Positions 1 to 64,000 of a stretch of DNA of 64,000 nt are shown here, piece by piece. Below the pieces are notes generated by a model that worked only from the letters and a program-made list of their open reading frames with translations, ran no database searches and was not told the origin of the DNA. This stretch comes from Spirochaetaceae bacterium (GTDB lineage: Bacteria > Spirochaetota > Spirochaetia > DSM-27196 > PXBQ01). Numbering within the stretch: position 1 is the first letter of the stretch; the number at the start of each line of letters is the position of its first letter. The position numbers and the translations under genes were made by a program. The stretch lies in NCBI GenBank assembly GCA_007695285.1, contig REEC01000125.1:62001-126000 (forward strand). The letters are read 5' to 3'.

Positions 1-193
1 ACGGCTCAGATTTAACGATCAGAACGGGATCTTCGGATAAGTCGTCATCCGAAATCGACTCGTGCGATACGACGACCGATTCGGCGCTTCCGCCGTCCAC
101 GGTAACGCCGAGACGGAGTGTCCCCGTGCCCGTGGCGCACGCCGTCGCGAAAATAACCAAAATCGTAACTAAACCGGCGCCGATCGACTTCAT
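1..193 (-). CDS. partial putative lipoprotein/secreted protein (N-terminus only)
   Basis: Reverse strand ATG at 193 gives MKSIGAGLVTILVIFATACATGTGTLRLGVTVDGGS..., a signal/lipobox-like start open to the window edge. Confidence 0.6.
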   Translation of the reverse strand, partial: MKSIGAGLVTILVIFATACATGTGTLRLGVTVDGGSAESVVVSHESISDDDLSEDPVLIVKSEP

Positions 194-291
194 TTTTTTA
201 TCTTAAAGGAATAGAGCGTCGCGCGTCGATAGTTAACAAGAGGGCGCCGGGATGCGCCGATAGTCGTCGCCGATCTACAAGGAGTTCACGA

Positions 292-855
292 ATGGCAATG
301 CAGGTTCGGTTCGGGAGCGACGCACGGATAGTATTTTTCGTGTTGATTATCCGCGCGGCGACGGCGGGTTTTGCTCAGCAGCCCGAAGACGTCTCGCTGC
401 CGCGGGGTTTCTCGGATGTTCGACTCGGGATGAACCTGTCCGACGTCAAGACGGCATTGGAACGCGACATGAATTTCGACTACCGGGGTGACCCCGATGT
501 GTCACTCACGCCTTCTTCCCTGCAACCCGTGATCGAAACCGCCGGGTTTCGCTTCATCGACCGTGGTTTTTTTCAGTTTCACGACGACTCTCTCTACATC
601 ATAACGTTGCGGTTGAACGCCGCGCAGATAGATCACTACACGATGTTCCAGCGACTCAGCGATCAGTACGGCCCGCCGTCCGACATCACGCCTCAGCGAA
701 TCACGTGGCAAGACGAAGAAGTTCGGCTTGTGCTCGAGAAGCCCGTGGTGGTAAAGTACATAGACCGCACGGTTTTTGAGCAGCTTAAGGAAGAGGCAGG
801 ACGTGAGCAAGCTTTCAGCACATTATCGCGTAGCATTTTTCTTGATCAGTTTTAA
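292..855 (+). CDS. hypothetical secreted protein, 187 aa
   Basis: ORF with hydrophobic N-terminus, overlapping the next lipoprotein gene. Confidence 0.65.
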   Translation: MAMQVRFGSDARIVFFVLIIRAATAGFAQQPEDVSLPRGFSDVRLGMNLSDVKTALERDMNFDYRGDPDVSLTPSSLQPVIETAGFRFIDRGFFQFHDDSLYIITLRLNAAQIDHYTMFQRLSDQYGPPSDITPQRITWQDEEVRLVLEKPVVVKYIDRTVFEQLKEEAGREQAFSTLSRSIFLDQF

Positions 856-1261
856 CGTTCTGGTGTCCGGCGTGATCGTGGGCTGCGCCGATGACCGCCC
901 GGAAACGGTACAGCTACGCGTCAACTCGCATACGTTTGACGTTGAAGTGGCGATGACCGACGAGGAACGCGCGCGTGGACTTATGCACCGCGACTCGATT
1001 CCTGAAACCGGAGGAATGCTTTTTGTGTTCGAGTCCGAACGTCGGTTGTCGTTCTGGATGAAAGACACTCGCATCCCGTTGAGCATCGCGTTCATCCGCG
1101 ACGACGGTTTAATCATGGAGATGTACGACATGGAACCGTTCTCGCTCGAAACGATAGAGTCGCGGTTTCCGGCGCGTTACGCGCTCGAGGTGAACAAGGG
1201 GACGTTCGGTAACCTCGGAATTCGGCCCGGCGATCGGGTTCAGATCCCCGAAGAATTTTGA
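803..1261 (+). CDS. DUF192-family lipoprotein
   Basis: GTG start at 803 gives VSKLSAHYRVAFFLISFNVLVSGVIVGC; contains RGLMHRDSIPETGGMLFVFESERRLSFWMKDTRIPLSIAFI, typical of DUF192. Confidence 0.85.
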   Translation: MSKLSAHYRVAFFLISFNVLVSGVIVGCADDRPETVQLRVNSHTFDVEVAMTDEERARGLMHRDSIPETGGMLFVFESERRLSFWMKDTRIPLSIAFIRDDGLIMEMYDMEPFSLETIESRFPARYALEVNKGTFGNLGIRPGDRVQIPEEF

Positions 1262-1285
1262 GACGCGCGTCGAGTATTGCTCGTA

Positions 1286-1549
1286 TTACGTGCCGTTCGG
1301 TCGAAGATCGTTGAGTTCGGGGAAGAGTTCTAGAATCGGCGGTTCTTCCGGTGTATCGGGCTTGTTTATCAGGATCTCTATTCTTTTCTCGATCTTCCCG
1401 AGATCTTTTTCGAGGTCACGCGCGAGTTTCACGCCTTCCTCAAAACTTGCCGTCGCCTCGTGAAGCGGTATCTCGCCGTCTCGAAGCTTCTCGGCGAGTT
1501 CCTCGAGTCGGGCCAGACGTTCCTCAAAGTTTTTCATCGTTTTGCACAT
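1286..1549 (-). CDS. xseB: exodeoxyribonuclease VII small subunit
   Basis: NFEERLARLEELAEKLRDGEIPLHEATASFEEGVKLARDLEKDL; overlaps the xseA end. Start may be the internal ATG (MKNFEE). Confidence 0.9.
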   Translation of the reverse strand: MCKTMKNFEERLARLEELAEKLRDGEIPLHEATASFEEGVKLARDLEKDLGKIEKRIEILINKPDTPEEPPILELFPELNDLRPNGT

Positions 1550-2738
1550 CCTGAATTAGCGCACCGGCGGTACCGTCGACAAAACGCATCGTGACGTTTT
1601 CATCTTTCCTGAGCTCACGGCTTCTGTTCACAACCAAACCTTTATCGTTGTACACCACCGCGTATCCCCGCTTCAAGATCTCGTACGGCGAGCACGCCTC
1701 GAGTCTCGCTCCCGCGAGACTCACGCGGTGACGCGCCGTCGTGACGACCCGGCGCATTCCGTCGGTGATGCCCTCGGTTGCGTCATCGAGACGCTGTAGA
1801 TACGGCTGCACGATCGCGCGGTACGTACGCTCGAGATTCTGTGGTGTGAACTGTGCTTGGATCATGCGGGCGCGTCCCAGAATACCCGCAAACGAGTGGA
1901 TGACCGATCGTCCGACGTCGTGAATACGCCGTTTGATCTCGTCCCGGTTCGCTGTCACAATCTCAGCGGCGGCCGACGGTGTCGCGGCCCTGAGGTCTGC
2001 CGCAAAGTCGCTCAACGCAAAATCGATTTCGTGTCCGACGGCCGAGATAACCGGCGTCGAGCACTCGGCGACCGCCCGGACGACAACTTCTTCCGAGAAC
2101 GGAAGAAGGTCCTCGATCGATCCACCACCGCGCGCGACGACGATCACGTCGGCGATTTTCATGCGATCCGCCCGGGAAATTTGGTCGGCTATCTGCGGTG
2201 CGGCGTCGTCGCCCTGCACGGCCGTCGGAAAAACGACGACACGCAAACCGGCGTTACGCCGGTTCACGACCGTGATGATGTCCCGAATCGCGGCGCCCGT
2301 CGGCGAGGTCACGACCGCAACGCATTCCGGGAGGAGCGGTAGTGGGGATTTCCGTTCGGGTGCAAACAGCCCCTCGGCAGCGAGTCGTTGTTTTCTCTCC
2401 TCGAGCAGAGCAAGAATCCGACCCGTGCCGGCCGGTTCAAGAGCGTCCGCGATAATCTGGTACGCACCACGCTTCGCGTAGACCGAGACCGAACCCGTCA
2501 CACGGACGAGCCCGCCGTCTTGCGGTTCGAACGTGAGCGATTGCGCTCTGCCGCGAAACATCACGACCGAGATCATCGCATCGTCGTCTTTCAGCGTGAA
2601 GTAAAGGTGACCGGCTCCGGACGGACGAAAGTTGGATATTTCACCTTCGACGACAACATTCGGCAGTGACTCTTCGAGAAGACCCTTTATCGTGTGCGTG
2701 ATCTCGGTAACGGTGAAAACGTGCTGGGAGTCGGGCAT
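1524..2738 (-). CDS. xseA: exodeoxyribonuclease VII large subunit
   Basis: OB-fold VVVEGEISNFRPSGAGHLYFTLKDDDA and VVTSPTGAAIRDIITVVNRR, VARGGGSIEDLLPFSEE motifs. Confidence 0.95.
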   Translation of the reverse strand: MPDSQHVFTVTEITHTIKGLLEESLPNVVVEGEISNFRPSGAGHLYFTLKDDDAMISVVMFRGRAQSLTFEPQDGGLVRVTGSVSVYAKRGAYQIIADALEPAGTGRILALLEERKQRLAAEGLFAPERKSPLPLLPECVAVVTSPTGAAIRDIITVVNRRNAGLRVVVFPTAVQGDDAAPQIADQISRADRMKIADVIVVARGGGSIEDLLPFSEEVVVRAVAECSTPVISAVGHEIDFALSDFAADLRAATPSAAAEIVTANRDEIKRRIHDVGRSVIHSFAGILGRARMIQAQFTPQNLERTYRAIVQPYLQRLDDATEGITDGMRRVVTTARHRVSLAGARLEACSPYEILKRGYAVVYNDKGLVVNRSRELRKDENVTMRFVDGTAGALIQDVQNDEKL

Positions 2739-2825
2739 CGAATTGAGATTACCCTTTTTCCCGTGATAAGCTCAATCCGTCTTCACAACGTCGGGAGCCG
2801 TGTCGATAAGGAAGAGTAGGGTAGT

Positions 2826-4349
2826 ATGAACACACTTTGTATTGTCAATGGTACCGAAGTATCGGAGTACGCTCAACTCGGCGCGTTCGACGGCGAATCG
2901 GCGTGCGATCGGGTTCGGCGGTACGTCGACGCGCTTTCGGCGCCGGCGCACGTCATCTGCAAACCCGCTGCACGAGCTCTGTATCCGGACGCCTGGAGCT
3001 CGGACGTTCGTGAGTCGTGGAACATCGCCGGTCTGTTCGATGCGTTACGGCAAGCGGGCTCCGGATACGACGCGATCTTTGTCGTGCCCGGCGATGCCCC
3101 GTTTCTCGACCCCGAGTTGTGCCGCACGATGATCGAAAAACACGAGAAGTACTTTGTCGAGTACTCATTTGCGGACGGGTTTCCCGCGGCGGTTTCTCCC
3201 GAAATCCTCAGTACGCGCATCCTCGCACGATTGGCGGATCTGGCGACCGGCGATACAAGAGCGGTCGGACGCGATGCGATTTTTTCGGTCGTGCAGAAGG
3301 ATATTAATGCGTTCGACGTAGAAACGGAGATTTCCGCGGTCGATCTGCGCATGCTTCGGATCACTCTCGCGTGCAACACGCGAAACAACTTCGTCGTGTG
3401 TAAAAACCTGCACGATCATGGCATGCTTTCATCGACCGCATCGATAATCGAAACGATCGAAAAAAACGGCGCGGCATTACGCGGCGTGCCGACGTACGCG
3501 GCGATTCAGATCGCCGACGGTTTCATCCCGACGGTGTACGATCCGTTTGCGAACGACGGTCGCGACGCGGAAACGAGCACGACGATGCCCGTTGATCGCG
3601 TTGAGCGGGTGATCGACGAAGTATTGACGATGTCGCCCGAGTGCGTGATCGCGATGTCGTTATACGGTGACGTCGTGCGGTATACCGCGATTGAGGAGTT
3701 GATTGCGGTGTGCGCGGCCCGCCCGAATGCATCGTTTATCTTCGAGACCGCCGGTGTCGGTTGGGAGAACCCGGATCGCGTTGCGAAGGCGTCGGCTGAG
3801 AATATCTCATGGATCGTTGCGCTCGACGCGGATGATCCCGAGCTTTACAGAGCGATTCGTGGCGACGGCTACGACGACGCGATCGGATTTGCCGAGACTT
3901 TCATGGACATCGCCCCCGAACACACGTGGGTTCAGGCGACTCGCATGAAACTCAACGAAGAGCATCTCGACGGATTCTTTCGCCGGTGGAGCGAACGGTA
4001 TCGCAAACGCGTCGGACTCGATCCGTCGGCGATCGGGACGCCTTCGCACGTGATCATTCAAAAGCACGATCATTACTGCGGCAGATTGCCCGACCGGCGG
4101 GTGTGCGACCTGTCTCCGGTAAAACGGTATCCGTGTTGGCACGTAAAACGAGACGTGAACATTCTTCTCGACGGGACTGTTGTTTTGTGTCGTGAGGATC
4201 TCGACCGTGAACACGTTCTCGGCAACATTTTCCGAGATGGAATCGAAGCGGCGTGGTCCGGCGGCGCGACGTATCACGAGATGCACGTACGCGGTGCGTA
4301 CCCGCGACTATGCGAGAAGTGCGATGAGTACTACACCTTCAATTTTTGA
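2826..4349 (+). CDS. spirochaete SPASM-domain protein with nucleotidyltransferase-like N-terminus and degenerate radical-SAM barrel
   Basis: N-terminal FVVPGDAPFLDPELC (NTP-transferase-like); C-terminal CWHVKRDVNILLDGTVVLCREDLDREHVLGN...CEKCDEY (SPASM-like Cys/Gly spacing); no CxxxCxxC in the expected place. Confidence 0.75.
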   Translation: MNTLCIVNGTEVSEYAQLGAFDGESACDRVRRYVDALSAPAHVICKPAARALYPDAWSSDVRESWNIAGLFDALRQAGSGYDAIFVVPGDAPFLDPELCRTMIEKHEKYFVEYSFADGFPAAVSPEILSTRILARLADLATGDTRAVGRDAIFSVVQKDINAFDVETEISAVDLRMLRITLACNTRNNFVVCKNLHDHGMLSSTASIIETIEKNGAALRGVPTYAAIQIADGFIPTVYDPFANDGRDAETSTTMPVDRVERVIDEVLTMSPECVIAMSLYGDVVRYTAIEELIAVCAARPNASFIFETAGVGWENPDRVAKASAENISWIVALDADDPELYRAIRGDGYDDAIGFAETFMDIAPEHTWVQATRMKLNEEHLDGFFRRWSERYRKRVGLDPSAIGTPSHVIIQKHDHYCGRLPDRRVCDLSPVKRYPCWHVKRDVNILLDGTVVLCREDLDREHVLGNIFRDGIEAAWSGGATYHEMHVRGAYPRLCEKCDEYYTFNF

Positions 4350-5283
4350 GTGCGACGACGGAACGTACACGGTAGTCGGAGGGCGACACCACGACCGGCC
4401 ACGCGCGCGCACTCATGGTTTCACGATCGTACTGTTGAATCGAGGTGGGAGATTCAATAGAAGCGCGACACTCGGCGAACTCGAGCGACTCGGTGCGACC
4501 GAAGTTCTGTGTGTCGAGCCGGGTGAATCGGCGTACGAGGTCGAATCGCTCTCGCGTCGAATGCCGCGCGTACGATTCGTGCTTCTTCACAAAAAGCTAA
4601 CGACCGGTGAAACGATCAACCTCACGATCAAGGAGTCCGGCTCGAACTCGGTCATGGTGATATGGAACGACGTAACGCTCGTGCCGACTTCGGCGAAACC
4701 GATCGAAAAAGCCGCCTCGCGGGGCGTTCTCTGTGTCGTGCCTTTTGCACGAAACGAAAAATCCGAGATTATCCCAACCGTGTACGCCCCGGCGTTCTTT
4801 AAGAACTTCCTTCGGCTCGTCGCGGTTGCCCCGCGCGATGACGGGGCGCCGAGTCTCTTTCCGTACGACTACGTTGGGTTGTACAACAAGGAAAAATTCA
4901 TCGGAATCGGCGGTTATGACCCGTTGATAACCAACTCGTATTGGCAGAAGGTCGATTTTGGGTTCCGCGCGTTTATGTGGGGTGAATCGATTGTGTGCGA
5001 TCCACATCTTCGCGTCGCGTATTCCGGGCTCCCGTCGCCTGAAGATACGACGAACGATGCGAGTTACGCCCGGTTTCACGCGAAGAGTCTTTCGGTACGG
5101 TTCTCAGGTGATCGCGCGATTCTGCCGGCTTCGCGCGTCGTACGGTTCGTGTTTCGGTCGGGTCACGGATTGCTCCGCGGGTACCGAGTGTTTGCGGACA
5201 TTCGCGCCTGGGTCGAGGCAAACCGGTATCGGTTTCGCCAGGATGCTCGCAGAGTTACCGAGTTATGGGAGGTCGAGCAGTGA
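4324..5283 (+). CDS. glycosyltransferase-like (GT-A type) protein
   Basis: ATG at 4324 overlaps the upstream stop; GFTIVLLNRGG..., SVMVIWNDVTLVPTSAKPIEKA, FIGIGGYDPLITNSYWQKVDFGFRAFMWG resembles a GT2-like layout. Confidence 0.55.
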   Translation: MSTTPSIFECDDGTYTVVGGRHHDRPRARTHGFTIVLLNRGGRFNRSATLGELERLGATEVLCVEPGESAYEVESLSRRMPRVRFVLLHKKLTTGETINLTIKESGSNSVMVIWNDVTLVPTSAKPIEKAASRGVLCVVPFARNEKSEIIPTVYAPAFFKNFLRLVAVAPRDDGAPSLFPYDYVGLYNKEKFIGIGGYDPLITNSYWQKVDFGFRAFMWGESIVCDPHLRVAYSGLPSPEDTTNDASYARFHAKSLSVRFSGDRAILPASRVVRFVFRSGHGLLRGYRVFADIRAWVEANRYRFRQDARRVTELWEVEQ

Positions 5284-5969
5284 TTTGTGTTTTCTTGCAG
5301 GCGAGGCTCGACTCGACTCGATTGCCAAGAAAAGCGTTGCTCGAGCTCGCGGGGCGTACGGTGCTCGAACACGCGATGGAGGCGATGCGGCTCGTACCCG
5401 CGCAAAGGTATGTGCTCCTAACCGACGCGGCCGGCGCGGAGTGTTTTAGAGGCATCGCACGGACGTGCGGCTTTGACCTCTTCGCCGGCTCCCCCGACGA
5501 CGTTCTCGACCGGTACTGCTCGGCAATCCACGCGTACGAGCCGACAACGGTTATCCGCGCGACGGGCGACAACCCTCTCGTGAGTCCTGAACTCGCGAGG
5601 AAGGCCGTCGTGTACCACCGCGCGACAGGGGCGGACTACACCGGACTTCTTGGTATGCCGATCGGGTTGGGGGTGGAGGTTTTGCGTGCCTCGGCGTTGA
5701 TCGCCGCCGGTGTGGAGGCGCAGGACGCGTACGAGAGAGAACACGTCTCACCCTTCCTGTACCGGAGACCCGAACGGTTCCGGATCGTTCGGCCGCGCGT
5801 CGAGCGTCTCTACGACTGCGAGTATGAGAGCGTGACGCTTGACACGGCGGACGACTACGCGCGCCTTGTTCGCATATTCGAGAATCTGTACGACGGGAAA
5901 CCGATCGATACACCGGCGGTCGTAGAGTGGCTCCGTCGGCACGGCTCGGACGTAGCGGGATACGCGTGA
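5280..5969 (+). CDS. cytidylyltransferase-like protein, SpsF/NeuA family
   Basis: VICVFLQARLDSTRLPRKALLELAGRTVLEHAMEAM and VIRATGDNPLVSPELARKAV are typical of SpsF; GTG start overlaps the upstream TGA. Confidence 0.85.
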   Translation: MICVFLQARLDSTRLPRKALLELAGRTVLEHAMEAMRLVPAQRYVLLTDAAGAECFRGIARTCGFDLFAGSPDDVLDRYCSAIHAYEPTTVIRATGDNPLVSPELARKAVVYHRATGADYTGLLGMPIGLGVEVLRASALIAAGVEAQDAYEREHVSPFLYRRPERFRIVRPRVERLYDCEYESVTLDTADDYARLVRIFENLYDGKPIDTPAVVEWLRRHGSDVAGYA

Positions 5970-7708
5970 GCGCGCGTCGGTTTCTGCTCGTACCCGAACT
6001 AGGTAGATCGCGTGGCCTCGGGCACATCGTGCGTTCCTTCGCGCTTGCATCCGAACTCGACGGCGAAGTTGCGATCGTTCTTCCCGAACGGCCCGACACC
6101 AGTAAAAGGACGCGTGCTGAGCTTCTAAATACACTGCTCGTCGACCCAATCGCGTGTGAGATCGTGGAGGCGATCGAAGCGGGGTACGATTTCATTGTTT
6201 TCGACCAGATGCGCCCGTCTTTATCGGATCTCCGGAAGTGCGAGGATGCGGTCACCGTCGGGATCGACGCGGGAGGCGAGGCACGACGGTTTCTATCCTA
6301 CCTCATCGATACGCTTCCAAATCTCGAGCGGACACCCGCGAACACCGCGTCGACCCGTTTTCTCACGCCCGCGAAAACAAAACGGTCCGGGTTCCCCGAC
6401 TTCCTGTCCTCCGTTCTCGTAAGTTTTGGCGGGTCGGACCCAGCCGGTCTCACCGTGCCGACCGTCAAGAGCATCGTCGAGTCATCCGTCGGGCGTTCGG
6501 CATCGGTTACAGCGGTTTGGGGGCCGATTGCCCCGCGCGAGTCGCTGCCCGTGGGTGTTCAGGTTCTCGATGCACCAAAAGATCTCCGCGAACAGCTGCA
6601 CATGTTCGACCTTGTCGTAACGTCTTTCGGATTAACGGCGTACGAGGCATTATCCGCGAACGTGCCGGTCGCGCTCGTGAACCCGACTGCGTATCATGAC
6701 GCGCTTTCGCGCGAGGCGGGATTTCCGACCTTTGGAGTAGGTCGCCGCGCGGCGCGACGGGTCGCGGGTGCGGAGAAAAAGTTCGGTGAGATTGTCACCG
6801 CGTCGCGGTCGCTCGCGCCGCCGAAACCGATCGCGTTGAGCGATGCGCTGAACGCTCTCGCGCCGGAAGGGGTTGGCGGTACCTCGACGTATCCGGTAAT
6901 CGCAAGATTCCGCGATAGGACGTATCGACGCGCGCCGTCGGGGTTGATCGTGATGCAGAGGTACTCACCGTCGGGGATTCAGTACGCCGAGTCGTATTTC
7001 TCGGACGAGTACAAAAAACAGTACGGGCGGACGTACCTCGACGACTTCGAGAACATCGCGGCGGTTGCGCACGAGAGAATCGATACGATCGAACAAGTCG
7101 CTCCCACCGGCTCCTCGACGACATTGCTCGACATAGGCTGCGCGTACGGCCCGTTCTTGGCTTCCGCGCACGAACGCGGCTATCGCGTTTTTGGAATCGA
7201 CGTCGCGCACGAACCGGTAGAGTATGTGAAGAACACGCTCGGTCTGCGCGCGCTTTCGTGCGACGTGCGTGCGTTTGATCCGGTCGTCTTTGGGATCTCT
7301 GCGTTCGACCGCGTAACGATGTGGTACGTCATCGAGCATTTCGCCGAGATAGACGAGATTCTTCGTAGGGTCGCACGACTCGTCGCCCCCGGCGGTGTTT
7401 TCGCGTTTTCGACGCCGAGTGCGACGGGAGTCTCCGGTCGGCGCGACCTCGAACGATTTCTGGAGATTAGCCCCGCGGATCACTTCACGGTCTGGAGTCC
7501 GCGCAGCGCGGCGCGCGTCCTTCGAGAGTACGGATTTGCAGTAAAAAAAATCCGAGTGACCGGTCACCATCCCGAACGTTTCGCCGTGAGTTCAACCCGG
7601 TTGGGTGCGAGAAAACCGGTTCAGTATTTGCTTGGTATCGTCAGTCGCGTGTTTGGCCGCGGCGATACGTTCGAAGTATACGCAGTCAGAACGAAGGAAA
7701 ACCCATGA
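5966..7708 (+). CDS. SpsG/PseG-like glycosyltransferase-fold domain fused to a class I SAM methyltransferase
   Basis: N-terminus LVPELGRSRGLGHIVRSFALASEL, VSFGGSDPAGLT, VVTSFGLTAYEALSANVPVALVNP; C-terminus LLDIGCAYGPFLASAHERGYRVFGIDVA and FDRVTMWYVIEHFAE. Confidence 0.8.
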   Translation: MSARRFLLVPELGRSRGLGHIVRSFALASELDGEVAIVLPERPDTSKRTRAELLNTLLVDPIACEIVEAIEAGYDFIVFDQMRPSLSDLRKCEDAVTVGIDAGGEARRFLSYLIDTLPNLERTPANTASTRFLTPAKTKRSGFPDFLSSVLVSFGGSDPAGLTVPTVKSIVESSVGRSASVTAVWGPIAPRESLPVGVQVLDAPKDLREQLHMFDLVVTSFGLTAYEALSANVPVALVNPTAYHDALSREAGFPTFGVGRRAARRVAGAEKKFGEIVTASRSLAPPKPIALSDALNALAPEGVGGTSTYPVIARFRDRTYRRAPSGLIVMQRYSPSGIQYAESYFSDEYKKQYGRTYLDDFENIAAVAHERIDTIEQVAPTGSSTTLLDIGCAYGPFLASAHERGYRVFGIDVAHEPVEYVKNTLGLRALSCDVRAFDPVVFGISAFDRVTMWYVIEHFAEIDEILRRVARLVAPGGVFAFSTPSATGVSGRRDLERFLEISPADHFTVWSPRSAARVLREYGFAVKKIRVTGHHPERFAVSSTRLGARKPVQYLLGIVSRVFGRGDTFEVYAVRTKENP

Positions 7709-9312
7709 CGACACTCATGATCCTTGGTGGCGGACCGATGCAGCTTCCCGCGATCGAGACGGCGCGCCGCAACGGCTGGCGTACCGTGTGCGTCGATGGA
7801 AATCCGAACGCGCCGGGGCAGCGTGCCGCAGACCGTTTCATCCATATCGATCTGAAAGACGCCGCCGCAATTCTCAACGCGGCACGAGATTTACGGAAAG
7901 CCGAGGGGCTTGACGGAGTGTTTACGGCCGCGACCGACTTTTCGAGTTCGGTCGCGTACGTCGCCGAGAATCTGGGGTTACCGGGTATTCCTTACGAGAC
8001 GGCGCTTGACGCCTCGGACAAGGCGCGAATGCGCGCGCGTTTTCACGAAAAAAAAGTACCTGCACCGCGGTTCTTTGCGCTGCACGAGGACGCACTCGAA
8101 CTCGCGTCGGACAAAATCCGCGCAAGCAGTGTCAGGTTTCCGCTCGTCGTGAAGCCCGCCGACAATATGGGCGCGCGAGGCGTGAAACGAATCGACTTCG
8201 AGCCCGACGGCGCAGACTCTTCCGGCCCGCTGATCGAGGCGTGCCGAACCTCGGTCGCGTTCTCGCGTTCGCGAACGGTCGTTATCGAAGAGTTCATCGA
8301 AGGACGAGAGTACAGTATCGATGCGATTCTAGAAAAAGGCCGGCTTACCGTGTGCGGGATCGCCGACCGACACATACGGTTCGATCCTTTTTTCATCGAG
8401 GTCGGGCACACGTTGCCGGCCGATCTCGACTCGAGCGAACGCGATGAACTCGTTTCGGTGTTTTCCGCCGGTGTCGCCGCGCTAGGGATTACAAACGGCG
8501 CCGCCAAAGGTGACGTTTTTTTGGGACCCAACGGCGCGGTTGTCGGTGAGATTGCCGCGCGTCTCTCGGGTGGTTATATGTCGGGCTGGACGTATCCGTT
8601 TGCGAGCGGTGTCAACGTCACCGAGCACGCGATGCGGATCGCTCTGGGCTTGCCGGCCGGAGAGGTTCGCGAGAGTAGAGCGTGGTGTTCGGCCGAACGC
8701 GCCGTAATTTCGATCCCCGGAACCGTGAAGGACGTCGACGGGTGGGACGAAGCGCGCGACGTCCCTCACGTGCACGCCGTTTTTGCCCGATCGGAGGTCG
8801 ACGACGTAGTGGCTTTTCCGAGAAACAACGTCGAAAAATGCGGCAATGTGATATCGGCCGCGGAAAACCGTAGTGAAACGATCGACGCGGCCGAGTCCGG
8901 CGTATCGCGAGTGGTGTATCGACTGTGCCCGGGCGATGAGCGGACCGATGCGTTCCTGCTCGGAGCCGATGAATTCCTGAATTTTTTCGCGTACGAATCG
9001 CTGTTACCCGAAACAGCGACCGCGATCACATCGCTCGACTCAATTGTGGCAAACCGTATCCGTGCTATCGGTTTTCCTGATGCGCTGCGCACCGACCCCG
9101 CGCGCGACTGGGCGTTTCGTACGTTCTCGAGTGTCGCCGACCGGGCGCAAGAGCTAACGGGCGTCACGTTTTCGCGGAACGAAAAAACCGGGCGTGAATT
9201 CTGGCTCGCGGTGGTGAAGGGCGGTCTACAGGCGGCGTTGTATTTGATCGATACTGTAAACGTGGGGAAGGGCCGAGAGCTTTTGCGAGGTTTGGGTAGT
9301 ATCACATGGTAA
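7705..9312 (+). CDS. ATP-grasp ligase-like protein with extra C-terminal domain
   Basis: FPLVVKPADNMGARGVKRI, VVIEEFIEGREYSIDAIL, GEIAARLSGGYMSGWTYP (CarB/PurK-like ATP-grasp); ATGA overlap with upstream gene. Confidence 0.85.
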   Translation: MTTLMILGGGPMQLPAIETARRNGWRTVCVDGNPNAPGQRAADRFIHIDLKDAAAILNAARDLRKAEGLDGVFTAATDFSSSVAYVAENLGLPGIPYETALDASDKARMRARFHEKKVPAPRFFALHEDALELASDKIRASSVRFPLVVKPADNMGARGVKRIDFEPDGADSSGPLIEACRTSVAFSRSRTVVIEEFIEGREYSIDAILEKGRLTVCGIADRHIRFDPFFIEVGHTLPADLDSSERDELVSVFSAGVAALGITNGAAKGDVFLGPNGAVVGEIAARLSGGYMSGWTYPFASGVNVTEHAMRIALGLPAGEVRESRAWCSAERAVISIPGTVKDVDGWDEARDVPHVHAVFARSEVDDVVAFPRNNVEKCGNVISAAENRSETIDAAESGVSRVVYRLCPGDERTDAFLLGADEFLNFFAYESLLPETATAITSLDSIVANRIRAIGFPDALRTDPARDWAFRTFSSVADRAQELTGVTFSRNEKTGREFWLAVVKGGLQAALYLIDTVNVGKGRELLRGLGSITW

Positions 9313-10334
9313 GACGAGCCTTTTTTGTCGTGCTTCTGCTTTGTATCTCGATGGTCGTGCTCGCCGCGGAAACCCGTGAACACACGATTCACGAAATCCT
9401 CGAGACCACCGGGGCGCGCCTTCAATGGGACGCCGATCGCGGAATCGGGGTGCTCCGCAACGCAAACACGTACGTCTCGTTCCGCCCCGGATCCCGTTGG
9501 GGCCTCGTCAACTACGCGAATCAGCGCGAACTCGGCGAGATTCGGCGTGTCGACGGGAACATAATCTTTTCCGCCGAAGCCGCCGAAACGGTGCTCTCGA
9601 TCCTCAAACCCGCCAGGCAAACGTCGACCGACAGATACATCAGTACGATTTTTATCGACGCCGGTCACGGAGGCCGGGATCCGGGAGCCGTGGGTATTCA
9701 TACGATTAACGGCGAACGATGGGAGATCAAGGAAAAAGACATAGTGCTCGACGTCTCGATGCGATTGCGCGATATGTTACGTCGTGGTTTTCCGGAACGT
9801 GATATCGTGATGTCACGAGAAGACGACACGTATCTGCGGCTTGAAGAACGGACCGAAGCGGCGAACTCTGTCGAGCTCGCCGAGAACGAAACCATAATTT
9901 TCCTCTCGATCCACGCAAATGCGACGTTCAACACTCGCGCCAAAGGTTTTGAGGTCTGGGTTTTGCCGCCCGAGGAACGGCGGGGCGGTCTCGTCGACTC
10001 GCGAACGACAGGAGTGAGCGATCCGGGAGTATTGTCTATACTGAATACAATCCGCGAAGAAGAGCTCACGATTGAAAGCGTATTACTCTCGCGGAGCCTG
10101 CTCACAGGACTCGAAGGCTCCGTCGGCGACGTCGCGCCGAATCGCGGTATGAAGACCGCTTCGTGGTCCGTCGTCCGCAACGCGCGCATGCCGTCGGTTC
10201 TCGTTGAGCTCGGGTTCGTTACCAACAAAGAGGAGGCTTTGAGGATGGCCGAACCCGATCACTTGCACAACCTCGCGCTCGGACTCTATAATGGCATCGT
10301 GGAGTTCATTCGGTATTTCGAGGCTCCACAATAG
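9306..10334 (+). CDS. N-acetylmuramoyl-L-alanine amidase (Amidase_3)
   Basis: IFIDAGHGGRDPGAVG, IFLSIHANA, SVLVELGFVTNKEEALRM. Confidence 0.92.
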   Translation: MVRRAFFVVLLLCISMVVLAAETREHTIHEILETTGARLQWDADRGIGVLRNANTYVSFRPGSRWGLVNYANQRELGEIRRVDGNIIFSAEAAETVLSILKPARQTSTDRYISTIFIDAGHGGRDPGAVGIHTINGERWEIKEKDIVLDVSMRLRDMLRRGFPERDIVMSREDDTYLRLEERTEAANSVELAENETIIFLSIHANATFNTRAKGFEVWVLPPEERRGGLVDSRTTGVSDPGVLSILNTIREEELTIESVLLSRSLLTGLEGSVGDVAPNRGMKTASWSVVRNARMPSVLVELGFVTNKEEALRMAEPDHLHNLALGLYNGIVEFIRYFEAPQ

Positions 10335-10351
10335 CTCGATTCCGGGGTGTT

Positions 10352-10852
10352 ATGTTTTCGCGCAAAATCGTTCGAGTGCTCAACAGTAAGCCGTGGATCG
10401 TCCCGATCGTGTTGTTCGGGCTCTCGCTTTGTATCAGCATCGTCTTCTCGATCGTTTTTTTTGACGGCCGGATTACCCGTACGTTTTTTTTCCCGGACTC
10501 GGTCACGCAGGAACTGCGGAGCGAACGGCGTCCCGTTCCGAGCGGCAAAGGCATCCAAGACGATATTGCTGAGTACGTCCGCGAGATTATCCTGGGACCG
10601 ACGATTCTTCAAAGCGGTCGAGTATTGCCGCGCGATACAACCGTCCGTATCGCGATCGCCCGCGAGGGCAAAGTATACCTCGATCTTTCTCACCACGCCG
10701 TGACGATCGAGTCGCCGCTCGGAATCGAGGAAACGATCGATATCGTCAGACATAATATTTTTTTTAACTTTCGGTCGATCAACTCGATCGTCGTCACGGT
10801 CGCGGGGCAAAAGCCTTTCGAGCCGCCGTACTTCCCGGCCTCACCTCTGTGA
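10352..10852 (+). CDS. GerMN-domain membrane-anchored protein
   Basis: N-terminal TM segment; REGKVYLDLSHHAVTIESPLGIEETIDIVRHNIFFNFRSINSIVVTVAGQ. Confidence 0.65.
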   Translation: MFSRKIVRVLNSKPWIVPIVLFGLSLCISIVFSIVFFDGRITRTFFFPDSVTQELRSERRPVPSGKGIQDDIAEYVREIILGPTILQSGRVLPRDTTVRIAIAREGKVYLDLSHHAVTIESPLGIEETIDIVRHNIFFNFRSINSIVVTVAGQKPFEPPYFPASPL

Positions 10853-10904
10853 GAGTTAAGACCGTCGACACGGAACCGGATGCGAAGCAAACATCCAAAA
10901 AACG

Positions 10905-10932
10905 TTGACAAACGAATCGGTATCCGTATAAT
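10905..10932 (+). promoter_or_regulatory. sigma70-type promoter of flaA (TTGACA-N16-TATAAT)
   Basis: Exact consensus hexamers: ttgaca 10905-10910, tataat 10927-10932. Confidence 0.8.
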
Positions 10933-10996
10933 TTGGTGTAGAAATGAGTACGCATAACCAGCATAGCCAAAATGCCGTGTGCAAAAGGAGCTTTGG

Positions 10997-11998
10997 ATGA
11001 AACGTTTTTTCCTTCTCGTCACGATAATGCTCGTGGCTCTGAGCTTTGGGCTCTCGGCCCAACAATCTGTTCTGATTGATTTCTCCGAGCTCGCAGCCGA
11101 CTGGCCCGCCGACGAACCGCGTGAGAACGAACGCACGCTTGTTGATTTCGGTAGCGTCGCGGGGGCCAGTTTCACTGCGGAACAACGCGCTCAGATGAAG
11201 ACATCGCTCGGGATCGAGAGTTGGGACATCGAGCTCGCGTCGTCGTCACGGTTTGTCCAGACCGTCGGCAACTCATACGTGCGGCAAGCGCGCGTCCGCG
11301 AGGGAGCCGCACAGTTTGAGAACGAAGCGGTCATGGGTATTCGGGTGAATTTCCCGACCGCGGCGTACAACTCGTGGGCGATGATCCGACCTCCGTTCGA
11401 GATTCCCGCCTATGCGGATATCGACGTTCTCGACGGTGACGACCTGATCGTTCCGCAACAGGAAGAGGGACGAGGGGCAAAATTCGACGGGTTCGGAGTC
11501 GTGAAGAACGTGGGCGTGCTTCGGGATCTTACCGTTAACGTGTACGGGTCCAACTTTCCGCACGGATTGAGTGTAATTCTGCAGGATGAGAATAACGTGG
11601 AACACGAGATCTTCCTCGGGAACCTTCGGTTCGACGGCTGGCGTGCACTTGAATGGAGGAATCCGAACTACATCGCGGACGTCCGCAACCGTGAACTCCG
11701 CACGTTCCCGCTGTATCCGGCGATGCAACCGATGGTCAAGCTTGTCGGCTTCCGAGTCTATCGGGACGCGGCGATGCAGGGCGGCGACTTTATAACGTAC
11801 ATCAAAGACGTGAACATCTCGTACGACCGCGCGCGGCTCGATATCGAACGCGACATCGACGACGAGGAAGTCTGGGGTATTCTTCAGGATCGCGAACGCG
11901 CACGCCGTGAAGCGGAACTGCGCCGTGTCGGGGATGTCCAGATTCTCCGGTTCCTCGAGGAGCAGCGGCTCGCGCCTCCGCGTGAGAACAACAACTAA
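10997..11998 (+). CDS. flaA: flagellar filament outer layer (sheath) protein FlaA
   Basis: ATG after AAAGGAG; signal peptide MKRFFLLVTIMLVALSFGLSAQ; spirochaete FlaA-like LRDLTVNVYGSNFPHGLSVILQDENNVEHEIFLGNLRFDGWRALEWRNPNYI. Confidence 0.88.
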   Translation: MKRFFLLVTIMLVALSFGLSAQQSVLIDFSELAADWPADEPRENERTLVDFGSVAGASFTAEQRAQMKTSLGIESWDIELASSSRFVQTVGNSYVRQARVREGAAQFENEAVMGIRVNFPTAAYNSWAMIRPPFEIPAYADIDVLDGDDLIVPQQEEGRGAKFDGFGVVKNVGVLRDLTVNVYGSNFPHGLSVILQDENNVEHEIFLGNLRFDGWRALEWRNPNYIADVRNRELRTFPLYPAMQPMVKLVGFRVYRDAAMQGGDFITYIKDVNISYDRARLDIERDIDDEEVWGILQDRERARREAELRRVGDVQILRFLEEQRLAPPRENNN

Positions 11999-12033
11999 GA
12001 CCGCGTTTTTCTCGGTGAACGCGCCGTCGCGCG

Positions 12034-12059
12034 GCGACGCCCGACATAACGGGCGTCGC
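12034..12059. repeat. 10-bp perfect inverted repeat, 6-nt loop
   Basis: GCGACGCCCG-acataa-CGGGCGTCGC. Confidence 0.85.
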
Positions 12060-12174
12060 ACCGGGCGGTGCTCGCCCCCGGACGCGATTGAAGCGACTCC
12101 GGAGTTTTGTTCCGGAGCCGGTGATCCGAAGCCGGTGATATAGAGAATATCCGCAAACGTAGTACTTGGAGAAA

Positions 12175-12201
12175 GCCCGTCAAAACGACGGGCTTTTTTT
12201 T
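12175..12201 (+). terminator. Rho-independent terminator downstream of flaA
   Basis: GCCCGTC-aaaac-GACGGGC followed by eight T. Confidence 0.92.
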
Positions 12202-12298
12202 AGCGGGCTCGATGACACCGATACGAACCAGGGTCGTCACCTTTTTTGATACGGACGCGCGTTGGGATCCGGAAGCTGTTGACGCGTCTGCGAGGCTG

Positions 12299-13180
12299 CT
12301 AGTGAAGACGCAGTCGGAGCCCGGTAGATCCTGAGAAAAAGTACGCTTCGTTGTTGAAAACGCCGATCAAGTCTTTCTTTCCGAAGGTATACACCGAGTT
12401 GTTCAGATCGAGGACGTACGTGAAGTGCGCGAAATCAAGTTCAAAGCGTGTGCCGAGTACTAACGATCCGGTCGAATGCACCGCACGGGTGTCGGGCGGG
12501 GAGGAAGCGAACGTCAAGGTGCGGTCATGGTACGCAAACGTAAGCCTGATTCGGTAGGGCGTGTTTTTTTGATGCAGATCCGCGACAAACGCGTACTCTT
12601 GTCTCTCGCTGATTCGGGTCCCGGTCGATTCGAGGGACGTGTACGCGGTGTCTCTGTACTCTGCCGACAACACGGCATTTGAGAGATACACGGCGGCGGC
12701 GATCTCGGCCGACTCCTGCACGTAGTCGCCGACAGAGGTAAGCCGTCGGGAAAAAGGGTAGAGCGACCGGAAACTGAGTGAGACGCGATGAACAAAACGA
12801 ACTTGCACCATCGCGGAGAGGCCCGGGCGGAAGTACTGCCGCGGTGACTCGAGGACGTTTAGTACGCCGAAGTACGGGCCGACGCTCGTTGTGATCCTTT
12901 CATCGCGGTGCACAAAATCGATAAAAAGGATGTTCCGCAATACCGAATCGCGCGCGGCTTCGATCTCGACAAAGAACGCGTCGGAGACGGGGAGGGCAGC
13001 TTTAGCCCGAAAACCAAGCTGGAAATCCATCGGATCGAGAATTCGTGTCTCCTCAGTTCGCTCATCGGTGAAGTCCGCGTTGCTCGCGGTGAAAAAAGCC
13101 TCAATGTTCAGGCCATGGGCTTGAGGCGCCAAGATAGCGACGATCACCGCGCACAGAATCGATTTTGAGTAACTATTCAT
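12299..13180 (-). CDS. putative outer-membrane beta-barrel protein
   Basis: Signal peptide followed by alternating amphipathic/aromatic strands (VSLSFRSLYPFSRRLTSVGDYVQESAEIAAAVYLSNAVLSAEYRD). Confidence 0.6.
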   Translation of the reverse strand: MNSYSKSILCAVIVAILAPQAHGLNIEAFFTASNADFTDERTEETRILDPMDFQLGFRAKAALPVSDAFFVEIEAARDSVLRNILFIDFVHRDERITTSVGPYFGVLNVLESPRQYFRPGLSAMVQVRFVHRVSLSFRSLYPFSRRLTSVGDYVQESAEIAAAVYLSNAVLSAEYRDTAYTSLESTGTRISERQEYAFVADLHQKNTPYRIRLTFAYHDRTLTFASSPPDTRAVHSTGSLVLGTRFELDFAHFTYVLDLNNSVYTFGKKDLIGVFNNEAYFFSGSTGLRLRLH

Positions 13181-13181
13181 G

Positions 13182-14321
13182 TCAGAACGCCGTCCTTACG
13201 CCGATGAGACCTTCGAACATCCCGGCGAGATCAAATGGAAAAACACGCGTCTTGAGCTTGAAGTCCCAAATTGCACCGGTCGTCGCGACACTCAGGAACG
13301 GCGCGACGCTGATGGCGAACTGTTCGGCTTGCGACGGACGTAACGCGAACAGGTTCTCGACTCCAACAACCGACGTGAAGGTTCCGACGTCCGTATACTG
13401 GAATTTCAGGTTGATGTCGATCGCGCCGTCGCTATCGGTCGGCTTTTGACGATAGATCGACGGATGCCAGAAAAACGTCAAAATCGTGTGGACCGGACCG
13501 ATGCGTACCCGCGGCTCAAAGAGCAGGAAGAAATTCTCGATCGTAAGATCTTCCTGCACGGGCGTCCAGTGTGTCACTCCGAGTTGGGAGAAAAACTCAC
13601 CCCCCGCGCCGGTGTCGTAGTACATCATCAACCCTGCGCGATACGTTCCGTACGGCCCCGAGGGAAACGTCACACCGAGGAAACCTTCGAGTTTCACAAG
13701 TTCGGAGGCGAACAAGGCCCGCAGGTCCGAGGAGTACGTTCCCGCGCCTAGTATTTCGTCCTGGTACAAGAAGAGTTCGACACCGAGTGAGTCGGCGCCA
13801 AAGTATCCGAGGCCGAAACCGGTACCGGTGACCGAGTGGATGCCGTCGTATACGGGGTTTTCGGGAAAGTAGTATACGCCACGAAAAGTTGTGGCGAACT
13901 CGGTTGTTCCGAAAAGCAACGGAAAGTCATCCCCGGAACCGATCACCGCGGTTTCCCCGGTGTAGTACGAGAAATCGATCGGAAGGCCAAAAACGTTTCG
14001 GGCGACGACGCCGGCGGATTTGATCGAAATCGTCCGCGCGAACGCGTTCTCGATCGCATTTTGATCGTACGCGTCAGGAATCACCGCCGGACGCGTAATA
14101 TCCGGATTCGAGAACGAAAATGCGAGACGACCGCCGAACTTCAGACCGCCTTCGATCTGAAGGTCGATATCGGCGCGCGTAGTGAGGACCAAGACTCCTT
14201 CCTCACCGTAACCTCGGGTTGTCAGGTGAAACCGGGGAACCCAGAGATTTGCGGCTGAGAGAGACGATGCGACGAAGGAAACGTACATCAAACAAACACC
14301 GCACCGTCGAAAAAACTTCAT
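13182..14321 (-). CDS. putative outer-membrane beta-barrel protein with C-terminal Phe
   Basis: Signal peptide, repeated amphipathic strands, terminal ...FEGLIGVRTAF; 1-nt gap to the next minus-strand ORF. Confidence 0.65.
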   Translation of the reverse strand: MKFFRRCGVCLMYVSFVASSLSAANLWVPRFHLTTRGYGEEGVLVLTTRADIDLQIEGGLKFGGRLAFSFSNPDITRPAVIPDAYDQNAIENAFARTISIKSAGVVARNVFGLPIDFSYYTGETAVIGSGDDFPLLFGTTEFATTFRGVYYFPENPVYDGIHSVTGTGFGLGYFGADSLGVELFLYQDEILGAGTYSSDLRALFASELVKLEGFLGVTFPSGPYGTYRAGLMMYYDTGAGGEFFSQLGVTHWTPVQEDLTIENFFLLFEPRVRIGPVHTILTFFWHPSIYRQKPTDSDGAIDINLKFQYTDVGTFTSVVGVENLFALRPSQAEQFAISVAPFLSVATTGAIWDFKLKTRVFPFDLAGMFEGLIGVRTAF

Positions 14322-14432
14322 GTATGGCTCCTCTCGGGCAAAGTATACTCCGAAAAATGGTCCTTTTCCCTTTGAGTTATCGGCATTTTCCTCGTCTTGA
14401 CTTAAAAAGGGATATGTATAAGATTACCTCAC

Positions 14433-16790
14433 ATGAGCGACTACCTTGATCCCGACAACGAAGAACTGATTAAGGATTTTTTTGTCGAAGCGGAAACGCA
14501 GGTAGAAGCGCTCGAAAGTAACATTCTCGTGCTCGAGAACAACCCAAATAACCCCGATGCCGTCGACGAGATTTTCCGTGCCGCGCACACGCTGAAAGGC
14601 GCTGCGGCAACGGTTCAGATGACCGAGCTGGCCGAGTTCACGCACGTCGTCGAGGATACCCTCGATGAGATCCGTTCAGGGCATGTTTCGGTTAATGAGA
14701 CTCTCGTCGACACCCTTCTCTCGGCGGTCGATGTTGTAAAAGAGATGCTCGACGCGCGTTCAAACGGAACGACGTATACCCACGACACGAGCGAGCTCAC
14801 CGAAGCCCTTAAGGTATTTGTTGCGGAGGCACAGAGCGGATCGCCGGGCGGCCGGACGGCCGACGCGTCGGACGCTCCTCAAGACGAACTACCGCAAGTG
14901 TACGGAGAGCTCGAGCAGCGTGAGACGCAAGCCGGCGATACGCCGGTCTACCGCGTAACCGTCGGGTTCGACGAGTCGAATCCGATGAACTCTGTCGGTG
15001 GAATTCAGGTCTATGCCGCGCTAAAACAGATCGGTCGGATTGTACGAACGCGACCCGAGTTCGACGCGCTGTACGAAGACAAGTTTTTTTCCCAGGTCGA
15101 GTATTACGTTGAGAGTTCGTCGACGGCGGAGGAAGTTGAACAAGCCGCTACGATTCCCGACGTCACCGACGCGGTCGATGTCCATTTTACGGGAGCGCCA
15201 CAACCCGTTGCTCAAACGGCGACCGAGAGCCCGAAATCGCGCTCGGATATCGAGCCCGAAGCCCGCGCATCACGGCGTGAGACCGCTTCCAATGGGGCCG
15301 CGCAACCGGCCGAGTCGGGCGAAGCCGACGAGATTCCTGATGCCGTGACGGCCGCTGCGGTCGACGACGTGCGCGCGCGCGACTTAAAAAGGTCCGGAGG
15401 CTCGGGGTCGATTCTTCGCGTCGAAAGCAGGAGAATCGATAATCTTCTCAACCTCGTGAGCGAAACGGTTATCAACAAGGCGAGCTTCAACCAGGTCTCG
15501 AACGGCTTTGCCGAGAACGACACGCTCCTGCAGTCGAGCGAAACCCGATTCCGAGAAACCCTGAAAGAGCTATTCAACTCGATGCCCGAGTTTCTTGAAA
15601 GTATTCAAAGAGGAGCCTCGATCAAGGCTGTCAAGAAGGAGATTATCGAACGTTTCGGGGACCTGCCCGGGGTTTTTGATGGTTTTTTTGCCGCGCACAA
15701 GACGACGGTCGCGCGTTTCAGGAATACCGCGCAGAATCTTGGTCGTATCGCGGGCGAGCTGCAAGAAGGAGTCATGCGTATCCGCATGGTTCCGATTTCG
15801 CAAATTTTTAACCGCTTCCCACGCCTCGTTCGTGATCTCTCGCGTAGTCTCAACAAAGACGTGAACCTTGTGATCGAAGGTGAGGATACCGAGCTTGACA
15901 AGTCGGTAATCGAAGACCTGCTCGATCCGTTGATTCACTGTGTCAGGAATTCCATCGATCACGGTATCGAATCGTCCGAACTGCGGAACGAGAACGGGAA
16001 ACCAAGCGAAGGGCTTCTCCGACTCAAGGCGTCGAGTGAAGGAAACATGATCATCATCGAGATTTCCGACGATGGTCGTGGCATCGACATCGATGCGGTC
16101 CGCGCAAAGGCGCATGAACGCGGAGTTATACACCCGTCAAAAACGCTTTCGGATATCGAAGCGTTCAATCTGATTTTTGATCCGGGTTTCTCGACCGCTG
16201 CGAAGATAACCAACGTTTCGGGGCGTGGCGTGGGGCTTGACGTCGTGAAACGCCAGATCGAGAAACTCAACGGTTCGGTGACGGTATGGTCTGAGAAAGG
16301 AATCGGAACGCGCTTCACAGTAAAAATTCCATTGACGCTCGCGATTATCCAGGGCCTTCTGGTACGTGTCGGTCGCGAGATCTACGCGATCCCGATTACG
16401 TCGGTGATCGAAAGCCACCGGATTAAGCCCGCCGAGGTGAAACGGATCGATAACTACGAGGTTTTCAACGTTCGCGACGACGTCGTTTCGATTCTTCGGC
16501 TCAACCGACTCTTCAAGATAGAGACGAATGAAAACCCCGAGTACCACTTCGTCGTCGTTGTCGGCACGGGTGAGAAAAAAATGGGGTTGATCGTCGACTC
16601 GCTTATCGGCGAAGAAGACGTTGTGATCAAACCTCTCAAAGACCACTACGTGGCAACACCCGGCATCGCTGGTGCGAACATCACCGGCGACGGTACGGTG
16701 TCGCTTATCATCGACGTCGCTCAGCTGCTCGAGCTTGGCTTGCGCAACGAGTTGGAAGAACGTCGCCGGCGTGAGACTATGGTTTCATAG
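14433..16790 (+). CDS. cheA: chemotaxis histidine kinase CheA
   Basis: Hpt AAHTLKGAAATVQM; HCVRNSIDHGIE N box; SDDGRGID; GRGVGLDVVKRQIEKLNG; CheW-like C-terminus. Confidence 0.97.
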   Translation: MSDYLDPDNEELIKDFFVEAETQVEALESNILVLENNPNNPDAVDEIFRAAHTLKGAAATVQMTELAEFTHVVEDTLDEIRSGHVSVNETLVDTLLSAVDVVKEMLDARSNGTTYTHDTSELTEALKVFVAEAQSGSPGGRTADASDAPQDELPQVYGELEQRETQAGDTPVYRVTVGFDESNPMNSVGGIQVYAALKQIGRIVRTRPEFDALYEDKFFSQVEYYVESSSTAEEVEQAATIPDVTDAVDVHFTGAPQPVAQTATESPKSRSDIEPEARASRRETASNGAAQPAESGEADEIPDAVTAAAVDDVRARDLKRSGGSGSILRVESRRIDNLLNLVSETVINKASFNQVSNGFAENDTLLQSSETRFRETLKELFNSMPEFLESIQRGASIKAVKKEIIERFGDLPGVFDGFFAAHKTTVARFRNTAQNLGRIAGELQEGVMRIRMVPISQIFNRFPRLVRDLSRSLNKDVNLVIEGEDTELDKSVIEDLLDPLIHCVRNSIDHGIESSELRNENGKPSEGLLRLKASSEGNMIIIEISDDGRGIDIDAVRAKAHERGVIHPSKTLSDIEAFNLIFDPGFSTAAKITNVSGRGVGLDVVKRQIEKLNGSVTVWSEKGIGTRFTVKIPLTLAIIQGLLVRVGREIYAIPITSVIESHRIKPAEVKRIDNYEVFNVRDDVVSILRLNRLFKIETNENPEYHFVVVVGTGEKKMGLIVDSLIGEEDVVIKPLKDHYVATPGIAGANITGDGTVSLIIDVAQLLELGLRNELEERRRRETMVS

Positions 16791-16793
16791 GGG

Positions 16794-18128
16794 TTGAGTG
16801 TGAGTACGGTTAACACGACAATCATGGGAAAAACACGCGAGTCTGCCGAGAAAGACGTCGAGCATATCGACTACAAGATGGTTACATTCTCGCTCGGCGG
16901 GAAAGACTTCGGAATCGACATCATGAAAATCGCGGAAATCGCAAAATTCGGCGGCTTCACGTACGTTCCGAACGTTCCATCGTACGTGAAAGGCGTGTAC
17001 AACCTTCGCGGCGACATTATCTCGATTATCGATCTTCGCGGCATGTTCCATCTTCCGGTCCCCGACACCGAGTCGGAACAAACGCACAGCGGTTTGATTG
17101 TTCGTGTCGGAGAGTCGATGATCGGAGTCGTCGTCGACTCAATCGATAAGGTGGTCGGCATTTCGTCGACAGACATTCAACCCCCGCATCCCATTTTCGG
17201 CGACATAAACATCAAGTACATAAGCGGAGTCGTCGAGCACGATTCCCGGCTCTATATCATCCTTGACGTCGACAAGGTGTTCAGCAAGGAGACGCCGCCG
17301 GAGCCAATCGCGACGCGAGAGAGAACAGAAACCGGCCCGCCGCCGGGCGACGTACCGGGCCCTGCACGCGGGCCAACAGATACGCGCGTTTCCGACACGG
17401 CCGTCGAACTTGGGTTCGCGCACGAGACGCTCGCGACGTTTCTCCGATTCTACGTCTCCGAGATGAACTCTGCATGGGTCGAGGAACGGTTTCGGGACTG
17501 GCGGACGAACCGCGTAGGTGAAGCGTCGCAGCTGAAAAACGCGGTCGAAGCCGAGAAATTTCTCGCACCGTTCTTCTCGCCGCACACGGGTGAGTTCTGG
17601 TCCGAGTCGTACGCGTCGGAATTCTCGTCGATAATCCCTGAGACGACCGGTGGAACCGTTACCGTGTGGAACCCCGGCTGCGGAAAAGGGTACGAGACGT
17701 ACTCGCTCGTGTGCCTCCTCCGCGAAAAGCTCCCAAACAAACAAATCAAAATCTGGGCTTGCGATATCGATCTCCTGAGTATCTCGACAGCGCCCAACCT
17801 CGTTTTCGCGAGCGCGGCGGCCCCCGATTATTTCGATCCGTACGTTCACGAAAGCAATAACGGTTGTAGTTTTGATGATACGGTCCGGGACGCGGTTCTT
17901 TTTGAGTACCACGATATTGTGAACGAACAGACGCTCCCGCCGCCGGACCTCATTGTAGCGCGCGATGTGTTGTCGTTTCTTGCGCCGACCGATCAGAAGC
18001 GCGTGCTCGCCGATTGGTTCGAGAAACTGAAACCCGGAGGAGTCGTTATTCCGGGCGCACACGAAAGACTCCCGTTCGACGAAGGATGGAAGAGACTCGA
18101 CGGTGAGATTTGTGCGTACACGAAGTAA
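16794..18128 (+). CDS. cheW: CheW domain fused to CheR-like methyltransferase-fold domain
   Basis: CheW: MVTFSLGGKDFGIDIMKIAEIAKFGGFTYVPNVPSYVKGVYNLRGDIISIIDLR; Pro-rich linker; CheR-like VWNPGCGKGYETYSLVCLLREKLPNKQIKIWACDIDLLSIS and RVLADWFEKLKPGGVVIPGAHERL. Confidence 0.9.
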   Translation: MSVSTVNTTIMGKTRESAEKDVEHIDYKMVTFSLGGKDFGIDIMKIAEIAKFGGFTYVPNVPSYVKGVYNLRGDIISIIDLRGMFHLPVPDTESEQTHSGLIVRVGESMIGVVVDSIDKVVGISSTDIQPPHPIFGDINIKYISGVVEHDSRLYIILDVDKVFSKETPPEPIATRERTETGPPPGDVPGPARGPTDTRVSDTAVELGFAHETLATFLRFYVSEMNSAWVEERFRDWRTNRVGEASQLKNAVEAEKFLAPFFSPHTGEFWSESYASEFSSIIPETTGGTVTVWNPGCGKGYETYSLVCLLREKLPNKQIKIWACDIDLLSISTAPNLVFASAAAPDYFDPYVHESNNGCSFDDTVRDAVLFEYHDIVNEQTLPPPDLIVARDVLSFLAPTDQKRVLADWFEKLKPGGVVIPGAHERLPFDEGWKRLDGEICAYTK

Positions 18129-18173
18129 CGGCGTTCAGATCCCAAGATAAACTAGGTACAGGAGAAACACGGT

Positions 18174-18650
18174 ATGAGAGTTGAGTATATAAACCCGTTT
18201 GTCGAGGCAGCGTATAATATCCTCAAAGAAGTTCTCAACGTCGAGGTCAATCGCGGTGAGCTCTACCTCAAATCGACCTCGATGCCGGTTCTGGGGGTCG
18301 CGGCGATTATCGGTCTCGCGGGGGATGTCGAAGGCCGGGTTCTGATCGACATGGACAAACCGACCGCGATCAAAATCGCATCGGCGATGCTCGAGGGTAT
18401 GGACATGGAGCCTATTACCGAGCTCAACGATCTCGGTAAGGCGACCGTGACCGAACTTGCAAACATGATCACGGGGCAGGCGGTGACAAAACTCCATAAT
18501 CTCGGTTTCAAGTTTGACTTGACACCACCTGCGATTTTTACGGGCGATAACATGGAGGTTTCGAATGCCGACGTTGAAGCCTTGATCGTTCCGATGGAAG
18601 TCCCGCAGGGAAAAATCGAAATCAACGTCGCGGTGCGCGAGCGAACTTAG
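18174..18650 (+). CDS. cheX: chemotaxis phosphatase CheX
   Basis: VEYINPFVEAAYNILKEVLNVEVNRGELYLK, GLAGDVEGRVLIDMD, ELANMITGQAVTKL. Confidence 0.92.
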   Translation: MRVEYINPFVEAAYNILKEVLNVEVNRGELYLKSTSMPVLGVAAIIGLAGDVEGRVLIDMDKPTAIKIASAMLEGMDMEPITELNDLGKATVTELANMITGQAVTKLHNLGFKFDLTPPAIFTGDNMEVSNADVEALIVPMEVPQGKIEINVAVRERT

Positions 18651-18666
18651 CGAAAAGGGGTAGGAT

Positions 18667-19101
18667 GTGCGGACAAAACAAGATTTCCCAAGCATAAACG
18701 AACGACAGGCGATCGGAGTAAACCCGGAGGGGCGACCGTATCGGGTACTGGTCGTCGACGACTCGATGTTTGTAACAAAGCAGATTAGCCAGATCCTGAC
18801 TTCGGAAGGCTTTGACGTTGTCGGCGTCGCGGGCAACGGTCTCGAAGGGCTCGAAAAATACAAAGAGCTTTTTCCGAACGTTGACTTGGTGACGATGGAC
18901 ATCACCATGCCGAAAATGGACGGTGTGAGCGCGCTCGAAAAAATAATCGAGTTCGACAAGAATGCGCGTGTCGTTATGATTAGCGCCCTCGGCAAACAGG
19001 ACCTTGTGAAAAAGTCGCTCTTGATCGGCGCGAAGAACTACATCGTTAAGCCTCTTGACCGGAAAAAAGTACTCGAAAGAGTTCTGTTGGCCTTGAAATA
19101 G
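18667..19101 (+). CDS. cheY: chemotaxis response regulator CheY
   Basis: Receiver domain VLVVDDSMFVTKQI, DLVTMDITMPKMDGVSALEKI, VVMISALGKQDLVKKSLLIGAKNYIVKPL. Confidence 0.95.
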   Translation: MRTKQDFPSINERQAIGVNPEGRPYRVLVVDDSMFVTKQISQILTSEGFDVVGVAGNGLEGLEKYKELFPNVDLVTMDITMPKMDGVSALEKIIEFDKNARVVMISALGKQDLVKKSLLIGAKNYIVKPLDRKKVLERVLLALK

Positions 19102-19133
19102 AAGCGGTTTTCGGCTACAGTGAGCCGAATCCA

Positions 19134-19207
19134 GGGCGGTTAGCTCAGTTGGTTAGAGCACGTGCTCGACACGCACGGGGTCGGTGGTTCGAATCCACTA
19201 TCGCCCA
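19134..19207 (+). tRNA. tRNA-Val (anticodon GAC), CCA not encoded
   Basis: Hand-folded cloverleaf: acceptor GGGCGGT/ATCGCCC, D arm GCTC/GAGC, anticodon stem CGTGC/GCACG with loop TCGACAC, T arm GGTGG-TTCGAAT-CCACT. Confidence 0.93.
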
Positions 19208-19311
19208 TTGTCAGAAACTTGGTTCGTTGTGAACGTGCATGGTGAATGTACGCGCGTCGGTTTGTCGTTGTATGCACGAGGCCGAAAGCAACGTGGGCCG
19301 AAGGGACAGTT

Positions 19312-19563
19312 TTGAATTCCCAGCCGCCGTACGACCGTCTATCCGACCTTGAGAAAAACTTCGAAAGAAAGAAAAAACACGGAACCCAGTTGTACTGGAT
19401 CAAGTATAACCGCAGTGCTGAGTACGCGTTCGATCTAGTCGACGCGCGCGAAGACGTCGAGTGGCTCATCGCAGAGCTGCGGCAACTCCGCTCCGAAAAC
19501 AGCCATCTGCGTGAGATGCTCGCCGTCCTACGCGACCAGCTTCATAACGATCTTCACCCGTAG
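19312..19563 (+). CDS. small conserved-type hypothetical protein with C-terminal coiled coil
   Basis: Possible TTG start gives LNSQPPYDRLSDLEKNFERKKKHGTQLYWIKYN...; start uncertain (ORF opens at 19246). Confidence 0.5.
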   Translation: MNSQPPYDRLSDLEKNFERKKKHGTQLYWIKYNRSAEYAFDLVDAREDVEWLIAELRQLRSENSHLREMLAVLRDQLHNDLHP

Positions 19564-19568
19564 ACCGT

Positions 19569-20081
19569 TTACGCGGTGATCTCTTCTCCACGCGCCATGA
19601 GAACCTTGCCGGTGCGCACGATCTCTTGAACACCGTACTTCTCAAGCACCTTGTTGACCGAGTCAAGCTGTTCAGACCGCCCGACGATCTGGAAGGTCAG
19701 GCTGATTTCGCTCACGTCGACGGTCGCGCACTCCATCGCGTGCGCGAGCTGAATCACTTCGGCGCGTTCGGACGGCTCACAATGGACCTTGATCAACGCG
19801 AGTTCGCGTTGGATGATGTCGTCGTCGGTACGGTCGGTCGCGTGAACGACGTCGACCAGTTTGTTGAGTTGCTTGAGGATTTGATCGAGGACGACTTCTT
19901 TTCCCGTCGCGCAGATGTTCATCGTGGAGTACCGCGGGTCGTTCGACGCCGAGACGACAAGACTGTCGATGTTGTAACCACGTCGGGCGAAAACGAGCGC
20001 GATCCGGATCAGAACGCCCGGTTTGTTGCACACGAAAAGACTGATTGTGTGTTTCTTTGGTTTTGATTCAGATGTCATCAC
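19569..20081 (-). CDS. ilvH: acetolactate synthase small subunit
   Basis: ACT domain [46 protein letters not shown]. Confidence 0.95.
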
Positions 20082-21793
20082 GTACTCCCCACCGGCGCAG
20101 CCATTTTTTCCTTCGGTGCTTCAATAATCATCTCCGACATCGACGCGCCCGACGGGATCATCGGAAATACGTTGTCCTCTTTTTCAACTTCAACGTCGAG
20201 TAGGCACGGGCCGTCATTGTACTCGAGGGTCGCGGCGACGACACGTTTCACATCCGCGCTGCGTTTCACACGGAACGCCTTACACCCGTAGCTTTCGGCG
20301 AGTTTCACAAAATTCGGGTTTCCAATGAGGTCGACGCCCGACAACCGATTGTCGTAGAACAGACTCTGCCACTGCCGTACCATGCCCAAGTACGCGTTGT
20401 TAATGATCACGATCTTGAGCGGGAGTTTGTGGATCACCGCGGTCGCCAATTCACACAGCGTCATCTGGAAACCGCCGTCCCCGACGATTGCTATCACCGT
20501 TTCTTCGGGGTGGGCAAACTGTGCGCCGATCGCGGCGGGGAACCCGAAGCCCATAGACCCCGCTCCTCCGGATGAAATCCACTTGAAACGGTCATCGGTC
20601 AAGTAGAACTGCGCGGCCCACATCTGGTGCTGCCCGACGTCGGTCGTCACGAACGCTTTCCCGGTGGTCTGGCGGTAGTACTCGTCGATGACGTGCTGAG
20701 CGCGCAGTTTGCCGCTTTTCCGGAAGCGCAACGGGAATAATTTTTTCCACTTATCGATCTGCCGCAACCAGTCGGTCGTATCAATTTTCTCCACGACCGA
20801 GTTCAACTGCTCGAGGACCGTTCGTGCGTCACCGAGAATCGCAACGTCGACCTCGATAATCTTGTTGAACTCCGCGGGGTCGATATCAATGTGGATTTTT
20901 TTGGCGTTTACGCAAAACTTTGCCGGGTTTCCCGCTATTCGGTCGTCCCAGCGCGAACCGATCGAGATGATCAGATCGCACGCATCGACTGCCTTGTTCG
21001 CGTACGCCGTTCCGTGCATGCCGAGCATCCCGAGACTCAACGCGTGAGACTCAGGGAAACACCCTTTTCCGAGCAACGTGTTCGTGACCGGTATCTGTAA
21101 CTTCTCGGCGAGGTACTTCACGGCCCGCTCGGCGCCGGATATCACCGCGCCGTGTCCGACGAGCAGGACCGGTCGACGCGCCTCGGCAATCAGTTGCGCC
21201 GCACGATCGATCGCTTCGGGATCTCCTTCCTCGGGAATGTGATATCCCGGCAGTTGCAGCTCGTCGGAAAAATCCGCGTCTACGAGCGCGCTCGAAACGT
21301 CTTTCGGGACATCGACGAGCACAGGTCCCGGACGACCGGTCTGGCACAGGTGAAACGCTTCTCTCATGATGCGCGGCACATCCTTGGCGTCTTTGATCAA
21401 GAAGGAATGTTTCACTACTGGATACGAAATCCCCGAAACGTCGGCCTCCTGGAAAGCATCGAGCCCAAGATTACTCGTCAACTGCTGTCCGCAGATCACG
21501 ACCATCGGTACCGAATCCATTTGAGCGGTCAAGACACCGGTAATAGTATTGGTCGCGCCCGGCCCCGATGTGACGAGGACAACCGCAGGCTTGCCGGTCG
21601 CGCGCGCATAACCGTCCGCCATGTGGGCGGCGCCTTGTTCGTGTCGAGTAAGTATTAATTTGACCGACGAATCAACAAGCGCGTCAAAAATAGGGATCGC
21701 GGCTCCACCTGGGAGACCAAAGATGTACTCAACCCCTTCCTTCTGTATCACATCAACTATAATCTCTGCCCCAGTCTTTTTTTGTTTTGCCAT
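20078..21793 (-). CDS. ilvB: acetolactate synthase large subunit
   Basis: ThDP enzyme: [72 protein letters not shown]. Confidence 0.97.
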
Positions 21794-21823
21794 TCTGCGA
21801 TTCCCTCCTTTAGAGTGGTCGTA

Positions 21824-21852
21824 ATAATACGTAACTTCGGTATTTGTGTCAA
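21824..21852 (-). promoter_or_regulatory. sigma70-type promoter of ilvBH (TTGACA-N17-TATTAT)
   Basis: Reverse complement: ttgaca 21852-21847, 17-nt spacer, tattat 21829-21824, followed by AAGGAGGG and the ilvB ATG. Confidence 0.8.
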
Positions 21853-22146
21853 TAAAAAACGCGAAAAAGGCTGAAAGTTTCTCTCTGAAAAACTACATAG
21901 AATAATTTGATTCTAATTACGACTTATTTCCTGAACAGATAAAAATTTCCCGATTAAAAAGTAAAAAACCACCGCCACGAGCGCGGTCATTATCGATAAA
22001 GATACGTTCATGATAGAAAACAGCTTGTTCAGCTATGTAGGGGCAGTTTCGATCGCTGTGGATAGGTATTTTTGTGCTGACCTAAACCAACTCTCCGTAG
22101 TATATTGGTGGCGTCATCAGGAACCAAAAACTGGAGAACAAAGAAA

Positions 22147-23622
22147 ATGCAGGAAAAGCGACGTGCGTGTGTCATCGGCGGTGGATTCGGCGGGTTGACA
22201 ACCGCGGCCCTTCTGGCGCGATCCGGCTGGAAAGTGACATTGGTCGAAAAGAACGCCGAGCTTGGTGGTCGCGCGCGGGCGTGGCACGAAAAAGGCTTCG
22301 TGTTCGACATGGGCCCATCGTGGTATCTCATGCCGGAGGTGTTCGAGCAGTTCTTCGCGTACTTCGGCGAAAAACGTGAGAATTTTTACGCGCTGAACCG
22401 ATTGGACCCGTACTATCGGGTTTTTTGGGACGACGGATCGGTAGACATCACTCCGGATATCGAGAAAACGCGAGCGACTTTCGCGACGTTTGAGCCGAAC
22501 GGCGACGAAAAGCTCACGCGTTACATGGCGGGCGCGAAGTACAAGTACGACATCGCGATGAAGGAATTTCTGTACCGCGACTACAAAAACGTCTTTCAGT
22601 TCTTGAACAAAAGAATTCTGCTCGAAGGGACGAAGATGAACATTTTTTCGGGGCTCGACTCGTTCGTGCGTCGATACTTCACGAGTAACCGCGCGGCACA
22701 GATTCTCGAGTACGCGATGGTTTTCCTCGGGAGCAGTCCGAAAAACGCCCCCGCGTTGTACTCCATTATGTCACACGTCGATCTCGATCTTGGAGTGTTC
22801 TTCCCACAAGGCGGTATGACGTCGGTCGTCTCGGGGCTTTCTCGACTCGCCGAGTCACTCGGAGTCGAGATCAGAACATCAAGCCCGGTCACGCGTCTCG
22901 CGGTCACGGGTGGACGAGTAGACGCGGTCGAGACCGAGAACGACACGATTCCGTGCGACCTGGCCGTCGTGAACGCCGACTACGCGTTCGCCGAGTCGCG
23001 CCTCTTGCCTCCGGAGTATCGGACGTACTCGGAAAAGTACTGGAACAAGCGGACGTGGGCGCCGTCGATGTTCATACTGTACCTCGGGCTCTCGAAGAAA
23101 CTCGCGAAAACGGTCCACCACAATCTGTATTTTTCGACTCCATGGGACGATCATTTCGACACCATTTTCAAAAACCCGGCGTGGCCCGAAAACCCGTCGT
23201 ACTACGTAAGTTGCGCATCGTACGACGATTCCACGGTCGCGCCCGAAGGCCACGAGAACGTGTTCTTTTTGGTCCCCGTAGCGCCGGGGCTCGAGGACAC
23301 CGACGAGATTCGGGAGAAGTACGCGGAGAAAATCCTCGATCATTTTGAGAGGCTTACCGGAGAAACGATTCGAGATTCGATCATCATCCGCCGAATATAT
23401 TCGCACCGGGATTTTGCGGAGGATTACAACGCGTTCAAAGGGTCTGCGCTTGGGCTTGCGCATACTCTCAATCAAACTGCCGTGTTCCGGCCTGGGCACC
23501 GCAGCAAGCGGGTCGGTAATCTGTATTACTCAGGCCAGTACACGCATCCGGGCGTCGGGGTACCGATGACGTTTATCGCGTCACAGGTCGTGTCGAATTT
23601 GATCGATAAGGATCAGCGATGA
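22147..23622 (+). CDS. crtI: phytoene desaturase-type carotenoid oxidoreductase
   Basis: RRACVIGGGFGGLTTAALLARSGWKVTLVEKNAELGGRARAW; FDMGPSWYLMPEVFEQFFAYFG; SGQYTHPGVGVPMTFIASQVVSNLI. Confidence 0.92.
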   Translation: MQEKRRACVIGGGFGGLTTAALLARSGWKVTLVEKNAELGGRARAWHEKGFVFDMGPSWYLMPEVFEQFFAYFGEKRENFYALNRLDPYYRVFWDDGSVDITPDIEKTRATFATFEPNGDEKLTRYMAGAKYKYDIAMKEFLYRDYKNVFQFLNKRILLEGTKMNIFSGLDSFVRRYFTSNRAAQILEYAMVFLGSSPKNAPALYSIMSHVDLDLGVFFPQGGMTSVVSGLSRLAESLGVEIRTSSPVTRLAVTGGRVDAVETENDTIPCDLAVVNADYAFAESRLLPPEYRTYSEKYWNKRTWAPSMFILYLGLSKKLAKTVHHNLYFSTPWDDHFDTIFKNPAWPENPSYYVSCASYDDSTVAPEGHENVFFLVPVAPGLEDTDEIREKYAEKILDHFERLTGETIRDSIIIRRIYSHRDFAEDYNAFKGSALGLAHTLNQTAVFRPGHRSKRVGNLYYSGQYTHPGVGVPMTFIASQVVSNLIDKDQR

Positions 23623-24446
23623 AACCTCGCGCGCAATCGGTGCACAAAACGGCGTTCAAGCGTGGGAGTCGGACGTACTTCAACTCGAGTTTGTTTTTTC
23701 CGCGGTCGGTGCGCGACGATGTATTTGTTTTGTATGGTTTTGTTCGCACCGCGGACAACTACGTCGACGCCGTTCCACAGGACGCGGCCGGATTTCGGTC
23801 ATTCCGGGAGCGGTATGACCGTGCGGTTCGTGGACAGAAGAGCGGCGACATCATCGTCGATTCGTTTGTCGAGTTGATGAGGCGTACGTCGATCGAACGC
23901 GTCTGGGTCGATGCCTTTCTCGACGCGATGGCCGCGGATCTCAAAAAAAACCGTTACGCGACGATCGACGAGACCATCGCGTACATGTACGGCAGCGCGG
24001 AGGTCGTCGGCCTGTTCATGTGCGCGATTCTTGGACTCCCGGAACGACTTCACGATCAGGCAAAACTGCTCGGCCGCTCGATGCAGATTATCAACTTTGT
24101 ACGAGATATCGCCGAGGACAATGAGTTCGACCGCACGTACCTGCCGATCGACGAAACGCGACTCCCGGACCTGAACGAGGCATCTGCTTCGGCCGATCCC
24201 GATGAGTACCGCCATTTCATCACGCGACAACTCGCGCGATACGCGGAGTGGCGCCGTAGCGCGAACGGTGCGTTCTCGGCGATTCCTCGCCGGTACAGGG
24301 TGCCGATCAAGACAGCGGCGGAGATGTACGACTGGACCGCCGAAAAGATCCGGCGTGATCCTTTTGTCGTGTATCGAAAAAAAGTCAAACCCTCGCGTCT
24401 GCGTATCTTCAGCCGCGTTCTTGCGAACACGTTAACCCGGAGGTGA
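23619..24446 (+). CDS. crtB: phytoene/squalene synthase family protein
   Basis: Asp-rich VRTADNYVDAVP, GSAEVVGLFMCAILG, LGRSMQIINFVRDIAEDNEFDRTYLP. Confidence 0.92.
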   Translation: MKPRAQSVHKTAFKRGSRTYFNSSLFFPRSVRDDVFVLYGFVRTADNYVDAVPQDAAGFRSFRERYDRAVRGQKSGDIIVDSFVELMRRTSIERVWVDAFLDAMAADLKKNRYATIDETIAYMYGSAEVVGLFMCAILGLPERLHDQAKLLGRSMQIINFVRDIAEDNEFDRTYLPIDETRLPDLNEASASADPDEYRHFITRQLARYAEWRRSANGAFSAIPRRYRVPIKTAAEMYDWTAEKIRRDPFVVYRKKVKPSRLRIFSRVLANTLTRR

Positions 24447-24447
24447 C

Positions 24448-25509
24448 ATGGCTACTTATCTCGAAAGAGCGCGCGGCGCGATTATTGCGCGCCTCGACGA
24501 CGTGCTTTCCGCCGATGCCGATGTCTTTTTGGACGTGAACGGTTGGGGCACCGACGTCTCGCGCAGACTCGTGGCGTACATGAGGCCGGGCAAGATGATT
24601 CGCGGAGCGTTGACGGTGCTCTCGACGCAGATGTACTCGGGTGATTACGCGCCGGCGCTCGACGCGGCGGTTTCGATGGAGCTTATCCAGGCGTTTCTTT
24701 TGATCCATGACGACATAATGGACCGTGACACGGTGCGTCGCGGCAATCCGTCGGTTCATCGCCAGTACGAGCTGTACTCGGACGAGCATGACATTCCAGA
24801 TCGCGCGCACTTCGGCGTCTCGATGGCGATCTGTGCAGGAGACGTCGCGGTTCTTCGCGCGTTCGATCTGGTGTCGCGACTCGCGATCCCAGATGGGGTC
24901 GTTCGTGCGGTAATCGGTACGATCGCACGCGAAATAGCAACCGTCGGGCTCGCCCAGATGGGCGACGTATACTTCGGTGCGTCCGGGTACGAGCCGTCGG
25001 AAGCTGAGATCCTTGACGTTTACCGGTACAAGACCGCCCGTTACACGTTCTCGCTTCCGTTGATGACCGGCGCGACGATCGCGGGTTGTGACACTGAGAC
25101 GGTCGAGTCGCTCGGGACGCTTGGGGAACACGTCGGTATCGCGTTTCAAATCCGAGACGATGAACTCGGAATGATGGGGACCGCCGATGAGATAGGAAAA
25201 CCCGTGGGAACCGACATCGTAGAGAACAAAAAAACGTTGCTGAGATCCTGTCTTTTCTCTGCGCTCGATAACACGCCGCAACACGATAGAATACGCGCCG
25301 TGTTCGGCGGTGCTCGGGTGTCGCACGACGAGATCGAGCTGGTGCGCGACGCAGTTCGTTCGACCGGTGCCCTCGATCGTGCGGCTCGGACGGCGAATGA
25401 ACACGTCGCCGCGGCCGAGGCTCTCGTCCGCGATCTTGTGGTCCCAAACCCTGAGCTCCGCGAGACGTTGAACGAAGTCATCCGTTACGCGGTCACGAGG
25501 CGAGTATGA
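24448..25509 (+). CDS. polyprenyl (probably geranylgeranyl) diphosphate synthase
   Basis: GKMIRGALTVL, LLIHDDIMDRDTVRRG, FQIRDDELGMMGTADEIGKPVGTDIVENKKTLL. Confidence 0.92.
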   Translation: MATYLERARGAIIARLDDVLSADADVFLDVNGWGTDVSRRLVAYMRPGKMIRGALTVLSTQMYSGDYAPALDAAVSMELIQAFLLIHDDIMDRDTVRRGNPSVHRQYELYSDEHDIPDRAHFGVSMAICAGDVAVLRAFDLVSRLAIPDGVVRAVIGTIAREIATVGLAQMGDVYFGASGYEPSEAEILDVYRYKTARYTFSLPLMTGATIAGCDTETVESLGTLGEHVGIAFQIRDDELGMMGTADEIGKPVGTDIVENKKTLLRSCLFSALDNTPQHDRIRAVFGGARVSHDEIELVRDAVRSTGALDRAARTANEHVAAAEALVRDLVVPNPELRETLNEVIRYAVTRRV

Positions 25510-26177
25510 GGCCCGAAGAAGAAACACTCGACGAGCGGCCGATGGCGGTGTTGTTCGATATGGACGGCGTAATCGTCGATTCGGAAGACATTCTCGCGGA
25601 AGCCGCGATCGAGATGTTTGCCGAACACGGCGTTTGTGTCGAGGCCGACGATTTTCATCCGTTTCGGGGAATGGGAGAAAACGCGTATCTCGGCGGGGTC
25701 GCAGAACAGCATTCGGCGGACCTCGATATAAGTGCTGCAAAAGCGCGGACGTACGAGCTGTACCGCCGGCGCGTCGCGGGACGGCTCACCGCGCTACCCG
25801 GCGCTGAAGAGTTGATCGAGTTCTGCCGGTTAAACGGGCTCAAGACGGCACTCGCGTCGAGCGCGGACGCCGAAAAGGTACTCCCGAGTCTTGACGCGAT
25901 CGGCGTCTCGCGCGACCGGTTTGATACGATCATCACGGGAGAAGACGTCGAACGAAAAAAACCGTATCCCGACATTTATCTTCTCGCGGCCGAGAGAATT
26001 GGAGTTGATCCGCGGCGGTGCATCGTCGTGGAGGATGCCATCAGCGGCGTCGAGGCTGCGATCTCTGCGGGGGCACGGTGTCTCGCGGTGACGACGAGTT
26101 ATCCACGCGAGAAACTCAAACGTGCTCACTGGGTCGTGGATTCGCTACTCGAGGCCCCAATCGACGCGTTTGTGTAA
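25506..26177 (+). CDS. HAD-superfamily hydrolase (beta-phosphoglucomutase-like)
   Basis: AVLFDMDGVIVDSEDILAEAA, ALASSADAEKV, RCIVVEDAISGVEAAISAGARCLAVTT. Confidence 0.92.
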   Translation: MRPEEETLDERPMAVLFDMDGVIVDSEDILAEAAIEMFAEHGVCVEADDFHPFRGMGENAYLGGVAEQHSADLDISAAKARTYELYRRRVAGRLTALPGAEELIEFCRLNGLKTALASSADAEKVLPSLDAIGVSRDRFDTIITGEDVERKKPYPDIYLLAAERIGVDPRRCIVVEDAISGVEAAISAGARCLAVTTSYPREKLKRAHWVVDSLLEAPIDAFV

Positions 26178-26749
26178 CAGGCACACCTCTGCGTGACCAT
26201 CGACAAAAACAGCTCGTGCACGCGCGTATCGTCGGTTAGTTCGGGATGAAACGTCGCGCAAAGGCAACGCGACGATCGCACGAGCACCGGATGGTCTTCG
26301 TAATGCGCGAGCACTTCAACGTCGGACCCCGTCGCGCGGATAATCGGTGCGCGGATAAACACCCCCCGGACCGCAGGGGAACCGAGTTCGTGAGATGCGA
26401 TGTCCGCTTCAAAGCTATCGACCTGGCGGCCGTACGCATTCCTCTCGATCGTGACGTCGATCAATCCCAAGGTTAACTGTTCGCTCTCGCGTATTGTGCG
26501 CGCGCAAAGAATGGCACCCGCGCACGTTCCAAAGACCGGAATTTCCGCGGCCCGAATCGGTTCGAGCAGGCCAAACCTCTCGATCAACATCCCGATCGTC
26601 GTGCTCTCGCCGCCCGGAATCACGAGACCGTCGAGGCACGCAATATTCGCGACAGATCGTACGGCGACCGTCCGCGCGCCGATCGCGCGAAACATCGCGT
26701 CGTGGCGCGCGTAGTCGCCCTGAAACGAGAGAATTCCGATCGATACCAC
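26126..26749 (-). CDS. pdxT: pyridoxal 5'-phosphate synthase glutaminase subunit
   Basis: IGILSFQGDYARHDAMFRAIGA, LVIPGGESTTIGMLIERFGL, PVFGTCAGAILCA, CATFHPELT; GTG start at 26749 chosen. Confidence 0.93.
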   Translation of the reverse strand: MVSIGILSFQGDYARHDAMFRAIGARTVAVRSVANIACLDGLVIPGGESTTIGMLIERFGLLEPIRAAEIPVFGTCAGAILCARTIRESEQLTLGLIDVTIERNAYGRQVDSFEADIASHELGSPAVRGVFIRAPIIRATGSDVEVLAHYEDHPVLVRSSRCLCATFHPELTDDTRVHELFLSMVTQRCACYTNASIGASSSESTTQ

Positions 26750-26753
26750 GTTC

Positions 26754-27701
26754 TTACCAGCCACGACCCGCGATTTTTGTGGTTGCGTCCATCGATGCGA
26801 CACTTACGCCCATCATCGGTTCGCCGAGGCCCGCGGAAATGTCCGCTAGTTTCGCTGGGTCGTCGTAGTTGGCAACCGCGTCGACGATCGCACGCGCGCG
26901 GCCGGCCGGGTCCGACGACTTGAAAATGCCCGAACCGACAAAGACCGCCTCGGCGCCTAACTGGATCATGAGCGCGGCGTCGGCCGGGGTCGCGACGCCG
27001 CCCGCCGAGAAGTTCGGTACCGGTAGACGACCGGTCTCAGCGACCTCGCACACGAGTTCGTACGGAGCGCCGAGGTCCTTCGCCGCGGTCATGAGTTCTT
27101 CGCGACGAAGCGTCGTGAGCCGCCGGATCTCGTCGGTCAATGTGCGCATATGCCGAACCGCTTCGACGATGTCGCCGGTACCCGCTTCGCCTTTGGTCCG
27201 GATCATCGCGGCCCCTTCGCCGATTCGGCGGAGCGCCTCGCCGAGATCCCGGCAGCCGCACACGAAAGGAACCACGAACTCGTGTTTTTCAACGTGGTAC
27301 ATCTCGTCGGCCGGAGTCAGGACTTCGCTTTCGTCGATGAAGTCGACTCCGAGAGCCTCGAGAATTCGCGCTTCGACGAAATGTCCAATCCGGCACTTCG
27401 CCATCACGGGAATGGTCACGGCCTTTTGAATCTCCCGTATCATTGCGGGATCCGACATGCGCGCCACGCCGCCGTGCGCGCGAATGTCGGCAGGGACACG
27501 CTCGAGTGCCATTACAGCTTGAGCTCCGGCCTCCGCGGCAATCCGGGCTTGTTCGACGTTTGTGACATCCATGATGACGCCACCTTTCAACATCTCGGCC
27601 AAGCCGACCTTGGTTCGCCATGTCGCCTTTTGTCGTGCCGACCAACTGCCGTGACTATTCTTTTGTGTCTCGTCGCCATTTCTCTGAGTGTCTTCGCTCA
27701 T
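26754..27701 (-). CDS. pdxS: pyridoxal 5'-phosphate synthase subunit PdxS
   Basis: [57 protein letters not shown]. Confidence 0.97.
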
Positions 27702-27778
27702 ATCGTTTCCTCCGGGACCCTTTCGTTTGTTGGTGGTACCGCCACGACACCGGAAGTTTTCCGACGGACGGCATCGCT

Positions 27779-27807
27779 ACAGTATGTGAGAATGATCGCG
27801 TAGTCAA
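27779..27807 (-). promoter_or_regulatory. candidate promoter of pdxST (TTGACT-N17-TACTGT)
   Basis: Reverse-strand hexamers with 17-nt spacing upstream of pdxS; -10 is imperfect. Confidence 0.5.
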
Positions 27808-27886
27808 CACGAGTTCGCTACCACCCGTGGACAGCCCTATACGACCGGCTTGTCTCGCACGTACCGCACCGTGGTAGAATATACTG

Positions 27887-28615
27887 GTGAAAAGACGCGA
27901 CGACGAGACAACCAACGATATTCCTGCGAGGGTCGCACACGTTCGGCACCGGATAGGCGAGGCCGCTCGGCGCGCCGGACGTTCACCCGATGAGGTCACG
28001 CTGATGGTCGTCGGAAAGACGTTTCCGTTTTGTGACATCGCGCGCGCGGTCGACGCCGGAGTCGAATACGTTGGGGAGAATCGGGTGCAAGAGGCGGAAG
28101 ATAAATACACGAATCCCGATCGGCCTTTTCATCTCCACTTGATCGGACACCTTCAATCGAACAAGGCGCGGCGCGTCCCCGGGGTGTTCTCGTGCGTTCA
28201 GTCAATCGACTCGGTGCGTATCGCGCGCGCTCTCGACCAAGCAATCGCGTCGGATGAGTCGCGCGTCGCGGAATCGATCGAGATCATGCTACAACTCAAT
28301 GTATCCCACGAATCGACCAAGTTCGGATTCACCGATGAGTCCGAGCTGCGGCGGGCTCTCGATACGATCTTGACTCTCAAACACGTTCGAGCGACCGGCT
28401 TGATGGCGATTGGACCGTTCACCGATGACGAGAGCGCGATCAGAGCGGCGTTTCGTGCCGCGTTTGCCTGTTTTTCGACTGTTCGTGAGTCGCGCGTAAC
28501 GGATCAATTTTGCCGTTTGTCGATCGGAATGAGCGACGACTTTGAACTCGCGATCGAAGAAGGCTCGACCTTCGTCCGGATCGGCTCGGCGATACTCGGC
28601 AGGCGCGCACGATGA
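27887..28615 (+). CDS. PLP homeostasis protein, YggS/PLPBP family
   Basis: VTLMVVGKTFPFCDIARAVDAGVEYVGENRVQEAEDKY, FHLHLIGHLQSNKARR, LSIGMSDDFELAIEEGSTFVRIGSAILG. Confidence 0.95.
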   Translation: MKRRDDETTNDIPARVAHVRHRIGEAARRAGRSPDEVTLMVVGKTFPFCDIARAVDAGVEYVGENRVQEAEDKYTNPDRPFHLHLIGHLQSNKARRVPGVFSCVQSIDSVRIARALDQAIASDESRVAESIEIMLQLNVSHESTKFGFTDESELRRALDTILTLKHVRATGLMAIGPFTDDESAIRAAFRAAFACFSTVRESRVTDQFCRLSIGMSDDFELAIEEGSTFVRIGSAILGRRAR

Positions 28616-29007
28616 AACGGATCCTCGGATTGTTTTTGCTCTTCATCTTGACCGCTGCGGTTACCCCGGCAGCCGAACCGGAACCATATACCAGGGACGA
28701 GTTTCCCGAGTGGGCGCTCAACGTCCGCCGTGGCGAGATAATCGCTTTCGGCGCGCTGCCGGTCGCGCTATTGGTGTCCAACTTGCTGTACGATCTCGGA
28801 CGGTTTGTCGTGAAGAGCGTCGAAGCCCGTCGGCTCGATTCTCAATACGCTCCTTGGTTCTTCGGACCGCCGAGTAAACCACCGCTGTCGCCGGATGAGA
28901 AGAAGGTCGTGTTTTCGATCGGCGTCTCGCTTTCGGTCGGAGTCGCGGTCGCCGACTATCTGCTCGGCCGTCGAGAGACGGCCGGCGCCGACGGTCGAGA
29001 CAAGTAA
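28612..29007 (+). CDS. hypothetical membrane protein
   Basis: Signal/TM segments; 4-nt overlap with upstream gene. Confidence 0.65.
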   Translation: MKRILGLFLLFILTAAVTPAAEPEPYTRDEFPEWALNVRRGEIIAFGALPVALLVSNLLYDLGRFVVKSVEARRLDSQYAPWFFGPPSKPPLSPDEKKVVFSIGVSLSVGVAVADYLLGRRETAGADGRDK

Positions 29008-29951
29008 TGCCGACGGAACGGACTTTTTCGGTCATCCTCGACGACGAGACATGGGTAGGAGAGCGGATCGACCGCTACCTTGCCGAGGGGCTCGGGATCG
29101 GATCAAGGAGCCAGATCAAGGCGCGCATCACCGCGCTCTCGGTCAACGGGACCGACGCAAAACTCAGCCGTATTCTTGTCCACGGGGACACGATCAATGC
29201 AACCATACGCGATCCTCAGCCCCCCGTCTACGCGCCGAAAGAGATGGACCTCACGGTAATGTACGAGGATCACTCGGTGCTCGTCGTGGAGAAAGAGGCG
29301 GGCGTGGTTGTTCATCCCGGCGCCGGGCATCACGATCAAACGCTGATTCAGGGTGTGATGTTTCGCCGACTCGAGATGGCCGGGGCTTTCGAGGACGGCA
29401 CTCGCCCCGGCGTTGTGCACCGACTCGACAAAGAGACCTCGGGCGTGATCATCGTTGCCAAGACTCCCGACGCGCTCGCACAGCTCGCCGATCAGTTCCA
29501 GAAACGCGAAACGAAAAAAACGTACCTCACGATCGTACACGGTCGGCCGAGGAAAAGAACAGGAGTGATCGACGCACGTATCGGGCGCGACCCGAAACAC
29601 CGCCAACGCTTCACGGTTGTTTCCGAAGGCGGAAAACGATCAAAGACGAAGTACCACGTCGTGCGGAGCTGGGGCGATTACTCGTTGATCGCGGCGTCTC
29701 CAATCACCGGTCGTACTCACCAGATCCGGGTTCACCTTCTTTCGATCGGCTGCCCGGTTGTCGGTGACACGGTGTACGGGCGGAAAGCCGACAACCTCCC
29801 GGAAATCGGACTCGCACTACACGCGTACATGCTCGGGATAACGCTCCCGGGGGAAAAGACTCCGACTTTGTTCCGGACGCGTTTCCCGGGGCGTTTTCGT
29901 CGAGTGATCGATGAACTCAACCGTCGCCCGGGCCGGCGAGCAAAGGGTTGA
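29007..29951 (+). CDS. rluD: 23S rRNA pseudouridine synthase, RluD-like
   Basis: GVVHRLDKETSGVIIVAKTPDAL, S4 domain at N-terminus, GRTHQIRVHLLSIGCPVVGDTVYG. Confidence 0.92.
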   Translation: MPTERTFSVILDDETWVGERIDRYLAEGLGIGSRSQIKARITALSVNGTDAKLSRILVHGDTINATIRDPQPPVYAPKEMDLTVMYEDHSVLVVEKEAGVVVHPGAGHHDQTLIQGVMFRRLEMAGAFEDGTRPGVVHRLDKETSGVIIVAKTPDALAQLADQFQKRETKKTYLTIVHGRPRKRTGVIDARIGRDPKHRQRFTVVSEGGKRSKTKYHVVRSWGDYSLIAASPITGRTHQIRVHLLSIGCPVVGDTVYGRKADNLPEIGLALHAYMLGITLPGEKTPTLFRTRFPGRFRRVIDELNRRPGRRAKG

Positions 29952-30486
29952 ACGTGCGCTCTATCTCCGCCGTTGACGGCGGCCCGCGGTGCGGGAAGAT
30001 CGGCGTGTACCCCGGAAACTTGGCGAGCTTCTCGCTTAACCCCGGCACCACGAGTGCGTGCACGAACGAGTCTATTTCCTCGCCGACCACGCCGGCCTCC
30101 AACAGATCGCCGGTAAACAGCCACGGACCTATCCGGTAAATAACCGAACTCGAGGCGATCTCGTTTACGCCGAGTACGCCAACGCTGATATCGCCAAGCG
30201 TAAGTTCGGCACCCGGAACCACGGATTCACACCGAACACCGTGAAACGATGCGACAGCCGCGTACAGCTCGATATCGTATACCTTTGCGATCGTCGAGAT
30301 ACTGCGGGCAAAGACCTCGTCAGGATGCGTGAGCAGTACAGAACGCACGTATAGGCCGTTTTTCTCTATCAACTCGAGAAAAGGTACGTCGAGTACAAAG
30401 GGATCGATCAGTACCGCGTCACCAGGCGTGTCGGGTGCGATGAGGTACGAGTTTCTGCCGCCGGATGTACGAACGAAGACCTTCAT
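29917..30486 (-). CDS. MBL-fold hydrolase-like protein
   Basis: SYLIAPDTPGDAVLIDPFVLDVPFLELIEKNGLYVRSVLLTHPDEVFA, LFTGDLLEAGVVG; metal motif partly degenerate (THPDE). Confidence 0.65.
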   Translation of the reverse strand: MKVFVRTSGGRNSYLIAPDTPGDAVLIDPFVLDVPFLELIEKNGLYVRSVLLTHPDEVFARSISTIAKVYDIELYAAVASFHGVRCESVVPGAELTLGDISVGVLGVNEIASSSVIYRIGPWLFTGDLLEAGVVGEEIDSFVHALVVPGLSEKLAKFPGYTPIFPHRGPPSTAEIERTFNPLLAGPGDG

Positions 30487-31178
30487 CTCGGCTCCTGCGC
30501 CGACGGGAAAACCGCTTCTTCCTGATTCGAGTTGCGAAACGTCACATCGCCGAACTTCGCGTTCTTGAAAGTCGTATCGCGCACGTTACAGTTGGCAAAT
30601 CGAACCCCGTCGAGCGACGCGCCGACGAAACGCGTTCTTTCAAGATCCGAGTCGACGACCGACACCTGGTTACACCGAGATCCGACAAAATTACAGAGCG
30701 GGAGTTCGACGTTGTAGAATACACAGTCGCGAAGTACCGCGCCGCCAAAAACGCACGCCGAAAAAAACGACGCCGAAAACGCACAATCGATAAACTCCAC
30801 GAAGTCGAAGAAACAGAGACTCACCTCAAGATCGGTAAACCGGCATCCGACGAACGATGCGCGCGAAAACGCGCACCGGTCTATCCTGAGGCCGTCGAAC
30901 GAAACCGTCTGGAATCGCACTCCACTCCAGTTCGTCGAGACGTGTTCGGATACGCTCGAAAGTTGGGCCTTGACAGCCGCGACGTACGCGCTCTTGCCCT
31001 CGATGTGTTCAAAGCATGTCTGCGCGCCGCTCACGCGTGTGCTCGGGCACCCGGGGGTGAAACACGCAACCAACGGAAACATAGGCCAACGGTATCGTAT
31101 CGGCGCGGACAAAGCAAGCTCATCAGTCACGCTTGTCGTCAAATTGACTTCGTGCATCGTCGGCGTACGCCGGCGCAT
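30483..31178 (-). CDS. pentapeptide-repeat protein with N-terminal Cys-rich segment
   Basis: CAFSRASFVGCRFTDLEVSLCFFDFVEFIDCAFSASFFSACVFGGAVLRDCVFYNVELPLCNF...; CFTPGCPSTRVSGAQTCFEH near N-terminus. Confidence 0.8.
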   Translation of the reverse strand: MRRRTPTMHEVNLTTSVTDELALSAPIRYRWPMFPLVACFTPGCPSTRVSGAQTCFEHIEGKSAYVAAVKAQLSSVSEHVSTNWSGVRFQTVSFDGLRIDRCAFSRASFVGCRFTDLEVSLCFFDFVEFIDCAFSASFFSACVFGGAVLRDCVFYNVELPLCNFVGSRCNQVSVVDSDLERTRFVGASLDGVRFANCNVRDTTFKNAKFGDVTFRNSNQEEAVFPSAQEPR

Positions 31179-31235
31179 GTTTGAGACCCACTGCGAAAGC
31201 TTGCGTAATACGCGGCGGTGAGGCTACTATCGGGT

Positions 31236-31529
31236 ATGGCCACGTGTTTTTCATGCGGGAAGGAGTTCCCGTACGGGTTCCGGGTGTACCGGAATACCCA
31301 TTGTCCGGTCTGCGACGCGGATGCAAAGGTATGTCTTAACTGCCGCTTCTACTCACCCGGTGCGCACTGGGACTGTTCGGAAACCGTCGACGACGAAGTC
31401 AAGGACAAGGACCGCGCAAACTTCTGCGATTTTTTCGTGCTCGGTCGCGGCGGTGGGCCCGACTCGCGGGAGACGGAAAAAAAGAACGCGGCTCGCGACG
31501 CGTTCAAAGGGTTGTTCGGCGATGAGTGA
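31236..31529 (+). CDS. small Cys-rich (zinc-ribbon-like) protein
   Basis: MATCFSCGKEFPYGFRVYRNTHCPVCDADAKVCLNCRFYSPGAHWDCSE. Confidence 0.7.
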   Translation: MATCFSCGKEFPYGFRVYRNTHCPVCDADAKVCLNCRFYSPGAHWDCSETVDDEVKDKDRANFCDFFVLGRGGGPDSRETEKKNAARDAFKGLFGDE

Positions 31530-32346
31530 GACTGCCGCGGAGCTCACGCCCGCGGCGACCGTTGTGTTCCTCGACTCGGGCGTCGGGGGGCTTCCGTACA
31601 TGGCGGCGTATCGCGCCGCGAGTCGTTCATCGCGTCTTGTGTACGTCGCCGATCGTGCGAATTTTCCGTACGGCGAGAAGTCCGCGGATGAGGTGTCGCA
31701 GCGCATAGCCGGCGTCGTGTCGCGTGTGATCTCTCGTATCGGCCCCGCGGTGATCGTCATTGCGTGCAACACCGCGTCGGTAACAGCTCTCGGGCATCTG
31801 CGCGCACGCTTCGACATTCCTTTTATCGGCGTCGTCCCGGCCGTGAAACCCGCCGCGCTCGTGACCAGAAATCGACGGATCGGCGTGCTCGCAACGCAGC
31901 GAACCGTCGACGATCCGTACGTTGCCGACCTGATACGCCGATTTGCCGACGGGTGCCATGTTCAGCTTGTGCCGGCTCCTGACCTCATCGATCGAATCGA
32001 AAGCGGTACGATCGACGGATCCGGTCTCGACGGTATTCTCGAGCAACCCGTGCGGTCCCTGCACGCTGCGCGCGTAGATACCGTCGTTCTCGGATGCACG
32101 CATTTTGTGCATATCGAGGCGGCGATCTCGCGTGCGCTCGGTGATGGGATTCGTGTCGTCGACTCGGTCGATGGAGTCGTTCGCCAGACGCGCCGAGTTC
32201 TCGAAAACGTCTCACCTCCGAATCCGGCGAACGTGCAGACGCTTTCGGTGGACTCTCTTTTTATTACGGGAGTCGACGACCGGACCGAACGGCTGTATCG
32301 CGGGTTTTCCTCGGCCTTTTCACTGCATTTCTCGGGTGCTCTGTAA
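31522..32346 (+). CDS. murI: glutamate racemase
   Basis: FLDSGVGGLPYMAAYR, ANFPYGEKSADEV, VIACNTASVTALGHLR, VVLGCTHFVHI. Confidence 0.93.
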   Translation: MSETAAELTPAATVVFLDSGVGGLPYMAAYRAASRSSRLVYVADRANFPYGEKSADEVSQRIAGVVSRVISRIGPAVIVIACNTASVTALGHLRARFDIPFIGVVPAVKPAALVTRNRRIGVLATQRTVDDPYVADLIRRFADGCHVQLVPAPDLIDRIESGTIDGSGLDGILEQPVRSLHAARVDTVVLGCTHFVHIEAAISRALGDGIRVVDSVDGVVRQTRRVLENVSPPNPANVQTLSVDSLFITGVDDRTERLYRGFSSAFSLHFSGAL

Positions 32347-33287
32347 TGACGGGCGTCGTTCTGTACGGGATCAACAATATTTTTTCCGTTCGCGCGGAAG
32401 GGCGCATCTTCGAGTGCCGGATCAAAGGAAAAAAATTGCGCGACCGGGACGATTATAACGTGATCACCGCGGGGGATCACGTTGAGATCCAGGCCGACAT
32501 GAATGATCCGCGAAAAGCGTCGATTCTTGCGGTGTCAGCGAGGCAAAACGCATTGATGAGGTGGAACAAAAAACGTCTCAGCCGCCAGATCGTCGCGGCG
32601 AATCTTGACCGTGTCCTGTGCGTCGCGTCGCTCGGAGTCCCGCCGTTTCGGCCGAGATTCGTCGATCGTGTGATCGTCGCGGCGGAGTCCGAGGCGATAC
32701 CGTGCTCGATCGTCGTGAACAAGGTCGACGTCGCGACCGGCGACGATGTCAAACAGCGGATCCGCGTCTACCGGGAACTCGGTTACGCTGTTTTTGAGAC
32801 GTCGTGTCTCACGGGCGAAGGGATCGATCACGTTCGAGACTCCACCGCGACCGGGGTCACGGCTATGTTCGGCCAGAGCGGCGCGGGTAAATCGAGTTTG
32901 ATTCGGCTGCTCGTCGCGGGTGCCGAGCCACGGATCGGCGAAGTCTCGGAAAAGTACGAACGCGGGCGTCACACGACCAATGTCTCGGCGATGTGGGAGC
33001 GCGACGACGGATCGTGTGTAATAGACACCCCGGGGGTCCGCGAACTCGACATATCGCACCTCGAGCCTTCGGTTGTCGGTGCGGCGTTTCGCGAGTTTCT
33101 CGCGCCCGCGACCCGATGTGAGTTTTCCCCGTGCACGCATCGTCATGAACCCGAATGCGGTGTTCGCGATGCAGTCGCGCGCGGGGAAATTCACCCCGAC
33201 CGATACGAGAGTTACCTGAGGATTCTAGTCGAGCGAGAAGAATCGCAGGGTTTGAGCCGGAGGACACAATGGACGCCCACACGATAG
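32346..33287 (+). CDS. rsgA: ribosome small subunit-dependent GTPase A
   Basis: Circularly permuted GTPase: VVNKVDV, MFGQSGAGKSSLIRLL, GRHTTNVSAMW, DTPGVREL; C-terminal Cys/His knuckle. Confidence 0.95.
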   Translation: MTGVVLYGINNIFSVRAEGRIFECRIKGKKLRDRDDYNVITAGDHVEIQADMNDPRKASILAVSARQNALMRWNKKRLSRQIVAANLDRVLCVASLGVPPFRPRFVDRVIVAAESEAIPCSIVVNKVDVATGDDVKQRIRVYRELGYAVFETSCLTGEGIDHVRDSTATGVTAMFGQSGAGKSSLIRLLVAGAEPRIGEVSEKYERGRHTTNVSAMWERDDGSCVIDTPGVRELDISHLEPSVVGAAFREFLAPATRCEFSPCTHRHEPECGVRDAVARGEIHPDRYESYLRILVEREESQGLSRRTQWTPTR

Positions 33288-35620
33288 AACTGCTCGAGTT
33301 TGCGCGTATCCGCGAAACGGTCGGCGAGTACTGCCTGACGGAGGAGGCACGTTCGGGCCTGAGAACGTTCGACTTTGTGACCGATCGGGGTGAACTAACC
33401 GTATGCCGCGAATACGTAGGCGCGTTCGTCGAGCTTCTCACGGGTACCGTCGAGTTCCCGTCGGTTGAATTCCCTCCGGTCGCCGACGCGATTGTACGCG
33501 CTCGGAAGCCCGGAGCGGTACTCGAAATCCTGGATTTGGCGGGCGTTCTCGTGTACGTGACGTCCGCACGTGTTTTTGCACGCGCGATCTCTACGGGCGT
33601 CCCGTCGACGCGCCTCGCCGAGCGCGCTGCGGCAATCCCTGAGTGTCTCTCGGTGAGTAAGGAGATCGCGCGGTACATTGATCCGACCGTGGGAGTTCGC
33701 GAGCGCGACATTCCGGAACTCCGTGATATCCGCCGCGGCATCACACGAGTGAAGTCCGACATCGATAAGATTGCGGCGCGGTACCTGTCGGATACCGCGA
33801 TGCAGAAGTACTGGAATTCCGACACCCCGACGCACCGCGACGGCCGCACCGTGCTTCCGTTGAACTCTTCGTTCAAGGGCCGCGTCACGGGAATTGTGCA
33901 TGAGATATCTGCGAGCGGCGCGACCTTATTCATCGAGCCGGTCGAGATACTGGAAAAAAACAACGAGCTGTTCGAGTTCGAGACCCGGTATCGACAAGAG
34001 GTCTTCCGAATCTTGCGACGGTTGACCGAACTGGTCGCCGAACACGCCGATGAACTCGACGAAACGGTCGAGTTAGTGACCGAACTCGACGCGATGCGCG
34101 CGCGCGCGCGGTACTCGGTGTTGCACGGGTGTGTATTCGCCGAGATAACCCCCGACTCGGTCTTCCTTCCCGGCGCGCGACACCCATTGTTGCGGAATCC
34201 CGTTCCGATTACCCTCTCGATCGAGTCCGGTATCCGGGCGGTCGTGATCTCGGGGCCGAACACCGGAGGAAAAACCGTCACGCTCAAGACCGTCGGTCTT
34301 CTTGCGCTGATGAATCAGTTCGGTCTCGGAATCCCTGCGAACGACGACTCGCGGCTGCCGCTTTTCGACCGGATAATGGTCGATATCGGCGACGAGCAGT
34401 CGATCGAAGGTTCGCTCTCGACGTTCTCCGCTCACCTCGGGCGGATTTCCGACGTGATCGACACGGCGACCGAACGATCGTTGATTCTGCTCGACGAGCT
34501 CGGGACCGGTACCGATCCTGACGAGGCCGGCGCGCTCGCGTTCGCCGTTCTTGACGAACTCGTGAAAACGCGGTGCACGACGATAATCACGACTCACCTC
34601 GGCGCGGTAAAAAACTACGCGTTCACGCACGACGAAGCGATGAACGCTTCGGTGCGGTTCGACACCGAGAGACACACACCGACATTCGAAGTCGTTCTCG
34701 GACTGCCGGGCTCGTCGTACGCTATCGAGACGGCCGAGAAAATCGGCTTGAAGCCGTCGGTTGTCGAGACTGCTCGCGCGTACGCGGAGAACCGCGCGGG
34801 CGACGCGGCGAAGATTATCGAACAACTCTCGGAGCTCACGAGACTCGGCGAACAGCGCCTCAAAGAGACCGAAAACCTCAGGATACAACTCGAACGCCGC
34901 GAGAACCAATTGACCGAACGCGAGATCGAAATCGAGTCTCGAGAGCTCGCGTTGCGCGAGAAGCGTCTCGCGGAGTTCGACGCGTTTTCGGCAGACGCAC
35001 GCAGGACGCTCGAAAACCTGGTTCGCGAGATTCGCGAAGGCGAGTTGAGCCGCGAAAAAATGCGCAAAGCCAAGCAGTTCATCGAAGAACTCTCTACCGT
35101 AACAGACACCGAGAAGCGCGATATAGAAATCTCCCGTCGAAGACGCAAGATCAAGAAACCCTCCCGACCTACCGAGATAGACGTCGGAGTAGAGGTTGTC
35201 GTCACCTCGACCGGACGGCGAGGGAGGGTGATCCGAGCCGACCGTGGCGGGAAATGGGTGGTCGAGACCGGAAGTCTGCGCGTTACGCTTCACGCCGACG
35301 AACTTGAGACGGTGGTTCCCCGAAAACCCGATAAACCCGACGTGCAAATCGCCGGATTCTCGCCCGCGCAGCCCGCGGTCGGCGAACTCGATCTTCGCGG
35401 CATGCGTCTCGACGAGGCTATCCACAGACTACAGACTCAACTCGATTCGGCGATTTTGAGTGGACTCGCGTTTTTCGGTGTGATTCACGGAAAGGGAGAC
35501 GGTGTCCTCCAGAAGGGCATTCGCGAGTTTCTCAAGGAATCGCGCAGCGTCGAGTCATTTTCGTACGCACCTCCAGAGGACGGAGGGTACGGAAAAACGA
35601 TCGTACGTTTGGGCTCGTAA
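33269..35620 (+). CDS. mutS2: endonuclease MutS2
   Basis: GPNTGGKTVTLKTVGLLALMNQFGLGIPA, LLDELGTGTDPDEAGALAFAVLDEL, C-terminal Smr domain ELDLRGMRLDEAI...FFGVIHGKGDGVLQKGI. Confidence 0.96.
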   Translation: MDAHTIELLEFARIRETVGEYCLTEEARSGLRTFDFVTDRGELTVCREYVGAFVELLTGTVEFPSVEFPPVADAIVRARKPGAVLEILDLAGVLVYVTSARVFARAISTGVPSTRLAERAAAIPECLSVSKEIARYIDPTVGVRERDIPELRDIRRGITRVKSDIDKIAARYLSDTAMQKYWNSDTPTHRDGRTVLPLNSSFKGRVTGIVHEISASGATLFIEPVEILEKNNELFEFETRYRQEVFRILRRLTELVAEHADELDETVELVTELDAMRARARYSVLHGCVFAEITPDSVFLPGARHPLLRNPVPITLSIESGIRAVVISGPNTGGKTVTLKTVGLLALMNQFGLGIPANDDSRLPLFDRIMVDIGDEQSIEGSLSTFSAHLGRISDVIDTATERSLILLDELGTGTDPDEAGALAFAVLDELVKTRCTTIITTHLGAVKNYAFTHDEAMNASVRFDTERHTPTFEVVLGLPGSSYAIETAEKIGLKPSVVETARAYAENRAGDAAKIIEQLSELTRLGEQRLKETENLRIQLERRENQLTEREIEIESRELALREKRLAEFDAFSADARRTLENLVREIREGELSREKMRKAKQFIEELSTVTDTEKRDIEISRRRRKIKKPSRPTEIDVGVEVVVTSTGRRGRVIRADRGGKWVVETGSLRVTLHADELETVVPRKPDKPDVQIAGFSPAQPAVGELDLRGMRLDEAIHRLQTQLDSAILSGLAFFGVIHGKGDGVLQKGIREFLKESRSVESFSYAPPEDGGYGKTIVRLGS

Positions 35621-35694
35621 GGCGCACGTACGTTGTGAACGATTTTCACCGTTCATCTCTTGCCGACAAAGGATTTTATCGGTACCATCTCGGC

Positions 35695-36297
35695 GTGAAG
35701 CTCGGTAAACTTTTATTCCTCCTGGGTCTCGTTCTCGTTCTCTCGTCGTGCCTCTCGACCGAGACGAGCATCTCGGTCTCCGCATCGGGAGCCGGCGAGA
35801 TCCGGTACGAGTACACCATTTCCGCCGACGCGGTGTACCTCGGGGTGTTCGACCGCGATTCGAGTATTCTCACGATTCCGGTCCATCGATCGGACTTCGA
35901 AACCATGGCGCGGCTATCGGAGGACCTCGAGCTGCGCTCGTACGCGATGAGTGAGCGCGACGGTCGCGTTCGGGTCGTCGCGGATTTATCGTTCACGTCT
36001 ATCGATGGTTTCAACGCCGCGTACAACCGTGGCCGCGACTCGTTGATACTCGAGGGAACCGAATCGAGCGGGTCCGCGAGGCTTCGCATTTTTGACGGGT
36101 TCGGCGAGCCCGTCGACCGAACGTTTCAAGAATTTGCCTCTCAGACCGCCGAGTCTCTCGCGTATTCCTTGAGGCTTCCGGGACCGGTCGTGTCCACCAA
36201 TCACGGCGAGTACTCGGGACGAACAGCGTCTGTCCGGTTTTCGATCGAGGAGCTGCTCGAGACGACCGAGCCTGTCGATTGGATAGTGACGTGGTGA
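35695..36297 (+). CDS. hypothetical lipoprotein
   Basis: Likely GTG start VKLGKLLFLLGLVLVLSSCLSTETSISVSASG with lipobox LSSC. Confidence 0.65.
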   Translation: MKLGKLLFLLGLVLVLSSCLSTETSISVSASGAGEIRYEYTISADAVYLGVFDRDSSILTIPVHRSDFETMARLSEDLELRSYAMSERDGRVRVVADLSFTSIDGFNAAYNRGRDSLILEGTESSGSARLRIFDGFGEPVDRTFQEFASQTAESLAYSLRLPGPVVSTNHGEYSGRTASVRFSIEELLETTEPVDWIVTW

Positions 36298-36350
36298 CGG
36301 CTCTCGACAACCATTATGCCGATGCGCCTCGAGTTTCGGGTAACCTGACC

Positions 36351-36379
36351 TTGAAATGCACACGGACGTCTAGTACAAT
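36351..36379 (+). promoter_or_regulatory. candidate promoter of V-ATPase operon (TTGAAA-N17-TACAAT)
   Basis: ttgaaa 36351-36356, tacaat 36374-36379. Confidence 0.65.
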
Positions 36380-36423
36380 ACGACGATCCGTGGACTATTG
36401 ATTCTTTTAGTAAGGAAAACACG

Positions 36424-37029
36424 ATGGATGCCCAGTTGCAGGAAGTAATCGACAAGATCAAAGCCGAAGGAATCCGGACGGCGGAGGAGCGGCGCGACGA
36501 AATCGTGAAATCGGCCGAAGAGGACGCGCGCCGCATACGAAAGACAGCCGAGGACGAAGCCGCGCGAATCGTAGAGGAAGCAAAGGCCGAGGCCGAGAAG
36601 AAGCGGGAGGCCGGGGAGGCCGCGCTCCAACAGGTGGCTCGTGACGTTGTCATCGGCGTGCTCGCCGAGATCGACGGCGTGTTCCGGTCGTTGATCGATT
36701 CCGCCGCGCGCGACGGGCTTTCGGGTGAAAGACTAGAGGACGTGATCGTCTCGGTCGTCTCGGGCTGGAACGTTGCCGAGGGCGCCATCCTTCTGAACGA
36801 CGCTGACGCGAAGAAGATCGAGGCAGGCTTGTTGAAAAAGATGAGCGAGACTCTCAAAACCGGCATCGATATTCGCCCGTTCCCGGGGATTACCGCAGGC
36901 TTTCGTGTAAGCGAACGCGGCGGCACCGCGTACTACGACTACACGGCCGACGGAATCGCGGACGTTCTTGCCGAACGGCTTTCGCCGCAGCTTGAAGCGA
37001 TTCTTCGTTCGGCGACTCGGAAATTATGA
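36424..37029 (+). CDS. atpE: V-type ATP synthase subunit E
   Basis: Charged coiled-coil N-terminus with Ala/Glu/Lys and position first in the V-ATPase operon. Confidence 0.85.
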   Translation: MDAQLQEVIDKIKAEGIRTAEERRDEIVKSAEEDARRIRKTAEDEAARIVEEAKAEAEKKREAGEAALQQVARDVVIGVLAEIDGVFRSLIDSAARDGLSGERLEDVIVSVVSGWNVAEGAILLNDADAKKIEAGLLKKMSETLKTGIDIRPFPGITAGFRVSERGGTAYYDYTADGIADVLAERLSPQLEAILRSATRKL

Positions 37030-37085
37030 CTCAACGTCCCGCGTTCCGGGCACGGATCGTATCGACGACTAAGGACGGATAACGG

Positions 37086-37763
37086 ATGAGCGGGTACTAC
37101 TATTTGATGGCTTCGCAGCCGTATATTTCGTTCGATTCGGAGATATTCCCGGAACCACGCGCATTTCTCGCTCAGTGCGCCGAGTGGATGACCGATTCCG
37201 ATCTTGCGGCGGTCCGAGCCGTCGTTATCGGTGATCGGCACGAGCAATCCGCAAAAGCCGAACAATCCGTAAAAGCCGAGCAATCCGTAAAAGCCGAGAA
37301 CCGAGCTGTCGCTTCGTGGAATCGGTTCGAAGCGGGCATTCGGAACGTTCTCGTACAGACGCGCGCGGAAAACGTATCGAGAGACGGATGGCGGTATATC
37401 CGTCGTGACGACTCCGACGAGCAGATCCTGCCCGAGCACACGATCGTTGAACTCGTGAAGACCGCAGCCGGCCACGACTCACCGTTCAGATCGGAACTGG
37501 ATCTCCTGAGAATCCGGTGGGCTTTCATCGAGGAACTCGCGACCGGCCATTACTTCGACGTCACCGCCGCGATCGCGTACGCCGTTAAGTTAGTGATTCT
37601 GGAACGAAAAGCCTTGTTCGACACCGACCGGGGGACCGAACGGTTTCACGCGGCGTACGCCGCGGTTCGATCATCAGAAAACACCGCCGCGCAAAGCGCA
37701 GCCATAGAGAGTAACGAACCTCACGAATCGACACCGGAATCAGATATGTGGAGCAGAGAATGA
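37086..37763 (+). CDS. V-ATPase operon accessory protein (DUF2764-like)
   Basis: MSGYYYLMASQPYISFDSEIFPEPRAFLAQCAEWM between E and A genes; matches the place of a DUF2764-type ORF in spirochaete operons. Confidence 0.7.
   Translation: MSGYYYLMASQPYISFDSEIFPEPRAFLAQCAEWMTDSDLAAVRAVVIGDRHEQSAKAEQSVKAEQSVKAENRAVASWNRFEAGIRNVLVQTRAENVSRDGWRYIRRDDSDEQILPEHTIVELVKTAAGHDSPFRSELDLLRIRWAFIEELATGHYFDVTAAIAYAVKLVILERKALFDTDRGTERFHAAYAAVRSSENTAAQSAAIESNEPHESTPESDMWSRE
37242..37298 (+). repeat. 18-bp in-frame tandem repeat, 3 copies
   Basis: gagcaatccgcaaaagcc / gaacaatccgtaaaagcc / gagcaatccgtaaaagcc / gag, encoding EQSAKA-EQSVKA-EQSVKA-E. Confidence 0.95.
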
Positions 37764-39538
37764 CGGAAGCTACAGGGAAGGTTGTCGGCGTAAACGGAAA
37801 TATGATCAGCGTCGACGTTGCCGGGAATATCGCACTGAACGAAGTCGGATACGTTCGACTCGGCGAGAGCCGCTTGAAGGCCGAGGTTATCCGGATCAGG
37901 GGGAGTCGCGCGGAGCTGCAGGTTTTCGAAATGACGCGCGGAATAGGGATAGGCGACGAGGTTGAGTTCTCGCACGAGTTGCTCGCGGTGCAGTTGGGCC
38001 CCGGGTTGCTCGGAAAGGTCTACGACGGGCTCCAGAATCCACTTCCGGAGCTCGCCGAGAAGTGCGGGTTCTTTCTCGACCGCGGCGTGTACCTCGATCC
38101 GTTACCGCGCGCGCAGACGTGGGAGTTTACCCCAAAGGCCGCAAAAAACACGAAGGTTTCGGCCGGCGACACGATCGGTACCGTGCCCGAAGGGATCTTT
38201 GAGCACCGGATCATGGTGCCGTTTTTTCTACCCGGCGAGTACACCGTTGCCTCGATCGTCGAGAAGGGAGCGTACTCGATCACCGATACGGTCGCCGAGC
38301 TTGTTTCGCCCGACGGTACGACGATTCCCGTCACGATGGTTTTTGAGTGGCCCGTAAAACGCCCGATCACCGCGTACACGAATCGACGTCGTCCGACCGA
38401 GCCGATGATCACAAAAGTTCGATTGATCGACACGTTCTTTCCGGTCGCTCTCGGCGGAACGTACTGTATTCCCGGTCCGTTCGGCGCGGGAAAGACCGTG
38501 CTTCAACAGATCACGAGCCGCCACGCAGAAGTCGATATCGTTATCGTTGCTGCGTGCGGCGAACGCGCGGGTGAGGTCGTCGAGACTCTCGTCGAGTTTC
38601 CCGAGTTGACCGACCCGAGGACCGGCAGGTCGCTCATGGAGCGCACGGTTATCATCTGTAACACGAGCTCGATGCCGGTCGCCGCACGCGAAGCGTCGGT
38701 ATACACCGCCGTCACGATCGCCGAGTACTACCGGCAGATGGGGTTGAACGTCCTGCTGCTCGCCGACTCCACATCGCGCTGGGCGCAGGCGATGCGGGAA
38801 ATGTCGGGGCGTCTCGAGGAGATTCCGGGTGAGGAAGCGTTTCCCGCGTATCTCGAGTCGGTCATCGCGGGTTTCTACGAACGAGCGGGCGTCGTCGAAC
38901 TGCGCGACGGTTCGGTCGGCTCGGTCACAATAGGCGGAACCGTGAGTCCTGCCGGCGGTAACTTCGAGGAGCCGGTCACACAAGCGACGCTCAAAGTCGT
39001 CGGGGCGTTCCACGGTTTGTCACGCGAGCGCTCCGACGCGCGAAAGTACCCCGCGATCCATCCTCTGGACTCGTGGAGCAAGTATCCCGGCGCGGTTGAG
39101 CCCGCACTCACGGAGTACGCGCGGAAGGTGCTGTTCAACGGAAACGAAGTCGGGCAGATGATGAAGGTTGTCGGCGAAGAAGGCACGAGTCTCGACGACT
39201 TCGTCGGATACCTCAAGAGCGAGTTTCTCGACGCGATCTACCTGCAGCAGAACTCGTTCGATCCGGTCGACGCGGCGGTCCCGACCGAGCGGCAACGGCA
39301 CGTCTTCAAGTTGATTTTCCGCGTATTCAGCGGCCGTTTCAAACTCGCGACCAAGGACGAAGCGCGAACCGTATTCAACGAACTCCAGTTGAAGTTTCGC
39401 GACTGGAACGGTGCGGAGTGGAACTCGGATGATTTCTCGAGAATCGAGACCGATATCAACGCGGCGCTCGACGCGTCGATCGAAGGCATCGAGCACGACG
39501 CGGAAAGCCTTGTCGCGCAAACCCGGAAAGCGGAGTAA
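37760..39538 (+). CDS. atpA: V-type ATP synthase subunit A
   Basis: [73 protein letters not shown]. Confidence 0.97.
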
Positions 39539-39543
39539 CCAGC

Positions 39544-40842
39544 ATGCGAAAGGTGTACAACAAGATCGAGGAAATATCGGGCAACGTAATCACGGTCGCG
39601 GCCGACGGGATCCGGTACGGCGATCTCGCGATCGTGACCTCGCGGTACGGCGAGTCGCTCGCCGAAGTTATCCGGCTATCGGGAGAAAAGGTTTCGCTGC
39701 AGGTGTTTTCAGGTGGCCGCGGCGTCTCGACGGGTGACGAGGTCAGATTTCTCGGACACCCGATGCAGGTTTCGTTCTCCGACAATCTGCTCGGGCGTAT
39801 CTTCGACGGTGGTGGTCGACCACGAGACGGTGGTCCGGAACTGCACGAGGACCTGATCGAGATCGGCGGACCGTCGGTGAACCCGTCAAAGCGAATCATC
39901 CCGCGAAATATGATCAGAACCGGAATCCCGATGATCGATCTCTTCAATACGCTCGTCGAGTCCCAGAAACTCCCGATCTTCTCGGTTTCCGGTGAGCCGT
40001 ATAATCCGCTTCTCGCGCGAATCGCGATGCAGGCGGAAGTCGATATCATCGTCCTTGGCGGTATCGGATTGAAGTACGATGACTATTTGTTTTTCCGCGA
40101 AACGCTCGAGAGTGGAGGCGCGCTCTCGAGAACGATCTTCTTCGTTCACACCGCCTCGGACCCGATCGTCGAGAGTTTGCTTGTTCCGGATATCAGCCTC
40201 GCGGTCGCCGAGAAGTTTGCGCTGCAGGGAAAACGAGTGCTTGTCCTGTTGACCGATATGACGAACTTCGCCGATGCGATGAAAGAGATCGCGATCACGA
40301 TGGAGCAAGTCCCGTCGAACCGCGGGTACCCGGGTGATCTTTACAGTCAGCTCGCATCGCGGTACGAAAAGGCCGTCGACTTCAACGGCGCCGGATCGAT
40401 CACGATCCTCGGCGCGACGACGATGCCCGGCGACGACGTGACGCATCCGGTTCCCGACAACACCGGCTACATCACCGAAGGACAGTACTATCTGCGCAAC
40501 GGACGGATCGAACCGTTCGGCTCGCTGTCGCGGTTAAAACAGCTCGTCAACGATTCGACGAGATCGGATCACCGTGCGATTATGGACGGTATGATCAAGC
40601 TGTACGCCGCGTACAAGGAGTCGCTCGAGAAGAAATCGATGGGTTTCCGAATGTCGGAGTGGGACAGCAAACTGCTCGCGTACGGCGAGATTTTTGAGCG
40701 CGAGATGATGGACTTGTCGGTGAATATACCTCTGGAACGCGCGCTCGATCGCGGATGGGAAATACTCTCGGAGTGTTTCGAACCCGCCGAGACCGGGCTT
40801 CGCACCGAACTCATCAAGGAATTCTGGCCGACGAAGGAGTGA
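39544..40842 (+). CDS. atpB: V-type ATP synthase subunit B
   Basis: [80 protein letters not shown]. Confidence 0.97.
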
Positions 40843-40845
40843 CGG

Positions 40846-41442
40846 GTGGCTGCAGTCAAGCTGACGAAGAACGAGCTCAAGAAACAAAAAGACTCGTTAA
40901 AACGGTTTCAACGCTACCTCCCGACTCTTCAGTTGAAGAAACAACAGCTGCAGATGATGATCCGTCAGGTCGAGGCAAAACAGGCCGAGACGCAGTCGCT
41001 TCGTGACGACGCGTACGAAAAACTCAGAGAGTGGATCGCGGTGTTTGGCGAGGACGTCGGGATCGAGGCTTTCGTGTCGGTGCGACGCGTCGAAATCGAG
41101 AGCGGCAACATCGCGGGAATCGATATTCCGGTTTTCGCCGGCATCGAGTTTGATATCGCCGAGTACGATCTTTTCAGCACGCCGCTCTGGGTCGACGCGG
41201 GCATCGAGAAGATCAAGGAACTCGCGGCGATCGACGCCGAACTTGAGGTACTCGAACGCCAACGCGAGTTACTCGCGGACGAGCTTCGCATCACGACGCA
41301 ACGCGTGAATCTCTTTGAAAAAGTGAAGATCCCCGAAACCCAGGAGAACATCAGGGTGATCCGGATCTACCTCGGGGACCAACAGACGGCTGCGGTAGTT
41401 CGCGGGAAAATGGCAAAAAACAAGGTAGTAAGGGCGTCGTAA
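40846..41442 (+). CDS. atpD: V-type ATP synthase subunit D
   Basis: KLTKNELKKQKDSLKRFQRYLPTLQLKKQQLQ, TTQRVNLFEKVKIPETQENIRVIRIYLGDQQTAAVVRGKMAK. Confidence 0.95.
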   Translation: MAAVKLTKNELKKQKDSLKRFQRYLPTLQLKKQQLQMMIRQVEAKQAETQSLRDDAYEKLREWIAVFGEDVGIEAFVSVRRVEIESGNIAGIDIPVFAGIEFDIAEYDLFSTPLWVDAGIEKIKELAAIDAELEVLERQRELLADELRITTQRVNLFEKVKIPETQENIRVIRIYLGDQQTAAVVRGKMAKNKVVRAS

Positions 41443-41445
41443 CGT

Positions 41446-43272
41446 ATGATTGTAGAGATGAAAAAAATAACGGTCGTCTCGCCCGCCGCCGACCGCGATG
41501 ACACAGTGCGACAGATGCGCCGTTTGGGTGTGCTTCACATAAACGCATCGCGTGAGTTCGTGGCCGGCATCGACGATCTCATCCGAAAGAAGGCCCGATT
41601 CGAACGCGCGCTCGCGGTCATACCGGAAGGCGAAGGGCCGGAGGAAGACGCCGAGGCCGGCGACGCCGACGAAATGGTCGACGCGATACTCGCTCTCGGT
41701 GAAGAAAGACACGAAATCCACGAGCAGATTGCTCAGCTGAAGCGAGAACAGAGTCGACTCGCACCATGGGGCGAGTTTGTTCCGGCCGATATCGAGTTCC
41801 TGCGCAACAACGGCGTGACGATCACGCTGTTTTCCGCTCCCCGACGCGAGCTCGCATCGTTCGAAGGACGGTATCTCGAAATCGGAGGCGACAAGAACAC
41901 GGCTTGCTGCGCTTCGATCACGCTGCGCGACGAGGACACGCCAAATTTCGAGAGCATTCCGGTTCCGGCCGCCGGACCGAGCGAGATTCGCAAGCGCATC
42001 GAAGAGCTCTCCTCACGGCTCGGCGAGATCGACAACGAGCTCTGTGAGACGATCGAAAACCGCGCGGTGATCGAAACCTCGATTGCGGAACTTGATGAAG
42101 AAATCGAACTTCGATCGGTCTCGTCGCAATTCCGGGGCGACGAGCAATTGTCGTATATCACGGGGTTCGTGCCGGTGAACTCGCTCGAAGCGACACGCGA
42201 GTACGCAAAACAGGCCGGGTGGGGGATTCTGATCCAGGATTCCGACCCCGAGGATGAGCCGCCGACCCTGATCAGAAATCCGCGGTGGGTCCGCATTATA
42301 CAGCCGGTTTTCGATCTCTTGGGAACCGTGCCCGGGTATCGGGAACTCGACATCAGCTTCTGGTTTCTGATCTTTTTTACGGTGTTCTTCGCGATGATCA
42401 TCGGTGATGCCGGGTACGGAGGTATTATTCTCGCCGGCTCGATTTACGCGGGCGTCAAGGCAAAGAGGGCGAAGAAACCGGTTTCGATCGGGATCGTTCT
42501 TCTGTCGGTCCTGAGTATCGCGACGATCGTGTGGGGCGCGGTGACCGGAACGTGGTTCGGATCCGAGCGTATCGCGCGTTCACCCGTCGTTTCGTGGGCG
42601 ATCATCGACGAGATCGCGAGTTTTGAACCGCGAAGCGCGGCGAATGTGCAGTGGCTCTGTTTTATCCTGGCCACCGTACACCTCACAATTGCTCACGTCT
42701 GGAGCTTCCTGCGCGCGATTCGTTCGCGGCCGCGGCTTCGTGCTATCGAGCAACTCGGTTGGCTCTCGATGGTGCTTGGTCTGTACTACCTGGTCTTGAG
42801 CCTGGTGCTGGGAACCGAGCGGTTTCCGATGCCCGAGTACGCGTTACCGATGATCATCGGCGGCTTTGTCGCGGTGCTTCTTTTCTCCGGGCAGGAGGCG
42901 GGGAAAGGGTTCGTGAAGGGGATGGTCTCGGGAGTTGCGAACTTCATGCCGAACGCGCTCAACAGTATAAGCGCGTTTTCGGATATTATCTCGTACATTC
43001 GGCTGTTCGCCGTCGGCCTCGCGACGGTCGAGATCGCAAAAAGCTTCAACGCGATGGCTGCCGGAACCGGCGACGGGTTGTTCGGGATCGCCGCCGCGGT
43101 TGTGATTTTGTTTGTCGGGCACAGTTTGAACCTCGCGATGGCGGCGCTTTCGGTCGTCGTCCACGGAGTTCGGTTGAATATGCTGGAGTTTTCCGGTCAT
43201 CTGGGAATGGAATGGAGCGGTGAAGCGTACCGCCCTTTTAGAGAACACACCAACAAGGAGACACAAGAATGA
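41446..43272 (+). CDS. atpI: V-type ATP synthase subunit I
   Basis: MKKITVVSPAADRDDTVRQMRRLGVLHI, FFTVFFAMIIGDAGYGGIIL, DIISYIRLFAVGLATVEIAKSFN, VHGVRLNMLEFSGHLGMEWSGEAYRPF. Confidence 0.96.
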   Translation: MIVEMKKITVVSPAADRDDTVRQMRRLGVLHINASREFVAGIDDLIRKKARFERALAVIPEGEGPEEDAEAGDADEMVDAILALGEERHEIHEQIAQLKREQSRLAPWGEFVPADIEFLRNNGVTITLFSAPRRELASFEGRYLEIGGDKNTACCASITLRDEDTPNFESIPVPAAGPSEIRKRIEELSSRLGEIDNELCETIENRAVIETSIAELDEEIELRSVSSQFRGDEQLSYITGFVPVNSLEATREYAKQAGWGILIQDSDPEDEPPTLIRNPRWVRIIQPVFDLLGTVPGYRELDISFWFLIFFTVFFAMIIGDAGYGGIILAGSIYAGVKAKRAKKPVSIGIVLLSVLSIATIVWGAVTGTWFGSERIARSPVVSWAIIDEIASFEPRSAANVQWLCFILATVHLTIAHVWSFLRAIRSRPRLRAIEQLGWLSMVLGLYYLVLSLVLGTERFPMPEYALPMIIGGFVAVLLFSGQEAGKGFVKGMVSGVANFMPNALNSISAFSDIISYIRLFAVGLATVEIAKSFNAMAAGTGDGLFGIAAAVVILFVGHSLNLAMAALSVVVHGVRLNMLEFSGHLGMEWSGEAYRPFREHTNKETQE

Positions 43273-43703
43273 ATTTCGGGTTGATCGGTATAGGCGCGGC
43301 ACTCGCTTTCGGCGCTATTGGATCCGCGATCGGAGCGGGAAGCGCGGGCATGGCCGCGATCGGCGCGTGGAAGAAGTGTTTTGTCCAGAACAAGAAAGCC
43401 CCGTTTATGCTCATCGCGTTCGTCGGAGCGCCGCTGACGCAGACGATATACGGGTTTATTTTGATGAACGCGATCGCGACGGCAGCAGAAGCGGGCGCCG
43501 ACGCGATGCTTCTGCTCAGCGCAGGCGTGCTCGGGGGAGCGGCGATGGGGTTCTCGGCGATGTTTCAGGGAAAGGCCGGCGCGGTCGCGTCGGACGCTCT
43601 CGCGGAGACTGGGAAAGGTTTCGCGAACTTCATCCTCGTTCTCGGCCTCGTCGAGACGGTGGCGTTGTTCGTCATGGTGTTCTTGTTGATTGTGCTGGGT
43701 TAA
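43269..43703 (+). CDS. atpK: V-type ATP synthase subunit K (rotor ring)
   Basis: Duplicated hairpin: GAAMGFSAMFQGKAGAVASDALAETG and GLVETVALFVMVFLLIVLG, APLTQTIYGFIL. Confidence 0.95.
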   Translation: MNFGLIGIGAALAFGAIGSAIGAGSAGMAAIGAWKKCFVQNKKAPFMLIAFVGAPLTQTIYGFILMNAIATAAEAGADAMLLLSAGVLGGAAMGFSAMFQGKAGAVASDALAETGKGFANFILVLGLVETVALFVMVFLLIVLG

Positions 43704-44586
43704 ACGTTTTTTTCTACTCCTTTTAATCTCGGTTGCGAGCAACACCTTCGCCGACTCGCCGGCGTGGGTGTTGTACGAGAGAGGTGTGCGGCTCGCGGCC
43801 GACAACCGTCCCGACGAAGCCCTCGTGTTGTTCCGTGTCGCGATTTCTCGTCGGGGACCTTTCCCGGAAGCCGAAGCAGCGATCGGTGATGTCTTCCGAG
43901 GCGAGTCGTCGTTCGATCTTGCCGTGCGCCAGTATAACCGCGCGCTCGAGTACGCATCGGCTTTCACCGTTCCGGACGACCACTTTTCGGTCCGGTATAA
44001 GCTCGCGGAGGTGTACGAAACCGTTCGGGATTTCCGTGCGTACGAATCGACCCTACGGGCGATTACGGATCTGGACCCTGCGTTTATCGGGCCGGCCGCG
44101 GCTGCGATGCGCGAGAATTACCGCACGACGATTACTACGCGAGGTTTCGATCAGCTCGCACGACTGTACCGGATCGACGACGGGTTCTCATGGCGTGCAC
44201 ACAGCGAACTCGGCGTTTTTTACGTCGACACGGGACGGTACGAACAGGCGCTCTCTCACTTGATTTTTTCTGCGCTCATGATCATCACCCCGGTCGTCGA
44301 GGAAATACGACGCGTCGATCTCGATTACGAGTACACGACATTGTCCGCATTGTTGCGCGATATCGACCGGTTTCCGGCGCTCTCTCGCTTCGCGGATACG
44401 CGCGAACTGTATAAAAATCTATACTACCTCGCAGACAGCTTGTACGGCGTCATCGGGTGGCGCGACCACATTCGCTCGCTCTGGACCGCGGTCTCGACGG
44501 CTCCGGACGCAGGGGTTTGGGCGATCCGTGCATCCGCACAACTCCGGGACCCTCGGCTGGAGATTCGAATCGATGGAGTTCGGTAG
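43690..44586 (+). CDS. TPR-like secreted protein
   Basis: Signal-like KRFFLLLLISVASNTFA; LYERGVRLAADNRPDEALVLFRVAISRRGPFPEAEAAIGDVF; start (TTG) uncertain. Confidence 0.65.
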   Translation: MCWVKRFFLLLLISVASNTFADSPAWVLYERGVRLAADNRPDEALVLFRVAISRRGPFPEAEAAIGDVFRGESSFDLAVRQYNRALEYASAFTVPDDHFSVRYKLAEVYETVRDFRAYESTLRAITDLDPAFIGPAAAAMRENYRTTITTRGFDQLARLYRIDDGFSWRAHSELGVFYVDTGRYEQALSHLIFSALMIITPVVEEIRRVDLDYEYTTLSALLRDIDRFPALSRFADTRELYKNLYYLADSLYGVIGWRDHIRSLWTAVSTAPDAGVWAIRASAQLRDPRLEIRIDGVR

Positions 44587-44637
44587 ACAGCGGGGCTACG
44601 TTCCGTTCTCAAGACCGGTCTCAGGGCACAACCGTCG

Positions 44638-47478
44638 ATGAAAAACATCGTCATCAAGGGCGCACGCGAGCACAACCTCAAGAATATCGATCTTGTGTTG
44701 CCCCGAGACTCATTCGTCGTTGTGTCGGGATTGAGCGGATCGGGAAAATCCTCGCTCGCGTTCGACACGATTTTCGCCGAGGGCCAAAGGCGGTACGTTG
44801 AGTCGCTGTCCGCGTACGCGCGACAGTTTCTCGGTCGGCTCGAGAAGCCCGATGTCGATTACATCGAGGGACTCTCTCCGGCGATATCGATCGAACAGAA
44901 AACGACGAACAGAAATCCACGATCGACCGTCGGAACCGTGACGGAGGTTTTTGACTACTATCGACTTCTGTTCGCCCGAATCGGGACACCGCACGATCCG
45001 TCGACCGGTGATCCGATCGTCCGGCAAACGATCGACCAGATCGTCGACCAAATCATGACGTACCCAGACGATGCACGCGTTTCGGTTCTCTCCCCCGTCG
45101 TGCGCGGGAAAAAAGGCAGACATGAAAAGGTCCTCGAGGACGCGCGGAAGGCCGGCTTTGTGCGCGCACGGATCAACGGCAACATCGTGCAGTTTGAAGA
45201 CGAGATTGAACTCGACCGGCAGAAAAGACACACGATCGAGATCGTCGTCGACCGGCTGAAAATGAGCCCTTCGATGAAAAAACGCGTCGCGGATTCGGTC
45301 GAGACCGCGCTCACGACGTCGGGTGGTATGGTCGTGACCGTCCGTCAGGACGGAGACGACGCGCCTCCCGTCGAGGAGTCGTTTTCGGACAAGTTTGCGT
45401 ACCGGGACGGAACGGTCGCTTTTCCCGAGCTCGAACCACGTCTGTTTTCCTTCAACTCGCCGTTCGGCGCGTGCCCGGGGTGTTCGGGCCTCGGCGTCTC
45501 GCTCGAATTCGACCGCGACCTCGTGATACCCGACCCCTCGAAATCGTTCAACGAGGGTGGTATCGCTCCGTACAATCCTTCGGCGGCGTGGTATCGGAGT
45601 CGGTTCGAGTCGCTCGCGACGCATCTCGGATTTGGACTCGACACACCGATTAGTGAGTTGCCGGACGACGTGGTGCACGCGATGTTTCACGGGACCGACG
45701 AAGCGATCGAACACACGTACGTCAACAAAAACAAGACGGGTCGATTCGAGTACACGGCGCCGTTTCGTGGCATCCTCGACGATCTGAAACGGCGGTACAC
45801 CGAAACGACGTCCGACGGCGTGAAGGAGTGGCTCGAGAGCTTTATGTCGCAGCGCGCGTGCGAGCAGTGCGGCGGGAAACGGCTTCGGTCGGAAGCGCTC
45901 TGGGTTCTTATCGCCGGAAAGAACATCCATGACCTTTCGGCGATATCGGTTTCCGACGCACGCGAGTTTTTCGAGAACCTCGAACTCTCCGACTCGGATC
46001 GAACGATCGCGCGCGAAATTCTGAAAGAAATCCGCTCGCGGCTCGGGTTTCTTGTCGACGTCGGGCTCGGCTACCTGACGCTCAACCGGAACGCGGCGAC
46101 GCTATCGGGTGGCGAGGCGCAGCGAATCCGCCTCGCAACGCAGATCGGGTCGTCGCTAGTCGGAGTTCTCTACATCCTCGACGAGCCGACGATTGGTCTT
46201 CATCAACGCGATAACGAGCGCCTTCTGAAGACTCTTATGCACCTTAGAGACATCGGCAATACGTTGATAGTCGTCGAACACGACGAACAGACGCTGCGGT
46301 CGGCCGATTACATCGTCGATCTCGGCCCCGGCGCGGGAATCCACGGAGGACGCATCGTTGCCGAGGGTACCCCGGACGAAGTAATGGCCACCGACGATAG
46401 TCTGACCGGCCGGTACCTCTCGGGACGGCTCGTTATGCCGCCGCGCGAGCCGCGTACACCGAACCCGGACGATGCGATCTCGGTGTACGGCGTGCGCGAA
46501 AACAACCTCAAGGGTATCGACGCGCGCATTCCACTCGGTAAAATGACGACGATCACCGGCGTTTCGGGGTCCGGCAAGTCTTCGTTGTTAACCGACGTCG
46601 TGTACCCCGCTCTCGTGAACCGGGTCACGAGAGCGCGCAAACGCGAAGGAGCATTCGATCGGATCGAGGGCGTCGAGCTCATCGATAAGGTAATCGCCAT
46701 CGACCAGAGTCCGATCGGGCGAACGCCGCGCTCGAACCCGGCGACGTACGTCGGCGTGTTTTCGTTGATCCGCGATGTGTTCGCGACGCTTCCGGAGGCA
46801 CGAGCGCGCGGATACAAGGCGGGCCGATTCAGTTTCAACGTAAAAGGCGGTCGCTGCGAGAACTGCGAGGGTGCCGGGACAAAAAAGATCGAGATGCACT
46901 TTCTTCCGGATGTCTACGTCACGTGCGAGGTGTGCGACGGAAAACGGTTCAACCGCGAAACGCTCGACATACGGTACAAAGGACGAAACATACACGATGT
47001 GCTCGAGATGACCGTAGAAGAGGCCTCGGTCTTTTTCTCGACGATACCGAACATTGCGCGCCGACTCGAAACGCTCAACTCGGTCGGTCTCGAGTACATC
47101 AAGCTCGGTCAATCCGCGCTGACACTGTCCGGAGGCGAGGCACAGCGAGTGAAGCTTTCACTCGAGCTCTCAAAGACGAGTACGGGCCGAACGTTCTACA
47201 TCCTCGACGAACCGACAACGGGCCTGCACTTCGCCGACGTAAAAAAACTCATGGAGGTCCTGCATCTTCTCGTCGATCGTGGCAATACGATCGTCCTGAT
47301 TGAACACAACATTGACGTGATCCTTCAATCGGATTTCCTGATCGACTTGGGCCCCGAGGGTGGCGACGCGGGTGGCCGCATCGTCGCGAGCGGAACTCCC
47401 GAACAGCTCGCGGAGTGTCGCGAGTCGTACACGGGCCGGTACGTGCGGGACGCACTGCACGCACGGAGTGTTCGGTGA
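44638..47478 (+). CDS. uvrA: excinuclease ABC subunit A
   Basis: IVIKGAREHNLKNIDLVLPRDSFVVVSGLSGSGKSSLAFDTIFAEGQRRYVESLSAYARQFLG; two ABC cassettes and zinc fingers. Confidence 0.98.
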   Translation: MKNIVIKGAREHNLKNIDLVLPRDSFVVVSGLSGSGKSSLAFDTIFAEGQRRYVESLSAYARQFLGRLEKPDVDYIEGLSPAISIEQKTTNRNPRSTVGTVTEVFDYYRLLFARIGTPHDPSTGDPIVRQTIDQIVDQIMTYPDDARVSVLSPVVRGKKGRHEKVLEDARKAGFVRARINGNIVQFEDEIELDRQKRHTIEIVVDRLKMSPSMKKRVADSVETALTTSGGMVVTVRQDGDDAPPVEESFSDKFAYRDGTVAFPELEPRLFSFNSPFGACPGCSGLGVSLEFDRDLVIPDPSKSFNEGGIAPYNPSAAWYRSRFESLATHLGFGLDTPISELPDDVVHAMFHGTDEAIEHTYVNKNKTGRFEYTAPFRGILDDLKRRYTETTSDGVKEWLESFMSQRACEQCGGKRLRSEALWVLIAGKNIHDLSAISVSDAREFFENLELSDSDRTIAREILKEIRSRLGFLVDVGLGYLTLNRNAATLSGGEAQRIRLATQIGSSLVGVLYILDEPTIGLHQRDNERLLKTLMHLRDIGNTLIVVEHDEQTLRSADYIVDLGPGAGIHGGRIVAEGTPDEVMATDDSLTGRYLSGRLVMPPREPRTPNPDDAISVYGVRENNLKGIDARIPLGKMTTITGVSGSGKSSLLTDVVYPALVNRVTRARKREGAFDRIEGVELIDKVIAIDQSPIGRTPRSNPATYVGVFSLIRDVFATLPEARARGYKAGRFSFNVKGGRCENCEGAGTKKIEMHFLPDVYVTCEVCDGKRFNRETLDIRYKGRNIHDVLEMTVEEASVFFSTIPNIARRLETLNSVGLEYIKLGQSALTLSGGEAQRVKLSLELSKTSTGRTFYILDEPTTGLHFADVKKLMEVLHLLVDRGNTIVLIEHNIDVILQSDFLIDLGPEGGDAGGRIVASGTPEQLAECRESYTGRYVRDALHARSVR

Positions 47479-50400
47479 TCGAACTCCGTCGGATACTCGC
47501 ACGAGTCGCCGCACGACTTGTGTTCGCTCTCGCGGCCTTATGCGTGAGCACCGCGAACCTCGGTGCTCAGGACGGGTTGGTCGAAAACTCGGCTCTATCG
47601 GAAAGTGATGTCGTTCGGCGCGACGTCGAGACGTCGGACTACTATGAGCTGCTCGCGTGGGCCGAACGACTCGGCTTGTCGACACGCGGCACACGAGCGG
47701 ACCTCGTCTCGCGACTGCTCGCGCACTATGGCATCCCGCGCGACACAGCTGCGCCGACCCAACCGGCTCGCCGGATCACGATCGATACCGCAAAAGAGGC
47801 CGAGTACTTCACGATCGAAGAACTCGACGAGCAAAACGTGCGGATTCGAGGTGGCGTACGGATTACGATGGAGGACACCGAGACAGGCGCGGTCCACACG
47901 ATCGAAGCCGACGAGGTGACGTTCAACCAGACCGAGGAACTGCTCGTGGCGCACGGCGATATCGTGTACACGATCAGACGTGAGACCGGGAGCGAGTACT
48001 TCTACGGCGAGGGGCTCGCGTTTCGCCTCGACACGTGGGACGGGGTATTCATCGACGGCGTATCGGAAAGAGACCGGCGCATCGAGGAGGAAGACCTCAC
48101 GTTCCTTTTTTCCGGCCGGTACATCACACGATCCCGCGAGGACGTGATCGTGCTCGAGTCGGGGACGATCACGTCGTCACGCGCGGTGCCGCCGTACTAC
48201 TCGATCCGCGCGGGGAAAATATGGATTCTCGGACCGGGGGAGTGGGGGTTGGAAAACGCGATCCTTTACGTCGGTCGCGTTCCGGTGCTGTACTTCCCGT
48301 TTTTCTTCCGTCCGGGTGATCGTCTTTTTTTCAACCCCTCGCTCGGTTATAGACTCCGCGACGGGTACTACATTCAGACGACGACGTACCTGCTTGGACG
48401 GCCCGACGAGTCGCGTTCGCCGTTCTCGTTCTTGCAGATTGCCGAAGAGGCACGAGCCGGTGGAAGGCGTGAGATCGTGGGGTTGTACGTACGCGAGACC
48501 GACGAGCCCGCCGAAGAGCCGAAAGGCGTACTCACGGTCCTCGCGGACATCTACACGAACCTCGGTGCGTTCGTGGCGATCGAAGGTTCGTTCGAGGGAG
48601 TCGGGCCGTTCGCGACTCTTGGGTTCCGGTCGGGTCTCGCCGCAACGCGTCACGTGTACGAAACGGCGGCGGGATACACGACGCGACGGGTAGACGGGAG
48701 TGTTATCCACCCGAGCAGCTGGAACTCCGCCTGGTTTCTCGGCACCGAACTTCCGTTCAGATACGATATCGATCTGACGTTCCAGCTCGTGTACGACGCG
48801 TTGCGCGTGCGGGGGACGTTCGAAGCGCTCTCCGATCCGTACATGCGACGCGATTTCTCCGATCGTGCCGAGGATATCGACTGGACGAGCGTGTTTTCGC
48901 CCGCGGAGACGACGGCGGCCGAGAAAACGACCGCGACGTGGAGCATCGCTTCGTCGTTCATGCCGCGCGCGCTCGGGCTGTCACCGTACGTCCAAACGTT
49001 CGGCGTCTCGACGCTCGACGCGTCGTTCAGGTTCCGCTCACGTATGATTCCTGCCGACCGCCTCGACGCGAACGTCCTGCAAGCCGACCGCAGCCCGGAG
49101 GCCCGGTTCTTCTACCCGGATATTCTCGTTGCGCCCGACATCGCGGTGAGAATCGCGGGAACGCCGATCTCATCTCAGCAGGCGACACGCCCGGCGGCGG
49201 CCGCGCGGCCGCCCGACGATGAGCAACCGAATCTCGACGACTTTCGGCCGCCATGGTCCACTCCTGACGACGAGGTGGACGATGAACAACCGGATCGACC
49301 CTTTCGGCTTCCGCCCATTTTCGGCCGGCTCGCCGACCCGAGCCCGGCTCCGGGCATCACGTACTCCGTCACCTACGACGCGACGCCGCGAGTTGTCGTC
49401 GAGAACCTTACCGACTCGAGCGAATGGCGCCACCCTGAAGATATATCGTTGAATTTTTTATACGGTACGCTTACGTCGAGAAACACCGGAAGAATCGGCG
49501 TTCAATGGGCCGTCCGCGGTAATCTCATTTCGGTTCGAAACACCGTGAACATCGCCGCGCAGTACCGAACGCTCATCAACGACGATGATCTCGAAGAAGC
49601 CGAACGCGCGACTCGCGCCGAACAGAGCTACCGTTTTTCCTCGGCTAACATCCGGAACGATCTCTCGTTGACCTCGTTTTTTGTGACCGCCGAGCGGTTC
49701 GACCGTACGAACGTATCGTACGGGCTCGATACGCTCCTGTATCAACGTGCTTTCGATTCGTTCGGTTTCGCCCGTGAGCCGGTGTTCATCGACGACTTCT
49801 TCAAATGGGAGCCGGAGTACATCCGCTCACACACACTCGGCTTGAACCTTTCCGCGCGAGTTTTTGACGCGGAACAGACGCTCCAGATCCGTTCTAACTT
49901 GCCTCCGCTGTCCTCCCGGTACACCGGCAACACCCGATGGATCACCGGCCCCGTCACGTCGTCAGTGCAAGCCTCGATTGCACGCGACGAAGAGGCCCTC
50001 GAGTGGGTCCCGGGTCCGGTGACACTCGCGCAGGAGATCCGACTGGGACCGACGATCCGTATCAACGAGAACCTCGTGTACAACACGGCGGACCGGGAGT
50101 TTCGGTCGAGCCGAACTCGTATCACGGCGGGACCGTTTTCAAGTACGTTCGATATGCAGAACTCTCCGAGGTACGAGTTCGGCGGGCCTGGAGTCGGCTG
50201 GGTCGTGACGGACGACACGGCGTTCCGGCCGTCGGGAGTCGGAGCAACGGTTCGGTACAGTCGGACATTCGATCCGTTCTGGAAGGATAGGGTGACGTTT
50301 CGACTCGAGACCGGCGCCGATTACCAGATGAACCTGCTACGGTTCACCGAGTCGCGGTTCGATTTTTCGCTCGGCTTGACTCTCGGTATCCACGAGTTCC

Positions 50401-50795
50401 TCGATCTGACTTTCTCGTCGCGCTCGCGGAACTCCGTGACGTATCAGTACATCCCAAGACTCGCGGACACCGTCGGGGTGCCGCAAAGAAACATCGGCGG
50501 GGACCTTTTGCGTTCATTCAACTTTTTCTCCGAGCAGGACCGCATCGATTCGCCGTTCAATTTACAGGATTTAACCGTCCGGGCGACGCATTATCTCGCC
50601 GATTGGGATCTTTCAATCGCGTACCGTGGCTCGCCGCAGAGACGCGTCGAAGCGTTGGACGGTGTTCCCGAACGTCCGGTCCTGAAGTGGGTCGGAACGT
50701 TCACGGCATTTCTGATTTGGCGTCCGATCCCCGAACTCAGAACGCGCGCGCGTTATGACGAGGACGGATTCGATTTCGATACCGAACGACCATGA
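47475..50795 (+). CDS. LptD/OstA-like outer-membrane assembly protein with N-terminal SAP-like motif
   Basis: OstA-like ITMEDTETGAVHTIEADEVTFNQTEELLVAHGDIVYTI and FYGEGLAFRLDTWDGVFIDG; GPGEWGLENAILYVGRVPVLYFPFFFRPGDRLFFNPSLGYR; large barrel C-terminus; next to uvrA. Confidence 0.8.
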   Translation: MIELRRILARVAARLVFALAALCVSTANLGAQDGLVENSALSESDVVRRDVETSDYYELLAWAERLGLSTRGTRADLVSRLLAHYGIPRDTAAPTQPARRITIDTAKEAEYFTIEELDEQNVRIRGGVRITMEDTETGAVHTIEADEVTFNQTEELLVAHGDIVYTIRRETGSEYFYGEGLAFRLDTWDGVFIDGVSERDRRIEEEDLTFLFSGRYITRSREDVIVLESGTITSSRAVPPYYSIRAGKIWILGPGEWGLENAILYVGRVPVLYFPFFFRPGDRLFFNPSLGYRLRDGYYIQTTTYLLGRPDESRSPFSFLQIAEEARAGGRREIVGLYVRETDEPAEEPKGVLTVLADIYTNLGAFVAIEGSFEGVGPFATLGFRSGLAATRHVYETAAGYTTRRVDGSVIHPSSWNSAWFLGTELPFRYDIDLTFQLVYDALRVRGTFEALSDPYMRRDFSDRAEDIDWTSVFSPAETTAAEKTTATWSIASSFMPRALGLSPYVQTFGVSTLDASFRFRSRMIPADRLDANVLQADRSPEARFFYPDILVAPDIAVRIAGTPISSQQATRPAAAARPPDDEQPNLDDFRPPWSTPDDEVDDEQPDRPFRLPPIFGRLADPSPAPGITYSVTYDATPRVVVENLTDSSEWRHPEDISLNFLYGTLTSRNTGRIGVQWAVRGNLISVRNTVNIAAQYRTLINDDDLEEAERATRAEQSYRFSSANIRNDLSLTSFFVTAERFDRTNVSYGLDTLLYQRAFDSFGFAREPVFIDDFFKWEPEYIRSHTLGLNLSARVFDAEQTLQIRSNLPPLSSRYTGNTRWITGPVTSSVQASIARDEEALEWVPGPVTLAQEIRLGPTIRINENLVYNTADREFRSSRTRITAGPFSSTFDMQNSPRYEFGGPGVGWVVTDDTAFRPSGVGATVRYSRTFDPFWKDRVTFRLETGADYQMNLLRFTESRFDFSLGLTLGIHEFLDLTFSSRSRNSVTYQYIPRLADTVGVPQRNIGGDLLRSFNFFSEQDRIDSPFNLQDLTVRATHYLADWDLSIAYRGSPQRRVEALDGVPERPVLKWVGTFTAFLIWRPIPELRTRARYDEDGFDFDTERP

Positions 50796-50815
50796 CGCGA
50801 CGAGATCGTGAGGAC

Positions 50816-50845
50816 TTGACCGTCACGCGGTGCGGACTCTATAAT
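50816..50845 (+). promoter_or_regulatory. candidate promoter of phoH operon (TTGACC-N18-TATAAT)
   Basis: ttgacc 50816-50821, tataat 50840-50845. Confidence 0.65.
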
Positions 50846-50866
50846 TTCCCATGATGAGGAGACGTA

Positions 50867-51820
50867 TTGGTTCAGACTGCGGCAGTTATTCTCGATAACC
50901 CGGCGTTCGTGAGCGATGTCTGCGGGGTCAACGACGGCAATCTCAGGGTACTCGAGCAGCTACTCGATGCACGAATCATGTCTCGCGGCAACGAACTCTT
51001 CATCGAGACCGAGGACGCCGAAAAGCGGAGCGTGCTCGTTACCATCGTCGGCGAGCTCAGGGAACACGCCGCGCTCGGCCGAGACCTCGGGCCGGATCTT
51101 ATCAGGGCCGTGTTCGAGGGTGTGAATACGGGCGGCACCGACTCCACCGAGCTTCTAAAACGAAACGCGGTATCGGTGAACTCAAGCAAAGTCTTCCCGA
51201 AATCGAGAACGCAAGCTCTTTTCATCCAAAGCATGACGGAACACGATCTTTCGTTCGCTGTCGGTCCGGCCGGTACCGGCAAGACGTTTCTCGCGGTCGC
51301 GCACGCGCTGGCAGAGGTCCTAAGCCGCCGAAAACGCAAACTCGTGCTCACGCGACCGGTCGTAGAGGCAGGGGAAAGCCTCGGATTTCTCCCGGGGGAC
51401 CTCTCGCAGAAAATTCAGCCGTACCTCAAGCCGTTGTACGACGCGATGGAAAGCCTGGTTCCCGGAGAGACGATACAGAAACTCGAGGATACGCGCGTGA
51501 TCGAGGTCGCGCCACTCGCGTATATGCGCGGGCGCAGTCTGCGCGACTGTTACGTGATACTCGACGAGGCGCAGAACACGACTCGCGAACAGATGAAGAT
51601 GTTCCTCACGCGGATCGGCGAGAATACGCGCGTCGTTGTTACCGGCGACGTGACGCAGATCGATCTACCTCGAAAAAAAGAGTCCGGAATGCTTCACGCC
51701 GTCGGAATTCTGCACGGTATTGAAGACATCGGGTTCACGTACTTCACCTCGACGGACGTTGTCCGAAATCCTCTTGTGAAAAAAATCATCCAGGCGTACG
51801 ACGCGAATGAACGTAGTTGA
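50867..51820 (+). CDS. phoH: PhoH-family ATPase
   Basis: FAVGPAGTGKTFLAVAHAL, LTRPVVEAGESLGFLPGDLSQKIQPYLKPLYDAM, VILDEAQNTTREQMKMFLTRIG. Confidence 0.95.
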   Translation: MVQTAAVILDNPAFVSDVCGVNDGNLRVLEQLLDARIMSRGNELFIETEDAEKRSVLVTIVGELREHAALGRDLGPDLIRAVFEGVNTGGTDSTELLKRNAVSVNSSKVFPKSRTQALFIQSMTEHDLSFAVGPAGTGKTFLAVAHALAEVLSRRKRKLVLTRPVVEAGESLGFLPGDLSQKIQPYLKPLYDAMESLVPGETIQKLEDTRVIEVAPLAYMRGRSLRDCYVILDEAQNTTREQMKMFLTRIGENTRVVVTGDVTQIDLPRKKESGMLHAVGILHGIEDIGFTYFTSTDVVRNPLVKKIIQAYDANERS

Positions 51821-52268
51821 CGTTTCGTTCGCGGAACCCGAAGAACCTCCTTCGTGGTTTGCGCGCGTAGAAAAATTCTGTCTCGGTGTACTCGACACGC
51901 TTCACCTGGACGGCTGGGAACTGTCGGTCGTCTTCTGCGACGACACCGCAATGACGCGATTGAACCTCGAGTACCGAGGAATCGACGCCCCTACCGACGT
52001 GCTTTCGTTCTCGCAGCTTGAGGGCGAGGGCGTACCGGAAAGTGACTCGGATATCCACGCAGCCGGTGACATCGTCGTCTCACTGAACGCCGTTCAACGG
52101 AATGCGCAGGATTTCGGAGTCGAGTACGAACAAGAATTAAAACGAGTATTGATCCACGGTATTCTTCATGTGGCAGGGCACGATCATATCGGCGATGCCG
52201 AAGATCAGGAGATGCTGATGCTTCAGGAGCGTCTCGTGAATGAACTGTCCCAGGAGTCGTTATTGTGA
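51807..52268 (+). CDS. ybeY: endoribonuclease YbeY
   Basis: LNLEYRGIDAPTDVLSFSQ, VLIHGILHVAGHDHIGDAEDQEMLMLQE. Confidence 0.95.
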   Translation: MNVVDVSFAEPEEPPSWFARVEKFCLGVLDTLHLDGWELSVVFCDDTAMTRLNLEYRGIDAPTDVLSFSQLEGEGVPESDSDIHAAGDIVVSLNAVQRNAQDFGVEYEQELKRVLIHGILHVAGHDHIGDAEDQEMLMLQERLVNELSQESLL

Positions 52269-53039
52269 AAACAAGTGGGCTTCTCAAACGTTTGTTTGTC
52301 GGTACCGGACGCGTCGAGAACGACTTGATCGCGTTGAGCATAGAAAAACGCGACATGATCCGCGGAATCGTTGAGCTTTCCGATACTAGTGTCAAGGAAG
52401 TAATGGTACCACGAATCGACGTCGTTTTTGTCTCGACGGACCTCTCGCGCCGCGAGCTCATCGAAAAAGTCACGACGTGCGGTCACTCCCGGTTTCCCGT
52501 GTATACCGACACAATCGACAACGTCATCGGTATGTTGTACGCAAAAGACCTGTTACGATACATCGTGAGCGACGAGGAGATCGCGGTCGAGAAGATCTGC
52601 CGCAAGCCGTTTTTTGTCCCCGAGAGCAAGAAGCTCGACTCGCTTCTGCGCGAGATGAAGAGAAGGCGCGTTCATATTACGGTCGTCGTGGACGAGTACG
52701 GTGGGGTCTCGGGCATTGCGTGTCTCGAGGACATCCTTGAAGAGATTGTCGGTGACATCCAGGATGAGTTCGACAACGAGAAGGAAGACATCCTCGAGAT
52801 CGGTGACGGCGTGTATCTCTGCGACGCACGCGTCGATATCGAGGATCTGAACGATGAGATCAAGACGACCATTCCGGACGACGACTACGACACGCTCGGA
52901 GGTTTTGTGTTCGATCTTTTCGGGAAGATTCCCGTCAAGTACGAGAAGGTCCGGCACGACAACATGGATTTCATCATCCAGGACATGGACGGCCACAAGA
53001 TCAAAACAGTGAAGATCGTTACCGCGAAGGAAACGAACG

Positions 53040-53053
<14 letters not shown>
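52265..53053 (+). CDS. CBS-domain / CorC-HlyC family protein
   Basis: VKEVMVPRIDVVFVSTDLSRRELIEKVTTCGHSRFPVYTDTIDNVIGMLYAKDLL, VVVDEYGGVSGIACLEDILEEIVGDIQDEFD. Confidence 0.93.
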
Positions 53054-56146
<3,093 letters not shown>

Positions 56147-56221
56147 ATCTGTTCGATCTCAGGAATCATCCCGGCGCGGACGATCGTGACCGCGGCGGGT
56201 GTTCGTTTTTTGGAGAGTAGT

Positions 56222-57403
56222 ATGATCAAGACCGTAAAGGACGTAGAGTTATCCGGAAAGCGCGTGATAATGCGCGTGGATTTTAACGTTCCTCTCGACG
56301 ACGCGGGCCGGGTCACGGACGCGACTCGAATCGAAGCGTCGATGCCGAGCATCGAGTACATCCTCGATAAAGGCGGCGCACTGATTCTCATGAGTCATCT
56401 TGGCCGCCCCAAGGGTGAGCGAAAAACCGAGTTCAGCCTGAAACCCGTGTTCGAGGACCTCAAGAAGCGGCTTCCGTCCGCAACGGTTCTTTTTGCCGAC
56501 GACTGTATCGGAGCGGAGGTAGAAAAACTCGCGGGGACGCTCAAACCGGGTTCGGTCCTTCTTCTCGAGAACCTACGGTTCCATAAGGGAGAGGAGAAGA
56601 ATGATCCGGAGTTCGCGAAGTCTCTCGCCGCGCTCGCGGACGTCTACGTAAACGACGCGTTCGGGACTGCACACCGCGCGCACGCGTCGACCGAAGGCAT
56701 CACCAAGCATCTGCCGTCGGTGGGCGGTTTTTTGATCGAAAAAGAAGTCGCGTTTCTCGGCGGAGTTCTGGAAAACCCCGAGAAACCGTTCGTCGCGGTC
56801 ATCGGTGGCGCAAAGGTCTCGACCAAGATCGCGGTTCTCGAGACGTTGCTGACAAAATGCACGACACTCGTGATCGGCGGTGGGATGGCGTACACGTTCC
56901 TCAAGGTCCAAGGGCATACGATCGGAAAGTCTCTCGTTGAAGACGAGTACCTCGAAACGGCTCAACAGCTGCTCGACGCGGCCGGGAAGGCCGGCGTCGA
57001 GGTCTTGCTACCGACGGACCACGTCTGCGCAACCGAATTCTCCGAGAATGCCGAACCGGTACGCGTCGATGCGGTCGATGTACCCGATAATCTGCTCGCG
57101 CTCGACGTCGGTCCAAAGACCGTCGCGGCGGTGGTCTCGCGCATAGCGGATGCAAAGACGGTCGTCTGGAACGGCCCGATGGGTGTATTTGAGTTCGAGA
57201 CTTTCGCCGAGGGGACGCGCAAGACCGCCGAGGCGATCGCAGTATGTCCCGGGACGACCGTGGTCGGTGGTGGAGATTCGGTCGCGGCGGCGAATAAGTT
57301 CGGGCTTGCCGATCAGATGAGTCACGTCTCGACAGGAGGCGGCGCGTCGCTTGAGTTCCTCGAAGGGAAAACCCTTCCGGGGATAGTAGCCCTTGAGGCC
57401 TGA
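56222..57403 (+). CDS. pgk: phosphoglycerate kinase
   Basis: VIMRVDFNVPLDDAGRVTDATRIEASMPSIEYIL, LLLENLRFHKGEEKND, VVGGGDSVAAANKFGLADQMSHVSTGGGASLEFLEG. Confidence 0.97.
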   Translation: MIKTVKDVELSGKRVIMRVDFNVPLDDAGRVTDATRIEASMPSIEYILDKGGALILMSHLGRPKGERKTEFSLKPVFEDLKKRLPSATVLFADDCIGAEVEKLAGTLKPGSVLLLENLRFHKGEEKNDPEFAKSLAALADVYVNDAFGTAHRAHASTEGITKHLPSVGGFLIEKEVAFLGGVLENPEKPFVAVIGGAKVSTKIAVLETLLTKCTTLVIGGGMAYTFLKVQGHTIGKSLVEDEYLETAQQLLDAAGKAGVEVLLPTDHVCATEFSENAEPVRVDAVDVPDNLLALDVGPKTVAAVVSRIADAKTVVWNGPMGVFEFETFAEGTRKTAEAIAVCPGTTVVGGGDSVAAANKFGLADQMSHVSTGGGASLEFLEGKTLPGIVALEA

Positions 57404-57467
57404 ACGCAAAATCGCGTAAAGGCACGTGACGGAAATATAAGTAAAGAAGATACAAGAAGAAGGAAAA

Positions 57468-58220
57468 ATGAGACGAGAATTTATCGCGGGTAACTGGAAA
57501 ATGAACACGGTGACGAAAGAGGCCGCGGCTCTCGCCGCGGCGGTCGTGAAGGCGGCCGAAGGTGTTTCGCACCGCGTCCTGATCGCGCCGCCGTACACGG
57601 CGTTGCACGCGGTCCTACCGGTAATCTCGGGAACAAACGTCGAACTCGGCGCGCAGAATGCCTCTTGCGAGCTCGCAGGGGCGCACACGGGCGAGATATC
57701 GGTCACTATGCTCGCGGATCTCGGCGTCACGGTCGTGATTCTCGGTCATTCCGAACGCCGGCAGATCTATTTTGAGACCGACGAGCTCATCAACAAAAAA
57801 ATTCACACCGTCCTCGCTGCGGGGCTCGAGGTGATTTTCTGCGTCGGCGAGACTCTCGACGAGCGCGAGGCAGGACGAGCGGTCGCCGTTGTCGAGGAAC
57901 AACTCAAGAACGGCCTGGTTGGCGTCGACGCCTCACAGCTGTCGCGTTTGACGCTCGCGTACGAACCCGTTTGGGCGATCGGTACGGGAAAGACCGCAAC
58001 CCCCGACGATGCCGACGAGATTCACGCGGCCGCTCGAAAAACGGTCGCGACGATGTACAATTCGGAGCTTGCCGAGAACCTCGTTGTTCAGTACGGCGGC
58101 TCGGTCAAGCCCGACAATGTACGCGAACTCATGGCGAAGCCGAACATCGACGGCGCGCTCGTCGGTGGCGCATCGCTTTCGGCCGATTCGTTCGGCCCGA
58201 TCGTTCGCTTCAATTCATAA
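57468..58220 (+). CDS. tpiA: triosephosphate isomerase
   Basis: RREFIAGNWKMNTV, ILGHSERRQIYFETDELI, LAYEPVWAIGTGKTATPDDA, VQYGGSVKPDNVRELM. Confidence 0.97.
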   Translation: MRREFIAGNWKMNTVTKEAAALAAAVVKAAEGVSHRVLIAPPYTALHAVLPVISGTNVELGAQNASCELAGAHTGEISVTMLADLGVTVVILGHSERRQIYFETDELINKKIHTVLAAGLEVIFCVGETLDEREAGRAVAVVEEQLKNGLVGVDASQLSRLTLAYEPVWAIGTGKTATPDDADEIHAAARKTVATMYNSELAENLVVQYGGSVKPDNVRELMAKPNIDGALVGGASLSADSFGPIVRFNS

Positions 58221-58237
58221 ATAGGTTGGTACGTGGT

Positions 58238-58621
58238 ATGGGAATATTAAGCATTCTACTGATGGTTCTTTTCATAATCAGCGCACTGCTACTCGTCGCG
58301 CTTGTCCTGATCCAGGATGAGGGCGGCGAAGGGCTCGGCGGCATTTTTGGTGGGGGCGGATCCCAGCAGGTCGGAAACCGCTCGGGGAACATCCTCACAA
58401 AAACGACCGGTGTGCTCGGCGCGATTTTCCTCTTCAGTTCGTTCGGTCTGGCGTGGTTGAACCGCACACCCGAGACAGGCGATATCGAACGCGCTGCGCG
58501 TGAGCTCGAAGGCGAGGTTCAACCGATCGAGTGGTGGCTTGTCCCCGCCGACGAAGACCCCGTAGATGACGGGTTCGAGTTGTTCCAGGATCCCCCTACG
58601 GTCGACGAGAGCGAGGAATGA
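58238..58621 (+). CDS. secG: preprotein translocase subunit SecG
   Basis: MGILSILLMVLFIISALLLVALVLIQDEGGEGLGGIFGGGGSQQVGNRSGNILTKTTGVLGAIFLFSSFGLAWLN. Confidence 0.9.
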   Translation: MGILSILLMVLFIISALLLVALVLIQDEGGEGLGGIFGGGGSQQVGNRSGNILTKTTGVLGAIFLFSSFGLAWLNRTPETGDIERAARELEGEVQPIEWWLVPADEDPVDDGFELFQDPPTVDESEE

Positions 58622-59031
58622 GAGTCGCCGTAGTTTTCGTCCCAGGCAAAAACCGCGACAAACTTTTGTCGATTTCGAAAGCACTCGCAAAAGGCATCGA
58701 GTCGAACGGTCATCGGGTCGACCTTGTCGACGCGGGCCGGGACGTTAACACAAAGCTCACGATTTTTGAGTATATTGCCGTTGGGACGCAGCCTATCACA
58801 TTCTTCACGGGTAAGGTTCCTGACCGCCTGTCGATGTTCCTGAAGAACGCGGGGATGGTCGTCGGCAAAAAGTGTTTTGCGTTCACGACAAAAAAAGGGC
58901 TTGGCACCGACAAAGCCTTGAGTCGAACGATGAAAACGATGGAAGCGGAGGGGATGTTCCTTCGCTTTTCGGAGATCCTGAGTTCGGAAGTCGAGGCCGA
59001 AGAAATTGGTAAACGGCTAAAAATTTCGTAG
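58618..59031 (+). CDS. flavodoxin-like hypothetical protein
   Basis: MRVAVVFVPGKNRDKLLSISKALAKGIESNGHRVDLVDAGRDVN. Confidence 0.6.
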   Translation: MRVAVVFVPGKNRDKLLSISKALAKGIESNGHRVDLVDAGRDVNTKLTIFEYIAVGTQPITFFTGKVPDRLSMFLKNAGMVVGKKCFAFTTKKGLGTDKALSRTMKTMEAEGMFLRFSEILSSEVEAEEIGKRLKIS

Positions 59032-59063
59032 CGACAACGTGTTGTCGGTACACCGCTCGAAAA

Positions 59064-59894
59064 GTGAGACCAGAATCGGAATATACGGTGGAAACGTATT
59101 ACTCTCTACTGCGCGTAGATGTTGACTCGACCAGAGAAGAAATAAAACGCGGATTTCGTCGTCGCGCCAAAGAACTACACCCGGACGTACGATCACACGA
59201 TAAAAACGCCGCGGATAAAATGCGGACGCTGATACACGCGTACGAAACGCTGATGGATCCGATTATGCGGCGGCAGTACGATCTGACGCATCGAATAATG
59301 CCTGCCGAGTTCCGGTTCGACTACCGCGCGTTTCTCCGGGCGCAAACCGATGCCACGAACAGGAGCAAATTGATTTTTTTCGAGCTTCTTCACAGCAACC
59401 CCGATGACGCGATCGAGATATACGAGAGCCTGCTCCGAACGGTCCCGTCGTACGATCTGTCCGAATACATGGATCGTGAAGACTACATGGACTGCGCTTT
59501 TTTGCTCGCCGAGGAGTATGAGAGGCGTGATTTTTTCGTGCGAGCGTACGAGCTATACGTTTCAACCGTGATTCTTGAATTCGAGAGCCCGTATTTCCGA
59601 CACTTCTTCGAGGATGTCACGTCACGGCTCCGATCGCTTGTGTGTCACAAGATGCCGGGTGAGGTTCCTGTCGAGACGGCGAGCCGGTTTCTCACTGAAC
59701 TCCTGTCGCTTCCGTTACCGCGGAAAGATATCGCGATGTACCATAAACGGCTCTCGGAGATTTTTATCGAAACCGAACAGTATCGAATGGCCGAGCGCCA
59801 TCTGAAAAAAGCGCTCGCTCTGGACAAAAAGCTTGCAGGCGCGAAAAAAATCCGCGAGAAGCTCGATTCCCGCGTCGCCGTACGTGTCGTGTAA
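59064..59894 (+). CDS. J-domain protein with C-terminal TPR-like helices
   Basis: YYSLLRVDVDSTREEIKRGFRRRAKELHPDVRSHDKNAADKMRTLIHAYETLMDPIMRRQYD including HPD motif. Confidence 0.85.
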   Translation: MRPESEYTVETYYSLLRVDVDSTREEIKRGFRRRAKELHPDVRSHDKNAADKMRTLIHAYETLMDPIMRRQYDLTHRIMPAEFRFDYRAFLRAQTDATNRSKLIFFELLHSNPDDAIEIYESLLRTVPSYDLSEYMDREDYMDCAFLLAEEYERRDFFVRAYELYVSTVILEFESPYFRHFFEDVTSRLRSLVCHKMPGEVPVETASRFLTELLSLPLPRKDIAMYHKRLSEIFIETEQYRMAERHLKKALALDKKLAGAKKIREKLDSRVAVRVV

Positions 59895-59995
59895 ATCAGC
59901 CGCGGAAGACAAACAAAAGCTGACGCGAGCCGATTATTGTGGTAAATTTTACCCGACGAGCATTCGTGCAATCAGATTCGTCTATGGAAGGGAAA

Positions 59996-61048
59996 ATGAT
60001 ACAATGTATTCTCCGTAAAAACATTGCTGTTCTCGCGTTCTTCATCGTCGCGATGGTCGGTGGTTCGCTTTACGCCCAGGTGCTCGATATGCCCGTCGCG
60101 GTCGTGCGTTTGACCGAGACCGTCAACATCGGTCAGCGGGAGCTCAGGCGTCAGGTGCAGATTCTCGAGCAGCAGCTGCAGCAAACGCTGTCGCTCGAGG
60201 ACAGAAAAGAAGTTCTCGACGCCCAGGTCGGCGAGGTTTTGATCCTACAGGCTGCGGCTCGCGACAACATTCGTGTCTCGCAGACCGAAATCGACCAGGC
60301 AATCGCGCAACAGCGTGAACAGCTCGGTTCCCCCTCCGAGGCACAGTTTCGGACGCAAATCGAGACGCAGACGGGGATGACGTGGCAACAGTACCAGGAC
60401 CAGATCAGAAAACGACTCATCCAGGAGAAGTACATCGTCGAAAAAAAGGGTGCCATGATTCGGAACGTTCCTCAGCCAAGCGAAGCCGAGATCCGCGACA
60501 CGTACGAGGAGAACGCGACTCAGTTCGCGAATCCGGCGATGGTTCGATTCACACACATTTTTTTCGACACCCGTGGCGCGTCGTCCGAGCGACGCGCGGA
60601 GGCTCGACAGCAGATCGATGACATGAACCGTAGGATCACGTCGGGGCGGGACACATTCCAGGAGTTGGTGAATCGCGCAGTCGACGATCCGAAGTACTCG
60701 GCCGGTGATTTTGGTTACCTGCCGCGCGGTGAGCAACAGGTCATAAGCGCCCTCGGCCGTTCGTTCGTCGATTCGGTCTTTCGGCTCGAGGTCGACCAGA
60801 CGAGCGGGATTATCGAATCGAATTACGGGTACCACATCGTTCGGATAACCGATCGGAGATCGCCAAAGCTTCTCGGCCTCGATGATCCGTTGCTTCCGGG
60901 ACAGAACATCACTGTCCGAGACCAAATACGGTCGGCGCTGTTCAACAGAAGCCAACAGGAGGCGCTTCAGCGCGCGGTTCGCGAAGTCGTCGACGACTTG
61001 AAGCGCCAAGCCGAGATAACCTTGTACGAGCAGAATCTCAGATGGTGA
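59996..61048 (+). CDS. SurA/PpiC-type peptidyl-prolyl isomerase
   Basis: Signal peptide; PpiC domain VRFTHIFFDTRG...FQELVNRAVDDPKYSAGDFGYLPRGEQQ...IIESNYGYHIVRITDRR. Start 59996 or 59984. Confidence 0.88.
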   Translation: MIQCILRKNIAVLAFFIVAMVGGSLYAQVLDMPVAVVRLTETVNIGQRELRRQVQILEQQLQQTLSLEDRKEVLDAQVGEVLILQAAARDNIRVSQTEIDQAIAQQREQLGSPSEAQFRTQIETQTGMTWQQYQDQIRKRLIQEKYIVEKKGAMIRNVPQPSEAEIRDTYEENATQFANPAMVRFTHIFFDTRGASSERRAEARQQIDDMNRRITSGRDTFQELVNRAVDDPKYSAGDFGYLPRGEQQVISALGRSFVDSVFRLEVDQTSGIIESNYGYHIVRITDRRSPKLLGLDDPLLPGQNITVRDQIRSALFNRSQQEALQRAVREVVDDLKRQAEITLYEQNLRW

Positions 61049-61058
61049 GACGCGAATA

Positions 61059-61478
61059 ATGGGCTCGCGCCGAAAAGGTCGAATTATCGCGTTCCAAGCG
61101 TTGTACGGCTGGGACGCAACGAACAACCCGATCGATTCGGTTCTGGCTTTCGACTGGGTCGACGGGAAAAGAGACGCCGAGGCGTACGACGACACGATCG
61201 GGTTCGCGCGGCTCATCACCGCAGGGACAATCGAGAATATCGACGCTGTGGACGATGCGATCAAGGCGCGCCTAAAGCATTGGGATTTCTCACGGCTTTC
61301 GCGGGTCGATCTCGCAATCCTGCGAATGAGCGTGTACTGTCTTCTCTATCAAACCGATATTCCACGTTCGGTCACTATCGACGAGGCGATCGATATCGCA
61401 AAAGAGTTCGGCGGAGACGGCTCGTATAAGTTCGTTAACGGCGTACTCGACGGCGTCGGCAAGGCCGAAATCGTGTAG
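61059..61478 (+). CDS. nusB: transcription antitermination factor NusB
   Basis: MGSRRKGRIIAFQALYGWDATN, LSRVDLAILRMSVYCLLYQTDIPRSVTIDEAIDIAKEFGGDGSYKFVNGVLDGV. Confidence 0.95.
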   Translation: MGSRRKGRIIAFQALYGWDATNNPIDSVLAFDWVDGKRDAEAYDDTIGFARLITAGTIENIDAVDDAIKARLKHWDFSRLSRVDLAILRMSVYCLLYQTDIPRSVTIDEAIDIAKEFGGDGSYKFVNGVLDGVGKAEIV

Positions 61479-61481
61479 CCG

Positions 61482-63062
61482 ATGAGTTCCCGCGCGCCGA
61501 TCCGCGATACCGTCGTTTTTTTTTCAGGCCTCGCGGCCGTCGTCGGCGTGTCATTTTTCATCGTCATTTCATTGACAACCTCACAAGCGGATCGGGAGTT
61601 CGTCGTCGCGGTCACGGATGCACGAAACGCAATCGCGCGGGCAGAGCCCGCGGAAGCGGCTGCTCTTCTCGACCGGGGCGTACTCTACGCTCGGTCGCAG
61701 CGAGACTGGGGCGTTCTGATCCGGCTCGCGTACGCCGTTTTTGAGCTTTCACACGACGTTACCACCCTGTCGCGGATAGCGACACGGGCTTCCGATGCCT
61801 TTCCCGACGAACACCAATTCTTGAAGGTCGCCGCACACGCCCTCGTGCGCGCGGGTCTGTTCGACGATGCCGTGTCTTTGATCGATCGCCGGCTCAGTCC
61901 TTCAGACGCGCGTTCGCTCGCGGCGGAGGCGTACCTCGGTGCGGAGCGCTCTCTCGTCGGCGACGATATCGCCGTTCTCACGCGTCTGGGGACGAGCAAA
62001 GACGCAGACGAGTTCGCCCTCGCGGCATCCGTAACGAACCGGGACGAGTTCCGAGTAAACGAGGCGTTGCTTCGTGCGCGTGACGGCCGGATTGCGCTCG
62101 CGTACGGCGCCGTACACGGCGCCACGGTACCGGAGCGCCTGGTTGCGCTGCTCGCGTACGATGCGGGCGAGTTTGAGTCGTTTCACGCGGTCTTGCGCCG
62201 CGCGCCGCCGGAGCTCGCGTTTTCTTCGGAGATGATGCTTCTGCAGGGTGACGTACGCGTCATCCAAAAGCAACCGGACGAGGCGTTTCCTTTTTACGAC
62301 GAGGTCGCGACGGTAGATCCCGCGTACTCGGTCGTGCCTCACCTGAATCGGGCGGGTCTCCTGCAGCCCGACTCGCGCCAGGAACGATCTTTGCTCGAAG
62401 CATGGAGTCGTTTTCCAGGCGATCTCCGCGTTTTACACGCCGTGGCGGCATTCTACGCGCGCACCGACCGCGGTGCAGAAGCGCTTGCGGTGCTCAAGAG
62501 CCCGGAGACACGTGAGCTCGCACGCGACAGACTCGCCGCGCTCGAGTTCATCGCGACGTACTCGCGCGAGAACCCCGACCGGTACCTCTCGAGGCTTTGG
62601 ATCCTTCATAACGAACGGCCGTCGGACGCCGACGTTGCCGCGCTTCTCGCGTCGAGCCTCTACGCGTTCCGCGACTTCGAAGGGCTTCGTATGCTGATCG
62701 CAAGAGCGGAGGAAGGTTTATGGACCGCGCTATACCGCGGCGTGATCGCTTTCGAAAAGCGTGACTTTTCGCGCGCGGCGTCCGCGTTCGAGGCGGCCTC
62801 CGGACGATACTCCGCGTACGGGCTGTACAACGCCGCGAGACTCGCCGAGTCGCTCGGACGACGCGAGACGGCAACGCGCCTGTACGATTCGGTGATCGAA
62901 ACCGGCTCAAACATCCTCGTGTCGCGCGCGTACGCCGGGCGCTCTCGGATCGAGTACGCAAACGGAGACATCACAAACGCGCGTCGCGAAATCGAACGCG
63001 CGCTCGCGATCGACCCGGAGTTCCATGCCGCCGACGTATTTCGCAGATTTCTCGGCGATTGA
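61482..63062 (+). CDS. TPR-repeat membrane-anchored protein
   Basis: N-terminal TM TVVFFSGLAAVVGVSFFIVISLTT; repeated helical pairs. Confidence 0.75.
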   Translation: MSSRAPIRDTVVFFSGLAAVVGVSFFIVISLTTSQADREFVVAVTDARNAIARAEPAEAAALLDRGVLYARSQRDWGVLIRLAYAVFELSHDVTTLSRIATRASDAFPDEHQFLKVAAHALVRAGLFDDAVSLIDRRLSPSDARSLAAEAYLGAERSLVGDDIAVLTRLGTSKDADEFALAASVTNRDEFRVNEALLRARDGRIALAYGAVHGATVPERLVALLAYDAGEFESFHAVLRRAPPELAFSSEMMLLQGDVRVIQKQPDEAFPFYDEVATVDPAYSVVPHLNRAGLLQPDSRQERSLLEAWSRFPGDLRVLHAVAAFYARTDRGAEALAVLKSPETRELARDRLAALEFIATYSRENPDRYLSRLWILHNERPSDADVAALLASSLYAFRDFEGLRMLIARAEEGLWTALYRGVIAFEKRDFSRAASAFEAASGRYSAYGLYNAARLAESLGRRETATRLYDSVIETGSNILVSRAYAGRSRIEYANGDITNARREIERALAIDPEFHAADVFRRFLGD

Positions 63063-63088
63063 AAACACCGGTAGATCAATGGTATAGT
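63059..63088 (+). promoter_or_regulatory. candidate promoter of map (TTGAAA-N18-TATAGT)
   Basis: ttgaaa 63059-63064, tatagt 63083-63088. Confidence 0.55.
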
Positions 63089-63098
63089 TCCGCAATCG

Positions 63099-63926
63099 AT
63101 GGTCAAACTAAAATCCAACGGACAAATTGACAAAATCCGCGAATCGTGTCGACTGCTTGTCGCGACGCTGGGCGAGCTGCGCGAGATTGTCCAACCTGGA
63201 ATAACGACTCGCGATATCGACCAAGCTGCGCGCAAGATAATCAAGTCGTTCGGCGGTCGTCCTGCGTTTCTCGGCTACATGGGCTTTCCCGCGGCGATCT
63301 GTACCTCGGTTAACGAAGAAGTAATCCACGGAATCCCGAACAAAAAACGACTCAAAAACGGCGATATCGTCAGTATCGATTGTGGAATCGAGTACGACGG
63401 TTTCTTCAGCGATTCCGCGCTCACTGTTCCCGTCGGCCGTATTCGCCCGGAAATCGAAAGGCTCATGCGTGTCACGTACGAGAGTCTGATTCTGGGCATC
63501 GAAGCCGCGAAGTTCGGCAATCGGATGAACGACATCTCCCGCGCAATCTTTGAACACAATCGCGCGGAGGGCTACGGCATCGTACACGAATACTGCGGAC
63601 ACGGTGTCGGTTTCGAAATCCACGAAGAACCTCAGGTTCCCAACTACGTCGGCCGCGGTCCAAACCCGCGGCTCAAGTCGGGAATGGTGCTCGCGATAGA
63701 ACCGATGATTAACCTTGGCGGCGACGACGTCGACGTTCTCGACGACGACTGGACCGTCGTTACTTCCGATCGATCGATCTCGGCGCATTTTGAGCACACG
63801 ATCGCGATAACGCGCGAAGGGACCGAAATTCTTACACCGTGGGACTCTGAAGACCTCCCGTTCCAAACCGAGGCGAAGCCCGAAGCCGGCGTGAACACAG
63901 ACCAAAACGTGACGAAAACGCTGTGA
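63099..63926 (+). CDS. map: methionine aminopeptidase type I
   Basis: FPAAICTSVNEEVIHGIPNKKRLKNGDIVSIDCGIEYDGFFSDSALTVPVG, YCGHGVGFEIHEEPQVPNY, MVLAIEPMI. Confidence 0.96.
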   Translation: MVKLKSNGQIDKIRESCRLLVATLGELREIVQPGITTRDIDQAARKIIKSFGGRPAFLGYMGFPAAICTSVNEEVIHGIPNKKRLKNGDIVSIDCGIEYDGFFSDSALTVPVGRIRPEIERLMRVTYESLILGIEAAKFGNRMNDISRAIFEHNRAEGYGIVHEYCGHGVGFEIHEEPQVPNYVGRGPNPRLKSGMVLAIEPMINLGGDDVDVLDDDWTVVTSDRSISAHFEHTIAITREGTEILTPWDSEDLPFQTEAKPEAGVNTDQNVTKTL

Positions 63927-63955
63927 GAAGGGTATATTGAGTGGGGAGAGATCAT

Positions 63956-64000
63956 ATGTCGCAAAGCGTTTTCTATTCGCGCCGTTTTTTTCTTTTTAAC
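63956..64000 (+). CDS. partial CDS start, unknown product
   Basis: ATG at 63956 (MSQSVFYSRRFFLFN...) after GGGGAGAG; runs off the window. Confidence 0.45.
   Translation, partial: MSQSVFYSRRFFLFN

Follow-up and report, generated by a model that had tools for sequence, protein, structure and literature searches.

Do five overlapping genes that lead into a cell-wall amidase gene and flaA form one modification pathway, and if so, what could this pathway make and where would its product be placed? We address these questions in a 64,000-nucleotide stretch of a Spirochaetaceae genome (contig REEC01000125.1), referred to below as the window.

Layout and conservation of the locus

The coordinates of the five plus-strand genes were re-checked in the window and agree throughout with the earlier description, including the start/stop overlaps and the overlap of the last gene with the amidase gene. 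The features are as follows, with positions counted along the window.

Gene A, 2826..4349, plus strand: spiro-SPASM protein with an SpsF/NTP-transferase-like N-terminal domain, a degenerate radical-SAM barrel and a four-cysteine SPASM domain
Radical-SAM motif site of A, 3522..3542, plus strand: reads F-I-P-T-(gap)-V-Y-D where some orthologues carry CxxxCxxC
SPASM-cysteine stretch of A, 4134..4322, plus strand: C437, C455, C496 and C499, invariant in an alignment of 44 orthologues
Gene B, 4324..5283, plus strand: GT-A-fold protein, start ATG 4324 inside A
Gene C, 5280..5969, plus strand: CMP-nonulosonate synthetase-like protein of SpsF type, start GTG 5280 (GTGA 5280-5283)
Gene D, 5966..7708, plus strand: two-domain fusion, N-terminal PseG/SpsG-like UDP-sugar hydrolase and C-terminal SAM methyltransferase, start GTG 5966 (GTGA 5966-5969)
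Gene E, 7705..9312, plus strand: ATP-grasp carboxylate-amine ligase of L-amino acid ligase type, start ATG 7705 (ATGA 7705-7708)
Gene F, 9306..10334, plus strand: N-acetylmuramoyl-L-alanine amidase (PF01520, 137.7 bits), start ATG 9306, overlapping E
Gene G, 10352..10852, plus strand: small conserved protein in the amidase-FlaA interval, its place kept in 61 of 63 loci
flaA, about 10997..11998, plus strand: flagellar filament outer layer protein (PF04620, 266.6 bits)

The order A-B-C-D-E-amidase-G-FlaA is maintained class-wide. Where enough upstream sequence is available, A, B, C and D lie upstream of E on the same strand in 45 of 51 named E loci, and the amidase and FlaA follow E in 62 of the 63 loci with enough downstream sequence, which places the conservation of gene order far beyond chance. 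Other classes keep A-C-D as a core. The profile search of G returned no family over its cut-off.

Gene B is the exception to this apparent unity. A profile search with B found no family; its predicted structure (pLDDT 87.9) has ppGalNAc-transferases as best Foldseek matches (TM 0.5-0.64), and the match to GalNAc-T2 (E 1e-11, TM 0.54) assigns it the GT-A fold. The earlier note suggested that all five genes could form a single pathway. Such a reading, with B as the transferase of the finished sugar, is favoured by this fold, by the tight overlaps and by the class-wide order of the genes. Yet a Borrelia-like genome (G076) keeps just B-amidase-G-FlaA, and in a flagellin-negative genome (G149) B adjoins the amidase, both in the absence of A, C, D and E. 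In most other classes B was not found adjoining A-C-D; the metal-binding DxD is not conserved, with Asp at position 116 in 13 of 26 sequences and at position 114 in 3 of 26; and the role of transferase already fits the Maf proteins described below. We therefore place B outside the sugar pathway: it joins the amidase, G and FlaA in a block into which the sugar genes are interleaved. The single five-gene pathway is rejected on the grounds of the two genomes that retain B without A, C, D and E, and we consider a transferase role for B in the pathway improbable.

Predicted sugar enzymes within and beyond the locus

The domain content of the remaining genes points to nonulosonic acid chemistry. C contains the sole CTP_transf_3 match in the genome (PF02348, 91 bits), with the motifs QARxxSxRLPxK, DNP, EHV and D..D conserved in 35 orthologues, and it matches PDB 6oew with an E-value of 8e-19. 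The N-terminal half of D, whose GxGHxxR motif is conserved in 31 of 32 sequences, resembles PseG (TIGR03590, 32.7 bits, under the equivalog cut-off of 153.55), and the C-terminal half matches Methyltransf_23 (74.4 bits). E exceeds the cut-offs of ATP-grasp_4 (53.4 bits) and LAL_C2 (50.6 bits), as well as ATPgrasp_N, and aligns with the L-amino acid ligase of PDB 3vot (E 8e-38). In other classes E is fused to FMN_dh, and an FMN alpha-hydroxyacid dehydrogenase is found free-standing near C-D in a T. pallidum-sized genome; the idea that the C-terminus of E is itself a decayed FMN_dh received an hhalign probability of 12%.

The earlier note had seen no NeuB/PseI-type synthase or aminotransferase gene nearby. 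This holds locally but not genome-wide, as both are present at scattered loci. The NeuB-type synthase lies at L160:9758-10858 (NeuB 208.8 bits, plus SAF) and scores 205.9 and 237.3 bits against the PseI and NeuB equivalogs, under their cut-offs of 340.25 and 399.65. A dehydratase-aminotransferase pair occupies L284:8241-9713 and 9700-10872, and four PF01973 matches over the cut-off represent Maf-type transferases. All 14 class genomes examined contain one full-length NeuB and two to four Maf copies; among them are the window's own and that of a 1.14-Mb treponeme, with four Maf copies each. A genome of 2,843,201 bp carries A, B, fused C-D, E, NeuB and Maf; at locus L222, by contrast, C and D are unfused. 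Dehydratase and aminotransferase matches are strong in every pathway-bearing genome tested, and weak and generic in two Borrelia-like ones. Since C, D and the NeuB-type protein all fall under curated equivalog cut-offs (for C, those of PseF and KdsB), the sugar can be given by its type rather than as an exact compound. KDO synthesis was also considered for C, which is weak against the KdsB models, and was judged less likely because this sole cytidylyltransferase accompanies one NeuB and four Maf proteins.

The most puzzling member of the set is A. Its full-length match to TIGR04321 (440 bits; curated cut-off 250) makes it a spiro-SPASM family member by score; the name of this family carries no function. 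The profile search places the SPASM domain at residues 437-500. In A the SPASM cysteines are kept and those of the radical-SAM motif are lost: CxxxCxxC is absent from A in the window and from every Treponema-type orthologue examined, and occurs at the aligned site in a minority of orthologues (alignment n=41; regex scan n=61). As the motif borne by some orthologues is gone, A probably does not function as a radical-SAM enzyme in this organism, judging from its sequence. In the AlphaFold2 model of A (pLDDT 94.3), Foldseek matches one part to the Leptospira cytidylyltransferase 6oew and the rest to the radical-SAM enzymes SuiB, BtrN and anSME. One could suppose from the SPASM domain, from the fold likeness to SuiB and SkfB and from the orthologues retaining CxxxCxxC that A is an active enzyme acting on a peptide or protein and that the cluster makes a RiPP-like modification. 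We regard this as highly improbable: the motif has changed at least six times on the tree, A of the window and every Treponema-type orthologue examined having lost it, while the operon stays, and the sugar enzymes BtrN, BlsE and DesII are also among the fold matches of A. Radical-SAM peptide chemistry by A is thus unlikely on account of the lost motif.

Distribution across spirochaetes and the probable target

Failure of co-occurrence or synteny in other spirochaetes would have spoken against a common pathway; both hold. One set of 148 class genomes was searched for flagellin, spiro-SPASM and Maf alike. It comprises 106 flagellate non-Borrelia genomes, 31 without flagellin and 11 Borrelia-like ones; these are related genomes, and their counts are not independent events. 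Spiro-SPASM exceeds its cut-off in 98 of the 106 flagellate non-Borrelia genomes and in none of the 31 or the 11. A full-length match is missing in the other eight flagellate genomes, in two of which the match runs into a contig end. Maf is present in 106/106, 2/31 and 0/11 genomes, respectively. NeuB was not found in the seven Borrelia-like genomes of the phylum sample, which also lack spiro-SPASM, and E, found phylum-wide, is absent from Borrelia-like genomes. There is thus good support for placing A, C, D and E in a pathway that directs a sugar-like modification to the flagellum, as these four genes track flagellin, Maf and NeuB from genome to genome.

The flagellins themselves give an indication of the acceptor. 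T. denticola flagellin is reported to bear a glycan of 450.2 Da that is required for motility and for assembling the filament (PMC9481697), and two of its serines are reported as glycosylation sites (PMC7431986). We compared these sites in 8 Borrelia-like flagellins and 18 others, a set separate from the flagellins of the window's genome. The two positions are Glu and Asp in 8/8 Borrelia-like sequences; the first is Ser in 18/18 of the others and the second in 15/18.

It could be argued that the same nonulosonic acid pathway mainly serves another surface or periplasmic molecule, such as an outer sheath glycan, a glycolipid or peptidoglycan, its link to flagella being a by-product of lifestyle. 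A cell-wall amidase resides in the operon, nonulosonic acids are able to decorate other surfaces, and strong matches to the dehydratase and the aminotransferase occur in one genome without flagellin (G204). However, Maf, the synthase and spiro-SPASM are jointly missing from Borrelia-like genomes that are flagellate, genomes lacking flagellin have no, or almost no, spiro-SPASM and Maf, the serine sites are altered in that same Borrelia-like lineage, and the amidase remains with B once the sugar genes are gone. We find this alternative unlikely. Of the targets named earlier, the filament or the periplasmic cell wall, the flagellin core (FlaB) is more likely than FlaA or peptidoglycan.

A probable dispersed pathway and its precedents

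A, C, D and E probably take part in a dispersed pathway that builds an N-acylated, O-methylated nonulosonic acid of pseudaminic/legionaminic type, activates it with CMP and places it on serines of the flagellin core. This reading draws on the domains, the synteny, the co-occurrence, the joint absence from Borrelia-like genomes and the substituted serine sites; we infer the chemistry of the enzymes, the sequence in which they act, which acyl and methyl substrates they use, and the use of E for PseH. UDP-GlcNAc would be converted to a UDP-4-amino-dideoxy sugar by the Polysacc_synt_2 dehydratase and DegT aminotransferase encoded elsewhere in the genome. The ligase E, replacing the acetyltransferase PseH, may then join a polyhydroxy acid to the free amine, the acid presumably being O-methylated by the methyltransferase half of D, and the PseG-like half of D would remove UDP. 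Phosphoenolpyruvate would be added by the NeuB-type synthase, the CMP sugar made by C, and the sugar transferred to flagellin ahead of export by the four Maf proteins, the synthase and Maf genes lying elsewhere. A could have an accessory role, contributing an SpsF-like domain and a single SPASM iron-sulfur site; the radical-SAM motif has been lost here.

The T. denticola FlaB glycan, reportedly described by Kurniyati et al. in 2017, is said to be a mono-acetylated nonulosonic acid with a 2-methoxy-4,5,6-trihydroxyhexanoyl group at N7. This structure fits the reported mass (274.1 + 176.1 = 450.2), and E together with the methyltransferase would fit its acyl-methoxy group. Both cases would concern a flagellin O-glycan in spirochaetes of one class, the pathway here being predicted from genes; PMC9481697 and PMC7431986 assign no biosynthetic role to this gene set. 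A genetic precedent exists in Shewanella oneidensis, where normal modification of flagellin depends genetically on sfmD (methyltransferase) and sfmE (ATP-grasp_4), and where flagellin bears a mono-N-acetyl pseudaminic-like acid with a methylated substituent (PMC3765264). E and SfmE are likened by family; the sfmABCDE set, however, includes TPP and reductase genes along with the PseI-like SfmA and has no SPASM protein, whereas in spirochaetes the methyltransferase is fused to a PseG-like domain. The Pse/Leg flagellin pathways of Campylobacter and Helicobacter share the dehydratase, aminotransferase, PseG-type hydrolase, NeuB-type synthase, CMP synthetase and Maf, but the spirochaete genes are scattered, a ligase is proposed for, or besides, the acetyltransferase, and the enzymes fall under the PseG, PseI and PseF cut-offs. 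We know of no SPASM, ATP-grasp or methyltransferase partner of the Bacillus subtilis sps genes. SpsC/E/F/G provide a precedent as a legionaminic acid pathway (PMC7439481), with the SpsF and SpsG enzyme types and UDP-linked precursors in common, although the sps product is found on the spore crust and not on flagellin.

The general pathway is thus already known, and the new part is its spirochaete variant and the gene set. More tentatively, nearly all flagellate spirochaetes might make a nonulosonic acid for their flagellin on which an ATP-grasp ligase, standing in for PseH, acylates the amine. An FMN alpha-hydroxyacid dehydrogenase would make or tune the acid, and a conserved SPASM protein, its radical-SAM motif repeatedly lost, would partner the CMP synthetase; Borrelia would have given up the entire pathway and bear acidic residues at the sugar sites. 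We consider this extension possible rather than probable.

The SPASM protein of the T. pallidum-sized genome is listed as hypothetical. The present analysis puts forward a defined set of genes for the spirochaete flagellin glycan, one also present in that genome, and proposes to tie the spiro-SPASM family to nonulosonic acid and Maf. The gene set predicts which gene alters which mass, with B set apart from the pathway, and Borrelia represents a natural deletion usable as a control.

The array and the place of gene B

The five consecutive genes and their overlaps, with coordinates re-read from the window, agree with what the earlier note described: a spiro-SPASM gene (A; TIGR04321), a putative GT-A-fold protein (B), an SpsF-type CMP-sugar synthetase (C), a PseG-like domain with an attached methyltransferase (D) and an ATP-grasp ligase (E), followed downstream by the amidase, then by the small gene G, and then by flaA. 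The order of the array is conserved class-wide; A-D lie upstream of E in 45 of the 51 named E loci where the sequence reaches far enough on that side, and the amidase and FlaA lie downstream of E in 62 of 63 loci. In other classes A-C-D recurs on its own, and several Treponema-type genomes carry C and D as a fusion.

Does B belong with its neighbours? It had been counted as a member of a five-gene sugar set, a reading that does not survive comparison with two other genomes, the Borrelia-like G076 and the flagellin-negative G149, where B persists in the absence of A, C, D and E. The order is B-amidase-G-FlaA in G076 and B-amidase-G in G149. The label Borrelia-like is our own naming, resting on chromosome size and on the flaA region of L295, a locus with the same arrangement:

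L295:8604-12177, contiguous B-amidase-G-FlaA with the sugar genes absent, in a Borrelia-like genome

Gene B is thus separate from A, C, D and E. Profile searches returned no family match for B. A Foldseek search with its predicted model points to a GT-A fold, with the polypeptide GalNAc transferases nearest, and a conserved DxD was not found in the B orthologues compared.

Predicted character of A, C, D and E

Gene A scores over the spiro-SPASM family cut-off in profile searches, and its structure model suggests a cytidylyltransferase-like domain together with a radical-SAM/SPASM part. The CxxxCxxC motif is kept in part of the family and is gone from the A of the window and from its Treponema-type orthologues; as a label on the tree it requires eight changes, at least six of them forced by supported branches. 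The four SPASM cysteines are invariant among the A orthologues compared. C, a CTP_transf_3 enzyme whose motifs are conserved, is the sole match to that family in the window's genome. The PseG-like domain of D falls under the curated cut-off and conserves GxGHxxR.

E belongs to the L-amino acid ligase type of ATP-grasp ligases. Its counterparts in other classes carry a fused FMN-dependent alpha-hydroxyacid dehydrogenase (FMN_dh) domain, and a free-standing relative of that domain is present in a genome of 1,139,633 bp, the size of T. pallidum Nichols (the T. pallidum, T. denticola and Borrelia labels on genomes rest on genome size and gene order):

L032:15841-16719, ORF resembling FMN_dh, located two genes past the C-D fusion, with 34% identity to the E-fused FMN_dh domain

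Taken together, the fusion and the free-standing relative near C-D hint that the acid substrate may be a 2-hydroxy or 2-keto acid.

Parts of the proposed pathway elsewhere in the genome

The earlier note saw no NeuB-type synthase or aminotransferase near the array. Both are nevertheless present in the window's genome, at other loci: the nonulosonic-acid synthase at L160, and the aminotransferase at L284 as part of a dehydratase-aminotransferase pair.

L160:9758-10858, full-length NeuB-type gene, single copy, in the window's genome

The same genome has four genes of the Maf flagellin glycosyltransferase type. The 1,139,633-bp genome likewise has four Maf genes, with one of each strong type, A-B-CD and E; a published list gives TPASS_0285 as a T. 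pallidum SPASM protein. When the pair was searched for in 15 genomes, two Borrelia-like and two related flagellin-negative genomes gave weak generic matches only. Strong dehydratase and aminotransferase matches in the flagellin-negative G204 show that the pair is not confined to this pathway.

A molybdopterin hydroxylase (MoCoBD, 2Fe-2S) directly follows the pair both in the window's genome (L284:10671-13450) and in the 1,139,633-bp genome (L285:9051-12589), its FAD subunit being visible in L285, and matches to it occur near the same genes in further genomes. Immediately upstream of the dehydratase gene lies a NusG-family protein (L284:7654-8241), possibly a specialised antiterminator.

Distribution, flagellin sites and the expected glycan

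Across 198 genomes of the phylum, spiro-SPASM matches occur in 188 (170 over the cut-off) and NeuB in 189, and both are missing from the same seven Borrelia-like genomes. The class sample comprised 148 genomes, 117 with flagellin (11 of these Borrelia-like) and 31 without. Spiro-SPASM over the cut-off was found in 98 of the 106 flagellate non-Borrelia genomes, in 0 of 11 Borrelia-like genomes and in 0 of 31 without flagellin; the corresponding figures for Maf are 106/106, 0/11 and 2/31, all of these being counts of related genomes rather than of independent events.

Glycosylation of T. denticola FlaB is reported at sites within the motifs VEVSQL and DRIAS, both of whose serines are absent from B. 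burgdorferi (PMC7431986). Among the flagellin rows compared, all from genomes other than the window's, the first site is Ser in 18 of 18 non-Borrelia rows and the second in 15 of 18, while all eight Borrelia-like rows have Glu and Asp at the two sites. The genome G096 of family f7 (loci L304 and L305) has two Maf genes only and an array without the amidase, and its flagellins have Asn, Asp or Phe at the second site.

The T. denticola glycan is reportedly a nonulosonic acid that bears one acetyl group and, in amide linkage, a 2-methoxy-trihydroxyhexanoyl group, parts that sum to the reported mass (274.1 + 176.1). That flagellin glycan, of 450.2 Da, is reported to be essential for assembly and motility (PMC9481697). 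In Shewanella, deletion of sfmD (methyltransferase) or sfmE (ATP-grasp), among other sfm genes, changes flagellin mass; flagellin is modified there by a mono-N-acetyl nonulosonic acid, one substituent of which is able to carry methyl groups (PMC3765264). This evidence is genetic, and sfmD and sfmE are likened to the methyltransferase and E by enzyme type. The identity of the sugar, the order of the steps and the replacement of PseH are what we infer for the proposed pathway, in which A, C, D and E would serve flagellin glycosylation with a nonulosonic acid; an amide and a methyl ether would be the expected products of its ATP-grasp ligase and methyltransferase.
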